A DNA stretch of 64,000 nucleotides from Microlunatus elymi (GTDB lineage: Bacteria > Actinomycetota > Actinomycetes > Propionibacteriales > Propionibacteriaceae), in the NCBI RefSeq assembly GCF_007362775.1, contig NZ_CP041692.1:4712001-4776000 (forward strand), read 5' to 3'. Positions 1 to 64,000 of the stretch are shown one piece after another. The stretch's first letter is position 1; the number at the start of each line of letters is the position of its first letter. Made by a program: the position numbers and the translations under genes. The notes beneath the pieces were generated by a model. The model was not told the origin of the DNA. It did not search any database and worked only from the letters and a program-made list of their open reading frames with translations.

Positions 1-567
1 TGCGGTGGTGGCCAGCACCGGCGTGCCCGGCGACAGCGACAACAGGGTCCGGGTGAGGCGTTGATAGTCCGGCCGGAAGTCGAACCCCCAGTCCGAGACA
101 CAGTGCGCCTCGTCGATCACCAGCAGCCCGCAGGCCGCCAGCAGGCCGGGCAGCCGTTCGGCGAACCGCGGATTGCCCAGCCGCTCCGGAGACACCAGCA
201 GCACGTCCAACCGATCGGCGTCCAACGCGGCGAAGATCTCGTCCCACGCCTCGAAGTTGGTCGAGTTCACCGTGGCCGCGCGGAGGCCGGCCCGTTCGGC
301 GGCGGCGATCTGATCCCGCATCAGCGCCAGCAGTGGCGACACCACCAGCGTCGGTCCCCCGCCGGCCGCCCGGATCGCCGCCGTGGCACCCCAGTAGACG
401 ACCGACTTGCCCCAGCCGGTGGCCTGCACCAGCAGCACTCGGCTGCGGTCGTCGACCAGCGCCTCGACCGCACGCCGTTGATCTTCGCGGGGTTCGGCGC
501 CGGGCCCGGCGGCTGCCTTGACGGTCGCGGTCAGCGTTTCAGCGGTCGTCTGCGTCATGCGAGCCAT
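1..567 (-). CDS. RecQ-family ATP-dependent DNA helicase, N-terminal part (runs off the left edge)
   Basis: Translating the minus strand from the ATG at 567 gives 189 open codons that continue past base 1. The protein shows a Q-motif-like REDQRRAVEAL, a Walker A variant ATGWGKS at about residue 48, SPLLALMRDQ (motif Ia), a DEAH box in VIDEAHCVSDWGFDFRPDY at about 151, and the motif III start LATTA at the edge. This order and the WGFDFRPDY block are typical of RecQ-type superfamily 2 helicases, which unwind branched or forked DNA. The C-terminal half (RecA2, RQC or HRDC domains) lies outside the window, so RecQ proper and RecQ-like regulator helicases cannot be separated. An alternative in-frame ATG is at 558. 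Confidence 0.88.
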   Translation of the reverse strand, partial: MARMTQTTAETLTATVKAAAGPGAEPREDQRRAVEALVDDRSRVLLVQATGWGKSVVYWGATAAIRAAGGGPTLVVSPLLALMRDQIAAAERAGLRAATVNSTNFEAWDEIFAALDADRLDVLLVSPERLGNPRFAERLPGLLAACGLLVIDEAHCVSDWGFDFRPDYQRLTRTLLSLSPGTPVLATTA

Positions 568-610
568 CCTGCCCCGGCCGTCGGACAACTCCCCCCTCGT
601 CATCCACAGG

Positions 611-1807
611 TCAGGTCGAGCGGGGCGTCAGGACGGGTGCGGTACGGGGCATCCGGGCTGAGGCGGCTACCCCGACGAGGAGGAGGGTGGCGCCGACGGC
701 GAAGGCCGCGGGATACGAGACGCGGTCGGACAGGGCGCCGGCCACCAGCGGGCCGACGATGGCGCCGATGTCGGAACACATCGAGAAAATCGCCACCGGA
801 CGTCCCGCCCTCCCGCCGGCCGCATCACCGACGGCAGCTGCGGGCGCCGTACCGAGGAAAGCGGATGCGGCGCCGTACCCGCACAGGGCCAGGCCGAGCA
901 GCCAGATGTTCGGCGCGAACGCGACGATCATGATCATCGCGGTGGCCAGAGCGCCGCCGATGATCATCGCCGGTCGACGACCCACCGTGTCGGAGAAACG
1001 GCCGGCCGGACCGAGCATGATCGTTTGCACCACCGCGGCACAGGCGAAGGCGATCCCGGTCCAGGCCGGTTTGCCGTGCAGGACCTCGACGATCAACACC
1101 GGCACCAATGCTGAGCGGACCCCCATCGACGTCCAGCCCTGGGCGAGATTGGTCAGGCAGGCCGCCTGATATCGCTTGTCTGCAACGACTTCCCGGAACG
1201 GAACCGGCGGTTGCTCCGTGCCACCCAGCTGCTGCCCGGAGGTGTGCAACAGCAGCAACCCGACCGTGCCGGCAACGATCAAGGTGCCGGCATAGAAGAC
1301 AAACGGAGCGGTCAGCGAGATCGTCGCCAGTACGCCACCGACCGCGGGCCCGGCCATCCCACCCAACAGGAATCCGCCCTGATAGATGCCGGTGGCGCGT
1401 CCGCGGCGATCAGCCGGAACCGAGGTCAACAACAACGTCATCGCCGACACGGTGAACATCGCCGAACCGATGCCACCCAGCCCCCGCAGGATCAACAACT
1501 GCGGATAGTCCTGCGCCAACGCGGTCAGTCCGCTGGACACCGCGACGATGTAGATGCCGATGCCGAGCACCAGCCGCTCGCCCAGCAGGTTGATCAACCG
1601 CGGGCAGAACGGGCTGCAGATCAGCCGCATCAGGGCGAACGCCGACACGACTGCGCCGACCTCGAAATTGCCGACCCCGAAGGACGCCGCGTAGACCGGC
1701 AGCACCGGTAGCACCACGCCGAAGCCGACCATCACGCAGAACGCGATCACGCCCAGCACGAAGACCTCGCGTGGCATGCCGACGAACCGGGAACGGGTGC
1801 TGATCAC
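611..1807 (-). CDS. MFS transporter
   Basis: 398 aa integral membrane protein with about 12 hydrophobic segments, typical of a 12-TM major facilitator. The loop between TM2 and TM3 of the second half carries GRFSDTVGRRPAMI, the MFS signature motif A, and DRRGRATGIYQGGFLLGG resembles the motif in drug and sugar exporters of the DHA1 type. It would use the proton gradient to move a small molecule across the cell membrane; the substrate cannot be read from the sequence. The first start is GTG at 1807; the internal ATG at 1777 (MPREVFVLGV) is also plausible because the first TM segment begins just after it. It sits between the helicase gene and the IS-split membrane gene, with no visible operon partner. 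Confidence 0.85.
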   Translation of the reverse strand: MISTRSRFVGMPREVFVLGVIAFCVMVGFGVVLPVLPVYAASFGVGNFEVGAVVSAFALMRLICSPFCPRLINLLGERLVLGIGIYIVAVSSGLTALAQDYPQLLILRGLGGIGSAMFTVSAMTLLLTSVPADRRGRATGIYQGGFLLGGMAGPAVGGVLATISLTAPFVFYAGTLIVAGTVGLLLLHTSGQQLGGTEQPPVPFREVVADKRYQAACLTNLAQGWTSMGVRSALVPVLIVEVLHGKPAWTGIAFACAAVVQTIMLGPAGRFSDTVGRRPAMIIGGALATAMIMIVAFAPNIWLLGLALCGYGAASAFLGTAPAAAVGDAAGGRAGRPVAIFSMCSDIGAIVGPLVAGALSDRVSYPAAFAVGATLLLVGVAASARMPRTAPVLTPRST

Positions 1808-2485
1808 GCGCCCAGAGCGTACGCGATGGGCCCGGGAGGAGGATCTCGGCGGCTTCAGCCGCGCACACTCGGAGCCGACGCGAGTGCTGCAGAATGAACC
1901 TGTCGCCCGACACGACCGTGCGCTGGGCGAGGTCGGGGGTGACGATGCGTATCGATCAGTATTTCGACGTCATCTATGACCTTCTTGGCATCGCGTTGTT
2001 GTGCGGTCTGGCGATCGCGCTGGTACGCGGCGTCGTGATCAGTCGGCGGCACGCGGTACCGGCGGATGCACGACACGGACGGGGAGTCGCGCTGATTGCC
2101 TTCGGTACGGCGTTGGCGTTCGGCGGCGGCCTGTTCGCCGATGCCCAACTGAAGGATTCTCGCTGGTTCCAGCAGGTCCGGTTCGGGATCTACTTCCTCG
2201 GGTTTGCGTTCGTGGTGGCCGGACTGGTTGCCGTGCTGCGCGCGTCACTCGGACCGGACGGGCGCGGTGCGCGGCGCTGGTCTCTGCTGCTGTGGATTCT
2301 CTATCTGGCATCACTTGTCGTTGCCGGCATCCTTCTCGTCGCGCCGGCAACGTTCGTGCTGAATCAGTACGGCGACCAGGTGCAGCGGCCCCTTTATTGG
2401 GCACCGCTTCTGATAGCGACGGCAAGCGGCGCCGTCGCCCTCGGGCTTGCCCGCCGCGGTCGGTCAACCGACGACGCGCACCGGC

Positions 2486-2493
2486 CGCAAAGC
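2486..2493. repeat. Left copy of 8-bp target-site duplication
   Basis: CGCAAAGC directly precedes the left inverted repeat of the ISL3 element and is repeated exactly at 3942-3949 after the right inverted repeat. Eight-bp duplications are what ISL3-family transposases make. Confidence 0.93.
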
Positions 2494-3941
2494 GGCTCTT
2501 CGCAGTTGAGGGTGTAGCTGGGATGTGATCAAACGCGCTCGAGTGGCGGCGCGTCGGTGAGCTGGTGGGTGTCGGGGTCTTTCGATGATGGAGGTTCTCA
2601 CACCGGCCCATCGGAAAGACCCCGACGTTGCACAACGCTACCTTCCAGTGCCCTGATCTGACCACGTTCTGCCGGCTCGACGCGCTCGGGCTTCAGGTCG
2701 TCGGTCAGCGGCTCGAAGCCGGCCGGGCCGAGCTGGCCTGCCGGGTCGTCGATGCTGATGATTGGTGTCACCGCTGCGGCTGTCAGGGCATTGCCCGCGA
2801 CAGTGTGGTGCGGCGGCTGGCGCACGAGCCGCTCGGGTGGCGGCCCACCACGTTGGTCGTCACGGTCCGCCGGTACCGCTGTACGGGCTGCGGGCATGTG
2901 TGGCGCCAAGACACCAGCCGGGCGGCCGAACCACGAGCCAAACTGTCGCGAGCTGGTTTGCGGTGGGCCTTGGAAGGGATCGTGTGTCAGCACCTGACGG
3001 TGGCCCGGATCGCCGAAGGACTCGCGGTGTCATGGAACACCGCCAACACCGCGATCCTGGCCGAAGGCAAGCGGGTCTTGATTGATGATCCGGCCCGGTT
3101 CGACGGTGTGCGGGTGATCGGGATCGACGAACACTCCTGGCGGCACACCCGCCACGGGGACAAGTTCGTCACCGTGATCATCGACATGACGCCGGTGCGG
3201 GATCGGAGGGGACCCGCGCGGCTGCTGGACATGATCGAGGGCCGCTCCAAGCAGGTGTTCAAGACCTGGCTGAACGATCGACCACAAGCCTGGCGCGACC
3301 AGATCGAGGTCGTCGGCATGGACGGGTTCACCGGCTACAAAACCGCGGCCACCGAGGAACTACCCGAGGCGGTCACCGTGATGGACCCATTCCACATGGT
3401 CCGCCTGGCCGGGGACGCGTTGGAACAGTGCCGGCAACGGGTCCAGCAGCAAACTCTGGGCCACCGCGGCCGCAAGGGTGATCCTCTCTACAGTGCCCGC
3501 CGGACCCTGCTCACCGGGCAAGATCTCCTCACCGACAAACAACGTGACCGACTGGCCAACCTGTTCGCCACCGACCGGCATGTCGAGGTCGAAGTGACCT
3601 GGGGCATCTACCAACAGGTGATCGCTGCCTACCGGGCGCCCGACCGGACGGCCGGGAAGATGATCATGAAACGAGTCGTCGACGCGATCTCCGACAACGT
3701 TCCGGCCGCGCTGGTCGAGATCGGCAAACTCGGCCGCACCCTGAAACGCCGCGCTGCTGACGTGATCGCCTACTTCGACCGGCCCCACACCTCCAACGGA
3801 CCTACCGAAGCGATCAACGGCCGCCTCGAACACCTCCGCGGCTCCGCCCTCGGATTCCGCAACCTCACCAACTACATCGCCCGTAGCCTGCTCGAAGCCG
3901 GAGGATTCAGACCCCAACTACACCGTCGATTCTGAAGAGCC
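2494..3941 (+). mobile_element. ISL3-family insertion sequence, 1448 bp, complete
   Basis: Both ends begin GGCTCTTC read inwards. The left inverted repeat (2494-2530) and the right one (3905-3941, complement) match at about 28 of 37 positions, including a shared GGTGTAG core. The element is flanked by exact 8-bp repeats CGCAAAGC at 2486-2493 and 3942-3949. It holds one transposase gene that fills most of its length, and the right inverted repeat overlaps the end of that gene. The intact duplication and full-length transposase point to a fairly recent insertion. Confidence 0.93.
2628..3935 (+). CDS. ISL3-family transposase
   Basis: 435 aa, full length for the family. The N-terminal zinc-finger-like region has Cys pairs in WCHRCGCQG and RCTGCGHVW (residues about 45-95), followed by a helix-turn-helix region (LTVARIAEGLAVSWNTANTAI). 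The DDE catalytic domain is visible as VIGIDEHSW (first Asp), EVVGMDGFTGY (second Asp) and TEAINGRLEHLRG near the C-terminus (Glu). It cuts and rejoins the ends of the surrounding element. The start is probably TTG at 2628 (MHNATFQCPDL), which agrees with the usual N-terminus of actinobacterial members. No frameshift or internal stop is seen, so it is likely active. Confidence 0.95.
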   Translation: MHNATFQCPDLTTFCRLDALGLQVVGQRLEAGRAELACRVVDADDWCHRCGCQGIARDSVVRRLAHEPLGWRPTTLVVTVRRYRCTGCGHVWRQDTSRAAEPRAKLSRAGLRWALEGIVCQHLTVARIAEGLAVSWNTANTAILAEGKRVLIDDPARFDGVRVIGIDEHSWRHTRHGDKFVTVIIDMTPVRDRRGPARLLDMIEGRSKQVFKTWLNDRPQAWRDQIEVVGMDGFTGYKTAATEELPEAVTVMDPFHMVRLAGDALEQCRQRVQQQTLGHRGRKGDPLYSARRTLLTGQDLLTDKQRDRLANLFATDRHVEVEVTWGIYQQVIAAYRAPDRTAGKMIMKRVVDAISDNVPAALVEIGKLGRTLKRRAADVIAYFDRPHTSNGPTEAINGRLEHLRGSALGFRNLTNYIARSLLEAGGFRPQLHRRF

Positions 3942-3949
3942 CGCAAAGC
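3942..3949. repeat. Right copy of 8-bp target-site duplication
   Basis: CGCAAAGC follows the right inverted repeat and matches 2486-2493 exactly. The next base, 3950, resumes the reading frame of the interrupted membrane-protein gene. Confidence 0.93.
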
Positions 3950-4148
3950 TCGCGTGCGGGTTGGGTGGCCGGCTTCGCGATCCTGATCTTCGTGGGTCTG
4001 CTGCGCGAGTCGAAGATCCTGCCCGATCTCGGCGATCCGGTCGCCAATCTGGCGGTGGCTTTCGTACCGTTCGTGGCAGCCAGCGTGATGCTGATCATCG
4101 GAGCCCGATCGGCGGCGGGACGAAACTAGGACACTCGACCGGCCGCGC

Positions 4149-4676
4149 TCACCGGCGGCTGGCAGTGCGACTCGATCGCCAACCCGCGACGATCACGGCA
4201 CGGGCCATCACGATCAGCCCGGCGGCGGTCAGCACGCCGCCGATCGCCGTCACGGCAGCGAGGATCGAGACGATGGTCGCGTCGTCGACCACGCCGAGAT
4301 AGCGGTAGACCAGCCATTGATAGACGAAGCGGCCGAGCAGCCCGAGCAAGATCAACACCGTACCGATCATCGTCAGCATCCGGGAGCCCTTGCGGGCAAC
4401 GGTGATCCACAGCGACAGCCCGACCACGGCGACCACCACGACCACGACCGAGCCGACGACGAACACGGTGGACTTCGTCCCGTACGCGCTGCCCAACGAT
4501 CCGGTGAAGGAGTACAGGATCATGGCGAGGAACACCAGCACGACTCCCGCGACACCGAGGGTGCGGGTGCTGCCCCGCGAGAGGCGCAGGGTGATCATGA
4601 CCACCGCTATCACGAAGCAGACAACGATGAGTGCTGCGGAGAGAAACTCCGCGGCCGGAATCCAGGATGAAACCAT
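4149..4676 (-). CDS. Hypothetical five-TM membrane protein
   Basis: 175 aa, almost entirely hydrophobic, with about five predicted membrane helices (for example FLSAALIVVCFVIAVVMITL near residue 10, VFVVGSVVVVVVAVVGLSL near 72, LTMIGTVLILLGLLGRFVY near 100 and VSILAAVTAIGGVLTAAGLI near 136). Short charged loops (RLSRGSTR, ARKGSR) and an Arg-rich tail suggest a cytoplasmic C-terminus. I recognise no family. It ends 20 bp from the end of the IS-split membrane gene, to which it converges, and lies upstream of the sulfur-carrier gene on the opposite side of a short gap. Function unknown. Confidence 0.7.
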   Translation of the reverse strand: MVSSWIPAAEFLSAALIVVCFVIAVVMITLRLSRGSTRTLGVAGVVLVFLAMILYSFTGSLGSAYGTKSTVFVVGSVVVVVVAVVGLSLWITVARKGSRMLTMIGTVLILLGLLGRFVYQWLVYRYLGVVDDATIVSILAAVTAIGGVLTAAGLIVMARAVIVAGWRSSRTASRR

Positions 4677-4757
4677 CGATGCCGACCCTAACGCGTCGGT
4701 GGACCGAATTCGCGCAGTTGTCGACCGACATCCCGCCGTTCGGGCGATACGAGGTGC

Positions 4758-5036
4758 TCAGCAGCCGCCGGCGACCGCGGGGATGATCGAGACCTGAGCC
4801 CCGTCGTCGATCTTGGCGTCCAGGCCGCCGATGAAGCGGACGTCGTCATCGCCGACGTAGACGTTGACGAAGCGCCGCAGCGCACCCGTGTCGTCCAGCA
4901 CCCGGGCCTTGATGCCGGGATGGTTGGACTCGAGATCGTCGATCAGCTCGGTCAGCGTCGCCCCTTGCGCGCTGACCTCCTTCTCGCCACCGGTGTAGTT
5001 GCGCAGGATGGTCGGGATCCGTACGGATGCGGTCAT
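4758..5036 (-). CDS. MoaD/ThiS-family sulfur-carrier protein (CysO-like)
   Basis: 92 aa beta-grasp protein: MTASVRIPTILRNYTGG at the start, FVNVYVGDDDVRFIGGLDAKI in the middle and IIPAVAGGC at the end. The pattern closely follows CysO-type carriers, which hold sulfide as a thiocarboxylate on the terminal Gly-Gly and deliver it to a PLP enzyme. Here one extra Cys follows the Gly-Gly, so a protease (Mec+/HcyD type in known systems) would have to trim it before activation. The gene starts 2 bp after the thrC stop and must be cotranscribed with it, under the SAM riboswitch at 6336-6453. That context suggests a role in homocysteine/methionine synthesis; molybdopterin synthesis is less likely because no moa genes are near. 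Confidence 0.85.
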   Translation of the reverse strand: MTASVRIPTILRNYTGGEKEVSAQGATLTELIDDLESNHPGIKARVLDDTGALRRFVNVYVGDDDVRFIGGLDAKIDDGAQVSIIPAVAGGC

Positions 5037-5038
5037 GA

Positions 5039-6316
5039 TCAGTTGTTGCCCTTCCAGAAGTCCTCGAACGCGTCGTAGCGCGGCGGAATGGTGATCTTCG
5101 GCCCGACCTGGTCGGCGACCGCGTCCAGTGTCTTCAGTCCGTCGCCGGAGTTGATGAACACGGTCTCGGCGTTCGGATCAAGATCACCGTCGTTGATCAA
5201 CTTCGCGGTGACGCCGAGTGTCACTCCACCGGCGGTCTCGCCGAAGATCCCTTCGGTGCGAGCCAATCGACGGATGTTGGTGACCACGGTGGCGTCGTCC
5301 ACGTCCGCGATCTTGCCGCCGGTGCGCCGGATCACGTCCAGCACGTACGGACCGTCGGCGGGGTTGCCGATCGCCAGCGACTTGGCGATGGTGTCCGGCT
5401 TCACCGGAGCGACCACGTCGTGCCCGGCCCGATAGGCCTGGGCGATCGGGGAGCAGCCGGTGGCCTGCGCACCGAAGACCTTGTACGGCTTCTCCTCCAC
5501 CAGACCGAGCTTGATCAACTCGGTGAAACCCTTGTCGATCTTGGTCAGCTGGGAGCCGGAGGCGACCGGGATGACGACCTGGTCGGGCAACCGCCAGCCG
5601 AGCTGCTCGGCGATCTCGTACGCCAGCGTCTTGGAGCCCTCGGCGTAGTACGGCCGGACATTGACGTTGACGAACGCCCAGCCGTCCTCCTCGCCGGCGA
5701 TCTCGCTGGCCAGCTTGTTGACGTCGTCGTAGGTGCCTTCGATCGCGATCAAGGTGGTGTCGTAGACCGCGGAGGCGAGGATCTTCTGCTGCTCCAGGTT
5801 GCTCGGCACCAGCACCACCGAGCGGATGCCGGCCCGGGCGGCGGCCGCGGCGACCGCGTTCGCCAGGTTGCCGGTGGAGGGGCAGGCCAACACCTGCAGG
5901 CCGAGCTCACGGGCGGCGGACAGCGCGACCGCGACCACCCGGTCCTTGAACGAGTGGGTCGGGTTGCCGGAGTCGTCCTTCACCCAGAGCTGCCGCAGAC
6001 CAAGATCATCGGCGAGGTTGCGGGCGTCGACCAGCCGGGTGAATCCGGGGTCGGTGGAGCGGAAGCTCGCGATGTCGGCCGGCACCGGCAGCAGCGGCGC
6101 GTAGCGCCAGATGCTCTTCGGGCCGCGCTCGATCTGCTCGCGGGTGATCTCGGGATACTCGTAGCCGACCTCGAGCGGGCCGAAGCACTCCAGGCATGCG
6201 TAGAACGGGCCGAGCGGGCTCTTGGCGCCGCAGGCGCGGCAGATCAGATGGGTGGCGTTGCCGAAAGCTCCCGGGCGACATCCTGCGGGGGCGTCTGACG
6301 CGACGGCTGTGGTCAC
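5039..6316 (-). CDS. thrC: Threonine synthase (PLP-dependent), SAM-riboswitch controlled
   Basis: Start chosen at GTG 6316 (MTTAVASDAP), preceded by AAGGACAGG about 8 nt away; the longer open frame runs into the riboswitch and is not coding. About 425 aa. The N-terminus has a small zinc-ribbon-like CRACGAKSPLGPFYACLEC, the PLP lysine lies in NPTHSFKDRVV, the phosphate-binding loop is CPSTGNLANAV, and VASGSQLTK follows. The family turns O-phosphohomoserine into threonine and phosphate. The downstream sulfur-carrier gene and the methionine-type riboswitch raise the possibility that this member also, or instead, replaces the phosphate with carrier-bound sulfide to form homocysteine. The sequence alone cannot decide this. 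Confidence 0.88.
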   Translation of the reverse strand: MTTAVASDAPAGCRPGAFGNATHLICRACGAKSPLGPFYACLECFGPLEVGYEYPEITREQIERGPKSIWRYAPLLPVPADIASFRSTDPGFTRLVDARNLADDLGLRQLWVKDDSGNPTHSFKDRVVAVALSAARELGLQVLACPSTGNLANAVAAAAARAGIRSVVLVPSNLEQQKILASAVYDTTLIAIEGTYDDVNKLASEIAGEEDGWAFVNVNVRPYYAEGSKTLAYEIAEQLGWRLPDQVVIPVASGSQLTKIDKGFTELIKLGLVEEKPYKVFGAQATGCSPIAQAYRAGHDVVAPVKPDTIAKSLAIGNPADGPYVLDVIRRTGGKIADVDDATVVTNIRRLARTEGIFGETAGGVTLGVTAKLINDGDLDPNAETVFINSGDGLKTLDAVADQVGPKITIPPRYDAFEDFWKGNN

Positions 6317-6335
6317 AGCGAGTACCTGTCCTTCA

Positions 6336-6453
6336 TCATCTTTCCCGGGCGACCTTCGCTCCGAGTCGGAGTTGGCACCGTGGCCGCCGACCGAACGTGG
6401 CGAGCTGGTTGCCGGGGGGTCATCGGGCCGAATCCCTCGCCCCCTCTGGATGA
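6336..6453 (-). promoter_or_regulatory. SAM-I (S-box) riboswitch upstream of thrC
   Basis: On the minus strand the leader reads TCATCCAGAGGGG, then GCGAGGGATTCGGCCCGATG, ACCCCCCGGCAACC, a P3 arm region, GGTGCCAACTCC, a P4 hairpin and GGGAAAGATGATGA. These are the conserved blocks of the SAM-I aptamer in the right order: the GAUGA/CCGGCAACC kink-turn side of P2, the GGUGCNAAUUCC-like J3/4 element and the closing GAUGA strand. TCATC (6449-6453) pairs with GATGA (6336-6340) as P1. The SD AAGGACAGG lies directly after P1, so control of translation initiation is likely; no terminator is visible. Binding of S-adenosylmethionine would repress the downstream genes. Confidence 0.9.
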
Positions 6454-6599
6454 GCTCTGCACAGCGTACGGGTCGGGCCCGGCCCAATACCTAATCGAGT
6501 CCCAGATTGCGGCCAGATCGACCACATAGTGAGATTCGCCGCGTAGAGCCGCCCCCGATGAACCAACGGACAGTCACGGACGAACAGTCAGGAGCGCAG

Positions 6600-8390
6600 T
6601 CAGAGGCGGCCCGGCACCCCGCGGACGATGTCCATCACGTCAGCGCCGGCAACCGACTTCTGCATTCGCTGCATCATCGGCCGGCTCGAACCGCTGAACG
6701 GTTGCGCGTTGCCGAGGCAACGGGCGCCCTTGGCCGGCAGCTTCACCGAGATCAGCGCCCGGTTGACGGCCTTGGTCACGCAGGCCGAGGTGCCGTAGGC
6801 GGTGTGGCCCCAGTTGTCGCTCAACAGCAGCCGACTGTGCGGGAGCATCCGGGCCACCTTCTTCGCGTTCAGGTAGTACGTCGCCGGGTCCCAGTAGTTG
6901 CCGACCACCAGCACCGGCCCGGCGGTCCTCCGGGTGAACGGACCGCGGTAGGCGTCCTCGTCGTGCACCGTCCAGCCGGTCCGGGCGCACGGCCGCGACG
7001 ACCATGCCCAGAGTTCGCCGAAGTACTTCGCGCTGCTGGGCGTGCGGGTGGCGGCGTTCTGCCAGGCGGCGCCGTGCCGCGGGTTGAGGGCGTCGGTACA
7101 CATCACCGACCAGTAGGCGTCCGAGCTGTTGTCGTAGGAGAAGCCGAGCGGATTCTGCTGCCGAGCCGCCAGCCGCTGGTGGGCGAATCCGAGTCGTCCC
7201 AGCGCGGAGGCGCCGGCGGCGGTGCCGATCTTCGCCGGTGCGGTCAGCGCCCACAGCTCGGTCAGCTCGTCGATGATGTACTCGTAGCCCTCCGGGTCGT
7301 ACAGCCCGGACAGCGTGTCGGAGATCAGCGCCGGGTAGTCGAAGGTGAAGTCGCCGAAGAACGGGTCGTGCACCTTCAGCGGGTGCTTCTGCAGCCGACG
7401 CACCAGCCGGTCGAACTTTTTGCCGGAATCGGCCGAGGCGAAACTGCAACGCTTCCGGCCGGCCGCATCGCAGCGACTCAGCAGCTTCGTCAGCGCCTTG
7501 TGGCCGCCCTGGCCCGACCGCAGTCGTACGGTCTGCGGCGTCGCCCGAGTCTTGCTGGTCCCGGCCCAGGCGACCGGGTCGACCACGCCGTCGATCACCA
7601 TCGACCGCACCCGATCCGGAAACAGACCTGCATAGACCTGCCCCAGGTAGGTGCCGTAGGAGAAGCCGAGGTAGGTGACCTTGCTGTCGCCGACGGCGCG
7701 CCGGATCACGTCCATGTCCCGGGCGTCCTCGGCGGTCGAGACGGCGCCGGTGAGCGGGCGACCGTGGCCGGAGCAGGCTCGGCCGAGCTCGGTCGAACCG
7801 GCACCGAAGCTGCGTACCTCGGCCTTGGTGTAGGGAAAGGCGACGGCCAGCTTGGCCATCGTCGGCTGCTGCCGGCGGGCATCGGGGAAGCACTTCACCC
7901 GGGCGCTGTAGTTGGTGCCGCGCGGATCGATGCCGATGACGTCGAACCGGCGCAGCACCGATGCGGAGAACAGGTACGGCGCGTACGCGGCCAGCTCGGT
8001 CGCCGAACCGCCCGGCCCACCCGGATTGACGAACAGCGAACCGATCTTGTGCTTCTGGTCCGTCGCCGGCGTCTTCACCACCGCCAACTGGACCTTCGCG
8101 CCGTGCGGCTTGTCGTAGTCCCGTGGCAGTTTGACGGTGGCGCAGCGGGCGCCGGGATAGTCGTCGCAGCCGTACCAGTGCAGCTTCGGCGTCGGCACCC
8201 GGTCGACTCGGCGGGCCTCGACGGCCTTGGTCCGGCCGGGCTTCGCGGTCGCAGCGGTGGCCAGGGTGGGGCCGGTGGCCAGCGGCAGGACCGCCGCCGG
8301 AAGGATCAGGGCAACGCTCGCGAGTGCGACCGGCAACAACCGCCGGACGCGAGCGGGCGGGCGGTTCGGGGCGCGCTGGACGATCGGCAC
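6600..8390 (-). CDS. Secreted alpha/beta hydrolase, tripeptidyl-aminopeptidase (TAP)-like
   Basis: 596 aa from GTG 8390. The N-terminus has an Arg-rich segment and a long hydrophobic stretch ending near ALATAATA, a Sec signal peptide. The oxyanion region is FVNPGGPGGSA (about residue 120), the nucleophile elbow GFSYGTYLG (about 245), and the C-terminal TAP-like domain holds VVGNYWDPATYY and DNWGHTAYG, supplying the catalytic Asp and His. This matches the Streptomyces SlpD/SlpE/TAP group of exported peptidases and esterases, which release short peptides from the N-terminus of proteins. It stands alone; the gap to the riboswitch leader (6454-6599) probably contains the thrC promoter. Confidence 0.87.
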   Translation of the reverse strand: MPIVQRAPNRPPARVRRLLPVALASVALILPAAVLPLATGPTLATAATAKPGRTKAVEARRVDRVPTPKLHWYGCDDYPGARCATVKLPRDYDKPHGAKVQLAVVKTPATDQKHKIGSLFVNPGGPGGSATELAAYAPYLFSASVLRRFDVIGIDPRGTNYSARVKCFPDARRQQPTMAKLAVAFPYTKAEVRSFGAGSTELGRACSGHGRPLTGAVSTAEDARDMDVIRRAVGDSKVTYLGFSYGTYLGQVYAGLFPDRVRSMVIDGVVDPVAWAGTSKTRATPQTVRLRSGQGGHKALTKLLSRCDAAGRKRCSFASADSGKKFDRLVRRLQKHPLKVHDPFFGDFTFDYPALISDTLSGLYDPEGYEYIIDELTELWALTAPAKIGTAAGASALGRLGFAHQRLAARQQNPLGFSYDNSSDAYWSVMCTDALNPRHGAAWQNAATRTPSSAKYFGELWAWSSRPCARTGWTVHDEDAYRGPFTRRTAGPVLVVGNYWDPATYYLNAKKVARMLPHSRLLLSDNWGHTAYGTSACVTKAVNRALISVKLPAKGARCLGNAQPFSGSSRPMMQRMQKSVAGADVMDIVRGVPGRL

Positions 8391-8523
8391 GACAACACTC
8401 CGGGAAGCCTGGAGCCTCTACCTGCGGAGGCTGTCTGGCCAGAAAGCTACAAAGCCGGCCCACAGCTCAGACCAAGACCGACAAGCCGTTATGGAACCGC
8501 AATCCGGTCGATCCTCGGCCGAG

Positions 8524-9462
8524 TCAGGCCAGCGCGTTGCGGGCCATTGCCAGTCGGCTCGCGCACCGCTGCGGCATGGTGTGCCAGTAGTACGGGAACG
8601 TCATCACCGCGATCGACAGCGCCCAGGCCCGGCCACGCTGCCACTCGGCCTCGTCGATGCCTGCGCGCTCGCGCACGATCTCCCGGCTCGGCTCATCGAA
8701 GAGCTCCCAGACACCGTGCAGATCGATGGCCGGATCGCCGATCGCCAGCCCGCCGAAGTCGAGCACCGCGGTCAGCCGGCCGTCGCGGACGAGCAGGTTC
8801 TCGGCCAGCAGGTCGCAGTGATACCAGCGCGGTGGCGTTTCGTCGGCGACACCCGGCAGTCGCATCGCCTGCTCCCAGAACCGCAGCGCCGCATCAAGAT
8901 CAAGATCGAGGCCGTCGATCCGGCGGCAGGCCTCGATGTCGCGGCGGGTCGCCTCGGCGCGGGTGATCAGCGGCAGGCCGCGATAGTTGCGCAAGGCCGG
9001 ATCGGCGTACGCGTCCGCCGGCACCTCGGTCTCGCGGAGCGCGAGGAGAACGTCGGCGAAGTCGCCCGCGAACTGCGTACGGGATTCGTCGGCCGCGTGG
9101 TCGGGCCCGACCACGTCGGGATGCCGGCCGTCGATCCAGCGCACCACCGACCAGTGCTCCGGATAGCCGAAGCCGGGCTCGCCGACGGCGAGGATCTCGG
9201 GCACCTCGACCGGCAGGTTGGCGGCCATCAGCGGCGACCAACGCCGTTCGAGGTTGATCGAGCCGCTGCCACCGGGCTGGCGCGGCATCCGCACCAGGAG
9301 ATCATCACCGAGTCGGAAGAGTGCGTTGCTGGAGCCGGAGGCGCCGAGCCTGCTGAGCGGAAGTTCCGCGTGCTCGGGCAGATCGCGATCGACCAGGCGG
9401 CGTACCAGGTCACGATCGATCGCCAGCTCGTCGTCATGCAGGATGTCGGTCACCGGCGCCAT
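8524..9462 (-). CDS. Aminoglycoside/macrolide phosphotransferase-family kinase
   Basis: 312 aa with the kinase-like fold of the APH family: a nucleotide-binding N-lobe (SSNALFRLGDDLLVRMPRQ), the Brenner-type catalytic loop HCDLLAENLLV near residue 210 (HGD is HCD here) and the metal-binding motif VLDFGGLAIGDPAIDL. The family phosphorylates aminoglycosides, macrolides, choline or sugars; actinobacterial chromosomal members usually have unknown substrates. It starts immediately beside the palindromic repeat at 9471-9522, which separates it from the DUF3263 gene. No resistance gene neighbours are present, so I would not infer resistance. Confidence 0.82.
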   Translation of the reverse strand: MAPVTDILHDDELAIDRDLVRRLVDRDLPEHAELPLSRLGASGSSNALFRLGDDLLVRMPRQPGGSGSINLERRWSPLMAANLPVEVPEILAVGEPGFGYPEHWSVVRWIDGRHPDVVGPDHAADESRTQFAGDFADVLLALRETEVPADAYADPALRNYRGLPLITRAEATRRDIEACRRIDGLDLDLDAALRFWEQAMRLPGVADETPPRWYHCDLLAENLLVRDGRLTAVLDFGGLAIGDPAIDLHGVWELFDEPSREIVRERAGIDEAEWQRGRAWALSIAVMTFPYYWHTMPQRCASRLAMARNALA

Positions 9463-9470
9463 CCAACCAC

Positions 9471-9522
9471 CGACTTGTCAGCGTCAGGAAGCGCTATAAC
9501 GCCCTGTCCCGCTGACAACTCG
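9471..9522. repeat. 52-nt palindromic intergenic repeat, copy A
   Basis: Begins CGACTTGTCAGCGTCAGG and ends CCCGCTGACAACTCG, with GCGCTATAACGC at the centre. The arms are imperfect complements of each other. Two further copies of exactly 52 nt lie at 48939-48990 (opposite orientation) and 58275-58326. This copy lies between the stop of the DUF3263 gene and the start of the kinase gene, both on the minus strand, where it could fold as a terminator-like hairpin. Confidence 0.85.
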
Positions 9523-9529
9523 CGGGGCG

Positions 9530-9835
9530 TTAGACGTCGAGGTTGATGCCGAGGCGGCGGGCGGAGCGGTTGCGCTGCCGGGTGGCGCGCAGCCGGCGCA
9601 GCCGCTTGACCAACAACGGGTCGGCGGCGAGCGCCTCGGGACGGTCGATCAGGGCGTTGAGCAGCTGGTAGTAGCGGGTGGCCGACATCTCGAACTTGTC
9701 CCGGATCGCCTGCTCCTTGGCGCCGGCGAACTTCCACCATTGACGCTCGAAGGACAGGATCTCGGCATCGCGCTCGCTGAGTTCGCCGACCGGCTCGTCG
9801 CCGGGGAGGGCTGCTGCCTCGTTCGCTGACACCAT
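9530..9835 (-). CDS. DUF3263 domain protein
   Basis: 101 aa. The block LSERDAEILSFERQWWKFAG, then AKEQAIRDKFEMSATRYYQL and RLRRLRATRQRNRSARRLG is the DUF3263 signature, found almost only in Actinomycetota. The helical Ser-Ala-Thr-Arg-Tyr-Tyr part looks like a helix-turn-helix, and the basic C-terminus fits nucleic-acid binding, but no function is established. It has its own start next to the palindrome at 9852-9875 and is divergent from the Gfo/Idh gene. Confidence 0.85.
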   Translation of the reverse strand: MVSANEAAALPGDEPVGELSERDAEILSFERQWWKFAGAKEQAIRDKFEMSATRYYQLLNALIDRPEALAADPLLVKRLRRLRATRQRNRSARRLGINLDV

Positions 9836-9851
9836 GGGTGCATCCTAAATC

Positions 9852-9875
9852 GGGAATGACACTCGTGTCATTCCC
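9852..9875. promoter_or_regulatory. 24-bp palindromic operator-like site
   Basis: GGGAATGACAC (9852-9862) and GTGTCATTCCC (9865-9875) are perfect complements around a 2-bp TC centre. The site lies in the 109-bp divergent space between the DUF3263 gene and the Gfo/Idh-manA pair. Size and symmetry suit a dimeric repressor such as a TetR- or GntR-type protein; the regulator is not identifiable here. Confidence 0.6.
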
Positions 9876-9944
9876 AGCCTCGGCGAGCCGCTCATCCAGC
9901 GGCCGACCGGTGCTCATCGGGACCAAATGCGGTTGGATGGGTCC

Positions 9945-10976
9945 GTGACCAATCATCGGACCCGCTGGGGTGTATTGAGCACCGGCCACATCGCCGGCGT
10001 CTTCGCGCGTGACCTGGCGCTGCTGCCGGACGAGGCCGAGTTGGCGGCGGTGGCGTCGCGGACGAGTGAGAAGGCGGAGAAGTTCGCTGCCGAGTACGGC
10101 TTCGAGCGGGCCTACGGCAGCTACGCCGAGCTGGCCGCCGATCCGCAGATCGACGTGGTCTACATCGCCTCCCCGCATCATGATCATTTCGACTCGGCCC
10201 GGCTCTGCCTCCAGGGTGGCAAGTCCGTGCTGGTGGAGAAGCCGCTGACCACCAGCGCGGCCGACACCGAGGAGTTGATCAAGCTCGCCGAACGGCACGG
10301 GCTGTTTCTGATGGAGGCCCTGTGGACGCGGACGAATCCCCTGCTGCGCAAGGCGGTTCAGGTGGTACGCAGTGGCGAGCTCGGCTCGGTGCGCCATCTG
10401 GAGATCAGCTTCGGATTCCGGTTCACCGGTCCCGATGATCATCGTCTGCTCGACCCTGCGCAGGCCGGCGGCGCGATCTGGGACCTCGGCGTCTACCCGG
10501 CGCACGTCAGCAACGCGTTCCTGGGCGAACCGGCCGAGTTGCTGGGATTCGGTCATCATCACCCCCGCACCGGCGTTGACTCCCACGCGGCCGCCCTGCT
10601 GCGTTTCCCTTGCACAGAAGGCGATCCGGCACCCACCGGTTCGTTGCTGGCCACCTTGGAGACGGATCCGGCCAACCGCACCACCGTCTACTGCACCGAG
10701 GGACGGGTCGAGCTGGACAACGTGGTGAAGCCCGACGTGCTCAAGATCATCCGCGGGTCCGGCTCCGACGCCGAGACCGAAGAGGTGATCACCCAACTAC
10801 CGGGCGGCGGCTACACCCTGCAAGCCCAGGAGGTCATGTTCCGGCTGCGATCCGGCGAGTTGGAGTCGCCGCTGGTGCCCTGGCAGGACACCCTGGCGGT
10901 CGCCCGTACGCTGGACCGCTGGTTGCTGGCGGTCGGTGATGGGTCTCGGGAATCGACGAGAGGTGTGGATCGATGA
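9945..10976 (+). CDS. Gfo/Idh/MocA-family oxidoreductase
   Basis: About 343 aa from GTG 9945 (an in-frame ATG lies at 9927). The N-terminal Rossmann fold starts RWGVLSTGHIAGVFARDL, and the family motif is LVEKPLTTSAADTEEL (about residue 90), where Glu-Lys-Pro contacts NAD(P). The substrate-domain sequence GGAIWDLGVYPAHVSNAFLG carries the Asp and His-like catalytic area of the family. Such enzymes oxidise or reduce sugars and cyclitols. Its stop overlaps the manA start by 4 bp (ATGA), so the two genes are translationally coupled and the substrate may be a hexose derivative. Confidence 0.85.
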   Translation: MTNHRTRWGVLSTGHIAGVFARDLALLPDEAELAAVASRTSEKAEKFAAEYGFERAYGSYAELAADPQIDVVYIASPHHDHFDSARLCLQGGKSVLVEKPLTTSAADTEELIKLAERHGLFLMEALWTRTNPLLRKAVQVVRSGELGSVRHLEISFGFRFTGPDDHRLLDPAQAGGAIWDLGVYPAHVSNAFLGEPAELLGFGHHHPRTGVDSHAAALLRFPCTEGDPAPTGSLLATLETDPANRTTVYCTEGRVELDNVVKPDVLKIIRGSGSDAETEEVITQLPGGGYTLQAQEVMFRLRSGELESPLVPWQDTLAVARTLDRWLLAVGDGSRESTRGVDR

Positions 10977-12178
10977 AGCGTCTGACCGGAAAGATTCAGC
11001 CGTACGCCTGGGGATCGAAGTCGGCCATCCCGAAGCTCATCGGCACCGAGCCGAGTGGTGAGCCACAGGCCGAGCTGTGGCTCGGTGCGCATCCGCTGGC
11101 TCCGTCACTGCTGGTCGACCATGGCGGCGCCGGCGAGGGGCTCGATGCTGCGATCGAGGCCGATCCCCAGAGCTGGGTCGGCAAGGCGCCGGTGCAGGAG
11201 TTCGGGCCGCGACTGCCGTACCTGATGAAGGTGCTGGCAGCGGCCCAGCCACTGTCCCTGCAGGCCCACCCGAATCGACAGCAAGCCGAAGAGGGTTTCG
11301 CCCGCGAGGAGGCGGCCGGAATTGCCCGCAATGCGCCGGAGCGCACCTACCGGGACGACTGGCCGAAGCCGGAAGCCCTGTGTGCGTTGGGAGAATTCCA
11401 TGCCCTCTGCGGATTCCGGGAGCCTGCGGAGACCTATCGGCTGTTCGAGGAGTTGGAGGTGCCGGCCGCGCTGCAGTTGGTCGCACCGCTCAAGGGCGGC
11501 GGGCCGGCCGAGCTGAAACAGGTGTTCGGCGACCTGCTGCGGATGCGGCATGCCGGTGACCTGGTCGATCACGTCGTCCGGGCTGCGATGGCGTGGGCCG
11601 CGGAGACCGGTCCGACGGGCCGGTTTGCGCGGACGGCGGTCGAGGTCGCCGGTTTCTATCCAGGCGACCCGGGCGTGCTGGCGGCGTTGCTGATGAACCG
11701 GGTGATCTTGAACCGGCATCAAGCGCTGTTCCTGCCGGCGGGCAATCTGCACGCCTACCTGCGCGGCCTCGGTGTGGAGATCATGGCCAACTCCGACAAC
11801 GTGCTGCGCGGCGGTCTGACCGGCAAGCACATCGACGTCGACGAGTTGCTGAAGCTGCTGGACTTCACCCCGGGAGCGGCCCGACCGGTGCCGACGGTCG
11901 AGAACTCCCCCGGCGTCGTTCGCTATCAGACTCCGGCGCCCGAGTTTGCGCTCTGGCGGCTCGATGTCGATCATGAACCGGACGCCGGACTGACGTTGCC
12001 GGCTGACGACCTCGGCCGGGTGGCGCTGTCCACGGATGGCTCGGTTTCCCTGCACACACAGGACAGTACGCTGCACATCGGCCAAGGGCAGGCGGCTTTC
12101 CTGCGACCCGGAGAGCAGGTCACGGTGTCCGGCGACGGGACCGTCTTCGTCGGATCGGCCGGATCGAGCGCGTCGTAA
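10973..12178 (+). CDS. manA: Mannose-6-phosphate isomerase, class I
   Basis: 401 aa cupin metalloenzyme: KIQPYAWGSKSAIPKLIG at the start, EPQAELWLGAHPLAPS, then the zinc-site motif LQAHPNRQQAEEGF (about residue 95) with Gln and His, DDWPKPEALCAL (Glu) and LPAGNLHAYLRGLGVEIMANSDN (His). It converts mannose 6-phosphate and fructose 6-phosphate, linking mannose use to glycolysis and GDP-mannose supply for cell-wall glycans. It follows the Gfo/Idh gene with an ATGA overlap and converges on the hydroxyacid dehydrogenase gene 1 bp away. Confidence 0.93.
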   Translation: MKRLTGKIQPYAWGSKSAIPKLIGTEPSGEPQAELWLGAHPLAPSLLVDHGGAGEGLDAAIEADPQSWVGKAPVQEFGPRLPYLMKVLAAAQPLSLQAHPNRQQAEEGFAREEAAGIARNAPERTYRDDWPKPEALCALGEFHALCGFREPAETYRLFEELEVPAALQLVAPLKGGGPAELKQVFGDLLRMRHAGDLVDHVVRAAMAWAAETGPTGRFARTAVEVAGFYPGDPGVLAALLMNRVILNRHQALFLPAGNLHAYLRGLGVEIMANSDNVLRGGLTGKHIDVDELLKLLDFTPGAARPVPTVENSPGVVRYQTPAPEFALWRLDVDHEPDAGLTLPADDLGRVALSTDGSVSLHTQDSTLHIGQGQAAFLRPGEQVTVSGDGTVFVGSAGSSAS

Positions 12179-12179
12179 C

Positions 12180-13208
12180 TCAGGCGAAGGTGTGCCGCCG
12201 CTCGGGCGGGACCTGGAACTGCAGCGGCCGGTCGGTCAGGATCCGTTCCGCCTCGTCGATCGCGCCGTTGGCCATCCGGCGTACCTCGACCCCCTTGGAG
12301 CCGGCGATGTGCGGCGTCAGCACCACGTTCGGCAACGTCCACAGCGGTGAGCCGGGCTCCGGCGGTTCCGGGTGCGTGACGTCCAGGATCGCCCGGATCC
12401 GTCCGGTCTGCAGTTCCTTGATCAACGCGGGTTCGTCGATGATCTTGCCGCGGGAGGTGTTGATCAAGGTCGCTCCGTCGCGCAGCCGGGCCAGCAGGTC
12501 GGCGTTGATCATGCCGATGGTCTCCGGCAGCAACGGCGCGTGCACGCTGACGATGTCGGAGGTCCTGAACAGTTCGTCGAGTTCGACCTTGCGAGCGCCC
12601 AGTGCCGCGATCTCGTCCGCGTCGCAGAACGGATCACTGATGATCACGTCGAACTCGAATGCCCGCAGCAGTTCGGCAACCCGACGGCCGATCCGCGAGG
12701 CACTCACCAGCCCGATCGTCTTGCCGTAGTTGCCCAGCCGGTCGCCGTACCAGTCGCCGGTCGGCCGATCTCGACGTCGGGCGAACTCCTCGATCGACTC
12801 GAGCACCCGCTTGTTCTCCAGCAAGATCATCGCCAGCACGTACTCCGCAACCGGCAGACCGTTCAGGTCCGCCATCGACGACACGGTGATGCCGCGATCC
12901 CAGACCGCGTCGCCGGCAATGGCCCGTACCGATCCGGCGGCATGCACCAGTGCGCGCAACCGCGGCGCCGCGGCCACCACCCGGTCGTCGACCGTCGGGC
13001 AGCCCCAGGAGGTGATCAAGATCTCCGCATCGGCCAGCAACGGCAGCGACGCGTCGTCGAAGGCCGTGAGCACCCGCTGCTGCGGCCGGCTGATCGACCG
13101 CAGCCGCTCCCACTCGGCCGGCCCGAACTGCAGCTCGGCCGTCTCGGCGGCCATCGCCAGGACCACCGTGGCCGACCCGGCGGGACGAACTTGATCTTCG
13201 CTGTGCAA
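12180..13208 (-). CDS. D-2-hydroxyacid dehydrogenase
   Basis: About 342 aa. TTG 13208 was chosen because AAGGAG lies 5 nt upstream; a longer frame starts at 13268. Catalytic residues of the family are visible: Arg in NTSRGKIIDE, Glu in DVTHPEPPEPGSPL and His in VVLTPHIAGS. The cofactor loop reads GLVSASRIGRRVAELL, in which the usual first glycines of GxGxxG are replaced by Ser and Ala, a variant of the hydroxyacid-dehydrogenase group related to phosphoglycerate dehydrogenase. It likely reduces or oxidises a 2-oxo/2-hydroxy acid with NAD(H); the substrate is unknown. Confidence 0.83.
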   Translation of the reverse strand: MHSEDQVRPAGSATVVLAMAAETAELQFGPAEWERLRSISRPQQRVLTAFDDASLPLLADAEILITSWGCPTVDDRVVAAAPRLRALVHAAGSVRAIAGDAVWDRGITVSSMADLNGLPVAEYVLAMILLENKRVLESIEEFARRRDRPTGDWYGDRLGNYGKTIGLVSASRIGRRVAELLRAFEFDVIISDPFCDADEIAALGARKVELDELFRTSDIVSVHAPLLPETIGMINADLLARLRDGATLINTSRGKIIDEPALIKELQTGRIRAILDVTHPEPPEPGSPLWTLPNVVLTPHIAGSKGVEVRRMANGAIDEAERILTDRPLQFQVPPERRHTFA

Positions 13209-13309
13209 CGCTTCTCCTTGGACCGGTTTGTTGGGTGCCGACGAGACACGATCGGCGGCTGCTGCCACCTGCGGCAGCGTACCGGGGCGGGCTTCGGAGA
13301 GGAGGGGCC

Positions 13310-13669
13310 ATGGCGAAGAAGGCCGAGGTTCGGCGGGTCTACGACGAGCCGCAGGACGACGACGGCCGGCGGGTGCTGGTCGACCGGCTGTGGCCGCGCG
13401 GAGTCAGCAAGGAGCGTGCCGACCTGACCGAGTGGTGCAAGGAGGTCGCCCCGTCGACCGAACTGCGTAAGTGGTACGGCCACGTACCGGAGCGGTTCGA
13501 CGAATTCAGCCGTCGCTATCGCTCCGAGTTGGAGGACGCCGATCACGCCGACGCGCTGAAACACCTGCAGGAGTTGGCATCCAAGGGAAAGCTGACCCTG
13601 CTGACGGGCACCAAGGAGCCCGAGATCAGTGAGGCCGCCGTGCTCGCCGACCTGCTGAACAAGGCGTGA
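13310..13669 (+). CDS. DUF488 domain protein
   Basis: 119 aa from ATG 13310, preceded by GAGAGGAGGGG. The protein begins with AEVRRVYDEPQDDDGRRVLV and continues DRLWPRGVSKERADLTEWCKEVAPS, the hallmark of the DUF488 family (YeaO-like), whose biochemical role is not established. LTLLTGTKEPEISEAAVL at the end matches the conserved LLYSAKDE-like strand. It starts divergently from the hydroxyacid dehydrogenase gene and overlaps the next gene by GTGA. Confidence 0.85.
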   Translation: MAKKAEVRRVYDEPQDDDGRRVLVDRLWPRGVSKERADLTEWCKEVAPSTELRKWYGHVPERFDEFSRRYRSELEDADHADALKHLQELASKGKLTLLTGTKEPEISEAAVLADLLNKA

Positions 13670-14628
13670 CAGGGATGCGCGAACGGATGATCCGGGTCGG
13701 CCTGATCGGCGTCGCCGATCCTCGGCATCGGTGGTTCCTGGCCGCCGCTGTACGACGCCGGGCGGGTGTCGGCATCGTCGGCCTGAGCGAGCCCGATCCG
13801 GTGGCCAGGACTGAGGTCGGCGACCGCTACGACCTGCCGACCTGGGATGATCATCAGGCGATGCTGCAGTCGGTTCGGCCGACGCTGGTTGCGGTGACCC
13901 AACCGGATCCCGGACCGCTGGTGATCGACGCGCTGCAGCATGGGGCCGACGTGCTGGTGCTGCCGCCGATCGCGGATTCCCTTGCAGGGTTGGAGAATGT
14001 CGCCGCGGCAGCCGACGCGACCGGACGTCGGGTGATCGCCGCCCACACCTATCGCGGACATCCGGCGACCCGGACGGTGCAGCAGCTGACCGGGCGGCTC
14101 GGCCGGCTCGACGTCGTCTCGCTGATGATCAGCGGGCGGCTCGACGACCACGCTCGCCGGGCCGCGATCGTGGAAGGACTGGACGTCTTCCGGTTGCTCA
14201 CCGGTTCGACACCCAGCGTGATCACCGAGATCGGCGACGGCGATCGGTTGCGGGAGGAGGACCCGGCCGAGCTGCGTACCGGATTCGGTGAGTTGATCAT
14301 GGTCGCCCCCGCCGACGCCGCCGACGCCGCGGACGAGGAGGCACCGGTCTTCGAGGTACGCGTCCGGCCGGACACCGACGAGCTGCAGCAGACGATCCAG
14401 GTCGTCGGCGAGGGCGGCGCGGTCGAGTGGGACACCCGGACCGGACTGATGCACTCGGCCTTCGACGGCACCGGCGGAGGCGAACCGATCACGGTCAGTT
14501 GCGGTCACCCCGAACCAGCCGAATGGGTGTTGAACAACCTGATCCGCCGGCGCCGACCGCTGTTCAGCACGGAGGAGTCGCTGGAACTCACCCGGCTGCT
14601 GTTGTCGAGGTCAGCGCCCGTCGGTTGA
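13666..14628 (+). CDS. Gfo/Idh/MocA-like oxidoreductase, divergent
   Basis: 320 aa from GTG 13666, which overlaps the DUF488 stop; ATG codons at 13675 and 13687 are alternatives. The N-terminus MIRVGLIGVADPRHRWFLAAA has a Rossmann-like start, PTLVAVTQPDPGPLVIDALQHGADVLVLPPIADSL matches the family in outline, but the usual Glu-Lys-Pro motif is replaced by LPPIAD. C-terminal strands (GGAVEWDTRTGLMH) resemble the Gfo/Idh substrate domain. Loss of the EKP motif suggests altered cofactor use or a non-catalytic role. The 3' end overlaps the convergent LuxR-type gene by 18 bp. Confidence 0.65.
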   Translation: MTGMRERMIRVGLIGVADPRHRWFLAAAVRRRAGVGIVGLSEPDPVARTEVGDRYDLPTWDDHQAMLQSVRPTLVAVTQPDPGPLVIDALQHGADVLVLPPIADSLAGLENVAAAADATGRRVIAAHTYRGHPATRTVQQLTGRLGRLDVVSLMISGRLDDHARRAAIVEGLDVFRLLTGSTPSVITEIGDGDRLREEDPAELRTGFGELIMVAPADAADAADEEAPVFEVRVRPDTDELQQTIQVVGEGGAVEWDTRTGLMHSAFDGTGGGEPITVSCGHPEPAEWVLNNLIRRRRPLFSTEESLELTRLLLSRSAPVG

Positions 14629-15264
14629 CGGCGGTCGCTGCGCGACGCGATCGGGACGGAATCCGTGCTCGATGCCCCACAGGACGGCCTGCGTCCGGCT
14701 GGTCGCGCCGATCCGGCGATAGCAGCTGCGGATGTAGGACTTGATCGAGTTGATCGACAGGTGGGCGCGCTCGGCGATCTCCTGATTGCTGAGCCCCTGG
14801 GTGATCAGGGCCAGGATCTCGGCCTCGCGTGCGGTGAGGCCCTCCTCCCGGCCCGGCCAGTCTCCGCCGACGACGGCCGACGTCTTGGCCGAGCCGTCCG
14901 GTCGCACCCGGACGCCGCGGTGCACCTCGGTCAGGGCGTTTACGAGCTCGGCTGCGGGCAGTGCCTTCGACAGGTAGCCGCTGGCTCCGTTGTCCAGTGC
15001 CGCCGTGACCAGAGCCGGCTCGACGTTCCAGGAATAGACGACGACCTTGCCGACGCGTGGGTTGGCGGTCAGCTTCCGTACCTCGGCCCGGTCACCCTGA
15101 TTACTGGCGAAGGTGTCATACATCGCGATGTCGACCGGATGATCGACCTGACCGTCGGCGTCCAGCTCCACCACCAGGACCTTGTCCTGGTACGAGCGAA
15201 GCATCGTCGCGAGCCCGTGCACGACGACCTCGTAGTCGTTGACCAATGCCACTCGGATGACCAT
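14611..15264 (-). CDS. LuxR-family response regulator, NarL type
   Basis: 217 aa from ATG 15264. The receiver domain (about 1-115) begins VIRVALVNDYEVVVHGLATML and has the phosphoacceptor position in IAMYDTF; the phosphate-contact Ser/Thr and Lys region reads VYSWNVEPAL and SKALPAAEL. The C-terminal GerE helix-turn-helix is LTAREAEILALITQGLSNQEIAERAHLSINSIKSYI. It would bind DNA as a dimer after activation. No sensor kinase is adjacent, so the partner must be elsewhere or it is an orphan. It is divergent from the ANTAR gene across a 294-bp space with a long hairpin. Confidence 0.87.
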   Translation of the reverse strand: MVIRVALVNDYEVVVHGLATMLRSYQDKVLVVELDADGQVDHPVDIAMYDTFASNQGDRAEVRKLTANPRVGKVVVYSWNVEPALVTAALDNGASGYLSKALPAAELVNALTEVHRGVRVRPDGSAKTSAVVGGDWPGREEGLTAREAEILALITQGLSNQEIAERAHLSINSIKSYIRSCYRRIGATSRTQAVLWGIEHGFRPDRVAQRPPSTDGR

Positions 15265-15452
15265 TGGGCCACCATAGAGGACAAATGCCACCCGCAAGGG
15301 TGAAGTGCGATACCCGTCGTCCGCCTACGCTGAAACCCGGTTGGTCACGTCCGGCAGGCATCCGGGCCGACCGACCTCGACCCGTTGCCCCAGGCCGACT
15401 TGGCGGCGGCTCATTGCACGGCGGTGGTTGAGATCGGACGCCGCCCGCAAGG

Positions 15453-15495
15453 AACTGGTCCTCATGGAACCGAGCCGGATCCATGAGGACCAGTT
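15453..15495. repeat. Long perfect hairpin upstream of the ANTAR gene
   Basis: AACTGGTCCTCATGG (15453-15467) and CCATGAGGACCAGTT (15481-15495) are perfect complements. The 13-nt loop AACCGAGCCGGAT contains a further CCG/CGG pair, and GG/TTC bases beyond the arms extend the stem with one bulge. The remaining parts of the 15265-15558 gap show nothing else I can name. As RNA it would lie in the leader of the ANTAR-protein gene, 63 nt before its start. As DNA it could be an operator or a small palindromic element. Confidence 0.8.
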
Positions 15496-15558
15496 CTTGT
15501 CCGGGGCGCGGGAACTGAACCGATCCGACGAATGCGGGCTTGAAGAACGGAGTTGCGG

Positions 15559-15903
15559 GTGGAAAGCGGTGCGGGCGGCGATCAGCAGGTTGAGTTCGCT
15601 CGCGCGGTCGACGGCTCCCGGCCGACCCGTGAAATCATCGACCTGGCGGCGCTGCAGGAGGCGCTCGCCGAAGCGGAGAACGAGATAGCCTCGCTGCGGA
15701 CAGCACTGGAGGCGAACCGCGTCATCGCCGTCGCTCTGGGCATCCTGATCGAACGCTACGGCATCAGCCAGGACACCGCGTTCGCCTACCTCAAGCGACT
15801 CAGCCAGGACAACAACCGCAAGCTCCGCGACCTCGCCGCCGAACTCGTCGACACCGGCAAGCTCAGCGACGACGGTGAGGTCAGCTGGCCTGACGGTCCG
15901 TGA
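15559..15903 (+). CDS. ANTAR-domain RNA-binding protein
   Basis: 114 aa from GTG 15559, with GGAG 6 nt upstream (TTG 15553 is too close to the SD). A predicted coiled-coil (ALQEALAEAENEIASLRTALEANR, residues about 30-55) leads into the ANTAR helices: ALGILIERYGISQDTAFAYL and RLSQDNNRKLRDLAAELVDTG. ANTAR domains bind paired hexaloop stem-loops in leader RNA and prevent termination. There is no GAF or receiver domain, so this is a minimal ANTAR protein with a coiled-coil dimerisation region. The long hairpin at 15453-15495 in its own leader makes autoregulation conceivable. Confidence 0.85.
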   Translation: MESGAGGDQQVEFARAVDGSRPTREIIDLAALQEALAEAENEIASLRTALEANRVIAVALGILIERYGISQDTAFAYLKRLSQDNNRKLRDLAAELVDTGKLSDDGEVSWPDGP

Positions 15904-15922
15904 AGTTGATCATGAAACGTTG

Positions 15923-15998
15923 TGGAGCCGCGTGGGAGAATCGAACTCCCGACATTCGATTTACAAGATCGACGCTCTGCCAACTGAGCTAACGCGGC
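15923..15998 (-). tRNA. tRNA-Thr(UGU)
   Basis: Reading the minus strand from 15998: acceptor GCCGCGT, TA, D-arm GCTC..GAGC, anticodon stem TCGAT/ATCGA with loop CTTGTAA (anticodon TGT), T-arm GGGAG TTCGATT CTCCC, acceptor ACGCGGC, discriminator T and an encoded CCA (15923-15925). All stems pair. It reads threonine codon ACA. The space downstream to the methyltransferase gene (15999-16210) holds nothing else I recognise. Confidence 0.96.
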
Positions 15999-16210
15999 CT
16001 GCGCCCTGGGAGCGTGCCAAACAATCCGCTCTGCTGCGCGACGCGCTGCACGCACATCACGCCGCTCGCTACGAGCGTCATATTCAGCACCCTCCTGGGA
16101 GCGCCTGCCAATACTAACGGTGCAATCGGCACACCTCGGACGGCAGGTCTTCCACGGGCGCAGGCCGCCGGCTCCCCCGAAGCCGGGTTGCTCCCCGATG
16201 TCGCGTCAGC

Positions 16211-17287
16211 TCAGGGTCGGATCTCGTACACCAGGTTGAACGGCGTCTGCGCGACGGTGTCGAAGCGGGTGAAACCGGCCGTGGTCACCACGTCGCGGAT
16301 CCGCGCCGGACCGGCCTGGGCACCCAACGCCAGCCCGACCTCCTGCGACAGCGAGCTCGGCGTACAGAGCAGTGTGGAGAAGCCGTAGTAGGTCCGGCCG
16401 ACGGGGTTGAGGTTGTCCTCGACCCGATCACCGGCCATCGGCTCGACCACCATCCAGGTGCCGTCGTCGGCCAACGATTCGCGGACATGCCGAGCCGTGC
16501 CGACCGGGTCACCCATGTCGTGCAGCGCGTCGAAGGTGGTCACCAGGTCGAACCCGCTTCCGCTGTACGCCGCCGCGGCCGCCTGCTCGAAGCTCACCCT
16601 GTCGTCGATCCCGGCGGCCCGGGCCGCCTCCCGCGCCGCGGCGATCGAGTCGGCGTGATAGTCCGAGCCGGTGAAACGCGAGGCCGGGAACGCACCAGCC
16701 ATGATGATGGTCGAGGAGCCGAACCCGCAGCCGATGTCGGCCACCCGTCCACCGGCCTCGAGTTTGGCCACCACACCGTCCAGCGCGGGCAGCCACTCGG
16801 TCAACAAGTTCGCGTTGTAGCCCGGCCGGAAGAACCGTTCACAGCCTTCGTGGACATCGTGGTTGTGCTCGTCCCAGCCGTAGCCGTCCCCGGTGCGAGC
16901 GGCGTCGATGATCTTTTCGGTGGCTGCCAGCGATCCCAACGCCAGTTGGAAGAACCCGGGCAGATAGGCGGGGCTGGATTCGTCGGTCATCGCCATCGCC
17001 TGCTCCGGCGGCAGCAGGTAACTGCCGTCCTGGGCGTCGTAGCTGACGAACCCACCGGCCGCTTGGGCGTTGAGCCACTCCCGGGCGTACCGTTCGGCGG
17101 TGCCGGTGTCCTGGGCGAGCTTGCTGGGTGTCGTCGACCCGTCGGCCATCGCCCGGTAGTAGCCCAGCCGGTCGCCCATCACGACTTGAGCGGTCGTGAG
17201 ACTGGCGCCGACCTCGTCGACGCAGCGGAAGACGAAAGCCATCAGCTTGTCGAAATCGACCGCCGCAGGTTCCTTCAGTTCCGTCAT
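16211..17287 (-). CDS. SAM-dependent methyltransferase with winged-helix N-domain
   Basis: 358 aa from ATG 17287, with GGGAAGGAAA just upstream. An N-terminal helical/winged-helix region (residues about 1-100, with TTPSKLAQDTGTAERYAREWL) precedes a class I methyltransferase fold: motif I RVADIGCGFGSSTII (about 180), acidic loop SDYHADSIAAA, and motif IV FDLVTTFDALHDMGDP. The architecture matches Rv2258c-like proteins and plant-type O-methyltransferase relatives; the substrate is unknown. It is divergent from the large LAL regulator across 160 bp, which may control it. Confidence 0.85.
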   Translation of the reverse strand: MTELKEPAAVDFDKLMAFVFRCVDEVGASLTTAQVVMGDRLGYYRAMADGSTTPSKLAQDTGTAERYAREWLNAQAAGGFVSYDAQDGSYLLPPEQAMAMTDESSPAYLPGFFQLALGSLAATEKIIDAARTGDGYGWDEHNHDVHEGCERFFRPGYNANLLTEWLPALDGVVAKLEAGGRVADIGCGFGSSTIIMAGAFPASRFTGSDYHADSIAAAREAARAAGIDDRVSFEQAAAAAYSGSGFDLVTTFDALHDMGDPVGTARHVRESLADDGTWMVVEPMAGDRVEDNLNPVGRTYYGFSTLLCTPSSLSQEVGLALGAQAGPARIRDVVTTAGFTRFDTVAQTPFNLVYEIRP

Positions 17288-17447
17288 GATTTCCTTCCCC
17301 CATTGGAAAGATAGCCAATTGATCTTGAGCCGAGACCGCAACCGGACGCGGCGTACCGACGCTAAGTCGCCGGCACTTCCGGTCGCATCCGGTGCCCCAC
17401 CTAGTCGTTCGGCCCCGCGAGCGGACGCAGCTTCCTAGACTGAGGTG

Positions 17448-20198
17448 ATGCTGGCCGGGCGGGAGACCGAGCAGAGAACCATCGGTACGCTGCTGGCCGG
17501 CGCGCGGATGGGCGACAGTCATGTCCTGGTGTTGACCGGCGATCCCGGCATCGGCAAGACGGCGCTGCTGACCGAGGCCGCATCGATGGCCGGTTCGATG
17601 CGGATGCTGCGAGTCCAGGCCACCGAGGCCGAGCAGCAGATTCCCTTCGCCGGTCTGTTCCAACTGCTCCGGCCGATCCTCGATCTGCGGGAGCGGATCC
17701 CGCGTGCCCAGCAGCGTGCGCTGTCCACCGCGCTGCTGCTCGGCGGTCCGGCCGACGACGATCCTGGGACCGTCGGACCGCAGCGCTTCGCCATCGGTGC
17801 CGCCACCCTCAACCTGATCACGATGGCCGCCGAGGACAGGCCGACCATGATCATCATCGACGACGCACACCTGCTGGACGAGTCTTCGGCCGAAGCGATC
17901 ACGTTCGTGGCACGGCGGTTCGCCGCCGACGCGGTGGCGCTGCTCGCCGGCGTACGCTCCGGTGCGCCCGGAGGCGAACCCTGGCTGAGCCTGCCGGTGC
18001 TGCCGATCGGCGGCATCGACCTGCCTGCGGCCAAGGACCTGATCGGCGACCTGCCGATCCGACCGGATCAACTGCTCCGGTGGCATCGGCTGACCGGCGG
18101 GAATCCATTGGCGCTGTTGGAGTTGCGCGACCATGTCGACGAGTTGGACGCCGTCCCGGAGGACTTCCCGGTGGCCGTCTCCGATCGGCTCAGCCGGGCT
18201 TTCGCCGCCCGCGTCGCCGGCTTCAGCGACAGCGGCCGGACCGCGCTGTTGCTGGCCGCCGCGGACTGCAGCAGTGCCGCCGCCGTGTACGCCGCCTGTC
18301 ACGAACTCGGGGTCGACGAGCACTGCCTCGGCGAGGCGATCGACGCCGACCTGCTACGGATCCATCATGATCAACTTCGCTTCCGGCATCCGTTGATCAG
18401 GTCGGCGGTTTACGGAGCCGCGACGCCCCAGCAGCGCCGCGCCGCACATCGGGCGTTGGCTCGGGTGCTCGGCACGGAGCAAGTGCACCGGCTCGCCTGG
18501 CATCTGGCCGCCAGCGCCGTGGATCCCGACGAGACGACGGCGGCGGCGTTGGCCGACGTCGCCGCGCGTGCCGCCGGACAAGGCGCTCACGCCGTCGCCG
18601 CCAACGCGTACGAGCGAGCCGCGGCGCTGAGCGCGCAGCCGACGATCGGGATGCGGCGGCTCGTCGAGGCAGCCGACGCTGCCTGGTCCGCCGGCCAGCC
18701 CGACCGTACGTTGCGGCTGGTCAACCAGGCGATCGGCGCCGATCCGCCGGCACCGACCCGGATCCACCTCTACGAGCTGCGCGGCGCCGTCGAGAGCCGC
18801 GCCGGTCGGTTGGATCACGCTCTGCTGACGCTGCTCGACGCGGCCGAGTTGATCATGGAACAGGACCCGGCCGCAAGCATCCGGCTGCTGTCCGACGCGA
18901 TCCACGTCGCGTTCTATCTCGGCACGCCCGAACCGGCACGACTGGCCGCCGACCGCATCGACTGCCTGACCGCATCCACCACCGACGCGGCCAGCCTGGC
19001 CCTCGGCAGGCTGGCCAGCGGGATGGCGTTGATCATCGCCGGGGACGGTGCCCGAGGCACCGGACTGATCCGCAGCACGGCCGGTCGGGTGGCCGACAGC
19101 GAAGAGCTGCGAGCCGAACGCTTCCGGATGCCGCTGCGGGTTCAGAGCGCGTTGTGGATGCGCGAGTCCGGCCCGGTCCGGGAGTTCGTCGACGCGGCGA
19201 TCGAGGATGCCCGGGAGCAGGCCGCGCTCGGATCGCTGCCCTACCTGCTGATGCACATCGGCCGTGATGCCGCCACCTCCGACCGCTGGAGCGACGCCGA
19301 AGCCGCTTACCTGGAAGGGATCCGGCTGGCCCGCGAGACCGGCCAGAGCACCGACCTCGCGGTCGGACAGGCCGGCATGGCCTGGTTGTATGCGCGTCGC
19401 GGCCAGTCCGACCGCTGCCTGGAACTGATCTCGGCAACCGAGCCGATCGCCGACGAGCGGCGGATCCGGCTGGCCTCGTTCTGGCTGACGTTCGCCCGCG
19501 GCGATCTTGCCGCCGGTCTCGGCCGACCCGACGAGGCCGTCGAACACTACCGGCTGCTGCAGAGCTGGTTCGCCGAGACGGGTTTCGCCGATCCGGACCA
19601 ATGGTGTGTGCCCGAACTGATCGAGTGCGAACGCCACCTCGGCCGAGACGTCGAGCAGGACGAACTCAGCAAGATGACCGAAGACTTCGTCGCGTTGACC
19701 CGCGCGAAGGGCCAGCCCTGGTCGCTGGCCCGCGGCGAGCGGACCCTGGCCCTGCGGGACGAGCCGGCCGCCGAGCCCCACTTCGAGGCCGCGTTGCAGT
19801 GGCACGCCAAGTCACCGGACGCGTACGAGACCGCCCGCACCGAACTCGCGTACGGGGCCTGGCTGCGCCGGAACCGGCGACGTACCGATGCCCGCCCGCA
19901 TCTGCGCCGAGCGCTCGACATCTTCGATCGGCTCGGCGCCACACCCTGGGCCGACACCAGCAGCCAGGAACTGACGGCCACCGGTGCCACCGTCCGACGC
20001 CGCACCGAGAACCCGGTCGATCAACTGACCCCGCAGGAGCGCCAGATCGCGCAACTGCTGGCCTCCGGGCGGACCACCCGGGAAGCCGCCGCGGCGCTGT
20101 TCGTCAGTCCCAAGACCGTCGAGTATCACCTGCGCCACGTCTACGCGAAGCTGGGCATCGGTTCCCGTACCGAACTCGCCGCCCGGATGGCCGGTTGA
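17448..20198 (+). CDS. Large ATP-binding LuxR regulator (LAL family)
   Basis: About 916 aa. The AAA-like N-terminal domain has Walker A LTGDPGIGKTALL (about residue 30) and Walker B MIIIDDAHLLDESS (about 140). The middle 500 residues are alanine-rich helical TPR-like repeats. The C-terminal GerE domain is LTPQERQIAQLLASGRTTRE with SPKTVEYHLRHVYAKLGI. LAL proteins (MalT-like) are activators whose DNA binding is switched by ATP and a ligand. The divergent methyltransferase gene is the obvious local target candidate. The gene ends 13 bp from the LuxR remnant on the other strand. Confidence 0.92.
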   Translation: MLAGRETEQRTIGTLLAGARMGDSHVLVLTGDPGIGKTALLTEAASMAGSMRMLRVQATEAEQQIPFAGLFQLLRPILDLRERIPRAQQRALSTALLLGGPADDDPGTVGPQRFAIGAATLNLITMAAEDRPTMIIIDDAHLLDESSAEAITFVARRFAADAVALLAGVRSGAPGGEPWLSLPVLPIGGIDLPAAKDLIGDLPIRPDQLLRWHRLTGGNPLALLELRDHVDELDAVPEDFPVAVSDRLSRAFAARVAGFSDSGRTALLLAAADCSSAAAVYAACHELGVDEHCLGEAIDADLLRIHHDQLRFRHPLIRSAVYGAATPQQRRAAHRALARVLGTEQVHRLAWHLAASAVDPDETTAAALADVAARAAGQGAHAVAANAYERAAALSAQPTIGMRRLVEAADAAWSAGQPDRTLRLVNQAIGADPPAPTRIHLYELRGAVESRAGRLDHALLTLLDAAELIMEQDPAASIRLLSDAIHVAFYLGTPEPARLAADRIDCLTASTTDAASLALGRLASGMALIIAGDGARGTGLIRSTAGRVADSEELRAERFRMPLRVQSALWMRESGPVREFVDAAIEDAREQAALGSLPYLLMHIGRDAATSDRWSDAEAAYLEGIRLARETGQSTDLAVGQAGMAWLYARRGQSDRCLELISATEPIADERRIRLASFWLTFARGDLAAGLGRPDEAVEHYRLLQSWFAETGFADPDQWCVPELIECERHLGRDVEQDELSKMTEDFVALTRAKGQPWSLARGERTLALRDEPAAEPHFEAALQWHAKSPDAYETARTELAYGAWLRRNRRRTDARPHLRRALDIFDRLGATPWADTSSQELTATGATVRRRTENPVDQLTPQERQIAQLLASGRTTREAAAALFVSPKTVEYHLRHVYAKLGIGSRTELAARMAG

Positions 20199-20211
20199 CG
20201 GGCTTGATGTC

Positions 20212-20451
20212 TCAGGACGCGATGCCGTGGCGGTAGGCGTACACGACCGCCTGGACCCGGTCGCGCAGGTCGAGTTTGGTGAGGATGCGGGAAACGTAGG
20301 TCTTGACCGTCTCCCGGCTGATCACCAGAGTCGCCGCGATCTCGCTGTTGGATCTGCCGTCGGCGATCAGCCGCAGCACCTCCAGCTCACGTGGAGTCAG
20401 GGCGTCATCTGGCGTGCTGTCCTCGCCGGACCATTCCTGCGTACGCGATCA
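20212..20451 (-). pseudogene. Remnant of a LuxR-type response regulator (HTH domain only)
   Basis: Minus-strand translation gives [20 protein letters not shown], then [20 protein letters not shown] and [20 protein letters not shown] to the stop at 20212-20214, a complete GerE helix-turn-helix with the usual NarL-type C-terminus. Upstream in the same frame a TGA is met after a few codons, and no ATG, GTG or TTG start exists before the domain. The receiver domain is absent. Sequence 20452-20640 carries short unrelated frames only, one with a single hydrophobic segment, and I see nothing nameable up to 20716. Confidence 0.75.
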
Positions 20452-20716
20452 GCGCCGCCACGGCGGTCGCGACTCCGGCCGTCAGCGTGAGCACGGCGTT
20501 CCCGGTCACCCGCGGCGACCGCGCGGTTGCCGAGCAACGCGATGGCTTCGACGACTGCCAGCTGGCCGAGCTGTTTGAGCAGCTTCACTACCTGCACGAT
20601 GTCTCCTTGACGCTGTAGAGGACGGTTGTTCACCCGTCTCTGACGCTACGGAGATGGCGCCGGCAAATCGTCGCCTTGTGGTGGACAGTCCGGGTAGCTC
20701 GCGCGGGGGACAACCG

Positions 20717-22363
20717 CTACGGGACCTGCAGTTGATCAACTTCGGCGGCGTCGCTCAGGCGCTGCCGGATCACGTAGTGCATCTTCTTCCCGGTCGCGGT
20801 GCGCGGCAGATCGTCGACGAAGCGGTAGCGGCGAGGGCGCTTGAAGTCGGCCAGCATCGGGCTGGCCAGGCAGTGCTTGTCGAGTTCGGTGGCGGTCAGC
20901 TCATGATCATTCGTCTGCACGTACGCGACGACGATCTCGCCCCAGCGCTCGTCCGGCAGCCCGATCACGATCGCGTCGGTCACCGTCGGGTGCTCGTTCA
21001 GCACCTCTTCGACCTGCACCGGATGCACGTTCTCCCCGCCGGAGATGATCATGTCGTCCTTGCGGCCGACGATGGTGACGAACTCGCTGGCGTCCCAGGT
21101 GCCGAGGTCGCCGGAGTAGAGCCAGCCGTCGCGGAATTTCGCCTGCTGTTCGTCCGGCTTGTTCACGTACGCATAACCCGACTTGAGCGATCTCATGATC
21201 ACCTCGCCGGTGGTCGCGCCGTCCTTGGCGACAAGATCATCCGGTTCGGCCGGCCGATCCTCGTACACGCTGACGACCCGGACGTCGTCGTCGGTGCATG
21301 CCTGCCCGGCGGTGCCGGCATGATCAGGCAGGTCCGCCGGCCGCAGGAAGGTGTTCCAGAACGCCTCGGTTGTCCCGTACCCGTTGAAGATTCGTGGGGT
21401 GAGCACCGACTGGTAGCGCAGGCAGGCGGCACGCTCCAGCGGGGCGCCCATGGTGACGATGCCGCGCAGCGTGGACAGATCGCGCGGCTTCGCCTCCTGC
21501 GCGGCGGCCAGCAGCGCCAGGTTGGTCGGGGCGCCGATCAGGTAGGTCAGCCCCTCGCTCTGCACAAGATCAAGTACGGCGTCGGCGTCGAAGTGTTTCA
21601 AGATCACCGACGCCGCGCCGACGTAGAACACGGGCTGCGGACCGGCCGACGAGATGCCGCCGCGATGGAACCACGGCGTCATGTTCAGGGTCTTGTCCTG
21701 CGGCGCCAGCGGGAAGTGCATGATCACGTCGTGCGCGCTGAGCACCTCGGCGGCGTTGTTCAGGGAGACGCCCTTGGGCATACCGGTGGTGCCGGAGGTG
21801 TAGAGCCGCAGCGTCTCGTCCCACGCGGTGGTCGGGTGCGGGGTGTCGAATCCGGTCTCGGACGCCAGCTCCTCGTACCGTTCGGCTCCGTCGATGCCGG
21901 GCTCACCGCCGACCGCGATCAAGGTGCCGGGACGATGATCGGCCAGTTCGATCGCGGTGCCGACCTGCTCGCTCAACGACGCGTCGTAGACGAAGATCAC
22001 CGGTCGGCTGTCGTCGAGTACGTGCGCGGTCTCGCCGGGTGAGAAGCGGAAGTTGATCGGCGATGCGATCGCACCGACTTGTTCGACGGCGAGATAGAGC
22101 TGGGCGAACTCGGCGCAGTTGTAGAGCTGGAAGGTGACCACATCGCCGGGTTGTACGCCGCGATCGGCGAGTCCCTGCGCCAGCCTGGTCACCTCGTCGC
22201 CGAGCTCGGCGTAGGACCAGCTCCGCCGTTCCCCGGTCAACCCGGGATCGATCAGCGCCGGCCGATCGCCGAAGCGGCGTACGTTGCGCCAGAACCCTGC
22301 CAGGTAATTGAAGTTCGCGTCGAAGGTCGCGCGGTAGGCCCTGCTGTCATAGCGGTACGACAT
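20717..22363 (-). CDS. Acyl-CoA ligase (AMP-dependent synthetase family)
   Basis: 548 aa from ATG 22363, behind AGAGGGGG. ANL-superfamily motifs: P-loop LYTSGTTGMPKGVSL (about residue 190), FNGYGTTEAFWN (A5), DGWLYSGDLGTWD (A7, Asp binding ribose), GRKDDMIISGGENVHP (A8 hinge) and the catalytic Lys in RTATGKKMHYV (A10). It activates a carboxylic acid, probably a fatty acid, as acyl-AMP and transfers it to CoA. It lies 30 bp downstream of fabF on the same strand, so the two are likely cotranscribed and may serve a dedicated acyl-chain pathway. Confidence 0.9.
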   Translation of the reverse strand: MSYRYDSRAYRATFDANFNYLAGFWRNVRRFGDRPALIDPGLTGERRSWSYAELGDEVTRLAQGLADRGVQPGDVVTFQLYNCAEFAQLYLAVEQVGAIASPINFRFSPGETAHVLDDSRPVIFVYDASLSEQVGTAIELADHRPGTLIAVGGEPGIDGAERYEELASETGFDTPHPTTAWDETLRLYTSGTTGMPKGVSLNNAAEVLSAHDVIMHFPLAPQDKTLNMTPWFHRGGISSAGPQPVFYVGAASVILKHFDADAVLDLVQSEGLTYLIGAPTNLALLAAAQEAKPRDLSTLRGIVTMGAPLERAACLRYQSVLTPRIFNGYGTTEAFWNTFLRPADLPDHAGTAGQACTDDDVRVVSVYEDRPAEPDDLVAKDGATTGEVIMRSLKSGYAYVNKPDEQQAKFRDGWLYSGDLGTWDASEFVTIVGRKDDMIISGGENVHPVQVEEVLNEHPTVTDAIVIGLPDERWGEIVVAYVQTNDHELTATELDKHCLASPMLADFKRPRRYRFVDDLPRTATGKKMHYVIRQRLSDAAEVDQLQVP

Positions 22364-22393
22364 CGATTCCCCCTCTGGTCGGCCGTTCGTCCA

Positions 22394-23758
22394 TCATTCC
22401 GGAGCGCTGAAGACAGCGACGCAGTTCTGCCCACCGAAACCGAACGCATTGGTGGCGGTCACCCCGACCGGCATCCGCCGGGCCTGATTCGGTACGTAGT
22501 CCAGGTCGCACTCCGGATCGGCGGTGTCCAGATTGATCGTCGGCGGCACGATCTGGTCCCGGATCGCCAGCACCGACACCAGGGCACCGAGAGCACCGGC
22601 CGCACCGATCAGGTGCCCGACCATCGACTTCGGGCTGCTGATCGCGAGCTTGCCGGCCGCCTCTCCGTACGCCTGATGCAAGGCTGCCGTCTCGGTCCGG
22701 TCGTTGGCCTTGGTGGAGGTGCCGTGGGCACAGACGTAGTCGACCTCGTCGGGCTTGACGCCGCCGCTGCGCAGGGCGTTGGTGATCGAATGCGCGGCGA
22801 AGCTGCCGGTGGGCTCGGGAGCGCTGACGTGAAAGGCGTCGGCGGTCAACGCGCCGCCGGCAACGCTGGCATAGACCCGGGCGCCGCGCCGGCGAGCGTG
22901 GTCGGCCGACTCGACCACCGCCACCACCGCACCCTCACCGAAGACGAACCCGTCGCGTTCGGCGTCGAACGGCCGCGACGCCTTGGCCGGGTCACCGTCG
23001 TACTTGCTGAGCGCACCCATCGTCTGCAGGCCGTGGAACATCACCGGGGTGATCGCCGCGTCGGTCCCGCCGCAGACCACGACGTCGGCCTCGCCGGCGA
23101 GGATCAGCCGCCGCGCCTCCAGGAAGGCGTAGACGCCGCTGGCGCAGGCCAGCGCACTGGCGGTGACGGGGCCGTGCGCACCCAGATCGATGGCGACCTC
23201 GCAGGCCGGCATGTTGGTCAGCGACGACGACACGAAGTAGGGGCTGACCCGGCCGCCGACGTCTCCCAGCACCTGCCGGGTGGCGTGCTCGATCGTGTCG
23301 AAGCCGGCGCAGGCGGCGTTGATCACCACTCCGACCCGGTGCGGATCGATCCCCTCGACCGGCTCGACCTTGTCCCGTTCGTCTCGCGGGCGGTCCGCCT
23401 CCGGGGGAATGATCCCGGCGTCCAGCGCGGCCTCCCGGGCTGCCGCGACCGCCAGGTGGGTGAAGCGGGCCGAACGCCGCAGCCGTTTGCCGGTCAGCAC
23501 CTGTGACGGGTCGAACCCCTTCACCTCGGCGGCAATGTGCACGCCCAACTCGCTGGAATCGAACGCGCTGATCGGAGCCACCCCGGACTGCCCGGCCAGC
23601 AACGCCTGCCAGGTGCTCTCCCGGTCGTTGCCGACCGGTGTGATCGCCCCGAATCCCGTGATGACGACATCGTTGGTCAACACACCCTGGTCGTTGGTCA
23701 AGACTCCCTGCGATTCCTGGTCCGGCGCCCAGCCGGTCCGGATCACCGTCCCGGTCAT
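22394..23758 (-). CDS. fabF: Beta-ketoacyl-ACP synthase II
   Basis: Thiolase-fold condensing enzyme with nucleophile Cys in ASALACASGVYAF and the two catalytic His in VCAHGTSTKAND and SMVGHLIGAAGALG. It extends acyl-ACP with malonyl-ACP. The 454-aa frame is about 40 residues longer than usual and begins with an unusual duplicated GVLTND-QGVLTND. GTG at 23683, just before the conserved NDVVITGFGAITPVGND, gives 430 aa and is a reasonable alternative start. The neighbouring acyl-CoA ligase suggests a specialised fatty-acid or polyketide-like step; no ACP gene is nearby. Confidence 0.9.
   Translation of the reverse strand: MTGTVIRTGWAPDQESQGVLTNDQGVLTNDVVITGFGAITPVGNDRESTWQALLAGQSGVAPISAFDSSELGVHIAAEVKGFDPSQVLTGKRLRRSARFTHLAVAAAREAALDAGIIPPEADRPRDERDKVEPVEGIDPHRVGVVINAACAGFDTIEHATRQVLGDVGGRVSPYFVSSSLTNMPACEVAIDLGAHGPVTASALACASGVYAFLEARRLILAGEADVVVCGGTDAAITPVMFHGLQTMGALSKYDGDPAKASRPFDAERDGFVFGEGAVVAVVESADHARRRGARVYASVAGGALTADAFHVSAPEPTGSFAAHSITNALRSGGVKPDEVDYVCAHGTSTKANDRTETAALHQAYGEAAGKLAISSPKSMVGHLIGAAGALGALVSVLAIRDQIVPPTINLDTADPECDLDYVPNQARRMPVGVTATNAFGFGGQNCVAVFSAPE
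23670..23711. repeat. 21-bp tandem duplication at the fabF 5' end
   Basis: TCGTTGGTCAACACACCCTGG and the following 21 bases agree at 18 of 21 positions. On the minus strand each copy encodes GVLTND and holds a potential start (GTG TTG or GTC TTG), so the duplication affects the true N-terminus of FabF. Confidence 0.75.
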
Positions 23759-23868
23759 TTGGCGTACGAGTGGTCGTTAAGTGCTCTCCCAACATAGAAC
23801 CGCGGGGGCGGGATCTGCCAGTGGGGGCCGCGTGTTGCCGATCGTGCGGACTGTCCCCGCCGAAGACT

Positions 23869-23942
23869 GTAAGAACGTCGGACGAGATGACCAGAACCCC
23901 GCAGAACCAGGGGTTGGATGCGATCTCGCCCGACGTTCTTAC
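23869..23942. repeat. 74-nt inverted repeat in a divergent promoter region
   Basis: GTAAGAACGTCGGACGAGAT (23869-23888) is complementary to 23923-23942 at 19 of 20 positions. The 34-nt middle folds further through AACCCC/GGGGTT. It lies between fabF (minus) and the dihydrofolate-reductase-like gene (plus), so it is not a simple terminator. The rest of 23759-24051 contains a weaker CCCGAAGC/GCTTCGGG inverted repeat and nothing else I can name. Confidence 0.8.
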
Positions 23943-24051
23943 CGCCCCGAAGCGGACCTCCCCTGCGGTTACCGTTCGACGGCGCGACCGGCTTCGGGAA
24001 AGATGTGACCTTGAGGTTCCGATCACGTCCGGCCGGCATGGGAGCACTGCG

Positions 24052-24687
24052 ATGTCACTCGTACGAGTCCACAATTTCTCGATCTCGCTCGACGGTTTCG
24101 GCGCCGGCGAACCACAGACCGAAGACACCCCGATGGGTCACGCCGGGCACCGGCTGCATGAGTGGATGACCGCCACGCACGCCTGGCAGCACACCGGCGG
24201 TAGCCGCGGCGTAGACAATCTCTACACGCAGGACACCGACACCGGGATCGGCGCGGAGATCATGGGTGCGGGCAAGTATGGCTACCCCGGCTGGCACGAC
24301 GACGCGGACTGGACCGGCTGGTGGGGCTCGAATCCGCCGTTCCACACACCGGTCTTCGTCCTCACCCACCATCCCCGTCCGCCGCTCGAGATGGACGGCG
24401 GCACCACGTTCCACTTCATCGACGCCGCGCCCGCCGAGGCGCTGGCGGCCGCGCGCGAAGCAGCGGGCGATGCCGACGTACGGATCGGCGGCGGAGCGAC
24501 CGTGATCCGCGACTTCATGGCCGCCGGCTTGATCGACTATCTGCATGCCGTCGTGGTCCCGATCGTGCTCGGCCACGGATCGCGTCTCTGGGACGGCCTC
24601 GAAGGCCAGGAGGCCGACTACCAGATCGAGTCGATCTGCTCGCCGAGTGGCGTAACGCACCTGACCTTCACCCGTCGTGGTCTGTGA
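24052..24687 (+). CDS. Dihydrofolate reductase / RibD C-terminal family protein
   Basis: 211 aa from ATG 24052. The start MSLVRVHNFSISLDGFGAGE, the middle TPVFVLTHHPRPPLEMDGGTT and ADVRIGGGATVIRDFMAAG near residue 150 are the typical strands of the RibD_C fold, including the GGG nucleotide-phosphate loop. Family members reduce pteridine, pyrimidine or other small ketone groups with NADPH, but many stand-alone actinobacterial copies are uncharacterised. A linked folate or riboflavin gene is absent, so I do not assign folate reduction. Confidence 0.85.
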   Translation: MSLVRVHNFSISLDGFGAGEPQTEDTPMGHAGHRLHEWMTATHAWQHTGGSRGVDNLYTQDTDTGIGAEIMGAGKYGYPGWHDDADWTGWWGSNPPFHTPVFVLTHHPRPPLEMDGGTTFHFIDAAPAEALAAAREAAGDADVRIGGGATVIRDFMAAGLIDYLHAVVVPIVLGHGSRLWDGLEGQEADYQIESICSPSGVTHLTFTRRGL

Positions 24688-24798
24688 GGCTCACTCCCCG
24701 CCGACCTCGGACAGCCCCGGCAGGTTACGGCGTCAGAATCCAGCTCGAGCTGGAATTTGCGGTGGTGGTCAGCGACGGCCGGCGCTAGGGTCCGGCGG

Positions 24799-25368
24799 GT
24801 GAACGGGCCGCGAGCGGGTTTTCCGAACGAGACGATCAGCCGGGATCAGGTGTCCCTGCGCGAACTGCTGCCCGAGGACGCGCCGACGGTCGCCGCAGCG
24901 GTGGACGCGGAGATCCTGCGCTGGTTGCCGTTGCTGCCGAATCCTTACCGGCTTGAGGATGCGGCGTTCTTCTGCACCGAAGTCGCTCCGGCCACACTTC
25001 GATCGGGCAAGGGAATCGTCCGAGCGGTCGAGGTTGACGGACAGCTTGCCGGAGTGATCGATCTGAAGAAGGCCGACTGGCGGGCACGTACCGTCGAGGT
25101 CGGCTATTGGACGGCGGGCTGGGCGCGCGGTCGCGGACTGACGTCTGCGACGGTGGACCTGTTGAGTCGCTGGGCGCTGACCGAGCAGGGCTTCCGGAGG
25201 GTCGAGTTGCGGGCAGCGGTGGGCAACGTCGGCTCCCAACGGGTTGCGGAGAGGGCCGGCTTCGCCCGCGAAGGCGTGTTGCGGTGGGCGGGGCTGACCG
25301 CCGACGAACCGACTGACATCGTCGTGTTCTCCCGAATCCGTACCGATCTCGGCGACGCGTTAGCGTGA
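24799..25368 (+). CDS. GNAT N-acetyltransferase, RimJ/RimL-like
   Basis: 189 aa from GTG 24799. ETISRDQVSLRELLPEDAPT opens a RimJ-type GNAT domain; motif A, the acetyl-CoA pyrophosphate loop, is GYWTAGWARGRGLTSATVDL, and motif B is VGNVGSQRVAERAGFAREGVLR. Such enzymes acetylate protein N-termini, ribosomal proteins or small molecules. It ends 4 bp before the macro-domain gene on the same strand, so the pair is probably cotranscribed, and both handle acyl groups. Confidence 0.85.
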   Translation: MNGPRAGFPNETISRDQVSLRELLPEDAPTVAAAVDAEILRWLPLLPNPYRLEDAAFFCTEVAPATLRSGKGIVRAVEVDGQLAGVIDLKKADWRARTVEVGYWTAGWARGRGLTSATVDLLSRWALTEQGFRRVELRAAVGNVGSQRVAERAGFAREGVLRWAGLTADEPTDIVVFSRIRTDLGDALA

Positions 25369-25372
25369 TCGC

Positions 25373-25879
25373 ATGCCGGAGTTGCAGTTCGTTCAGGGCG
25401 ACATCACCGAGCAGTCGGTGGATGCGATCGTCAACGCGGCCAACTCGTCGCTGATGGGTGGCGGCGGGGTTGACGGAGCCATCCATCGGCGCGGTGGACC
25501 GGAGATTCTCCAAGCCTGCAGGGAAATCCGACGTACGACGTTTCCCGGCGGGTTGCCGACCGGGCAGGCCGTCGCCACCACGGCAGGACGGCTGCCGGCG
25601 CGCTGGGTGATTCACACCGTCGGGCCGGTCTACGCCAAGTCCGAGGATCGCTCGGACTTGCTCGCCTCGGCCTACCGCGAATCCTTGCGAGTGGCCGACG
25701 AAGTCGGCGCCGTTTCGGTCGCGTTTCCGGCCATCTCGGCCGGTATCTACGGCTGGCCGATGGACGACGCCGCTCGGATCGCGGTGACGACCGCGCGAGA
25801 GGGCGCGACCTCGGTCGAGCGGGTGATCTTCGTCCTCTACGGCCGCGACGCCTACGCCGCGTTCACGTCAGTTCGCTGA
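25373..25879 (+). CDS. Macro-domain protein, O-acetyl-ADP-ribose deacetylase type
   Basis: 168 aa, full length for a single macro domain. Ligand-binding motifs: VQGDITEQSVDAIVNAANSS (Asp for adenine, Asn for catalysis), GGGGVDGAIHRRGGPEI, and ISAGIYGWPMDDAARIA (phosphate loop). MacroD-type proteins hydrolyse O-acetyl-ADP-ribose and mono-ADP-ribosyl esters. It follows a GNAT gene 4 bp upstream and overlaps the 3' end of the convergent sigma-factor gene by 17 bp. Confidence 0.92.
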   Translation: MPELQFVQGDITEQSVDAIVNAANSSLMGGGGVDGAIHRRGGPEILQACREIRRTTFPGGLPTGQAVATTAGRLPARWVIHTVGPVYAKSEDRSDLLASAYRESLRVADEVGAVSVAFPAISAGIYGWPMDDAARIAVTTAREGATSVERVIFVLYGRDAYAAFTSVR

Positions 25880-27138
25880 GGCGTCGGCGCAGATAGCTCC
25901 GTTCGCCGCCGTTGCTGGTCAACCGGATCGCCTTGCGGTATTGAGTTTCCGCCTCACTCGACCGTCCTAGCCGGCGCAGTAGATCGGCCCGGGTTGCGGG
26001 CAGCAGATGATCATCCGGCAGCGTGTCCGGCGTTGCTTCAGCCAGCATGGCCAGCCCGACCCCGGGTCCGTCTCGCATCGAGATCGCGACGATCCGGTTC
26101 AGCCGGACGGTCGGCGACGGCGCCACGGCCAGCAGCGCGTCGTACAAGATCACGATCCGGGCCCAGTCGGTCTCCTCCGCGCGTGCGGCAATCACGTGGC
26201 AGCCGGCGATCATCGCCTGCAGCTGGTACGGTCCCGGTCGATCCCGATGGCGGGCCTGCACCAGCAGTCGCAGTCCGTTGCCGATCATGTCGCGATCCCA
26301 CAGGAGTCGATCTTGTTCCTCCATCGGAATCAGCACGCCATCCGGGTTCATCCGGGCTGTCGCCCGCGCGGCGTGCAAGATCAACAACACCTGCAACCCG
26401 ATCACCTCCGGCTCGTCCGGCATCAACCGAGCGACCAGATCTGCCAACCGCAGTGCCTCATCGAAAAAGGTCGCCGCGGATCAGCCGATCCCCACCGGTG
26501 CCGGCGTAGCCCTCGTTGGACAGCAGGTAGATCGCGCCGAGGACACCGTCGATACGCTCGGCCAGCTGAGCCGCAGGCGGCACCCGGTAAGGGATGCCGG
26601 CGTCCCTGATCTTGATCTTGGTACGCGTCAGCCGCTTGGCCATCGCCACTTCGCTGACCCCGAAACCCCGGGCGATCTCGGCCACCGACAGCCCGAGCAG
26701 TGTCCGCAGCGCCAGAGCGGCTTGTGATTCGACGGCCAGCGCCGGATGGCAGCAGGTGAAGAGAAGTCGCAACCGTTCGTCGGCAACTCCGCTTTCCAGT
26801 TGATCTTGCTCCAGTTGATCTTGTGCTGGTTGCCCGGCGCCGGCCTGCGCGGAGTGGTCGGAGCCGGCGATGATCCGCAGCTTGTCCCGGCCGACCCGAT
26901 CTCGACGAATCCGGTCCACCGCTCGTCGTCGTGCAGCGGTCACCAGCCAGCCCTCGGGACTGTCCGGGATCCCGGCCGACGGCCAACGGTCCAGCGCCTG
27001 GGCGAATGCCTCCTGCACGCACTCCTCCGCCAATTCGATCTCGCCTGTCTGCCCGATCACGATCGACAGCAACCTGCCCCACTGATCACGAAAGAGCCGA
27101 TCGACCAGTGCGGCAACAGCGGGCTCGGCCTCGGTCAC
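25863..27138 (-). pseudogene. ECF42-type RNA polymerase sigma factor, frameshifted
   Basis: The N-terminal frame (GTG 27138, overlapping the YCII stop) has sigma region 2 (LLSIVIGQTGEIELAEECVQ), region 4 (LRTLLGLSVAEIARGFGVSE) and YLLSNEGYAGTGGDR. It stops after GDLFR. The C-terminal frame resumes with ADLVARLMPDEPEVIGLQVL and the helical DUF6596/TPR-like extension to 25863. Dropping one T from the T5 run (A5 at 26464-26468 on the plus strand) restores GAC CTT TTC GAT GAG GCA CTG CGG, the conserved DLFDEALRL junction. So one base separates this from a normal ~420-aa protein: true mutation, sequencing error or slippage are all possible. Confidence 0.85.
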
Positions 27139-27485
27139 GAGGAGGCGATCTGCCGGATCGGCCGGACCTCCACCTGGCCCCAGGCACAGGCCGGATGGCC
27201 GGCGGCAATGGCGATCGCGGCATCAAGATCATCAACCTCGACGATCGCCATCCCGCCGATCTGATCCTTCGCCTCGATGTACGGCCCGTCGGTGAGCAGG
27301 GTGTGGCCGTCGCGGACCCGTACGGTAGTCGCCGTCCGGCTGGGCTGCAGTCCCTCGTGACTCAGCAGCACACCGCGGCGGACCAGATCGTCCATCCAGT
27401 CGGTGAATACCTTGATCGCCTCGTCGGACGGTTCGCCGTCGTCGATCCGGGACTCGTCGGCGCTGATCAACAACAGATAGCGCAT
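27135..27485 (-). CDS. YCII/DGPF-domain protein, partner of the ECF42 sigma factor
   Basis: 116 aa from ATG 27485 with GAGGAG 6 nt upstream. MRYLLLISADESRIDDGEPS, a VLLSHEGLQPSRTATTVRVR strand and the DGPF-type motif LLTDGPYIEAKDQIGGM, then VEVDDLDAAIAIAAGHPA. This is the small DGPF protein regularly encoded beside ECF42 sigma factors, whose regulatory or enzymatic role is not well defined. It precedes the sigma gene with a GTGA overlap. Confidence 0.9.
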   Translation of the reverse strand: MRYLLLISADESRIDDGEPSDEAIKVFTDWMDDLVRRGVLLSHEGLQPSRTATTVRVRDGHTLLTDGPYIEAKDQIGGMAIVEVDDLDAAIAIAAGHPACAWGQVEVRPIRQIASS

Positions 27486-27660
27486 GATCATCTCCTCATT
27501 GCGGGCTCGGCCGGTGAGCCGACTCGGTCCCCGGTCGTACGAGCTCAGCCTGCCAGGACACCGCGGAAGAAATCGCAGCAGAAGTTGAGCAGAATGTGTC
27601 CAGATCGGCTGATCCGCTTCGACCAAGGGGCATCAGTCATCACCAACTCGAGGAAGCGTC

Positions 27661-28449
27661 ATGGAAAAGACAACCTCCGCCGACGGCACCGTGATCGCGT
27701 ACGAGGGGAGCGGCAGCGGCGCAGCGCTGGTCTGCGTCTCTCCCGCCTTCGGTCTGCGCGGCGTCTTCGACGACCTGGCGGCCGAATTCGCCGCCGAGCA
27801 CACCGTGGTGCGCTACGACCGGCGAGGTCGCGGCGACAGTACCGATGCGATCGCCCCGGCCGATGTGGCCTCGTACCGGATCGAACGTGAGGTCGAGGAC
27901 CTGGCCGCGGTGATCGCCGCAGTCGGCGGCCCGGTCGCGGTGCTCGGCTACTCCTCCGGCTGCCACCTGGCCTTGGCGGCAGCGGCCGCCGGGCTGCCGG
28001 TCGACCGGATCGCCCTGTACGAGCCGCCGTTCCGGCGCGGCGATACCGTGATCAAGTCCGAGCTGGTCGACAAGCTGGCCGGGCTGGTGGCGGCCGGTCG
28101 CCTCGGTGACGCGGTCGCGACGTTCCAGATCGAAGGCGTCGGCGCACCGGCGGAGATGGTCAACGACATGCGCCGGACGCCGATGTTCGCGGCGCTGGAG
28201 GCGGTCGGACAAACCGTCGTCTACGACGCCACCCTGACCGCCGATCCGGCGCCGAGCCAGGCCGTCCGTTCACTGTCCCAGCCGGTGCTGGCGATCGCCG
28301 GCGCCGACACCTGGCCGATGCTCATCGACGGTGCCCGCTACGTCGCCGAGTCGGTTCCCCACGGCGAATTCATCGAGGTGCCCGGCGGCGCGAACCACGC
28401 GATGGGTGCGGTCGAAACGGCCGCCGCGCTACGCCCGTTCCTGAGCTGA
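27661..28449 (+). CDS. Alpha/beta hydrolase
   Basis: 262 aa from ATG 27661, with GAGGAAG upstream. The nucleophile elbow is VLGYSSGCHLALAAA (about residue 95), the oxyanion-side strand VRYDRRGRGDST, the acid lies in AIAGADTW and the catalytic His in PGGANHAMGA near the end. The fold matches small cytosolic esterase/lipase-like hydrolases of unknown substrate. It converges with kbl, separated by 41 bp holding a dispersed CCCTTCGACAAGC-type sequence. Confidence 0.87.
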   Translation: MEKTTSADGTVIAYEGSGSGAALVCVSPAFGLRGVFDDLAAEFAAEHTVVRYDRRGRGDSTDAIAPADVASYRIEREVEDLAAVIAAVGGPVAVLGYSSGCHLALAAAAAGLPVDRIALYEPPFRRGDTVIKSELVDKLAGLVAAGRLGDAVATFQIEGVGAPAEMVNDMRRTPMFAALEAVGQTVVYDATLTADPAPSQAVRSLSQPVLAIAGADTWPMLIDGARYVAESVPHGEFIEVPGGANHAMGAVETAAALRPFLS

Positions 28450-28466
28450 CGCGATCCGGGGTTCGG

Positions 28467-28485
28467 CCCTTCGACAAGCTCAGGG
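28467..28485. repeat. Dispersed intergenic sequence CCCTTCGACAAGCTCAGGG
   Basis: A 19-bp sequence with complementary CCCT/AGGG ends, placed between two convergent genes. I recall very similar sequences as abundant intergenic repeats in several high-GC bacteria; only one copy is seen in this window. Confidence 0.45.
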
Positions 28486-28490
28486 CCCTT

Positions 28491-29663
28491 CTACTGGCGG
28501 GCGCGTTCGAAGGCGGCGAGGGCGCGATCAAGATCATCGCGGGTGTGTGCGGCAGACATCTGGGTTCGGATCCGGGCCTTGCCGCGCGGCACCACCGGGT
28601 AGGAGAAGGCGCGGACGTAGATGCCGTCGGCCAGCAGCTTGTCGGCCATCTCGGCGGCCTTGACGGCATCGCCGATCATCACCGGCACGATCGCGTGGTC
28701 GGATTCGGGGATGTCGAAGCCTCGTTGGCCCATCTCCGCACGGAAGTACGCGGTGTTGTCACGCAACTGCTGCAGCAGTTCGCCGGAGGACTCGAGCAGA
28801 TCGATCGCGGCCACCGCGGCGGCCGCGATCGACGGCGCCAGCGAGTTGGAGAACAGGTACGGCCGCGAGCGCTGCCGCAACATCTCCACGATCTCGGCTC
28901 GGGCCGCGGTGTAGCCGCCACTCGCTCCACCCAGCGCCTTGCCCAGAGTGCCGGTGACGATGTCGATCTTGTCCTGCACCCCGAACAGCTCCGGGGTGCC
29001 GGCTCCGGACGGGCCGACGAAGCCGACGGCGTGTGAGTCGTCGACCATCACCAGCGCGTCGTACTGCTCGGCCAGCTCGACGATCTTGTCCAGCGGCGCG
29101 ACGTAGCCGTCCATCGAGAACACCCCGTCGGTGGCGATCAGCCGGTACCGCGCATCGGCTGCGCTTTCCAACTGGGCTTGAAGATCTGCCATGTCCCGGT
29201 TCTTGTAACGCAACCGCCGGGCCTTGCTCAGCCGGACCCCGTCGATGATGCTGGCATGGTTCAGCTCGTCGGAGATGATCGCGTCCTGATCGGTCAGCAG
29301 GGTCTCGAACAGACCGCCATTGGCGTCGAAACAGGACCCGTACAGGATCGCGTCGTCGGTGCGCAGGAAGCCGGCGATCTTGGCTTCCAACTGCTTGTGC
29401 AACGCAGTGGTGCCGCAGATGAATCTGACCGACGCCATCCCGAAACCCCAACGGTCCAAGGCTTCATGGGCTGCGGTGATCATCGCCGGGTGGTCGGCCA
29501 GTCCGAGATAGTTGTTGGCACACAGGTTGAGTACGGTCTCGCCGCCGACGCCGATCGAGGCCGACTGCGGGGTGTCGATCACCGCCTCTGCCTTGTACAG
29601 CCCCTCGGTCCGCAGCTGCTCGAGACCGGCCGCGAGCTGGTTCTTCATCGAGGTGTACATCAT
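28491..29663 (-). CDS. kbl: Glycine C-acetyltransferase (2-amino-3-ketobutyrate CoA ligase)
   Basis: 390 aa, starting at ATG 29663 that overlaps the tdh stop (ATGA). PLP fold-type I enzyme of the alpha-oxoamine synthase family: [41 protein letters not shown] and the PLP lysine in [17 protein letters not shown]. It splits 2-amino-3-oxobutanoate with CoA into glycine and acetyl-CoA, the second step of threonine degradation after Tdh. The coupled overlap with tdh ensures matched expression. Confidence 0.95.
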
Positions 29664-30688
29664 TTCTCCCAGTTCATGATCACTTTGCCGCCGTGGCCCG
29701 ACCGCGCGGTGGCGAACGCCTGCTCGTACTCGGTGTGATCGAACCGGTCGGTGATCACTCCGGAGATGTCCAGTCCACTCTGCAACAGCACCGACATCGC
29801 ATACCACGTCTCGAACATCTCCCGGCCGTAGATGCCCTTGATGGTCAGCATGTTCAGCACCACGGTGGCGAAGTCGATGCTGATCTCGTCCGACGGCAGC
29901 CCCAGCATCGCGATCCGGCCGCCGTGCGTCATCGAGGCGATCATGCCGCGCAGCGCCACCGGACTGCCGGACATCTCCAGCCCTACGTCGAATCCTTCCT
30001 TCATCCCGAGTTGATCATGGGCGTCCTGCAACGTCCGAGTACGCGGATTCAGAGCAAGATCAACACCGAGCCGGGAGGCCAACTCCAGCCGTTGATCACT
30101 GAGATCGGTGATCACCACGTTCCGGGCCCCGGCGTGGTGGGACACCATCGCGGCCAGGATGCCGATCGGGCCGGCGCCGGTGACCAGCACGTCCTCGCCG
30201 AGCATCGGGAAGGTCAGCGCGGTGTGCACGGCGTTGCCGAACGGGTCGAAGATCGCGGCCACGTCGAAACCGATCGGGTGCTCGTGCACCCACAGATTGC
30301 CCGACGGCATCGCGACGTACTCGGCGAACGCGCCATCGATCTGAACCCCGATGCCGCGGGTGTTGATACACAGGTGCCGTCGCCCGGCGCGGCAGTTGCG
30401 GCACCGCCCGCAGGTGAGATGGCCCTCGCCGCTGACGACGTCGCCGACCGACACGTCGGTCACCGACTCGCCGATCTCAACCACGACTCCGGAGAACTCG
30501 TGCCCGACCACCAGGGGCGCCCGCACATGGCTCGCCGCCCAGTCGTCCCACGCCTCGATGTGCAGATCGGTGCCGCAGATCCCGGTCTGCTTGACCTGCA
30601 CCAACGCCTCGCCGGGGCCGACCTGCGGAACGTCGACGTCGGTCAACTCCAGGCCGGGACCGGCCGTCCTCTTCACCAGCGCCTTCAC
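29660..30688 (-). CDS. tdh: L-threonine 3-dehydrogenase
   Basis: 342 aa from GTG 30688 ([15 protein letters not shown]), the normal length. Zinc-dependent medium-chain dehydrogenase: catalytic-zinc ligands in [10 protein letters not shown] and VGHEFSGVV, four-cysteine structural-zinc lobe [15 protein letters not shown], and NAD-binding [19 protein letters not shown]. It oxidises threonine to 2-amino-3-oxobutanoate for Kbl. Together with the divergent sdaA this gives a threonine-to-glycine-to-serine-to-pyruvate route. Confidence 0.95.
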
Positions 30689-30849
30689 ACCGCAGACCGT
30701 ACGGCATCGGGCGTCGGCGCGACGAGCCTGGCTAAACGATTGACCAACCTGTGAGCAACGCCTCACCGTGTCGGTGCTGGACCCGGGCGTTGCGAGCACA
30801 TAGAACTGGGGCCGTACGCGGGTTACCCCTTTCGCACAGGACTGCGTAC

Positions 30850-30979
30850 GCGCCCATGCCGGGTATGAGCCGGCATGGGCGCGGAATGCTCGTGAACACA
30901 ATCGCCCGCCGCTTGAGCGATATCGCAAGAATCCCGACGATATCCAGCAATCAGCGGGCGATGGTGTTCGCGAGGTTCC
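30850..30979. other. Two adjacent long hairpins between tdh and sdaA (candidate structured RNA or small palindromic element)
   Basis: Hairpin 1: GCGCCCATGCCGG (30850-30862) and CCGGCATGGGCGC (30870-30882), a perfect 13-bp stem with a 7-nt loop. Hairpin 2 begins at the next base: 30883-30909 pairs with 30954-30979 through GGAA, CTCG, GAACAC and ATCGCCCGC blocks, about 24 pairs with one bulge and one mismatch. It encloses 44 nt with an inner CTTG..CAAG hairpin containing GCGATATCGC. The element ends 54 nt before the sdaA start. No known riboswitch motif (glycine, SAM, ZTP) fits. The rest of the 345-bp gap shows only a weak GCAACGCC/GGCGTTGC pair. Confidence 0.7.
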
Positions 30980-31033
30980 CGCCTCGACACGATCACACTG
31001 CGGTTCTACGGCGACCGATGGAAGACTGACGGC

Positions 31034-32431
31034 GTGGTGAGTGTCTTCGATCTGTTGAGCATCGGCATCGGGCCGTCGAGTTCGCACACGGTCGGGCCGA
31101 TGCGCGCTGCGGGCCGGTTCGTTCGAGAACTCGCCGACTCCGACCAGCTGCATCGGGTCGATCGGGTGCAGGCACAGCTGTTCGGGTCCTTGGGCGCCAC
31201 CGGTCACGGGCATGGCAGCGAGAACGCGGTGTTGTGGGGGCTTGAGGGCGAGGATCCGGAATCGGTAGACACCGACACCGCTCCGGCCCGGGCCGAGAAG
31301 ATCCGCAGCACCCGTCGGATCCGCCTCGACGGCAGCCGCGAGATCGACTTCGATCCCGACGTCGACCTGGTGCTGCATCGCCGCAAGTCCCTGCCGTTCC
31401 ACCCCAACGGGATGACCTTCACCGCCTGGACCGGGCGCGCCGGCGAGCAGCCGCAACTCGTCACCGAACGCACCTACTACTCCATCGGCGGCGGTTTCGT
31501 GCTGGCAGACGACGGCTCCGGACAGCCCGAGCTGCGGCCCGATCCGACGCCAATGCCCTACCCGTTCCGGACGGCCGCGGAGTTGTTGGCGATCTGCGCC
31601 CGGGAAGGGCTGCGGATCAGCGACGTCGCACTGGCCAACGAGTGCGCTCGCCTGCCCGAGACCGAGATCCGGGCCGGGCTGCTGCGGATCTGGCGGGTGA
31701 TGGCCGACTGCGTACGGCACGGCTGCGACACTCCGGGCGTGCTGCCGGGCGGTCTGAAGGTACGCCGCCGCTCTCACGAGCTGCAGGAACAATTGCTCCG
31801 CACCGCCAGCACCGAGCGTCCGGTGAACGCCGATCCGCTGGCCGCGATGGACTGGGTGACGCTGTGGGCGCTGGCGGTGAACGAGGAGAACGCCGCCGGC
31901 GGCCGGGTCGTCACCGCGCCGACCAACGGAGCTGCCGGCATCATCCCGGCGGTGCTGCACTACGCCGTACGGTTCGTGCCCGGCACCGACGACGACGCAA
32001 TCGTCCGGTTCCTGCTGACGGCCGGTGCGATCGGCGCGATCTACCAGCAGACCGGTTCCATCTCCGGTGCCCAGGTGGGCTGCCAGGGCGAGGTCGGCAC
32101 CGCCTGCTCGATGGCCGCCGGGGCCCTGGCCGAGCTGCTCGGCGGCACCGTCGACCAGGTCGAGAACGCGGCCGAAATCGGCATGGAACACCACCTCGGG
32201 CTGACCTGCGATCCGGTCGGCGGACTGGTCCAGATCCCTTGTATAGAACGAAATGCGGTCGCCTCGGTGAAGGCGATCACCGCGGCTCGGCTGGCCCTGC
32301 ACGGCGACGGTCAGCACACCGTCAGCCTGGACAAGGTGATCAAGACCATGATGGAGACCGGCCGGGACATGAAGATCAAATACAAGGAGACCGCGCGCGG
32401 CGGGCTGGCCGTCAACATCGTCGAGTGCTGA
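31034..32431 (+). CDS. sdaA: L-serine ammonia-lyase (serine dehydratase), single chain
   Basis: 465 aa from GTG 31034 ([20 protein letters not shown]). Beta and alpha domains are fused as in E. coli SdaA. The iron-sulfur cysteines are visible in [25 protein letters not shown] and [28 protein letters not shown] is the conserved serine-binding loop. It converts serine to pyruvate and ammonia. It is divergent from tdh-kbl, with the 30850-30979 hairpins in between. Confidence 0.95.
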
Positions 32432-32460
32432 GCAGGCGCACGGATACCGTTTTCCGCAAC

Positions 32461-32489
32461 ATCCCGGCCCGGGCTTGTCCCGCCGGGAT
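32461..32489 (+). terminator. Possible terminator hairpin after sdaA
   Basis: ATCCCGGC (32461-32468) and GCCGGGAT (32482-32489) are perfect complements with a 13-nt loop, 30 bp after the sdaA stop. There is no T-run, so function as an intrinsic terminator is uncertain. Confidence 0.4.
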
Positions 32490-32571
32490 CGGCATGTAAA
32501 GCTTGCGCCACCAATTTCTGTTCCACTACGGATCGTCGGGCACGTACCTGCCCGTGGAGAGGAAGTGCGGC

Positions 32572-33663
<1,092 letters not shown>

Positions 33664-33706
33664 TCCGAGACCGTCTCGACCGAGGCCGAGAAACACTCAG
33701 CCTGCG

Positions 33707-33738
33707 AGCCCCCGGCGCCTTGCGCGTCCGGGGGCTTT
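33707..33738 (+). terminator. Rho-independent-like terminator after the ABC ATPase gene
   Basis: AGCCCCCGG (33707-33715) pairs perfectly with CCGGGGGCT (33728-33736), loop CGCCTTGCGCGT, followed by TTCGGGTTT. It begins 44 bp after the stop codon. Confidence 0.8.
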
Positions 33739-33792
33739 CGGGTTTCGATGGACCGTTCGCTCCCGCCACACCCGACTGATTGAGGACCACCG

Positions 33793-35181
33793 GTGCCCCG
33801 CTTCCTGTCCGCACGGCCTGACGCCCGGCTGATCACCCTGCCCTGGGAAACGCCCCTGGAGGCGTGGCCGCTGGACAACCTGGTCGCCCTGCCCCGCGGC
33901 ATCTCCCGGCACGTGGTCCGCTTCATCAAGGTCGGCCAGGACATCTACGCCGCCAAAGAGGTCGTCGAGCATCTGGCCCGGCACGAGTACGAGTTGCTCC
34001 GCGACCTGAACCGGCTGGACACCCCGTCGGTCGAGCCGGTCGGCGTGGTCACCGAACGGTTCGCCCCCGACGGCACCCCGCTGGACCCGATCCTGCTCAC
34101 CAGACACCTGCAGTTCTCGCTGCCGTACCGCTCGCTGTTCAACCGCGGCGTCCGACTGGACACGGTGAATCGGCTGGTCGACGCGATGGTGGTGCTGCTC
34201 GCCCGGCTGCACCTCGTGGGCTTCCTGTGGGGCGACGTGTCGCTGTCCAACACGCTCTTCCGCCGCGACGCCGGCTCGTTCGCCGCCTACCTGGTGGACG
34301 CCGAGACCGGCGAGCTGCACGACGAACTGTCCGACGGGCAGCGCGAACACGACCTGTCCATCGCCCGGACCAACCTGTTCGGCGAATTCCTCGACGTCGA
34401 GGCTGGCGGGCTGCTGGACGAGGCGCTCGACCCGCAGACGCTGGTGGAGAGCATCGAGAACCGCTACCGCGAGCTGTGGGCCGAACTGACCGAGGTGGAG
34501 GAGTTCGACGGCAGCGAGATGCACCGGATCGAGAGCCGGGTGCGCCGGTTGAACGCGCTCGGCTTCGACGTGGCCGAGCTGGACATCACCACCGACTTCG
34601 CCGGTTCCACCGTCCGGATCCAGCCGAAGGTGGTCGACGCCGGACACCACACCCGCCGGCTGTTGCGGCTGACCGGTTTGGACGTCGAGGAGAACCAGGC
34701 TCGCCGGCTGCTGAACGATCTCGACTACTTCCGGGCGCAGACCGATCAGCAGAACGCCGACGAGGCGATCGTGGCGCATCAGTGGCTGCAACAGCGGTTC
34801 GAGCCGGTGATCGACCAGGTGCCGTCGGACCTGCGGGGCAAGTTGGAGCCGGCGCAGTTCTATCACGAGGTGCTGGAGCATCGCTGGTTCGAGTCGGAGC
34901 GGGCCGGCCGGGAGATCCCGATGATCGAAGCGGCGAAGAGCTACGTCCGTACGGTGCTGCGCAACCTCCCGGACGAGCAGGTCGAGGTGCCCGGCCGGGC
35001 CGAGCTCGCCGAGCTGGCCAACCCGTACGACCCGTCCCAGGGGTACGCCGACGAGGAGGACGAGGAGAAGCCGTACGATCCGTGGGAGGACGATGATCTC
35101 GGACCGGACGCCGGCGTGAGTGCGGCCCCGGACTTCCTCGACATCGAGGCCCTGCGGCAGAAGGCACGGAAGCATTCCTAG
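33793..35181 (+). CDS. DUF4032 domain protein (kinase-like N-terminal half)
   Basis: 462 aa from GTG 33793. The N-terminal 200 residues resemble lipopolysaccharide-kinase folds: VGQDIYAAKEV, EYELLRDLNRL, ARLHLVGFLWGDVSLSNTLF (catalytic-loop-like) and AYLVDAETGELHD (metal-loop-like Asp). The C-terminal half is the DUF4032 region (GHHTRRLLRLTGLDVEENQA, LLNDLDYFRAQ) with an acidic linker (DEEDEEKPYDPWEDDD) near the end. The family is found in Actinomycetota and its substrate is unknown. It is 10 bp upstream of a small GNAT gene. Confidence 0.85.
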   Translation: MPRFLSARPDARLITLPWETPLEAWPLDNLVALPRGISRHVVRFIKVGQDIYAAKEVVEHLARHEYELLRDLNRLDTPSVEPVGVVTERFAPDGTPLDPILLTRHLQFSLPYRSLFNRGVRLDTVNRLVDAMVVLLARLHLVGFLWGDVSLSNTLFRRDAGSFAAYLVDAETGELHDELSDGQREHDLSIARTNLFGEFLDVEAGGLLDEALDPQTLVESIENRYRELWAELTEVEEFDGSEMHRIESRVRRLNALGFDVAELDITTDFAGSTVRIQPKVVDAGHHTRRLLRLTGLDVEENQARRLLNDLDYFRAQTDQQNADEAIVAHQWLQQRFEPVIDQVPSDLRGKLEPAQFYHEVLEHRWFESERAGREIPMIEAAKSYVRTVLRNLPDEQVEVPGRAELAELANPYDPSQGYADEEDEEKPYDPWEDDDLGPDAGVSAAPDFLDIEALRQKARKHS

Positions 35182-35190
35182 GAGATCGAT

Positions 35191-35478
35191 ATGACGATCA
35201 ACGTCAACGACGTACCGGAGCAGAAGCGTTTCGAGGCCCGCGACGAGCAGGATCAACTCCTCGGCTTCGTCGACTACCGGCAGGCCGACGACACCATCAC
35301 CTTCATCCACACCGAGGTGCAGCCGGCGGCCGAGGGAAATGGTGTCGGCAGCACGCTGGCGCGGGCCGTGCTGGATCAGGCCCGGGCCGACGGTTTCACG
35401 GTTGTTCCGCAGTGCTCCTTCATCCGGGGCTGGATCGACCGGCACCCCGACTATGCCGATCTGGTCTCCGAGCTCTGA
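35191..35478 (+). CDS. Small GNAT-type acetyltransferase (YjdJ-like)
   Basis: 95 aa. RFEARDEQDQLLGFVDYRQ, then HTEVQPAAEGNGVGSTLARA (acetyl-CoA loop Gly-x-Gly-x-Gly) and PQCSFIRGWIDRHPDYADLV, the conserved C-terminal motif of the short YjdJ-type GNAT group. These are about 90 aa and their acceptors are unknown. It follows DUF4032 by 10 bp and precedes the LLM gene by 40 bp. Confidence 0.88.
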   Translation: MTINVNDVPEQKRFEARDEQDQLLGFVDYRQADDTITFIHTEVQPAAEGNGVGSTLARAVLDQARADGFTVVPQCSFIRGWIDRHPDYADLVSEL

Positions 35479-35517
35479 ACCTCACCCCACATCGCTGTGT
35501 CGTAAGGAAGGTCTTCG

Positions 35518-36315
35518 ATGTCGACACCCAGCTCTGCCGACCGCCCGCTGCGGATCGGCGTCCAACTCCAGCCCCAGCACGCCGACTACGCCGACATCCG
35601 CCGCGCGGTCGCCGCGGCCGAGGATCTCGGCGTCGACGTGATCTTCAACTGGGATCACTTCTTCCCGCTGTCCGGCGACCCGGACGGCAAGCATTTCGAG
35701 TGCTGGTCGCTGCTCGCGGCCTGGGCCGAGCAGACCAGCCACGCCGAACTCGGCGCCCTGGTGACCTGCAACAGCTACCGCAATCCGGATCTGCTGGCGG
35801 ACCTGGCCCGGACGGTCGATCACATCAGCGGCGGCCGGCTGATCCTGAGCATCGGCGCCGGCTGGTTCCAGCGTGACTACGACGAGTACGGCTACGACTT
35901 CGGCACCGCGGGCAAGCGGCTGGACGCGCTGGCCGAGGCGCTGCCCCGGATCAAGGCCCGCTGGGCCAAGCTGAATCCGCAACCGACCCGCGACATCCCC
36001 ATCCTGATCGGCGGCGGCGGGGAGAAGAAGACGCTGCGGATCGTGGCCGAGCACGCCACCATCTGGCACTCCTTCAGCGACGCCGAAACCCTTGCCCGCA
36101 AGGGAAAAGTGCTGGACGACTGGTGCGAGCAGGTCGGCCGCAACCCGGCCGAGATCGAACGCTCCGTCGGCGCGTCCGGTGATCCGGCCAAGATCGGCGA
36201 CGCCCTCTACGACGCCGGCGCCCGCTTGATCACCATCGAATGCGACGGCGCAGGGGGCTACGACCTAGCCCCGCTCGAGGACTGGCTGGCCTTCCGCGAC
36301 CAGAAGAACGCCTGA
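35518..36315 (+). CDS. LLM-class F420-dependent oxidoreductase
   Basis: 265 aa from ATG 35518, with AAGGAAG upstream. TIM-barrel luciferase-like features: RIGVQLQPQHADYADIRRAV, FNWDHFFPLSGDP, GALVTCNSYRNPDLLADLAR and RLILSIGAGWFQRDYDEYG. The WDHFF and IGAGW motifs are typical of the F420-using actinobacterial subgroup. It would transfer hydride to or from coenzyme F420 on an unknown substrate. It may be cotranscribed with the two genes upstream. Confidence 0.88.
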   Translation: MSTPSSADRPLRIGVQLQPQHADYADIRRAVAAAEDLGVDVIFNWDHFFPLSGDPDGKHFECWSLLAAWAEQTSHAELGALVTCNSYRNPDLLADLARTVDHISGGRLILSIGAGWFQRDYDEYGYDFGTAGKRLDALAEALPRIKARWAKLNPQPTRDIPILIGGGGEKKTLRIVAEHATIWHSFSDAETLARKGKVLDDWCEQVGRNPAEIERSVGASGDPAKIGDALYDAGARLITIECDGAGGYDLAPLEDWLAFRDQKNA

Positions 36316-36342
36316 ACCACGGTCGCGCCGCCAAGCACCTGA

Positions 36343-37485
<1,143 letters not shown>

Positions 37486-37618
37486 GAACGCTCCCAGCTC
37501 AGACGAATGCAGTCCTGCGGCGCTCGAAGGATTTCGCAGCTCGGCGCCGATTCATTTCCGACGTTACCGCCGACGTGTTTCGCCCACGCGCCTGTGCTGC
37601 AACGGATACGATCGGCCA

Positions 37619-38044
37619 ATGACCGAAGATCTCCACCACTTGGGTGAAGACCTGATCAGCATTTCCGCGCGGGTGGTCCGATGGGCACCCGCCGAGCAGT
37701 CTGGGCTGAGCGTGGCGGCGGCCAGGATTCTCAGCAGACTTCGAGACGCCGGGCAGATGAAGATCAGTGATCTTGCTGTTGCCGAGCGCAGTTCGCAGCC
37801 CACCATCACCAACCACATCAAGCGTTTGGAGGAGGCCGGACTGGTCGAGCGACACTCCGATCCGAACGACGCCCGGGTGTCGCTGATCTCGGCCACCTCG
37901 CACGGCAGGGCCAAGTTGTCGGCGATCCGGCACGAGCTCGGCACCTTCCTGGCGCCCCGTCTGGGCGCGCTGTCGGAGTCCGACCGGGAGACGCTGGAGC
38001 GGGCGATCAAGGTGCTCAACGACCTGGTCGAACAGGACCGCTGA
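37619..38044 (+). CDS. MarR-family transcriptional regulator
   Basis: 141 aa from ATG 37619. Winged helix-turn-helix of the MarR type: LSVAAARILSRLRDAGQMKI, SDLAVAERSSQPTITNHIKR and LEEAGLVERHSDPNDARVSL with the wing DPNDAR. MarR dimers usually repress a divergent neighbour and respond to a small phenolic or acyl ligand; here the neighbour is the acyl-CoA dehydrogenase gene. Ligand unknown. Confidence 0.9.
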   Translation: MTEDLHHLGEDLISISARVVRWAPAEQSGLSVAAARILSRLRDAGQMKISDLAVAERSSQPTITNHIKRLEEAGLVERHSDPNDARVSLISATSHGRAKLSAIRHELGTFLAPRLGALSESDRETLERAIKVLNDLVEQDR

Positions 38045-38110
38045 CCTCGGTCGACCGGCCGGGCCGATGACGGCGCAGGCGGTCGGCGTGCGGACCATTA
38101 AGCTCTCGGT

Positions 38111-39517
38111 GTGACTTTTCGACTTTATGACTCCGCCACGCAGGCCGTGCGGGACCTCGAAACCGTGGTTCCGGGTCAGGTGTCGATCTATCACTGTGGC
38201 TTGACGGTCCAGTCGGCGCCGCATGTCGGGCACATCCGCAAGGAGGTCGTCTTCGACGTGCTCCGGCGCTGGCTGACTCACCTGGGTTACCAGGTGACGG
38301 TGGTCGCCAACGTCACCGACATCGACGACAAGATCCTGGCCAAGTCCGCCGAGGCCGGGGTGCCGTGGTGGGCGCACGCCTACCGGTTCGAGCGTGAGCT
38401 GCACGAGGCGTACGCGGCGCTGGGTTGCGTGCCGCCGACGTACGAGCCGAGGGCGACCGGGCACATCCCGGAGATGGTCGAGTTGATCAAGATCTTGATC
38501 GACCGCGGACATGCCTATCCGGCGGCCGACGGCTCCGGCGACGTCTACTTCGACGTACGTTCCTGGCCGGACTACGGGATGCTGTCCCGGCAGAAGATCG
38601 ATGACATGGAACCGGCAGCGGACTCCGAGCCGCGAGGCAAGAAGGACCCCCGCGACTTCGCGCTGTGGAAGGGGCACAAACCGGACGAGCCCGAGACGGC
38701 GTCCTGGGACACGTCCTGGGGTCGCGGTCGGCCCGGCTGGCATCTGGAGTGCTCGGCAATGGCCGGCAAGTATCTCGGCGACGAGTTCGACATCCACGGC
38801 GGCGGCATCGATCTGCGCTTCCCGCATCACGAGAACGAGCTGGCTCAGTCCACCGCGGCCGGTCGCCCCTTCGCCCGCTACTGGATGCACAACGCGTTCG
38901 TCACCGCTGCCGGGGAGAAGATGAGCAAGTCCCTGGGCAACGGTGCGCTGGTCAATCAGGTGACCAAGAACTATCCGCCGCGCGCCGTCCGTTTCTACCT
39001 GCTGGGGCCGCATTATCGTTCGACGATCGAATTCGCCGACACCTCGTTGGCCGAGGCCACGGCTTCGTTGGATCGGATCGACAACTTCGTCGCCCGGGCG
39101 AGCGATCAGGTCGGCCCGGTGACGTCGGTGGTGCCTGATGCGTTCGCCGAGGCGATGAATGATGATCTTGGTACGCCTGGCGCGCTCGCGGTCCTCTACA
39201 ACACCGTCCGTGAGGGAAATTCGGCCATCGAGGCCGGCGATCAAGCCGCGGTTGCCGAGGCGCTGGCACGGGTGACCGGCATGCTCGAGGTGCTCGGGCT
39301 GGCCGCCGACGATCCGATCTGGCAAGGCCAGGGTGGTCGGGACGAGACGCTGACCTCGGTGGTCGACGCGCTGGTCGGCGAGCTGCTGAAGCAGCGCGAG
39401 GATGCCCGTGCCCGCAAGGATTTCGCCGCCGCCGACGGCATCCGCGACACCCTGATCAAACTCGGCGTGGAAATCTCCGACACCCCGGCCGGCCCGAAGT
39501 GGCGGCTGACCCGATGA
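38111..39517 (+). CDS. cysS: Cysteinyl-tRNA synthetase
   Basis: 468 aa from GTG 38111. Class I synthetase: [20 protein letters not shown] with the HIGH variant HVGH and the zinc Cys, [14 protein letters not shown] (zinc Cys), [11 protein letters not shown] (zinc His) and KMSKSLGN (KMSKS). It charges tRNA-Cys. The anticodon-binding C-terminus ends [20 protein letters not shown]. It is the first gene of a tight run with rlmB and a nucleotidyltransferase; cysS-rlmB adjacency is common in Actinomycetota. Confidence 0.96.
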
Positions 39518-39529
39518 CACAGTGGAAGG

Positions 39530-40480
39530 TTGTTGATCTTGCCCGGTAACAGTCAGCGCAAGGGCGCGGTACGCCGCAAGGGCAAGGGCAACACGGCCGG
39601 ATCCGGTGGCCGGGTTCGCCGCGGTTTGGAGGGCAAGGGTCCTACTCCGAAGGCCGAGGATCGCCCGTATCACAAGGCGTACAAGGCAAAACAGGACCAG
39701 CAGCGGCAGCAGGGAGCTCGGCCCAAGCGGCCGTCCGTTGCCCGCACCGGCGGACCGGAGTGGATCGCCGGACGCAACCCTGTGCTGGAGGCGTTGCAGG
39801 CCGAGTTGCCGATCAGCGCCGGGTACGTGGCCGAGGGTGCGGAGCGCGACGATCGGCTGCGGGACATCTTCAAGATCACCGCGGATCGTGGGATCTCGCT
39901 GTTGCAGACCAGCCGTGGTGATCTTGATCGGTTGACCGGCGGCGCCGTGCACCAAGGTGTTGCGCTGCAGTTGCCGGCGTTCGACTACAAGCATCCCGAC
40001 GACCTGCTGGCCGACACGGACGGTGCACCGCTGATCGTCGCTCTTGACCACGTCACCGATCCGCGCAACCTGGGTGCCGTGGTTCGTTCGGCGGCGGCGT
40101 TCGGCGCGAACGGCATCCTGATTCCGGAGCGACGGTCGGCCGGGATGACCGCCGCTGCCTGGAAGAGTTCTGCCGGTGCGGCGGCCCGGTTGCCGATCGC
40201 ACGGGCCACCAACCTGACCCGGACTCTGCAGAGTTACGCCAAGGCCGGACTCTTCGTGGTCGGTCTGGCCGGCGATGGCGAGGTGGACATCGCCGACCTG
40301 CCCCAGGCCGCCGATCCGCTCGTCCTGGTGGTCGGCAGCGAAGGAGAAGGCTTGTCCCGGCTCGTACGGGAGACCTGCGACGTCGTCGCCTCGATTCCGA
40401 TCAGCTCGTCGATCGAGTCGCTGAACGCCGGTGTCGCCACCAGCATCGCCCTCTACGAGGTCGCCAAGAGCCGAAGCTGA
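39530..40480 (+). CDS. rlmB: 23S rRNA (guanosine-2'-O)-methyltransferase, RlmB/TrmH type
   Basis: 316 aa, from TTG 39530. A basic Lys/Arg-rich N-terminal tail of about 65 residues is followed by the substrate-binding domain (WIAGRNPVLEALQ) and the SPOUT knot: DHVTDPRNLGAVVRSAAAFG, LVVGSEGEGLSRLVRETCD and ISSSIESLNAGVATSIALYE. These three motifs carry the SAM-binding knot. It methylates a ribose in 23S rRNA. It begins 12 bp after cysS and ends 2 bp before the next gene. Confidence 0.92.
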   Translation: MLILPGNSQRKGAVRRKGKGNTAGSGGRVRRGLEGKGPTPKAEDRPYHKAYKAKQDQQRQQGARPKRPSVARTGGPEWIAGRNPVLEALQAELPISAGYVAEGAERDDRLRDIFKITADRGISLLQTSRGDLDRLTGGAVHQGVALQLPAFDYKHPDDLLADTDGAPLIVALDHVTDPRNLGAVVRSAAAFGANGILIPERRSAGMTAAAWKSSAGAAARLPIARATNLTRTLQSYAKAGLFVVGLAGDGEVDIADLPQAADPLVLVVGSEGEGLSRLVRETCDVVASIPISSSIESLNAGVATSIALYEVAKSRS

Positions 40481-40482
40481 TC

Positions 40483-41268
40483 ATGCAACATCACGATGAC
40501 AGCATCGCCGCCTTCGTCGACCGGGCGCGCGACAACTACGCCGTGCTGGCGGTGATCGTGGACGGGTCGGTGTCATCGGGCACCGAACGCCCAGACTCCG
40601 ATGTCGATCTTGTGCTGGTGCTCACCGAGGACGCGTTTGCCCAAGCCTGGCAGGAGAATCGGCTCAGTTACGTCGAACGCGACGGCATAACGTACGAGGG
40701 TGGCTACTACGACATCAAGGTCGCCAGCGTGGCCTATCTGCGCCGGGCAGCTGATCATGCCGACGACCCGATGCGGGCCTCGCTCCTGCATGCGCGGATC
40801 GCCTGGTCTCGGCTCGATGATCTTGCTGACCTCGTGGCGGCGATCCCGCGGCTGCCGGAGGAGGTCTGGGAGCGGCGGATGGCGTCCTTCATCGCCCAGG
40901 TCCGGCTGCACGGCGGCTACTTCCTCAAGCAGGCGGTGCAACTTGACAACGAATTCCTGCTGCACCACGCCGCCGTGCATCTGGTCGGCGCCGGTGGCCG
41001 CGCCCTGCTGGCCCTGAACCGCACCCTGTTCCAGGGCCAGAAGTATCTCGACCGGACCCTGGCTCGACTCGAACGCGTGCCCGCCGGTTACGCCGACGCC
41101 GCCCACGCAGTGCTGTCGACCCCGAGCCTGCAGACCGGCACCGCCTACCGCGATCTGATCGAGAACTTCGCCGCCTGGCCGATCACCGCCGAAGAGACCC
41201 TCTCCACCTTCGTTCGCGACAACGAGCTGTCCTGGTACACCGGCCGCTCCCCGATCGAGTACGCCTGA
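40483..41268 (+). CDS. Nucleotidyltransferase-domain protein
   Basis: 261 aa. The polymerase-beta-like signature is VIVDGSVSSGTERPDSDVDL (residues about 25-45), with the GS and DxD residues for metal and nucleotide binding. The remaining 200 residues are helical with HARIAWSRLDDLADL and YFLKQAVQLDNEFLLHHAAV. The layout resembles chromosomal adenylyl/nucleotidyltransferases of the aminoglycoside-enzyme type with unknown substrates. It begins 2 bp after rlmB and so is probably cotranscribed with cysS-rlmB. Confidence 0.78.
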   Translation: MQHHDDSIAAFVDRARDNYAVLAVIVDGSVSSGTERPDSDVDLVLVLTEDAFAQAWQENRLSYVERDGITYEGGYYDIKVASVAYLRRAADHADDPMRASLLHARIAWSRLDDLADLVAAIPRLPEEVWERRMASFIAQVRLHGGYFLKQAVQLDNEFLLHHAAVHLVGAGGRALLALNRTLFQGQKYLDRTLARLERVPAGYADAAHAVLSTPSLQTGTAYRDLIENFAAWPITAEETLSTFVRDNELSWYTGRSPIEYA

Positions 41269-41283
41269 CCTCGCCGATGTTGT

Positions 41284-42165
41284 CACTCCAGGCCCATTTC
41301 GAGCTCTCTTTCGATCTGCTCGATGGTCGGAAGACTCGTCTGCAAGTCGTAGGTAGCGACTCCGCGAGTTGGTAGTCAGCAATTCCAAGTGGGCCAGTGC
41401 TGTCCCGCATCGCGTACTCGGCGACTACGGCGTTCTTACCTCTACAGAGCAAGAGTCCGATCGTCGGCCCGTCTACGTGAGACTTCATCTCGTTGTCTAC
41501 GGCAGTCAGGTAGAACGCCAGCTGACCCAAATGCTCAGGTCTGAACTTCTCGGCCTTGAGCTCGATAACCATGTAGCGGTGCAACTTCAGGTGATAGAAC
41601 AGCAGATCGATGAAGAAGTCATCGCCGCCGACCTCGGTGAGCGCCCCTCCCTGACGCTCGAGCACACGACGCTCGATCTGAGCGCCCAGAACGTTACGGG
41701 ACCACCCGTGCCTGACCGCAGCCTCCGCGTAGGCCAGTCGTTCTCCGGGAGCCTTGAGCATGGTGAGCAGTACCACATTGTGGCCCCACGGCAATTGTCC
41801 AACAGCCTGTTGGACAATTGCCGCTCGTGGCCACGCCTCGGCGAAGGCACGCTGTACATGAGGTTCGCGCGAGAGAAGCCCTTCAACTCCGGAAAAGCGC
41901 CGCGCAGGTCGTGCGCAAGACGAGCAACAACCTTGCTACCCCAGCCCTGTCTCGCCTGCCGATCCAGGATGTCGCGACCGATCTGCCAGTAGAGCGAGAT
42001 CAGCTCGATGTTGACTGCGAGCGCGGCTCGCTGCTGCGCAGTTTGGATACGCGTCTTCAGCTCGGCGAGCCACTCCGCGTAGCCGTCAGGTGGCGGTGTC
42101 AGGCCGGGCGGCTTCGTCGCCCCGGCTTCGTTGCCCTCTCTTCCCATAGCGGTGACTGCAGTCAC
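41284..42165 (-). pseudogene. Decayed DUF1016 (YhcG-like) PD-(D/E)XK nuclease gene
   Basis: The N-terminal frame carries YAEWLAELKTRIQTAQQRAA and LAVNIELISLYWQIGRDILD, the DUF1016 N-domain. After NLMY a single missing T (near 41861) shifts the frame. The second frame resumes at LPWGHNVVLLTMLKAPGERL and AYAEAAVRHGWSRNVLGAQI. It then jumps from LERQGGALTEV to GGDDFFIDLLFYHLKLHRYM, lacking about 70 residues normally found there. A further frame change near 41330 restores SLPTIEQIERELEMGLE and the stop. At least three lesions make this non-functional. Intact relatives are linked to DNA restriction and defence. Confidence 0.82.
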
Positions 42166-42197
42166 CGCTGACAGTTCTGTCCCTGTCGGACAAGACC

Positions 42198-42587
42198 TCA
42201 GGAGGGTTGGCTGACGATCTGGATCAGGTTGCCGCAGGTGTCGTCGAAGACGGCGGTGGTCACGTTGCCCATTTGGGTGGGCGGCTGGGTGAACCGCACA
42301 CCAAGATCAACAAGTCGGTCGTACTCGGACTGAATGTCGTTCACCGCAAAGGATGTCGCGGGAATCCCGTCGGCGACCAACGCCTTCTTGTACGGACCGA
42401 CGGCCGGGTGGCCGTCCGGCTCGAGCAGCAACTCGGTGCCGTCGGGCGCATCCGGGGACACCACGGTCAGCCAGGACGCCTGGCCGAGCGGGATGTCGTT
42501 CTTCTTCACGAACCCGAGCTTCTCGGTGTAGAAAGCCAACGCCTTCGCCTGATCGTCGACGAAGACGGAGGTGATGTAAATCTTCAT
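42198..42587 (-). CDS. VOC-family (glyoxalase/bleomycin-resistance fold) protein
   Basis: 129 aa from ATG 42587. Two beta-alpha-beta-beta-beta repeats: ITSVFVDDQAKALAFYTEKL, SPDAPDGTELLLEPDGHP, then TSFAVNDIQSEYDRLVDLGV and GNVTTAVFDDTCGNLIQIVS. The metal ligand positions are only partly conserved, so the reaction is uncertain. It starts 14 bp after the ArsR-type gene, and the pair is probably one transcript. Confidence 0.88.
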   Translation of the reverse strand: MKIYITSVFVDDQAKALAFYTEKLGFVKKNDIPLGQASWLTVVSPDAPDGTELLLEPDGHPAVGPYKKALVADGIPATSFAVNDIQSEYDRLVDLGVRFTQPPTQMGNVTTAVFDDTCGNLIQIVSQPS

Positions 42588-42601
42588 GGGTCCTCACTTG
42601 A

Positions 42602-42892
42602 TCATCGGTGATCTTGGTCCGTCGGCCGTACGAGCCAGCCGTCGACCGCTCGATGCAACGGCTCAAGATCAAGATCGTGGAATTTGTAGCGGCCCTCGCG
42701 GCGGGTGTGCAGCAGTCCGGCTCCTTCGAGCACGTCCAGGTGTTGCGACACCGCCTGCCGGCTGAGGTTGACCTGATGCCGCATCGTCAGCCGGCTGCAC
42801 AACTCGAACAGCGTCTGACCGTCCCGCTCGCACAGCTCGTCGATGATCAACCGACGCACCGGTGCGGACAAGGCATGAAAGACGTTATCCAT
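42602..42892 (-). CDS. ArsR-family HTH regulator
   Basis: 96 aa from ATG 42892. Winged HTH: FHALSAPVRRLIIDELCERD, then RHQVNLSRQAVSQHLDVLEG and AGLLHTRREGRYKFHDLDLE. No metal-binding ELCVCDL-type cysteine motif is present, so it belongs to the non-metal branch often paired with SRPBCC or VOC genes. It lies directly upstream of the VOC gene and likely controls it. Confidence 0.9.
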   Translation of the reverse strand: MDNVFHALSAPVRRLIIDELCERDGQTLFELCSRLTMRHQVNLSRQAVSQHLDVLEGAGLLHTRREGRYKFHDLDLEPLHRAVDGWLVRPTDQDHR

Positions 42893-42948
42893 CACCCAGC
42901 ACAATAGGCAAGTCGCTGCTTGCCTGTCAATCGCTGGCGCCGGTGCCT

Positions 42949-43857
42949 TCAAGATCGCGGATAGGCGACGAATGCCAGCATTTCGCTGTCCGGGGCCCAA
43001 CTGTTGACGTTCAGCGTGCCCTGCCCGCCGAACACCGGGTAGCGCTGCCGTACGGTGCCCCAGTCGCTGGTCGAGACCACCCGGACCTCGACGTCGAGAT
43101 CGGCCGGATGGCCGATCGTGCCCGCCGGGAACGTGATGTACGAAGCCCAATTTCCGTCCGGCGATAGGTGCGGGAACCAGTCGACGGTGTCGCTGGCGAC
43201 GAGCCGCTCGGCCGGACCGCCACCGTCCGGCACTCGAGCCAGCTGGGCATGGCCGGGAGCCTTGGTGAACGCCTCGGTGTTGAGGTAGATCCACTGCCCG
43301 TCCGGTGACCATTCCGGACCGTCCAGGTGCCCGTCGCCGACCGGCACCCGATCCGGCGCGGCCGGCGAGTCGGCGTCCAAGATCATCAACTGCCCGGGTC
43401 GGGAGAAGTCCTCGATCTCCACGTAGGCGAGCCGCGCACCGTCCGGGGAGACGCCGTGCAGGAAGTGCCAGCGGCCGTCGTCCGGCGTCACCCGGGTCAC
43501 CGGACCGCCGGCCAGCGATCCGCGATAGATGTGCCGATCCGCAGCGGACAGGTAGATGTGCTCGCCGTCGGGATCCAATACATGATCATTGTTGATCGGC
43601 GGCAGCCCGGAGAATTCGATCGCCTCCAGCCGGGCACCGGAGCGCGGCGCCAACCGCCAGAGTGTCCCGTTTCCGTTCAAGATCAACGATTCGCCGTCCA
43701 GCGTCCAGTTCGGCGCCTCGATCAAGATCGCGTCGGTTTCGAAGATCAACTCACCTTGATCAAGATCGGGCCCACCGAGCCACACCTGCGAACGTTGTCG
43801 GGGACCGAGAACGCGGTACGCGGGCACTGATTCTCCTTCGTGCATCGTCGCTGCCAT
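42949..43857 (-). CDS. TolB-like beta-propeller protein
   Basis: 302 aa. Repeated blades of the WD40/TolB type are visible as Ser/Trp-Pro-Asp-Gly turns: APNWTLDGESLILNGNG, VSPDGARLAYVEIED, PEWSPDGQWIYLNTE, HLSPDGNWASYITFP and NSWAPDSEMLAFVAYP. There is no signal peptide, so it is probably cytosolic. TolB-type propellers in Actinomycetota are mostly uncharacterised; no catalytic domain is attached. The 5' end borders the repeat-rich intergenic stretch. Confidence 0.82.
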   Translation of the reverse strand: MAATMHEGESVPAYRVLGPRQRSQVWLGGPDLDQGELIFETDAILIEAPNWTLDGESLILNGNGTLWRLAPRSGARLEAIEFSGLPPINNDHVLDPDGEHIYLSAADRHIYRGSLAGGPVTRVTPDDGRWHFLHGVSPDGARLAYVEIEDFSRPGQLMILDADSPAAPDRVPVGDGHLDGPEWSPDGQWIYLNTEAFTKAPGHAQLARVPDGGGPAERLVASDTVDWFPHLSPDGNWASYITFPAGTIGHPADLDVEVRVVSTSDWGTVRQRYPVFGGQGTLNVNSWAPDSEMLAFVAYPRS

Positions 43858-43888
43858 AGGAACCGTAGCGGTCCGATCCGGCTGCCGT

Positions 43889-44009
43889 AAGTCGCGTTGT
43901 CACGAGTTCGGGACCCCGAGATCGACCGACACCGCCCAAAGTCGCGTTGTCACGAGTTCCGGACCCCGAGATCGACCGACACCGCCCAAAGTCGCGTTGT
44001 CGCGACTTT
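43889..44009. repeat. 50-bp tandem repeat, two full copies plus a partial
   Basis: Units at 43889-43938 and 43939-43988 both begin AAGTCGCGTTGTCACGAGTT and differ at one position. The third, partial copy changes to AAAGTCGCG-TTGT-CGCGACTTT (43988-44009), a perfect 9-bp hairpin. The stretch is non-coding and upstream of the TolB-like gene. Confidence 0.85.
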
Positions 44010-44126
44010 GGTGCGGCACGGTCGGGTGGTCAGGTGGCTGCGCCGACGCTGGCCATTCGGCGGAGCGGTCCAGACAAGCCGCGCGCCAACCGGGAGATGC
44101 TGGCCGTAGTGGACGGCGCAGCTATG

Positions 44127-44250
44127 CGACGGTGCCGCTGTACGACGGTGCCGCTGTACGACGGTGCCGCTGTACGACAGTGCCGCTGTACGACAGTGCC
44201 GCTGTACGACAGTGCCGCTGTACGACAGTGCCGCTGTACGACAGTGCTGC
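44127..44250. repeat. 16-bp minisatellite, about 7.5 units
   Basis: The unit CGACRGTGCCGCTGTA is repeated from 44127 without gaps; the first three units carry GG and the rest AG at the fifth and sixth bases. ACAG-TGCCG-CTGT inside each unit is self-complementary. The period is not a multiple of three and no real reading frame covers it. Bases 44010-44126 and 44251-44294 show nothing I can name. Confidence 0.9.
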
Positions 44251-44294
44251 CCAGTTGGGAGTCGTGCGGGCCGACGACGGTGCGGGTGCAGAAC

Positions 44295-44336
44295 GAGCCC
44301 GGCCGATCACACCCCGAAGGGTGGATGGCCGGGCTC
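44295..44336 (-). terminator. Terminator hairpin after cspA
   Basis: GAGCCCGGCC (44295-44304) and GGCCGGGCTC (44327-44336) are perfect complements with a 22-nt loop. On the minus strand the hairpin lies about 50 nt after the cspA stop and is followed by GTTCTG, a weak tail. Confidence 0.6.
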
Positions 44337-44386
44337 TTCGGCCGCGGTCGGTATGACCGCGGCATCAAGATCGGAGCGGGGAGAGC

Positions 44387-44590
44387 TCAGATCGCGCGGA
44401 TGTTCGAGGCCTGGAGGCCCTTGGGACCCTCGGTGATCTCGAACTCCACCTGCTGGTTCTCCTCCAGCGACCGGAAGCCGCTGCCGGCGATCTCGGAGAA
44501 GTGAGCGAAGACGTCCTTGCTCCCGTCATCGGGAGTGATGAAGCCGTAGCCCTTTTCGGAGTTGAACCACTTGACGGTTCCTGTTGCCAT
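44387..44590 (-). CDS. Cold-shock protein, CspA family
   Basis: 67 aa from ATG 44590, behind AGAAGGAA. Single cold-shock domain: [20 protein letters not shown] (RNP1 KGYGFI), [18 protein letters not shown] (RNP2 VFAHFS) and [18 protein letters not shown]. It binds single-stranded RNA and DNA and relieves mRNA secondary structure. It lies directly downstream of a fatty-acid desaturase gene on the same strand, 87 bp apart, which suggests a shared cold response. Confidence 0.96.
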
Positions 44591-44677
44591 GATCATTCCT
44601 TCTGTATTGCTCCCGGCCCGTGCTTCGGACCGGATCCCGACGTGCCTCCCTGGCACGCCAAGTCTGTGGGGGACACG

Positions 44678-45769
44678 CTATCGGCGTCCCAGTTGTGATG
44701 CGACCGGGCACGCGAACGGATCGCGCGCGGCCAGTCCGACCCGGTTGAGATAGCTCACCACCGTGCCGTACGACGATGCCAGCGACACCTCGGTGTACGG
44801 CACGTCATGGTCCTGACAATGCTGCCGAACCAGCAACCGGGCCCTGGCCAGATGCGGCCGCGCCATCGACGGGAACAGATGATGTTCGACCTGGTAGTTC
44901 AGCCCGCCCATCAGCACGGTCGGCCAGAACCGGCCGGCGATGTTACGCGACGTCCGCACCTGGCGGCTGAAGAAGTCGAGCTTGACCTCGGCCGGGATGA
45001 TCGGCATGCCCTTGTGGTTGGGAGCGAAACTCGCGCCCATGTACAGACCGAAGATCGCCAACTGCACCCCGAGGAAGGCGAACGCCATGCCGACCGGCAG
45101 CACCCAGAACACCGCGCCGAGGTAGAGGGCGAACCGGCCGGCGAGCATGCCGATCTCAACGAAGCGACCCTTGGTCGGCTTCTCGCTGCGGGTCACCAGC
45201 GACTTCACCGACGCGTAATGCAGGTTGAGACCTTCCAAGATCAACATCGGAAAGAAGAGGTAGCCCTGCTTGCGGGCGATGATCGCGCGCAACCCCGTAC
45301 GCGGGACGGCTTTCTCCTCGTAGAACGCCAGCGCCTCGCCCTCGATGTCAGGATCCTTACCGACCCGGTTCGGGTTGGCGTGATGCCGGCTGTGCTTGTT
45401 CATCCACCAGGAGTAGCTGATACCGACGAACGCGGTGCCGAGGATCCGTCCGTACCGGTCGTTGGTGGTGCCCTTGGCGAAGATCTGCCGGTGCGCGGCC
45501 TCGTGAGCCAGGAAGGCGAACTGGGTGAAGATGATGCCCAGCGCCCCGGCGATCAGCAACTGCAGCCAGGAATGCCCCAGCAGTACGAAGCCGGCCACCG
45601 CGCCGCACAGGGCGACCATCAGCATCCCGAAGACCAGGTAGTAGAAGCGACGCGTCCGACCGAGCAGACCCTGCTCCTTCACCAGCCGGGACAGCTCGGT
45701 GTAGCTGCTGGTGAGCTTCTGCCCCGCGACGCGGCGATGGGCAGCATCGGCAATCTGCAGTTCGGTCAC
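44678..45769 (-). CDS. Membrane fatty acid desaturase
   Basis: 363 aa with two membrane-helix pairs (YYLVFGMLMVALCGAVAGFV near 43 and FALYLGAVFWVLPVGMAFAF near 210). Three histidine boxes for the di-iron centre are visible: HEAAH (about 89), HSRHH (about 125) and QVEHH (about 298). This is the acyl-lipid/acyl-CoA front-end-like desaturase family, inserting a double bond into membrane fatty acids using ferredoxin or a similar donor. The cspA neighbour fits membrane fluidity control in the cold. Confidence 0.93.
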   Translation of the reverse strand: MTELQIADAAHRRVAGQKLTSSYTELSRLVKEQGLLGRTRRFYYLVFGMLMVALCGAVAGFVLLGHSWLQLLIAGALGIIFTQFAFLAHEAAHRQIFAKGTTNDRYGRILGTAFVGISYSWWMNKHSRHHANPNRVGKDPDIEGEALAFYEEKAVPRTGLRAIIARKQGYLFFPMLILEGLNLHYASVKSLVTRSEKPTKGRFVEIGMLAGRFALYLGAVFWVLPVGMAFAFLGVQLAIFGLYMGASFAPNHKGMPIIPAEVKLDFFSRQVRTSRNIAGRFWPTVLMGGLNYQVEHHLFPSMARPHLARARLLVRQHCQDHDVPYTEVSLASSYGTVVSYLNRVGLAARDPFACPVASQLGRR

Positions 45770-46047
45770 GTTGTGTGCCTTCCTGGGATCGAAACAGTCC
45801 CAGTCCTTGGCACCCGTGAGCGCTATATCGTGGGGTCTTGCCGGGCCAGCCTAGCGGCACCAACGCGGATCCGACGAAGTTGGCGCGTGATCTTCACAGC
45901 CCGAGCGTTGTCCTGACCAAATCCTTGCACTCGGCCGAGTCTCGACCGGTTGCGGACACCGGATGCCGCCCCGCCGAGCACCCGGATAGATTTGGGCCGA
46001 ACCTGACGAACGCGTCATTGCGCCACCCGACCAGCTTGGAGTCTGTC

Positions 46048-47502
46048 GTGTCCCAACCCACCCCTGAGACGCTGGCCGCCAAGGCCTCGGAGTCCTACCG
46101 CGCCGCACTCTCGGTGATCGAGACGGTGGAACCGCGGATTGCCGGTGCCATCCGCTCCGAACTGGCCGATCAGCGGGACTCGCTGAAGCTGATCGCCTCG
46201 GAGAACTACGCCTCCCCCGCCGTCCTGCTGACGATGGGCAACTGGCTCAGCGACAAGTACGCCGAGGGCACCGTCGGGCACCGTTTCTACGCCGGCTGCC
46301 AGAACGTCGACACGGTCGAGACGGTGGCCGCCGAGCACGCCCGCGAGCTGTTCGGCGCGGAGTATGCCTACGCCCAGCCGCACTCGGGCATCGACGCCAA
46401 CCTGGTCGCGTTCTGGTCGATCCTGGCGCATCGGGTGGAGACGCCGGCGCTGGAGGAATTCGGCGTACGGCAGATCAACGACCTGTCCGAGGCGGACTGG
46501 GAGACCCTGCGCAAGCGGTTCGGTGAGCAGCGTGCGCTGGGTATGTCGCTGGACGCCGGCGGCCACCTCACGCACGGTTTCCGGCCGAACATCTCCGGCA
46601 AGATGTTCCACCAGCGCTCCTACGGCACCGATCCCGAGACCCAGCTGCTGGACTACGACGAGGTCGCCCGGATCGCGCGCGAGTTCAAGCCGCTGGTGCT
46701 GATCGCGGGCTACTCGGCCTACCCGCGGCGGATCAACTTCGCCAAGATGGCCGAGATCGCCGACGAGGTCGGCGCGACCTTGATGGTCGACATGGCCCAT
46801 TTCGCCGGTCTGGTGGCCGGCAAGGTGTTCACCGGCGACGAGGATCCGGTGCCGCACGCCGACATCGTCACCACCACCACGCACAAGTCGCTGCGCGGTC
46901 CGCGCGGAGGTCTGGTGCTGGCCAAGCAGGAGTACGCCGCCGATGTCGACCGCGGCTGCCCGATGGTGCTCGGCGGACCGCTGTCGCACGTGATGGCGGC
47001 CAAGGCGGTGGCGCTGGCCGAGGCGCGCCGGCCGGAGTTCCGGACGTACGCACAGAACGTCGCCGACAACGCGAAGGCGCTGGCCGACGGCTTCCTTTCC
47101 CGCGGCGCGAAGCTGGTCACCGGCGGCACCGACAACCACCTGGTGCTGCTGGATGTTGCCGGCTACGGACTGACCGGCCGGCAGGCCGAGTCCGCGCTGC
47201 TCGACTCCGGCATCGTCACCAACCGCAACGCGGTGCCGAACGATCCGAACGGCGCCTGGTACACCTCCGGCGTACGGCTGGGCACGCCCGCGCTGACCTC
47301 GCGCGGCTTCGGGCCCGACGACTTCGACCGGGTCGCGGAGTTGATCATCGGCGTGCTGACCAAGACCACTCCGACCACCACCAAGTCGGGTGCACCGGGC
47401 AAGGCGAAGTACACGATCTCCGACGGGATTGCCGAGGCCACCCACCAGGCGGCTGAAGAGTTGCTGGGAAATCACCCACTTTATCCGGGCCTGGACCTCT
47501 GA
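46048..47502 (+). CDS. glyA: Serine hydroxymethyltransferase
   Basis: 484 aa from GTG 46048 ([20 protein letters not shown]). The upstream frame extension to 45838 looks like leader, not coding. PLP lysine in [15 protein letters not shown]; other motifs [35 protein letters not shown] and [15 protein letters not shown]. It interconverts serine and glycine with tetrahydrofolate. The protein is the long actinobacterial form, about 60 residues longer than E. coli GlyA, with an insert around residues 140-200 ([20 protein letters not shown]). The 278-bp leader holds an ACTCGGCCGAGT palindrome (45929-45940) but no riboswitch motif I recognise. Confidence 0.95.
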
Positions 47503-47541
47503 GCGGGTTTCGCACACGCACGCCCACCTACACTGACGGGC

Positions 47542-47883
47542 GTGCTCGGGATCAAGATCGCGTCGGCTTCGGCCGCCATGGCTGCCATGGTGGGCCTGGC
47601 CGGTTGTTCCCATACCAGCCTGACCACCGAGGACGCGTACAAGATCGGCTGTCCTGCGATCGACGCCACCGCGGCCAGCGGCTCGGTGGCCAACGAGGTG
47701 GCGGTTTCGACGCTGCGGGAGATCCGCGATCATGCGCATCCGTCCAAGCAGACCAAGCACTGGTTGAACGCCGCGATCGACCTGCTCACCTCGGACCATC
47801 CGAGTGAGGCGTCGAAGCAGACCAAGAAGATGATCATCGACGGCTGCAAGCGCAACGGCTACCCGCTGCAGAATCTGAAGTAG
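47542..47883 (+). CDS. Small putative lipoprotein
   Basis: 113 aa from GTG 47542. The signal sequence IKIASASAAMAAMVGLAGC ends in a lipobox LAGC, predicting lipid attachment at Cys22. The mature 92 residues are polar, with EDAYKIGCPAIDATAAS, KQTKHWLNAAIDLLTSDHPS and IIDGCKRNGYPLQ; two further cysteines could form a disulfide outside the membrane. I recognise no family. It sits 24 bp upstream of the mscS-type gene, probably in the same transcript. Confidence 0.75.
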   Translation: MLGIKIASASAAMAAMVGLAGCSHTSLTTEDAYKIGCPAIDATAASGSVANEVAVSTLREIRDHAHPSKQTKHWLNAAIDLLTSDHPSEASKQTKKMIIDGCKRNGYPLQNLK

Positions 47884-47907
47884 CCGCCGTCGGTAGGTTA
47901 TGGGGGC

Positions 47908-48996
47908 ATGTCGTTCTCCCATCTGATGTACGCGCTGGTGCTGGCGGCGATCGCGGTGGCCGGAACACTCCTCGGCGTCACCGCGGTGACCCTCGTGCTG
48001 CGCGTCCGACGTCAGAAGTGGCCGCGCGCCTGGCGCGGCTGGGCACGGCTGCGCAGACCGTTCGCGCTGGCGCTGTGCTCGGTGTTGGTCTTCGTGATCG
48101 CGCAGTCCGCACTCCCCAAGGGCGACTGGGAAGACGCCGTCCGGCACGTCACGCTGATGCTGGCGATCGCCGGAGTCGTCTGGCTGGCCGCGACGATTCT
48201 GCTGTACGCCCTCGCGGCAAGCGAGGAGCGACTGCTGGAGCGCTACAGCGTCGACCGGGACCGCCGCCGCGCGCAGACCAGATTCCGGCTGACCCGCCGG
48301 TTGATCACGGTCGGGTTCGTCATCGTCGGCATCGGCTTGGTGTTGCTGACCTTCCCCGCGGTGAATGTTCTCGGAGCCGGCGTGTTGGCATCGGCCGGAG
48401 TTCTGGGTGTGGTCTTCGGCATCGCCGCGCAATCCAGCCTCGGCAACGTCTTCGCCGGCATCCAACTGGCCTTCTCGGATGCGATTCGCCTCGATGACCT
48501 GGTGGTGGTGGAGGACGAGTCGGGTCGGATCGAGGACATCACGCTGACCTACGTGGTGGTCCGGATCTGGGATGAGCGACGGCTGATCCTGCCGTCCGCG
48601 TACTTCATCACCACCCCGTTCACCAACTCGACCCGGACCGGAACCGAGTTGAACGGAACGGTGACCTTCGAGCTGGACTGGCGGGCCGACATCGACGGCA
48701 TGCGATCACGGCTGGACGAACTACTGCACAACACTCCGTTGTGGGACGGCCGCTCGAAATCGTTGCAGGTAACGGAATCGATCGGTGATCGGCTCACCGT
48801 GCGGATCGTCGCCTCGGCCGGCGATTCGGGTGACCTGTTCGACCTGCAGTGCTTGATCCGCGAGACGCTGGTGCGGTGGCTGCGCGAACACAACCCCGAA
48901 GGACTTCCCGTGCAACGGATCCTTCGCACCGACAACTCCGACGTGTCAGCGGGAGAAGGCGCTACAGCGCATCCTGACGCTGACAAGTCGGTGTGA
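47908..48996 (+). CDS. Mechanosensitive ion channel, MscS family
   Basis: 362 aa. Several N-terminal membrane helices (residues about 5-165), then the pore-lining TM3 ASAGVLGVVFGIAAQSSLGN with the Gly/Ala packing pattern, and the beta domain AGIQLAFSDAIRLDDLVVVE, ITLTYVVVRIWDERRLILPS and FITTPFTNSTRTGTELN. It would open under membrane tension to release solutes. Its last 19 codons are supplied by the 52-nt palindromic repeat at 48939-48990, so the C-terminal SAGEGATAHPDADKSV is probably a recent addition to the gene. Confidence 0.93.
   Translation: MSFSHLMYALVLAAIAVAGTLLGVTAVTLVLRVRRQKWPRAWRGWARLRRPFALALCSVLVFVIAQSALPKGDWEDAVRHVTLMLAIAGVVWLAATILLYALAASEERLLERYSVDRDRRRAQTRFRLTRRLITVGFVIVGIGLVLLTFPAVNVLGAGVLASAGVLGVVFGIAAQSSLGNVFAGIQLAFSDAIRLDDLVVVEDESGRIEDITLTYVVVRIWDERRLILPSAYFITTPFTNSTRTGTELNGTVTFELDWRADIDGMRSRLDELLHNTPLWDGRSKSLQVTESIGDRLTVRIVASAGDSGDLFDLQCLIRETLVRWLREHNPEGLPVQRILRTDNSDVSAGEGATAHPDADKSV
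48939..48990. repeat. 52-nt palindromic repeat, copy B (inside the mscS 3' end)
   Basis: Begins CGACGTGTCAGCGGGAGAAG and ends CCTGACGCTGACAAGTCG. Compared with the reverse complement of copy A at 9471-9522, it has the same length and about 45 of 52 identical bases. Here it overlaps coding sequence, ending 6 bp before the mscS stop, between convergent mscS and Gfo/Idh genes. Confidence 0.85.
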
Positions 48997-50046
48997 TCAC
49001 TGGGCAGCGCCGCGCAGGGTGGCGTTCTGCTGGGCCACCAGGGCCAGCCGCATGGTCTCGAAGGTGTGTTCCTGCGGGGCCGCCGTCTCGGTCCGATTGC
49101 GTACGTCGTTGACCACGTCGGCGTAGTAGCTCAGCTCGACGTCCGAGGAGTCGACGTACTGGGTGCCTTCTTGGTCAACAAGGAAGAGGTGGTTGCCGCC
49201 GTCGCGGCCGGCGATGTCGACGTACTTGCGCATCTCGATGTAGCCCTCGGTGCCCAAGATCATCAATCGGCCGTCACCCCAGGTCGGCAAACCCTGCGGG
49301 GTGTACCAGTCGACCCGGATGTAACCCTGCGCGCTCTCGCTACGCAGCAGGATCTCGCCGAAGTCCTGCAGACCTGGGGTGTCCGGGTTGGCGAAATTGC
49401 CGACCGTGCTGCTGACCACCTCACCCTGGGTCGAGCCGGTGAACCAGAGGAACTGATCGATCTGGTGGGAGGCGATGTCGGCCAGGATGCCGCCGTAGCG
49501 GGATTTGTCGTAGAACCACTCCGGTCGTCCGGCGCCGCCGGCCAGGTGGGCCCGGTCGCCGATCCGGTGTGGGCCGAGTCCGAGGGTCTGCACCACCTTG
49601 CCGATGCGCCCTTGCCGGACCAACTCGCCGGCCTTGGTGACGCACTTGACCCCGAACCGCTCGGAGAAGGTGACCGACCAGAACCGGCCGGTCTCGGCGA
49701 CGGTCTTCTTGATCTCCTCGAGTTGATCAAGACTGATGCAGCCGGGTTTGTCGGTGACGACGTCCTTGCCGGCCTGCATCGCCTGGACGGCGATCGGGCC
49801 GCGCCGGTCGGGTACCGCAGCGGTGGTGATCAGATCGATCCCGTCGGCCTCGATCAGGTCGCCGGGATTGTCGAAGACGCGCGCGTCCGGGTACTTTTCC
49901 CTGACCTGCTTGGCCACCGACGCATCCGGGTCGTCGGTAGCCAGACCGACCAGTTCACAGCCCGCGTCGAGAAGGCCGGCGATCTGGCCGAAGATGTGGG
50001 CATGATCAAGTCCGACCGCGGCAAAGCGGACAGGCTGCGAGGTCAT
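48997..50046 (-). CDS. Gfo/Idh/MocA-family oxidoreductase
   Basis: 349 aa from ATG 50046, behind AAAGGACG. Rossmann start VRFAAVGLDHAHIFGQIAGL, cofactor motif VVTDKPGCISLDQLEEIKK (the EKP motif is DKP here), and ILADIASHQIDQFLWFTGST with the catalytic Asp and His. A sugar dehydrogenase or dehydratase-like role is likely. It is divergent from a LacI regulator with a clear LacI-type operator in between, so it is probably induced by a sugar. Confidence 0.87.
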   Translation of the reverse strand: MTSQPVRFAAVGLDHAHIFGQIAGLLDAGCELVGLATDDPDASVAKQVREKYPDARVFDNPGDLIEADGIDLITTAAVPDRRGPIAVQAMQAGKDVVTDKPGCISLDQLEEIKKTVAETGRFWSVTFSERFGVKCVTKAGELVRQGRIGKVVQTLGLGPHRIGDRAHLAGGAGRPEWFYDKSRYGGILADIASHQIDQFLWFTGSTQGEVVSSTVGNFANPDTPGLQDFGEILLRSESAQGYIRVDWYTPQGLPTWGDGRLMILGTEGYIEMRKYVDIAGRDGGNHLFLVDQEGTQYVDSSDVELSYYADVVNDVRNRTETAAPQEHTFETMRLALVAQQNATLRGAAQ

Positions 50047-50162
50047 CGTCGTCCTTTCGACAGGGGTACGCATCGGGGTCGTCCCGACGGGCGCTGGCCA
50101 GTCTGCCGACGATTCCGTCGAGTTCCTACCTGTTGCACTGTATTGCCAGCCTCGGCTCGACT

Positions 50163-50174
50163 GCAAACGTTTGC
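50163..50174. promoter_or_regulatory. LacI-type operator GCAAACGTTTGC
   Basis: Perfect 12-bp palindrome with the central CG typical of LacI/GalR half-sites, 38 bp before the LacI-type gene start and 116 bp before the Gfo/Idh gene. It probably serves autoregulation and control of the divergent gene. Confidence 0.75.
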
Positions 50175-50212
50175 GAGTACAGTGCGATCACCGGTCGACG
50201 GAAGGAGTGGCG

Positions 50213-51226
50213 ATGGCGCCCGACCGCGCGACTCCGACCATCCACGACGTCGCGGCCGCAGCAGAGGTTTCACCGGCCACCGTGTCCCGTGCGTTGTCGC
50301 GTCCGCAACTGGTGGCCGAGGCCACCGTGCAGCGGGTGTTGCTGGCGGCCGGCAAGCTTGGCTACTCCCCCAGTCCGCAGGCGCGGTGGCTGCACACCGG
50401 CAAGTCCAACGCACTGACGCTGGTGCTGCCCGACATCACCAACCCGTTCTTCTTCGACCTGATCCGTGGCGCCCAGCACGAGGCGGCGGGGGCCGGCTAC
50501 ACCCAGGTGCTGGTCGACACCGAGGAGTCTGCGGACCAGGAGCGCGATCAGCTGATCGCCGCTCGGAACGCCTCCGACGGAGCGGTGCTCGGCGGCTCGC
50601 GGCTGCCCGGAGCGGCCCTGGGCGAGCTCGCGGCGAAGTTTCCGCTGGTGCTGGTGAACCGGCAGGCACGCGGGGTTCCGAGTGTCGTGATCGATACCCT
50701 GCCGGCGCTCACCGAGGCCGTGGATCTGCTGTTCCGGTTGGGACATCGGCGGATCGGCTATCTCGGCGGGCCGGAGTCGGCCTGGTTCGAGCCGCGCCGC
50801 TGGCAGGCGATCCGGACCGCCGCAGTTGATCATGGAATGAGTTGCCGGCGGTTGGGTTCGCAACCGCCGACCCGGGCGGCAGGCGAGGCAGCGGCCGCGG
50901 AGGTTGCGGTCACCGAGGAGACCGCAGTGATCACCTACAACGACCTGCAGGCCCTCGGATTGCTGCACGGCTTGGAAGAACTGGGGGTCTCGGTGCCCGA
51001 CCAGGTGAGCATCGTCGGCTGCGACGACATCTTCGGAGCCGACCTGACCAAGCCCGCCCTGACCACGGTGTCCGGTGCCGCGGAGCAGGCGGGCGAACTC
51101 GCCACCCGGGCGCTGGTCGACCGGCTGCGTACCGGCGAGGCGCCCCGACGGGTGAACCAGGTCGTACCGGCGAAGTTGATCATCCGCAACTCCACCGGCC
51201 CCAGCTCGGTGGCTAGGCGAGGGTGA
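50213..51226 (+). CDS. LacI-family transcriptional regulator
   Basis: 337 aa from ATG 50213, behind GAAGGAG. N-terminal HTH TIHDVAAAAEVSPATVSRAL with hinge helix QLVAEATVQRVLLAAGKLGY; the periplasmic-binding-like domain follows (LTLVLPDITNPFFFDLIRGA, LGHRRIGYLGGPESAWFEPR, VSIVGCDDIFGADLTKPALT). It should bind the GCAAACGTTTGC site just upstream and release it on binding a sugar. It converges with the GH51 gene, overlapping it by 14 bp, so an arabinose-derived ligand is plausible. Confidence 0.92.
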   Translation: MAPDRATPTIHDVAAAAEVSPATVSRALSRPQLVAEATVQRVLLAAGKLGYSPSPQARWLHTGKSNALTLVLPDITNPFFFDLIRGAQHEAAGAGYTQVLVDTEESADQERDQLIAARNASDGAVLGGSRLPGAALGELAAKFPLVLVNRQARGVPSVVIDTLPALTEAVDLLFRLGHRRIGYLGGPESAWFEPRRWQAIRTAAVDHGMSCRRLGSQPPTRAAGEAAAAEVAVTEETAVITYNDLQALGLLHGLEELGVSVPDQVSIVGCDDIFGADLTKPALTTVSGAAEQAGELATRALVDRLRTGEAPRRVNQVVPAKLIIRNSTGPSSVARRG

Positions 51227-52724
51227 GGGCGGCCCAGGACAGCGGCGGGAGCTCGACGGTCAGGGTGCCGTTGTCGATCTTGTACGAGGTCAGCTCGGCC
51301 AGGGCGACTCGATTCTGATCATCCTTGGTGTTGGCGGCCAACCTGTCGGAATCGGCCAGCACAAAGGCATCCTGAACGGTCGCACCGGACAGTCCGGCAA
51401 GATCAACGTCGACGGTGCTGGCGGCCTGATGATCACGGTTGACCAGGAACAGGCTGGTCACACCGGACTGATCATCGTGGGTGGCGGCCGCATCGATGCT
51501 GTTGACCACGCCGTACTTGGCGGTGTCGTGGGTGTCGGAGTCGACCCGCAGCCGCAGCGCCGAACTGACCGCCCGGCGAGCGGTCTCGGCGAACGGGAAG
51601 AAGGTGGTCTGCCGCCAAACGTCGCCGCCGGGCTCGGTCATGATCGGAGCGATCACGTTCACCAACTGGGCCAGACTGGCCGCCTTGACCCGGTCCGCGT
51701 GATTGAGCAGCGAGATCAGCAGATCGCCGACCACGACCGCGTCGGTGAGGTTGTAGACGTCCTCCAGGATGCGCGGCGCCTGTGGCCAGTTGTCGATGCC
51801 GCGGATCGTGTTCTTCTCCGCGTCCCGGCGCAGATACCAGACATTCCACTCGTCGAAGCTGATGTTGATCCGTTTGTCGTTCTTCAGCTCCGCGCCGACG
51901 CTGTCCGCGACGGCCACCACCGACTCGATGAACCGGTCCATGTCCACCCCGGAGGCGAGGAAGCTGTCAAGATCATCTTCGCCCTCCTCGTAGTAGGCGT
52001 GGCAGGAGATGAAGTCGACGTCTTCGTAGGTGTGCCGCAGCACCGTACGTTCCCAGGAGCCGAAGGTCGGCATCGCCCGGCTGGAGCTGCCACAGGCGAC
52101 CAACTCGACCGACGGGTCCAACTGCCGCAATCCCTTGGCTGTCTGGGATGCGAGCTTGCCGTAGTCGTCGGCGTTGCGGTGACCGAGCTGCCACGGACCG
52201 TCCATCTCGTTGCCCAGGCACCACATCTTGATCTTGAAGGGATCCGTTGCCCCGTTGGCGATCCGCTGATCGGCCAGCGCGGATCCGGACGGCACGTTGC
52301 TGTACTCCAGCAGGTCGATCGCCTCCAGCACGCCTCGGGTGCCGAGGTTGATCGCCATCATCGGCTCGACACCCGCCTGTTCGGCCCAGGCCGCGAATTC
52401 GTGCAGGCCGAACTGATTGGTCTCGGTCGAGTGCCAGGCAAGATCGAGCCGGGTCGGCCGCTGATCGCGCGGGCCGACACCGTCCTCCCAGCGATAGCCC
52501 GAGACGAAGTTGCCACCGGGGTAGCGAATGGTGGTCACTCCGAGCTCGCGGACCAGCTCCAGCACGTCGGACCGGAAGCCGTCGGCATCGGCCCGCGGGT
52601 GACCGGGCTCGTAGATCCCGTCGTACACACATCGGCCGAGGTGCTCCACGAAAGAGCCGAACAGGCGCCGGTCGATCCGTCCCACCTCGAATGCCGGATC
52701 GATCGCAATCCGCGCGCGTGCCAT
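51213..52724 (-). CDS. Alpha-L-arabinofuranosidase, GH51
   Basis: 503 aa, normal for intracellular GH51. Clan-A barrel motifs: FGSFVEHLGRCVYDGIYEPG, IRYPGGNFVSGYRWEDGVGP, the acid/base Glu in KMWCLGNEMDGPWQLGH (about residue 175) and the nucleophile Glu in ISFDEWNVWY (about 290), with LVNVIAPIMTEPGG after it. No signal peptide, so it acts on imported arabino-oligosaccharides. A TACA-ACGA-TGTA palindrome lies 52 bp upstream. The GH127 enzyme and sugar importer nearby form one arabinose-release system. Confidence 0.95.
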   Translation of the reverse strand: MARARIAIDPAFEVGRIDRRLFGSFVEHLGRCVYDGIYEPGHPRADADGFRSDVLELVRELGVTTIRYPGGNFVSGYRWEDGVGPRDQRPTRLDLAWHSTETNQFGLHEFAAWAEQAGVEPMMAINLGTRGVLEAIDLLEYSNVPSGSALADQRIANGATDPFKIKMWCLGNEMDGPWQLGHRNADDYGKLASQTAKGLRQLDPSVELVACGSSSRAMPTFGSWERTVLRHTYEDVDFISCHAYYEEGEDDLDSFLASGVDMDRFIESVVAVADSVGAELKNDKRINISFDEWNVWYLRRDAEKNTIRGIDNWPQAPRILEDVYNLTDAVVVGDLLISLLNHADRVKAASLAQLVNVIAPIMTEPGGDVWRQTTFFPFAETARRAVSSALRLRVDSDTHDTAKYGVVNSIDAAATHDDQSGVTSLFLVNRDHQAASTVDVDLAGLSGATVQDAFVLADSDRLAANTKDDQNRVALAELTSYKIDNGTLTVELPPLSWAALTLA

Positions 52725-52775
52725 CTGTTTCTCCTTCTCGCTGAAGCCTTCGGGCCAACGCCCGACACTACGCTA

Positions 52776-52790
52776 GTACATCGTTGTAAC
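52776..52790. promoter_or_regulatory. Operator-like palindrome upstream of the GH51 gene
   Basis: GTACATCGTTGTAAC contains TACA and TGTA half-sites separated by 4 bp (TACATCGTTGTA, 52777-52788). It lies in the divergent space between the GH51 and SDR genes. The spacing suits a GntR/AraR- or LacI-like repressor. Confidence 0.5.
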
Positions 52791-52866
52791 GCACACATCC
52801 TCGTGCCACTCCCCGGCGCCGATTAGTGTCGGCACCACACGTTGACCACGCTGCCGAGGACCTCGC

Positions 52867-53628
52867 ATGGCTGTTGCCACACCGTTCGATCTGACTGGAC
52901 GAACCGCGCTGATCACCGGCGGTGCCCGGGGCCTGGGCCGCGGCATGACGGAAGGGCTGCTTGACGCCGGCGCCGACGTGATCAGCGTGCAGCGCGGGAG
53001 TGTTCCGGACTCCGTGGAGCAGCACGCGGTCGCAGCCGGTCGCCGGCTGACCTCGCTGCGAGTCGACCTGAGCAACCGGCAGCAGATCGCCGACCGGGTG
53101 GCGCCGCTGCTGGCCGAGCAGCAGGTGGACATCTTGATCAACAACGCCGGACTGCAGCACCGCGAGGACTCCGTCGACTTCGCACTGGATGCCTTCGACC
53201 GGGTGCTCGACGTGAACCTGCGGGCGGCTTTCCAGCTCAGTCAGCTGGTCGCCCGGCCGATGCTCGAGCGCGGCTACGGCAAGATCATCAACATCGCGTC
53301 CATGGTCAGCTTCTCCGGCGGCTATCGGGTGCCGGCCTACGCGGCCAGCAAGGGCGCGATTGCCCAACTGACCAAGGCTTTGTGCAACGAATGGGCGGGG
53401 CGCGGGATCAACGTGAACGCGATCGCGCCCGGCTACATGGACACCGAGATGAATGAGGCGCTGATCGCCGATCAGCAGCGCAACAGCGAGATCACCGCGC
53501 GGATCCCGGCGGGTCGTTGGGGCACCGGCGGCGACCTCGCGGGCGCGGCGGTGTTCCTGGCTTCAGCGGCCAGCGACTACGTCCACGGTGCGATCATCCC
53601 GGTCGACGGCGGCTGGTTGGCGCGCTGA
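52867..53628 (+). CDS. SDR-family oxidoreductase (KduD/gluconate dehydrogenase-like)
   Basis: 253 aa. Classical short-chain dehydrogenase: cofactor loop TALITGGARGLGRGM, LINNAGLQHREDS (NAG), catalytic Ser in IINIASMVSFSGG, Tyr-x-x-x-Lys in PAYAASKGAIAQL, and NVNAIAPGYMDTEMNEAL. The whole chain looks like 2-deoxy-D-gluconate/gluconate 5-dehydrogenases, which act on sugar acids. It is divergent from GH51, so it may process a product of arabinose metabolism. The kinase-like gene starts 17 bp downstream. Confidence 0.9.
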   Translation: MAVATPFDLTGRTALITGGARGLGRGMTEGLLDAGADVISVQRGSVPDSVEQHAVAAGRRLTSLRVDLSNRQQIADRVAPLLAEQQVDILINNAGLQHREDSVDFALDAFDRVLDVNLRAAFQLSQLVARPMLERGYGKIINIASMVSFSGGYRVPAYAASKGAIAQLTKALCNEWAGRGINVNAIAPGYMDTEMNEALIADQQRNSEITARIPAGRWGTGGDLAGAAVFLASAASDYVHGAIIPVDGGWLAR

Positions 53629-53645
53629 AGCTGGATACTGGGCCG

Positions 53646-54608
53646 GTGACGCCCGACCAACTGACGTACGACGATGTCGCCGACTTCCTGGTCGACCGGA
53701 TCGGCGAGGTTCGTGATCTTGAACCGTTGACCGGTGGCGCCTGGTCCTCGGCCTGGGCCTACCGGTGCGGTGACGAGGAACTCGTCGTCCGATTCGGCAA
53801 CGAGCGGACCTGGTACGAGGCCGACCGGACGGCAATGGGGTTCGCCGGAACGGATCTGCCGGTGCCCGAGGTTCGCGAGGTCGGCAGCACTCCGTCCGGC
53901 GGCGCGTACGCGATCTCGGTCCGCCACCACGGGGAGTTCCTGGAGGACACTCCGGTCGAGCGTGGCGCCACGGTCGGGCCGACGCTGACCCGCTTGCTGG
54001 TGGCGCTGTTCCGGATCCGGGCGGACGCGCAGGCGCCGGTGATGTGGCATCAGGGCGGCCCGCCGGCCGCGAGCTGGCGCGACTTCCTGCTGGCCGGGCT
54101 GCGCGACGATCCCGGAAAGATCGTGCACGGATGGGGTGCGATGCTCGCGGCTGACCCGAAACTCGGGCCGTTGGGCGCTGCCGCCACGGCTCGGGTGACA
54201 GAGCTGGTGGATGCGTGCCCGGAGCGCCGCGATCTGGTCCACGGCGACCTGTTGCACGGCAACGTGCTGGTCAGTCCGGACAGCCGCCAGGTCGAGGCGG
54301 TGCTGTCGTGGAAATGCTCGGTCCGCGGCGATTTCCTGTACGACGCCGCCTGGTGCACCTTCTGGTCGCCCTGGCACCCGGGCATCGCGGCCGCCGACCC
54401 GCTGACCCGGCTGCTCCAGGATGCGGCAATCCGCGCAGATCCGGCGGCCCTGGTCGATGCCGCCGAACGCCACCACTGCTACGAACTCCAGATCGGCTAC
54501 AGCCACCTGGGCTGGAACATCTGGACCGACAACCGCCAAGCCCTGAAGGAAACCGCCGATCGTCTGGCCGAGGTTCTCGAGCGCGGCCCAGTCCGGTTGC
54601 AAATGTGA
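53646..54608 (+). CDS. APH-family phosphotransferase-like protein with altered metal site
   Basis: 320 aa from GTG 53646. Catalytic loop DLVHGDLLHGNVLVS (about residue 198) is normal. The motif that should read VLDW/DFG before GDFLYD reads EAVLSWKCSVRGDFLYDAAW: the metal-binding Asp is Ser. Closest in layout to hygromycin-B-kinase-like and chromosomal APH-fold proteins. With the Asp changed, it could be inactive, use another residue, or bind rather than phosphorylate. It follows the SDR gene by 17 bp. Confidence 0.75.
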   Translation: MTPDQLTYDDVADFLVDRIGEVRDLEPLTGGAWSSAWAYRCGDEELVVRFGNERTWYEADRTAMGFAGTDLPVPEVREVGSTPSGGAYAISVRHHGEFLEDTPVERGATVGPTLTRLLVALFRIRADAQAPVMWHQGGPPAASWRDFLLAGLRDDPGKIVHGWGAMLAADPKLGPLGAAATARVTELVDACPERRDLVHGDLLHGNVLVSPDSRQVEAVLSWKCSVRGDFLYDAAWCTFWSPWHPGIAAADPLTRLLQDAAIRADPAALVDAAERHHCYELQIGYSHLGWNIWTDNRQALKETADRLAEVLERGPVRLQM

Positions 54609-54627
54609 TGCTTCGCGAGGAGCTGAG

Positions 54628-55149
54628 TTGATCATGGCCATCGACACCAATCCTGTCGTGCGGGTTGCGGTGCCGAACGATGTCGCGGCGATCTGCCAGT
54701 TCGGACTCGAGCACATCCCGACGCATTACGCGCCCTTGATCGGAGCGCAGGCCGCGCAAGATCAAATTGATCGGTGGTGGAACGAGGCCTACCTCGCCAA
54801 CGCCGTAGGAAGCGGTCAGGTAGTCGTCGCCGATGCTGCCGGCGAGCTGGTCGGTGTCGGGCAACGTGGCCTGGCAGGCGAAGATCACGTCATCTACAAG
54901 TTGTACGTCCATCCCGACTGGCGCGGCCACGGGCTGGGCCCGCGCCTGATCGAGGGACTCGTCGATCAGCTGCCACCTGATACGGATCGGATCTATGTGG
55001 AGGTCTTCGCTTCCAACGAGCGAGCCATCGCGTTCTATCAGCGCGAGGGCTTCACCTTGAGAGGCACCACCTCGAACCCGGCCGGAGGCCCGGCTATGGC
55101 GCAACAATGGCGGGCGCGAGAACTACCGCGCAGCGCGGTCAGCCCTTGA
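54628..55149 (+). CDS. GNAT N-acetyltransferase
   Basis: 173 aa from TTG 54628 (GAGGAG 8 nt upstream of the TTG; ATG 54634 is an alternative). VRVAVPNDVAAICQFGLEHI opens the domain; motif A is KLYVHPDWRGHGLGPRLIEG with the acetyl-CoA loop RGHGLG, and VEVFASNERAIAFYQREGFT is motif B. Acceptor unknown. The gene runs 11 bp past the stop of the convergent ABC permease gene. Confidence 0.88.
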   Translation: MIMAIDTNPVVRVAVPNDVAAICQFGLEHIPTHYAPLIGAQAAQDQIDRWWNEAYLANAVGSGQVVVADAAGELVGVGQRGLAGEDHVIYKLYVHPDWRGHGLGPRLIEGLVDQLPPDTDRIYVEVFASNERAIAFYQREGFTLRGTTSNPAGGPAMAQQWRARELPRSAVSP

Positions 55150-55996
55150 CGGCGCCGCTGGCCAGACCACGAACGTAGAACCGCTGCAGGGCCGCGTACA
55201 AGATCACGCAGGGGATCATCGCGACCACCGCTCCGGCCGCCAGCAGCCCGTAGTCGACCTGCCCGTAGGCACCCTGCTGCAGGTTCACCAGGTTGACCGG
55301 CAAGGTGAAGCGATCCGGATTGGTGATGAAGACCAACGCACCCAGGAACTCGGTCCAGGACACCAGAAAGGCGTACAACGCGGTGGTCGCGACACCGGGC
55401 ACGACCAACGGCCAGAGCACCGAGAACAGCGTACGCAGCGGCCCGGCGCCGTCGACGTGACTGGAGTCCTCCAATTCGCTGGGCAAGCCGCTGAAGGAGT
55501 TGCGCATCACGAACACGCCGAACGGCAGGTTCACCGTGGCGTAGAACAAGATCAGTCCCAGCAGGTTGTTCGTCAGCCCCATCGCGTTGAGCTGCAGATA
55601 CAGCGGGGTGAGGATCGCCTGGAAGGGCACCATCATCGACAGCAGGATGGCCGCGAACAGCACCGGCGATATCCGGAACCGGAACTTGGCAAACCCGTAA
55701 CCGGCGAACAACGCCAGGGCCGAGCACAGCACCGCAGCACCCAGGGAGACGATCAGACTGTTCAGCACCGAGCGGCCGAGATTGCTTTCGGAGAAGAGTT
55801 TCGCGAAGTTGGAGAAGGTCAGGTCGAAGAAGGTGTTCGGATCCGGTGGCGCACTGATCACGTCGCTCGGCTGCATCGAACGCAACAGCGCCCACAGCAA
55901 CGGCACCACGATGATGATCAAGGTCAGGATGCCGCCGACGGCGTAGAGGACCTGTTTGGTCGGTGTGTCTCGTTCTACCCCACTGATCGCAGCCAT
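55139..55996 (-). CDS. Carbohydrate ABC transporter permease (MalG-like)
   Basis: 285 aa with six membrane helices (for example ILTLIIIVVPLLWALLRSMQ, LIVSLGAAVLCSALALFAGY, VLFAAILLSMMVPFQAILTP). The EAA loop that docks the ATPase is SSHVDGAGPLRTLFSVLWPL. It would form the channel with the second permease and receive sugar from the binding protein encoded upstream. It is the last gene of the SBP-permease-permease operon and has no ATPase gene beside it. Confidence 0.92.
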   Translation of the reverse strand: MAAISGVERDTPTKQVLYAVGGILTLIIIVVPLLWALLRSMQPSDVISAPPDPNTFFDLTFSNFAKLFSESNLGRSVLNSLIVSLGAAVLCSALALFAGYGFAKFRFRISPVLFAAILLSMMVPFQAILTPLYLQLNAMGLTNNLLGLILFYATVNLPFGVFVMRNSFSGLPSELEDSSHVDGAGPLRTLFSVLWPLVVPGVATTALYAFLVSWTEFLGALVFITNPDRFTLPVNLVNLQQGAYGQVDYGLLAAGAVVAMIPCVILYAALQRFYVRGLASGAVKG

Positions 55997-56000
55997 CGGA

Positions 56001-56936
56001 TCAATCCCTTTCCCTGAGCAGCCAGAACTGCGCCGCCGTGATCAGTCCGACGATCACGACCAGTACCAGTGACATGGCCGTCGCCGCACCGAGTTGGAGT
56101 TGCACGAAGCCACGGCGGTAGATCTGCAGCACGACCGTCGTGGTTGCCGAGCCCGGCCCGCCCTGGGTCAGGATGAAAAACTGGTTGAACGCCAGGAACG
56201 AGCCGATCACCGAAATGATCAAGCTCAAGGCGATCTGCTGGCGCAACAACGGGATCGTGACCTGCCGTTCACGGCCCCACCAGCTGGCCCCGTCGATCTC
56301 GGCGGACTCGTACAGATTCGCATCGATGCCCTGCATCCCCGACATCAGCAACATCATGGTGAGACCCGAAACGGCCCACACCACCAGGACGCAGATCAGC
56401 CCGGTGCCCAGCGGACCACTGACCAACCAGGCCGTCGATCCGTCGGTGATGCCCAGCGCCTTGAGTACCAGGTTCACCGCACCGCTGTTGGGCTGAGCCT
56501 CCAAGACGGCCAGGAAACTCAACGTCGCCAGGCCCACCACGTACGGCAGGAAGATGATCGTCCGCAGCACCTTGGCACCGCGTCGGTTGGATCGCACCAT
56601 CACGGCCAGCAGATACCCCACAACGAGGATCGGGCCGGTGACGATGCCGGTGTAGATCAACGTGTAGAGCAGCGACCAGCCGAACGCCGGATCGGTGAAG
56701 ATGTCGGCATAGTTCTTCAGACCGATGAACCGGTAGTTGCCGATCAGCGGGAAGTTCGTCAACGAGATGAAGATCGCGCCGACCAGAGGTGCCAGCGCGA
56801 AGACGGCAACGAAGACCACCGCCGGCAACACCATCAGCAAACCGACCCTCGGCGGATGGGTCAGCGAGTAGCGCTTGGCGGCTGCCTGATCCGAGGTCGC
56901 GTTCTTGACGCCACTGGGCTGTACGGCGGTGGTCAT
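56001..56936 (-). CDS. Sugar ABC transporter permease (MalF-like)
   Basis: 311 aa from ATG 56936, overlapping the binding-protein stop (ATGA). Six helices, LLMVLPAVVFVAVFALAPLV first, with the EAA motif LYESAEIDGASWWGRERQVT in the last cytoplasmic loop and SFLAFNQFFILTQGGPGSAT just after it, typical of MalF/UgpA-type permeases. It pairs with the MalG-like protein 4 bp downstream. Confidence 0.93.
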   Translation of the reverse strand: MTTAVQPSGVKNATSDQAAAKRYSLTHPPRVGLLMVLPAVVFVAVFALAPLVGAIFISLTNFPLIGNYRFIGLKNYADIFTDPAFGWSLLYTLIYTGIVTGPILVVGYLLAVMVRSNRRGAKVLRTIIFLPYVVGLATLSFLAVLEAQPNSGAVNLVLKALGITDGSTAWLVSGPLGTGLICVLVVWAVSGLTMMLLMSGMQGIDANLYESAEIDGASWWGRERQVTIPLLRQQIALSLIISVIGSFLAFNQFFILTQGGPGSATTTVVLQIYRRGFVQLQLGAATAMSLVLVVIVGLITAAQFWLLRERD

Positions 56937-58246
56937 GCTTGTGCCTGCTTCAGGAGTCGGTTGTATCCGGATTCGGCGGCCTGCATCGCGGCCTCGACCT
57001 GGCCGGAGAAGACGGCACGCCGGAACATGGCCAGCCACGGGCCGTCGGCCTGGTTGTAGATCACGTTGTAGGCCAGCGTCTTGGGCGCGTATCCGGCATC
57101 CAGATGGGTTGCGGTGAGCACGGCCAGTGGGAAGCTCCTCCGGAAGTCGGCCGTGATCGCATCGGACCGGATCGGCACGAATCCCGACTTCGGAAGTTGC
57201 TCCTGCTGCTCGGGCGCGACGCAGAAGGAGGCGAATTCCCAAGCTGCGCTGGGATTCGGAGCCCCGTTCAGCATGCACAGATTGTCGCCGCCGTCGAAGA
57301 ACGCGCCGCCGCCGTCCGGTCCGGGAAGCAGCCGGACCTCGAGCTTGTCCAGAAAGGACTTCGAGGCGCCGTTGACGACGCTCTGGAAGTTGCCCGGAAA
57401 CATCCCGATGGTCCCGGCGCGGAAGTCGGCTCCCCATTGGGTGCCACTGTCGGCGTAGCTGCCGGGTGGCACGAGCTTCTCCTGCCACAGTGAACGCATG
57501 AACTTCAGCGTCTCGGTGACGGCGTCGTTGCCGACCAGATTGGCCCGCTGATTGCCGACCGGGCCCGCGATCAGATCGGTTTGTGCGGCCCAGATGTGCG
57601 GCTGGACGGTGAATCCGAGGATGCCGGACGAGTTGCCGGCGTAGGTCCAACCGTAGATGTTGTCGCCGAGCCGGCTGATCTTCCGGGCGGCGTCCAGCAG
57701 TCCGTCCAGCGACTTCGTCGCTTGGTCAAGATCAACACCGGCGCGCTCGAAGAGTTCGGTGTTGCAGAACAGCACCGAGTTGTCAGCCAGCAGAGGTAAC
57801 CCGTAGATCCGCTTGTCGATCGTTGCCAGCCGCAGGTGCCCCGGGCTCAGCGCGGACCGGTTGGGAATCCGGGACACCGGATCGGTGATGTCGGCAAAGG
57901 CTCCGCGTGAGCTGAACAGCAACGAGTTGATGTCGTCGAAGTCGACCATGTCCGGGACTTCGCCGCTGCGGATCGCCGTGGCGAGCTTGGTGACGAACTG
58001 GCCGTCCGGGACCGGCGTGATCCGGACCGAGATCCTCTGCTGTCGCTGGTTGAACGCGTCGGCGAACGCTTGGATCCCGGCCTGGGTGGCGCCGCGGCAC
58101 CAGATCTCGACCTGGCCGGTTCCGCCCTGGCCGAAGCCGGCACCGGTAGTGTCGATCTTCGGCAGTGCGCCGGAACAGCCGGAGACAACGCCACCCAACG
58201 CGCCCACTCCAGCCAGCGCCAGCAGACTCCTGCGGGTCAACGACAT
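56933..58246 (-). CDS. Sugar-binding lipoprotein of an ABC importer
   Basis: 437 aa. Signal peptide with twin Arg (MSLTRRSLLALAGVGALGGV) and lipobox VSGC at residue 24, so the mature protein is anchored to the outer face of the membrane. Typical family 1 solute-binding features: VEIWCRGATQAGIQAFADAF, VPDMVDFDDINSLLFSSRGA, YGLPLLADNSVLFCNTELFE and GTIGMFPGNFQ. Gene order (binding protein, MalF-, MalG-like) and the neighbouring GH127 and GH51 genes suggest arabino-oligosaccharides as ligands. Confidence 0.92.
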   Translation of the reverse strand: MSLTRRSLLALAGVGALGGVVSGCSGALPKIDTTGAGFGQGGTGQVEIWCRGATQAGIQAFADAFNQRQQRISVRITPVPDGQFVTKLATAIRSGEVPDMVDFDDINSLLFSSRGAFADITDPVSRIPNRSALSPGHLRLATIDKRIYGLPLLADNSVLFCNTELFERAGVDLDQATKSLDGLLDAARKISRLGDNIYGWTYAGNSSGILGFTVQPHIWAAQTDLIAGPVGNQRANLVGNDAVTETLKFMRSLWQEKLVPPGSYADSGTQWGADFRAGTIGMFPGNFQSVVNGASKSFLDKLEVRLLPGPDGGGAFFDGGDNLCMLNGAPNPSAAWEFASFCVAPEQQEQLPKSGFVPIRSDAITADFRRSFPLAVLTATHLDAGYAPKTLAYNVIYNQADGPWLAMFRRAVFSGQVEAAMQAAESGYNRLLKQAQA

Positions 58247-58274
58247 CGCATCTCAGCTCCCTTGCCGATTCGTC

Positions 58275-58326
58275 CGACTTGTCAGCGTCACGACGCGCCA
58301 TAGCGCTCTGAAATGCTGACAAGTCG
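58275..58326. repeat. 52-nt palindromic repeat, copy C
   Basis: CGACTTGTCAGCGTCACGAC at one end and AAATGCTGACAAGTCG at the other, with GCGCCATAGCGC at the centre. Same length and orientation as copy A at 9471-9522. It lies between the stop of the GH127 gene and the start of the binding-protein gene, both on the minus strand. Confidence 0.85.
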
Positions 58327-58332
58327 GGGTTG

Positions 58333-60210
58333 TTACGCGGTGGGGATCCAAACCCGCATGGCCTGCGGGCCCCGGTTGCACCAGGCGTAGTACGGGATCG
58401 CGACCAGTTCGGTGTCGCGGGTCGCCGGCGCCGGGCGCGGGTGCGGACGCGATCCCGGCTGTTCGGTTGCCCGGTCGATGACCTTTCCCTGCGCAGTCAC
58501 CACGACGATGCCGTCGAGCAGGTCGGATTGCTCCCGCTCGGCGAAGCCGGCGTCGGCGGTGATGGCAAGATCATCGGGCGCCACCCCGCCCGGCTGATCG
58601 GTCTTCTCCAGCGCGTAGACCAGCGGGCCGCGTTCGATCGCCAGGCAACCTCGTACGGCGTCGACGCGCGGGTCCGGCGCGGTCAGCCGCGGCCGCAGCG
58701 GCAACTCCAGGACAAGTTGATCATCGGCCTGCCAGGTCCGTTCGACGGTCGCGTAACCGCCGGCTTCGACCACTGCCCCGTCCACGGTCGCGTCCTCGGC
58801 CCAGGCCGGGATCCGGAAGCTGATCTTGGTCGCGGTGGCCGAGGCCTGTTCGATGATGATCTTGATCCGGCCGTGCCACGGGTAGTCGGTCTCGACCCGC
58901 AGCCTCAGGTCACCGGAGTCGATCAAGCCCGGCACGTACTGGTGGATCTGCACACCGCCGGCATCCGTGCTGGCGATGTAGCCTTCCAGGCTGGCGAAGG
59001 TGCGCATCACGTTCGGCGGGCAGCACGCACAGTCGAACCAACCGAGCCGACCGTTCTGCACGCTGCGCTGGGTGTCGGCCAGCGCATGATCACGATGTTG
59101 CAGCGGATTGACGTAGAAGTATTCGGTGCCGGGCAGCGAAACGCCTGCCAGGAAGCCGTTGTAGAGCATCCGCTCGATCTGATCTGCGTACGAGGACTTG
59201 CCGGTGGCCAGCAGCAATCGCCACGCCCACTGGATGCCACCGATCGCCGCGCAGGTCTCGGCATAGGCACGATCCGGCGGCAACTCGTACGGGTCACCGA
59301 ACGCCTCACCCTCCCAACGGGAGCCGAGCCCGCCGGTCAGATACTCTTTCTCGTCCACCATGGCGGCGAACTGGGCCTCCAGCGCTGCCAGCAGTTCTTG
59401 ATCATCCAACTCGGCGGCGACATCGGTCGCGCCGGCCCCGAGATAAACCGCGCGGACCGCATGCCCTTCGACCGTGGTCTGCTCGCGGACCGGCACCCGA
59501 TCGGAGAAGTACGCCGGCTGGAAGCCGTAACCCTCGATCAGCCCCCTGCCGCGGGCCTCGACGAAGTAGCGAGCCAGCTCCAGATAGGCCGCGGTGCCGG
59601 TCTCCCGATACAGCTCGACCAACGCCATCTCGATCACCGGATGGCCGTCGACGTCGTGCCGCTTGTCCTCGCCGAAGGTGGCCACCAGGTGATCGGCGAT
59701 CTTCATCGCGACCTCCAGCAGCTGCCGCCGGTCGGTGGTCCGGGCGGTGGCGACCGCGGCCTGGATGAGATGCCCGTAGCAGTAGAACTCGTGATGCTGC
59801 GGAAGATCGACGTAACGGCCGCCGTCGCGCGTCGGCACCATCGAGTTGAGGTAGCCGTCCTCCTCCTGCGCCGCCGCGATCAGCTCGACCACCCCGTCGA
59901 TGTCGGCCAGCAGTCGCTCGTCGGCTTTGCGGCCGTACTCCCAGGCGGCCGCCTCCAACCACTTGTACACGTCGGAATCGGCGAAGATCGGGCCGACCGG
60001 CTGTCCGCTGGTACGGCCGGCGGCCAGTTCGAGGTTGAACAGGTTCTTCGCCTCGCCCAGCTGCTTCAGACCGGACGGGATGGCGGCGGCCCGGTTGCGT
60101 TCGGCGCGGGTTGCCCAGAGTCCGCCGGTGATCTTGACCTCCCCCGGCGACAGCGGGCGGTAGACGGACCGGGCCTGGTCGGTTGGCTGTGCGGGCCCAC
60201 CTCGTGCCAT
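58333..60210 (-). CDS. Beta-L-arabinofuranosidase, GH127
   Basis: 625 aa from ATG 60210. (alpha/alpha)6-barrel sequences SDVYKWLEAAAWEYGR and YCYGHLIQAAVA, then the zinc/catalytic set AYAETCAAIGGIQWAWR (Glu) and GWFDCACCPPNVMRTFAS (Cys cluster), as in Bifidobacterium HypBA1. The enzyme removes beta-L-arabinofuranose from plant hydroxyproline-rich glycans. No signal peptide, so its substrate is imported. It is divergent from a LacI regulator with an ACGTTT-TCCG-AAACGT operator between them and is the first gene of the transport operon's strand. Confidence 0.95.
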   Translation of the reverse strand: MARGGPAQPTDQARSVYRPLSPGEVKITGGLWATRAERNRAAAIPSGLKQLGEAKNLFNLELAAGRTSGQPVGPIFADSDVYKWLEAAAWEYGRKADERLLADIDGVVELIAAAQEEDGYLNSMVPTRDGGRYVDLPQHHEFYCYGHLIQAAVATARTTDRRQLLEVAMKIADHLVATFGEDKRHDVDGHPVIEMALVELYRETGTAAYLELARYFVEARGRGLIEGYGFQPAYFSDRVPVREQTTVEGHAVRAVYLGAGATDVAAELDDQELLAALEAQFAAMVDEKEYLTGGLGSRWEGEAFGDPYELPPDRAYAETCAAIGGIQWAWRLLLATGKSSYADQIERMLYNGFLAGVSLPGTEYFYVNPLQHRDHALADTQRSVQNGRLGWFDCACCPPNVMRTFASLEGYIASTDAGGVQIHQYVPGLIDSGDLRLRVETDYPWHGRIKIIIEQASATATKISFRIPAWAEDATVDGAVVEAGGYATVERTWQADDQLVLELPLRPRLTAPDPRVDAVRGCLAIERGPLVYALEKTDQPGGVAPDDLAITADAGFAEREQSDLLDGIVVVTAQGKVIDRATEQPGSRPHPRPAPATRDTELVAIPYYAWCNRGPQAMRVWIPTA

Positions 60211-60276
60211 CGAGCTACTCCTTCGTGGATCTGGATCCGGTCGCTGTCGACCGCGCAAGAAAGAAACGCAGGAAAC

Positions 60277-60292
60277 ACGTTTTCCGAAACGT
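60277..60292. promoter_or_regulatory. LacI-type operator in the GH127/lacI divergent region
   Basis: ACGTTTTCCGAAACGT has perfect 6-bp arms ACGTTT/AAACGT around TCCG. It lies 67 bp before the GH127 start and 116 bp before the LacI gene start. A second palindrome CAAGAAGTTCTTG (60330-60342) is nearby. No other feature is seen in 60211-60407. Confidence 0.7.
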
Positions 60293-60407
60293 TAGGGGCC
60301 TGGCCGCTCTATCGTCAATACCTGTACAGCAAGAAGTTCTTGGTTACGATGTGCGCCCACCCGCACAGCAGACGGAAACTGTGAGAACTGGTTCTGCAGG
60401 AGGCCAG

Positions 60408-61487
60408 ATGACGAGCACCCAGCGGCCGGTTCGGATCACCGACGTCGCGGCGCTGGCCGGCGTCTCGCCCGGAACGGTGTCCAAGGCACTCAACAACACC
60501 GGCAGCCTGAAAGAGGCGACCCGGCAGCGAGTGCGGGCCGCCGCGGACAAGCTCGGCTTCGTACCCGACCCGGATGCGCGGTGGCTGGCGGCCCGGCGCA
60601 GCTACACGGTCGGCCTGCTCAGCGCCGATGCCGCCGGTCGTTTCAGCATCCCTGTGATGCTCGGTGCGGAGAATGCGCTGGCCGCCGGCGAGATGTCGGC
60701 GCTGCTCGCGACCACCCGCTACGACCCGGTCCGCGAGGCGTACCACCTGAAGGCGTTTCAGGCACGACGGGTGGACGGCATCATCGTCACCGGACGTACC
60801 ACCGATCCGCGGCCACCGGTCGACGTCGACATCCCGGTGGTGTATGCGTTCGCACCGTCCAGCAATCCCGACGATGCGTCCGTGGTGCCCGACGACACCG
60901 ACGGCACGACCAAGATCATCCAACACCTGCTGGCGACCGGACGGCGGCGGATCGCACACGTCGGCGGCCGGCCGCGCAAGCACACGTCGGAAGTCCGTGC
61001 GGCGGCAGCCGTCGCGGCGCTGGCTGATCACGGCCTCCGGTTGGTGTCCGAGCCGATGTTCGGTGATTGGAGCGAGAGTTGGGGGCGCCGAGCCGTTGAT
61101 CAGCTTCTGCTGCGGCACGCCCTCACGGCAACTGGTGATCAACTTCTCGCCGCCGACCTGGTGCGCGCCGAACGACATCAGGCCGAGCTGTCCGATCTTG
61201 ATCTCGGCCTGGACGCGATCATCTGCGGCAGTGATCAAATAGCCCGCGGCGTCACCGATCGGCTGCGTGAGCTCTCCATCGACGTGCCGGCGCAGCTTGC
61301 GGTCACCGGCTTCGACAACTGGGAGGTGATGGCGCTGTCCAGCCGGCCGCCGCTGACCACCATCGATCTCGGCCTGGAGGATCTCGGTCGCCGTGCTGCC
61401 GAGCAGTTGCTGGACGCGATCGCCGGCAACCCGCACCACGGCATCGAGTACACCCCGATGGAGCTGATCCCCCGCGCCTCCGCCTAA
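60408..61487 (+). CDS. LacI-family transcriptional regulator of the GH127 locus
   Basis: 359 aa from ATG 60408, behind CAGGAGG. HTH ITDVAALAGVSPGTVSKALN with hinge RQRVRAAADKLGF, then the sugar-binding core (YTVGLLSADAAGRFSIPVML, GRRRIAHVGGRPRKHTSEVR, LAVTGFDNWEVMALSSRPPL). A 30-residue insert rich in His and Leu (DQLLLRHALTATGDQLLAAD) occurs near residue 235. It likely binds the operator at 60277-60292 and responds to arabinose or an arabinoside. Confidence 0.92.
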   Translation: MTSTQRPVRITDVAALAGVSPGTVSKALNNTGSLKEATRQRVRAAADKLGFVPDPDARWLAARRSYTVGLLSADAAGRFSIPVMLGAENALAAGEMSALLATTRYDPVREAYHLKAFQARRVDGIIVTGRTTDPRPPVDVDIPVVYAFAPSSNPDDASVVPDDTDGTTKIIQHLLATGRRRIAHVGGRPRKHTSEVRAAAAVAALADHGLRLVSEPMFGDWSESWGRRAVDQLLLRHALTATGDQLLAADLVRAERHQAELSDLDLGLDAIICGSDQIARGVTDRLRELSIDVPAQLAVTGFDNWEVMALSSRPPLTTIDLGLEDLGRRAAEQLLDAIAGNPHHGIEYTPMELIPRASA

Positions 61488-61535
61488 CCGCGAGGAGCGA
61501 CCCCTGCGGTCGCAGAAAACCCATAGGTTGGTTCT

Positions 61536-61934
61536 GTGACAAATCCCAAGGAACGGGCTGTCGCGATCACCATCGACGACGGACAGCTGCTCGTCATCCT
61601 GCGCCGGAAGGACGGGCGTTCCTACGCCGTGCTGCCCGGCGGAGGGATCGAGCCCGGAGAGTCGCCCCGCGAAGCCGTCGTACGTGAGCTGCGCGAAGAG
61701 ACCCATCTCGAGGGGCACATCGAGCGAGAACTCTGGACAATCCGGCATCAGGATCGGCGGGCACACTACTTCCTGGTGTCCGTCGAGCGCAGCCGCCTGG
61801 TGCTGGGCGACCCCGAGGCCAGCAGTCAATCGTCGAGCAACGTCTACCAACCGACGTGGGTCGACACCGCGCGCGTCGACGACATCAACCTGCAGCCGGA
61901 AGAACTGCGCTCGCGCCTGCGCGAACTCCTCTGA
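61536..61934 (+). CDS. NUDIX hydrolase
   Basis: 132 aa from GTG 61536. The Nudix box is complete: GGGIEPGESPREAVVRELRE followed by ET, giving Gx5Ex7REUxEExGU with a His-Leu-Glu end (THLEGHI). These enzymes hydrolyse nucleoside diphosphate derivatives. Substrate unknown; the chain is short, without extra domains. Confidence 0.92.
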   Translation: MTNPKERAVAITIDDGQLLVILRRKDGRSYAVLPGGGIEPGESPREAVVRELREETHLEGHIERELWTIRHQDRRAHYFLVSVERSRLVLGDPEASSQSSSNVYQPTWVDTARVDDINLQPEELRSRLRELL

Positions 61935-62031
61935 CCTGGCTGAGTGCCTCGGTGGGTCACGATGCACCGCAGCCCCACCAGCACAGGGAAATCCGCTACC
62001 GCATTCCGAACAGGCGGGCTAGCATCCCGGC

Positions 62032-62106
62032 ATGCGTAGCGAGCGATTTCTTTGCCCCCGGCCGGGTCACGGCCGCGGGGTCGGTTGCGCACGCGCGCTG
62101 TCCTGA
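62032..62106 (+). other. Possible short upstream open frame in the leader of the PheS-like gene
   Basis: ATG 62032 opens 24 codons (MRSERFLCPRPGHGRG, then VGCARALS) and stops at 62104-62106, 71 bp before the PheS-like gene. There is no obvious SD. The rest of the 243-bp gap (61935-62177) holds a GGGC-TTC-GCCC hairpin at 62134-62144 near the start codon. A leader-peptide role is only a possibility. Confidence 0.2.
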
Positions 62107-62177
62107 CGGTTCTCCGTGTTGCCCGCCCGGGGGGGGCTTCGCCCTCATGATCACGGCAACCACTCAGGAGAACTTCC

Positions 62178-63398
62178 ATGTCTGTAACAGATTCTGCGGC
62201 AACGCGACCGTCGACGAGCCGGCCGACAACGGCTCAGATCCAGACCGAACGGCGTTGGTCAGCACATCCTCTTCGCTACCTGTCGGCGGCAGAACTTGAT
62301 CGCGCCCTGACTCTTCCCGATCTCACCGATCCCGCCGGCGGGACGCACGCGATCAACTTGATCGCCGCCGAGATCATCACGGCGCTGACCCGGCACTGGC
62401 GGATCGGTGTCGATCAGGTCCGAGTCCCGCCGCTGGTATCGGTGGCCGACAACTACGACCGGCTCGGCTACGCCGGCGCGGACGTCACCCGGGACAGCCG
62501 CTACACCCGCTACACCAGTCCGACCACGATGCTGCGCAGCCAGACCAGCGCCAACATCCCGTACGCCCTGCAGCGGTATGCCCAACCGCAGCACGCCGAG
62601 CATGATCAGCCGGTCGATGTGCTGATCACCGTTGCCGGCTTGGTCTATCGCCGTGACGTGGTCGACCGCACCCACGTCGGCGAACCGCACCAACTCGACC
62701 TGTGGCGACTGCGGTCCACCCCGGACACGACCGAGTCAGACCTCGAAGAGATGATCATGGTCCTGGTCGACGCGGTATTGCCGGGAGCGCGGTGGCGCAC
62801 CACCCCGGCCACCCATCCGTACACCCTGCACGGGCGCCAGATCGACGTCCTGCAGGACGGTCAGTGGCTCGAACTGGCCGAATGCGGGCTGATCCATCCG
62901 CACGTCCTCGACAGCAGCGGACTGGATCCGAATCGATGGTCCGGGCTGGCGCTGGGGATGGGACTGGACCGCGCGGTGATGCTGCGCAAACGCATCCCGG
63001 ACATCCGCTATCTGCGTTCGGCAGAACCACGGATCGCTGCCCAGCTTGGAGATCTGGAGCCTTGGCGACCCGTCTCGATGCTGCCGCCGATCACCCGTGA
63101 CCTGTCCGTGGTGATCGACGAGGACACCGCCGACGAGACGCTGGGCGACGCGATCCGAGAGTCGCTCCAAGATCAGATCGACGACGTCGAGAGCATCGAG
63201 ATCCTGCAGCGTACGCCGTACGCTCAGCTACCGCCGACCGCCCGGGAGCGTCTCGGACTCGGTGGTCATCAGCTGAACGCGCTGGTCCGCATCACCGTGC
63301 GTCCGTTGCAGCACACGCTGACCGATGAGCAGGCCAACGAGCTCCGCAACCGTGTCTATCGGGCGATCCATCGCGGCCCGCGACTCGAGCTCGCCTGA
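62178..63398 (+). CDS. Single-chain phenylalanyl-tRNA-synthetase-like ligase (PheS core plus FDX-ACB domain)
   Basis: 406 aa from ATG 62178, behind CAGGAG. Class II synthetase motifs resemble PheS: motif 2 VYRRDVVDRTHVGEPHQLDL and motif 3 GLALGMGLDRAVMLRKRIPD. Substrate-loop sequence TRYTSPTTMLRSQTSANIPY precedes motif 2. The last 100 residues (WRPVSMLPPITRDLSVVIDE, LTDEQANELRNRVYRAIHRG) are the ferredoxin-fold anticodon-binding domain normally at the PheT C-terminus. The fusion resembles mitochondrial PheRS in layout but is much diverged. It is probably the family annotated as PheS-related ligase of unknown role, not the housekeeping enzyme. Confidence 0.8.
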   Translation: MSVTDSAATRPSTSRPTTAQIQTERRWSAHPLRYLSAAELDRALTLPDLTDPAGGTHAINLIAAEIITALTRHWRIGVDQVRVPPLVSVADNYDRLGYAGADVTRDSRYTRYTSPTTMLRSQTSANIPYALQRYAQPQHAEHDQPVDVLITVAGLVYRRDVVDRTHVGEPHQLDLWRLRSTPDTTESDLEEMIMVLVDAVLPGARWRTTPATHPYTLHGRQIDVLQDGQWLELAECGLIHPHVLDSSGLDPNRWSGLALGMGLDRAVMLRKRIPDIRYLRSAEPRIAAQLGDLEPWRPVSMLPPITRDLSVVIDEDTADETLGDAIRESLQDQIDDVESIEILQRTPYAQLPPTARERLGLGGHQLNALVRITVRPLQHTLTDEQANELRNRVYRAIHRGPRLELA

Positions 63399-63424
63399 GT
63401 CTGGATCCACGCTGAGTCAGGAGA

Positions 63425-64000
63425 TCAACGACTGAACAGGGTGCCGTTCACCGTGGTGACGAAGTTCTGCAGCGAGTGCGGCAGGTCCGACAGTTGCCAG
63501 TCGGACGGGCCGTGATACCAGCTGAGATCCTCGGGATCCGGATCGTCGTCGTCATCGGCGGCGACGATGCCGTCCAGCCAGCGGTCGGCACCGCCCAGCA
63601 CCACAGCGTAGGGCAGCACCTCGGACAGTTCGGACAACTCGCGCCCGGCCGGCATCCGATCGGTCGGCGTGGTCAGCAGATCCGACCGCAACGCGCCCAG
63701 CCCGGCCAGCAGCGCCGAGCCCTGCGCCGTACGCGCCGGCATCTCCTGGCCGATGAACATCAGCCCGAGCGCGAGCAAGATCAACGTGATGCCGACCAGT
63801 CCGAACTCGGTGAAGATCGCCAGCAGCGCGGTGATCACCACCGCGACCACCAGCCCGGCCAATGCCGCCCGGGTCCAGGTGTTCCGGGTCGCATCCGGAC
63901 GCCGCTGGAACCAACCGTTGGCGACCATCTCGTCGTACAGCGCCGATTGCACTCCGGCCACCGCGTCCTGATGCACCCGGGTGCCCAGCTCGGAGACCAG
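63425..64000 (-). CDS. DUF2207-type membrane protein, C-terminal part (runs off the right edge)
   Basis: 192 codons are open to base 64000. RNTWTRAALAGLVVAVVITA and GLVGITLILLALGLMFIGQE form a helical hairpin, preceded by GVQSALYDEMVANGWFQRRP. The tail has RTAQGSALLAGLGALRSDLL, LPYAVVLGGADRWLDGIV and FVTTVNGTLFSR. LPYAVVLGGADRW is the conserved end block of DUF2207 proteins. An acidic DDDDDPDPED stretch precedes the last 40 residues. The family's N-terminal secreted domain would lie beyond the window. Function unknown. Confidence 0.8.
   Translation of the reverse strand: MVSELGTRVHQDAVAGVQSALYDEMVANGWFQRRPDATRNTWTRAALAGLVVAVVITALLAIFTEFGLVGITLILLALGLMFIGQEMPARTAQGSALLAGLGALRSDLLTTPTDRMPAGRELSELSEVLPYAVVLGGADRWLDGIVAADDDDDPDPEDLSWYHGPSDWQLSDLPHSLQNFVTTVNGTLFSR

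Follow-up and report, generated by a model that had tools for sequence, protein, structure and literature searches.

The 345 nt gap between tdh and sdaA in the genome of Microlunatus elymi holds a 14 bp perfect stem-loop, followed after a few bases by a longer palindrome that is imperfect. This arrangement raises the question of whether the two form a single structured element, and what such an element would do. We analysed a 64,000 nt stretch of DNA around the locus, referred to here as the window. The gap is flanked by genes for L-threonine 3-dehydrogenase on the minus strand and L-serine ammonia-lyase on the plus strand, with a glycine C-acetyltransferase gene past tdh. The features of the locus are as follows:

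29660..30688, minus strand: tdh, L-threonine 3-dehydrogenase (context; named by curated models)
30849..30883, plus strand: hairpin A, a terminator-like stem-loop with a 14 bp perfect stem (fold and covariation)
30888..30975, no strand assigned: element B, an inverted repeat of 80 bp (88 nt including short flanks), one of 26 copies (genome search and covariance model)
30888..30914, plus strand: left arm of B (alignment of copies)
30949..30975, minus strand: right arm of B (alignment of copies)
31034..32431, plus strand: sdaA, L-serine ammonia-lyase (context; named by curated models)

The first stem-loop is perfect, as originally predicted, and is 14 bp long (30849-30862 with 30870-30883, loop 30863-30869) rather than 13 bp at 30850-30882. 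The arms of the second hairpin extend over approximately 30881-30925 and 30938-30982, are 78% complementary and make an imperfect palindrome of about 88 bp; the distance of 54 nt given earlier between its end and the start of sdaA (31034) is correct. Two such hairpins are indeed far beyond chance in a gap of this size. The best perfect stem in the gap (loop of 3-10 nt) is 14 bp, against a maximum of 11 bp in 300 mononucleotide shuffles of the 345 nt, and the RNA fold of 30840-30990 has a z-score of -7.7, with 0/200 shuffles equally good. An alternative pairing of 30807-30819 with 30844-30856 would compete against the 5' half of hairpin A.

A search of the M. elymi genome yielded many matches, and the best of these covered the second palindrome alone. 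For the first hairpin there were short matches in congeners, several near sdaA. A and B were analysed separately, and they proved to be two unrelated elements lying side by side.

A covariance model found element B at no fewer than 26 places in the M. elymi genome, plus one weak match, a count that may be low because 150 of 7264 first-look candidates were scored. Each copy was matched on both strands, as the element is palindromic. An exact span of 88 nt, short flanks included, was seen in 22 of the 26 copies, and 15 aligned copies have a core, 80 bp long in 12 of them, in which the arms (GCGAACA-NAATCNCCCGC) are conserved and the middle is variable. The arm covariation score was 0.111, identical to that of shuffles (0.111), and the two arms of one copy were alike at 20.46 of 26 positions, compared with 20.04 for arms taken from different copies (p = 0.07). 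Since the arms do not covary, the conservation of B is at the DNA level rather than that of an RNA stem, and an RNA fold was ruled out for this element. The suggestion of a new structured RNA thus fails for the second hairpin, and that of a palindromic, MITE-like element holds for it, given its 26 scattered copies, and not for the first.

In 19 congeners we observed only weak matches to B, in G008, G004, G007 and G002 (best E 9e-5), so that B appears almost confined to the M. elymi genome. The G007 match looked unrelated by eye. G008 carries two diverged and slightly shorter relatives, whose arms are similar but reduced in length (G008:C1:4035018-4035094 and 5736456-5736534). Among the 18 of 26 copies whose flanks were examined there was no target duplication, in agreement with the earlier observation at this locus, and flank repeats were no longer than those between unrelated copies. 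Insertion into palindromes was not seen among these 18 copies, and a phage origin was discarded as no phage record matched. The gene contexts of the 18 copies were mixed, with all gene orientations represented, according to a simple gene caller that misread at least the sdaA locus. Among the arm matches listed in a search for an autonomous relative, two single-arm matches with one mismatch had no partner arm in the 8 kb around each. Two copies in the M. elymi genome, at G000:C1:2413287 and 2414471, lie 1.2 kb apart and flank a gene of 309 aa.

These features are consistent with B being a REP/MITE-like repeat that landed beside hairpin A in M. elymi, presumably by transposition. Like REP, MITE and Correia-type repeats, it is short, scattered and palindromic, with conserved arms. 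It differs from them in its nearly fixed length, in the lack of target duplication at the copies examined and in that the search yielded no autonomous relative; terminal inverted repeats and scattered copies are the MITE hallmarks that it does display. A competing possibility, which we consider unlikely though worth keeping in mind, is that B is not mobile and represents a fixed-length pair of inverted DNA-binding sites for a nucleoid or regulatory protein. The 88 nt span, the retention of the arms as sequence around a variable middle and the missing target duplications would all suit such sites, but BLAST similarity continues across the middle, every gene orientation occurs among the contexts examined, and the near-absence from congeners suggests spread by copying. 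It is very hard to credit that A and B together constitute one mobile palindromic element. Their separation of 3-5 bp speaks for this, but the hairpin-A model has just two hits in the M. elymi genome, the window copy and the hairpin of an RNA described below, against 26 for B. No second A+B unit was detected by that model, and congeners carry A without B at the same locus. The view of the two hairpins as one structure is thus replaced by one of separate histories and distributions, and the case illustrates how a recent repeat insertion immediately behind a conserved hairpin can mimic a joint element.

We compared 13 hairpins of type A (12 distinct) from M. elymi and nine congeners. The loop GTATGAG is constant and changes in the stem are compensated, with a stem covariation score of 0.547 compared with 0.223 for shuffles (0/500 as high; 12 distinct hairpins). 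It should be noted that the choice of these hairpins depended on their loop and on the presence of a stem, which builds in the loop constancy and part of the pairing of A. The orientation of the hairpin varies: CTCATAC reads towards sdaA in G006, G011 and G012, and GTATGAG does so in G000, G001, G009 and G015. Where G000 and G011 have flanking sequence in common, this is inverted together with the hairpin.

At many of the loci found in a wider search, the same hairpin forms one end of a conserved element of ~190 nt, which we call RNA1. A pattern that placed AGTATGAGT between two runs of six free bases matched at least 117 stretches in the named collection. Listed were 80 loci, among them loci from Nocardioides, Kribbella, Phycicoccus, Knoellia, Terrabacter, Janibacter, Micropruina, Tessaracoccus, Aeromicrobium, Nanopelagicales and Microlunatus parietis. 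These 80 loci contained 86 matches, 58 with all six free pairs and 23 with five (G-U allowed); at least five pairs were therefore present in 81/86, where chance would give ~3%. The three worst-paired matches were the non-actinobacterial ones, and no match was found in viral contigs. Because a strict hairpin pattern was found in just 2/296 genomes of a phylum-wide sample, M. elymi included, our description of the distribution rests on a class-level model search instead.

RNA1 was at one stage read with the hairpin first, an orientation that was dropped in view of a promoter-like TTGCGN-17/18-TAGAA sequence and a T-rich tail on the opposite strand. On the strand with loop CUCAUAC, a TTG-type hexamer lies 17 or 18 nt from TAGAA in 55/60 loci tested, the 60 being those of 113 hairpins with TAGAA at 140-230 nt and the spacing having been picked as the best fit among 15-20 nt. 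A T-rich stretch follows 3' of the terminator-like hairpin. A consensus fold built from 31 sequences comprises 61 pairs, of which 47 are changed on both sides, and its covariation score is 0.448 compared with 0.205 for shuffles (0/500 as high). One alignment served both to derive and to score this fold, but the choice of sequences did not depend on the inner helices. An internal loop-loop contact, GGUGACG with CGUCACC, contributes six counted pairs, with 99.5% of cells paired.

The RNA1 model matched 28/57 relatives at E 0.01, 10/20 genomes of the genus, and, with only a small number of candidates scored in each genome, 81/394 class-sampled genomes at E 0.001. Four of these 81 have a match that is restricted to the hairpin. 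Among 38 model-found loci that were fetched, the best match of 37 includes the CTCATAC hairpin. At the remaining locus, L317, the best match (1333-1505) has no such hairpin at its 3' end, and a second match ~160 nt away has one. M. elymi carries a single, full copy of RNA1 at C1:1571827-1572011 on the minus strand (L109:3828-4013), adjoining a LamB/YcsF-family gene; the model found no RNA1 body within the window. The ten RNA1-positive genomes of the genus are the same ten, out of 20, that have a strong solitary GTATGAG hairpin. As the hairpin-A model was built from these ten, presence in them is by construction, and the informative part of this overlap is that the other ten give no strong match; five of them give weak ones. 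Mapped onto an sdaA tree of poor resolution, the RNA1 label requires six changes, a number as low in 82/500 shuffles. In G009, G015 and G001, the sdaA loci (L080, L082 and L083) contain a further GTATGAG hairpin close to sdaA; the RNA1-model scores there are weak and derive mostly from the hairpin.

Comparison with Rfam 15 placed RNA1 below every gathering threshold, and 17 of the 80 listed loci gave only tRNA. When E-values were used instead, locus L172 matched BjrC68 over the 3' part of RNA1 at 24.1 bits (threshold 39, E 0.00046) and sodF_sRNA at 26.5 bits (threshold 46, E 0.042), with three weaker matches; L109 gave two weak matches only, to a human lncRNA region and an miRNA family. The neighbouring genes of RNA1 vary: 20 proteins from 16 loci included an acyltransferase at three loci, dehydrogenases at two and one protein without a family. 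In open-licence full texts, nothing among the matches listed could be linked to RNA1, RNA2 (the putative transcript of hairpin A, below) or B. Overall, the fold and its covariation provide strong support for RNA1 as an apparently undescribed structured RNA family. Few widely conserved structured RNAs are known to be peculiar to actinobacteria, and a strongly covarying 190 nt RNA in about one-fifth of the class genomes sampled, with no match in Rfam 15, is of interest for that reason.

One report (PMC9130861) describes candidates for Ms1 RNA in many of the same genera as RNA1, Microlunatus included. Like Ms1 RNA and 6S RNA as presented there, RNA1 is a stand-alone actinobacterial structured RNA, and it could overlap with the Ms1 candidates. 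Judged by neighbourhood and fold, such an overlap appears less likely: 0/20 neighbour proteins (16 loci) are HAD hydrolases, and the consensus fold, unlike that of Ms1 or 6S RNA, has several helices and the internal loop-loop contact.

Hairpin A itself looks to be part of a small transcription unit, as judged from the following plus-strand features:

30766..30773, plus strand: CCGTGTCG, box of the putative RNA2 promoter, 27 nt before TAGAAC
30801..30806, plus strand: TAGAAC, a -10-like hexamer (hexamer of a similar kind at the same spacing in 9/10 genus genomes)
30813..30887, plus strand: RNA2, a predicted short RNA, both ends placed from promoter-like sequence and the hairpin
30863..30869, plus strand: heptaloop GTATGAG, complementary to the RNA1 loop CUCAUAC (genus and wider hairpin comparison)

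On the GTATGAG strand, CGTGTCG occurs within 130 nt upstream of 31/185 distinct hairpins of all kinds at the loci examined, compared with 3/185 mirror flanks and a background of 0.02 per flank. By a simple rule, five of the 31 boxed hairpins are at loci classed as RNA1 hairpins. A hexamer (TAGAAC, TAGAAA, AAGACT, GAGACT, CAGACT or CACACT) stands 27 nt after the box in 9/10 genus genomes and 26 nt after it in G009. Alignment of 27 of the 31 boxed hairpins revealed that, beyond the seven selected bases, one G, one T, one C and two A's of the -10 are conserved; the -35 region is not conserved and the -10 hexamers are variable. The layout of box, spacer, hexamer and hairpin is also present in other genera. 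The 60 tested RNA1 hairpins showed no conserved box, only an A-rich stretch that corresponds to the RNA1 T tail, and a generic promoter and terminator scan of 30600-31100 found neither. The window copy of hairpin A is not followed by a T tract; a T-rich tail lies behind the hairpin in G011 and G012.

We then asked how often the two RNAs occur together in the class. The pattern CGTGTCGNTNC, 44-60 nt, GTATGAG matched 23/394 class genomes, 18 of which have RNA1, compared with three for the reversed pattern. When the stem had to be 8 bp or longer, the box was found in 13/81 RNA1 genomes and 1/313 others. The other 68 RNA1 genomes had no such RNA2 match, M. elymi among them, which this whole-genome pattern misses as the gap between its box and loop is longer than the pattern permits. 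Matches that bear a hairpin mostly have A/T-rich -10-like hexamers at 27 nt (for example TAGAAC, TATAAA and CAGAAT), and the others mostly do not. The hairpin behind the box is the terminator of RNA1 itself in 10 of the 13 genomes, so that the two RNAs share one hairpin; for this reason the class-wide co-occurrence is mostly not independent evidence. Separate hairpins alone (G417, G595 and G049) gave 3/81 compared with 1/313 (p = 0.03), and the addition of G674 and G545, which have interrupted stems, gave 5/81 (p = 0.002), with relatedness left in here as in every other count. The distance between RNA1 and RNA2 is ~103 kb in G049 and ~125 kb in G595. A promoter-like box aimed at the RNA1 terminator would yield an antisense RNA.

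The reading that best explains the locus as a whole, to which we give about an even chance, is that hairpin A belongs to a small RNA gene, RNA2, a probable trans partner of RNA1, with a B repeat adjacent. The RNA2 gene would extend on the plus strand from 30766 to ~30887 and comprise a promoter box, a -10 hexamer, a short leader and a strong stem-loop with loop GUAUGAG. Its partner RNA1, encoded elsewhere in the same genome, has a terminator loop, CUCAUAC, that is perfectly complementary (7/7), a figure that applies to these two loci of M. elymi and not to the class as a rate, the loop having been part of the search. First touch between RNA1 and RNA2 would be a 7 bp kissing contact, and the pairing would control the level or activity of RNA1. 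Transcription of both RNAs, pairing of their loops and the resulting regulation of RNA1 we infer from sequence. Element B would have landed 3-5 bp past hairpin A, at the position of the T-rich tail in G011 and G012, and may have altered how RNA2 ends in M. elymi. RNA1 and its possible matching mini-RNA offer a concrete, testable regulatory pair in soil bacteria.

Plasmid antisense pairs such as RNAI/RNAII and CopA/CopT start to interact by kissing loops. The proposed pair resembles them in consisting of two RNAs with complementary hairpin loops, and, in the 10/13 class genomes where the RNA2 box faces RNA1's own terminator, in having a true antisense layout. Unlike the plasmid pairs, RNA1 and RNA2 are chromosomal and spread over a class, and in Microlunatus they are encoded at separate places, have different stems and are complementary in the 7 nt loop alone. 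More tentatively, and at somewhat worse than an even chance, we suggest that the Actinomycetes possess, across the class, a chromosomal two-RNA system made up of RNA1 and RNA2. RNA1, with its loop-loop contact and activator-like phased upstream boxes, would be opposed by a hairpin-only antagonist, RNA2, with a box-controlled promoter. Its starting point may have been an antisense pair whose members had a single terminator hairpin in common, with a later split into a trans pair in Microlunatus and a few other genomes of the same order (G049 and G595) that kept only the 7 nt loop complementary.

Two other accounts of hairpin A need to be weighed against the small RNA gene. The more serious, though in our view rather improbable, is that the hairpin is just a terminator-like stem-loop, its common loop explained by one loop-binding protein or termination factor and not by RNA-RNA pairing. 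Like intrinsic terminators, it has a GC-rich perfect stem, and many RNA1 and some RNA2 loci have a T-rich tail; in G005, G008, G033 and (by eye) G011, solitary hairpins are found a short way downstream of genes, and what stays constant in the two hairpin types is the loop. Intrinsic terminators differ in that the loop here is a constant 7 nt and the window copy lacks a T tract. A protein of this kind would also have to accept complementary loops, CUCAUAC on the RNA1 strand and GUAUGAG in RNA2. Moreover, a 464 kb sample of the M. elymi genome, window included, contains no other such loop on a perfect stem of at least 9 bp, on which count a general terminator class of GTATGAG hairpins was rejected. 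The idea originally put forward, a cis-acting ligand-sensing leader of sdaA or tdh, now seems highly improbable. It draws on the hairpin being close to sdaA in 9/10 RNA1-bearing genomes of the genus (~1.5 kb away in G008), but its strand relative to sdaA differs among congeners, so that strand and position are not conserved together, and it is located away from sdaA in G005 as well as in other genera. Ten genus genomes are without a strong hairpin match, and nine of these have an sdaA match. Within the window, only tRNA, SAM and msiK reach Rfam thresholds, with no aptamer at the hairpins. What survives of the original prediction for hairpin A is the spirit of a new structured RNA: its stem changes are compensated and its loop is common with a 190 nt RNA family.

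Further minor observations concern the surroundings of these elements. The window contains a SAM riboswitch at 6333-6456 on the minus strand and an msiK RNA at 32510-32566 on the plus strand, both exceeding Rfam thresholds. Upstream of the RNA1 promoters, many loci have TGTGGA/TCCACA boxes ~21 bp apart, equivalent to two helical turns. Such phased boxes, for example at L161, L164, L189 and L194, are often near 53, 74, 95 and 117 bp before the -35. We take these boxes to resemble DnaA-box cores or activator sites, and one idea is that the phased TCCACA boxes might serve as a DnaA-titration locus.
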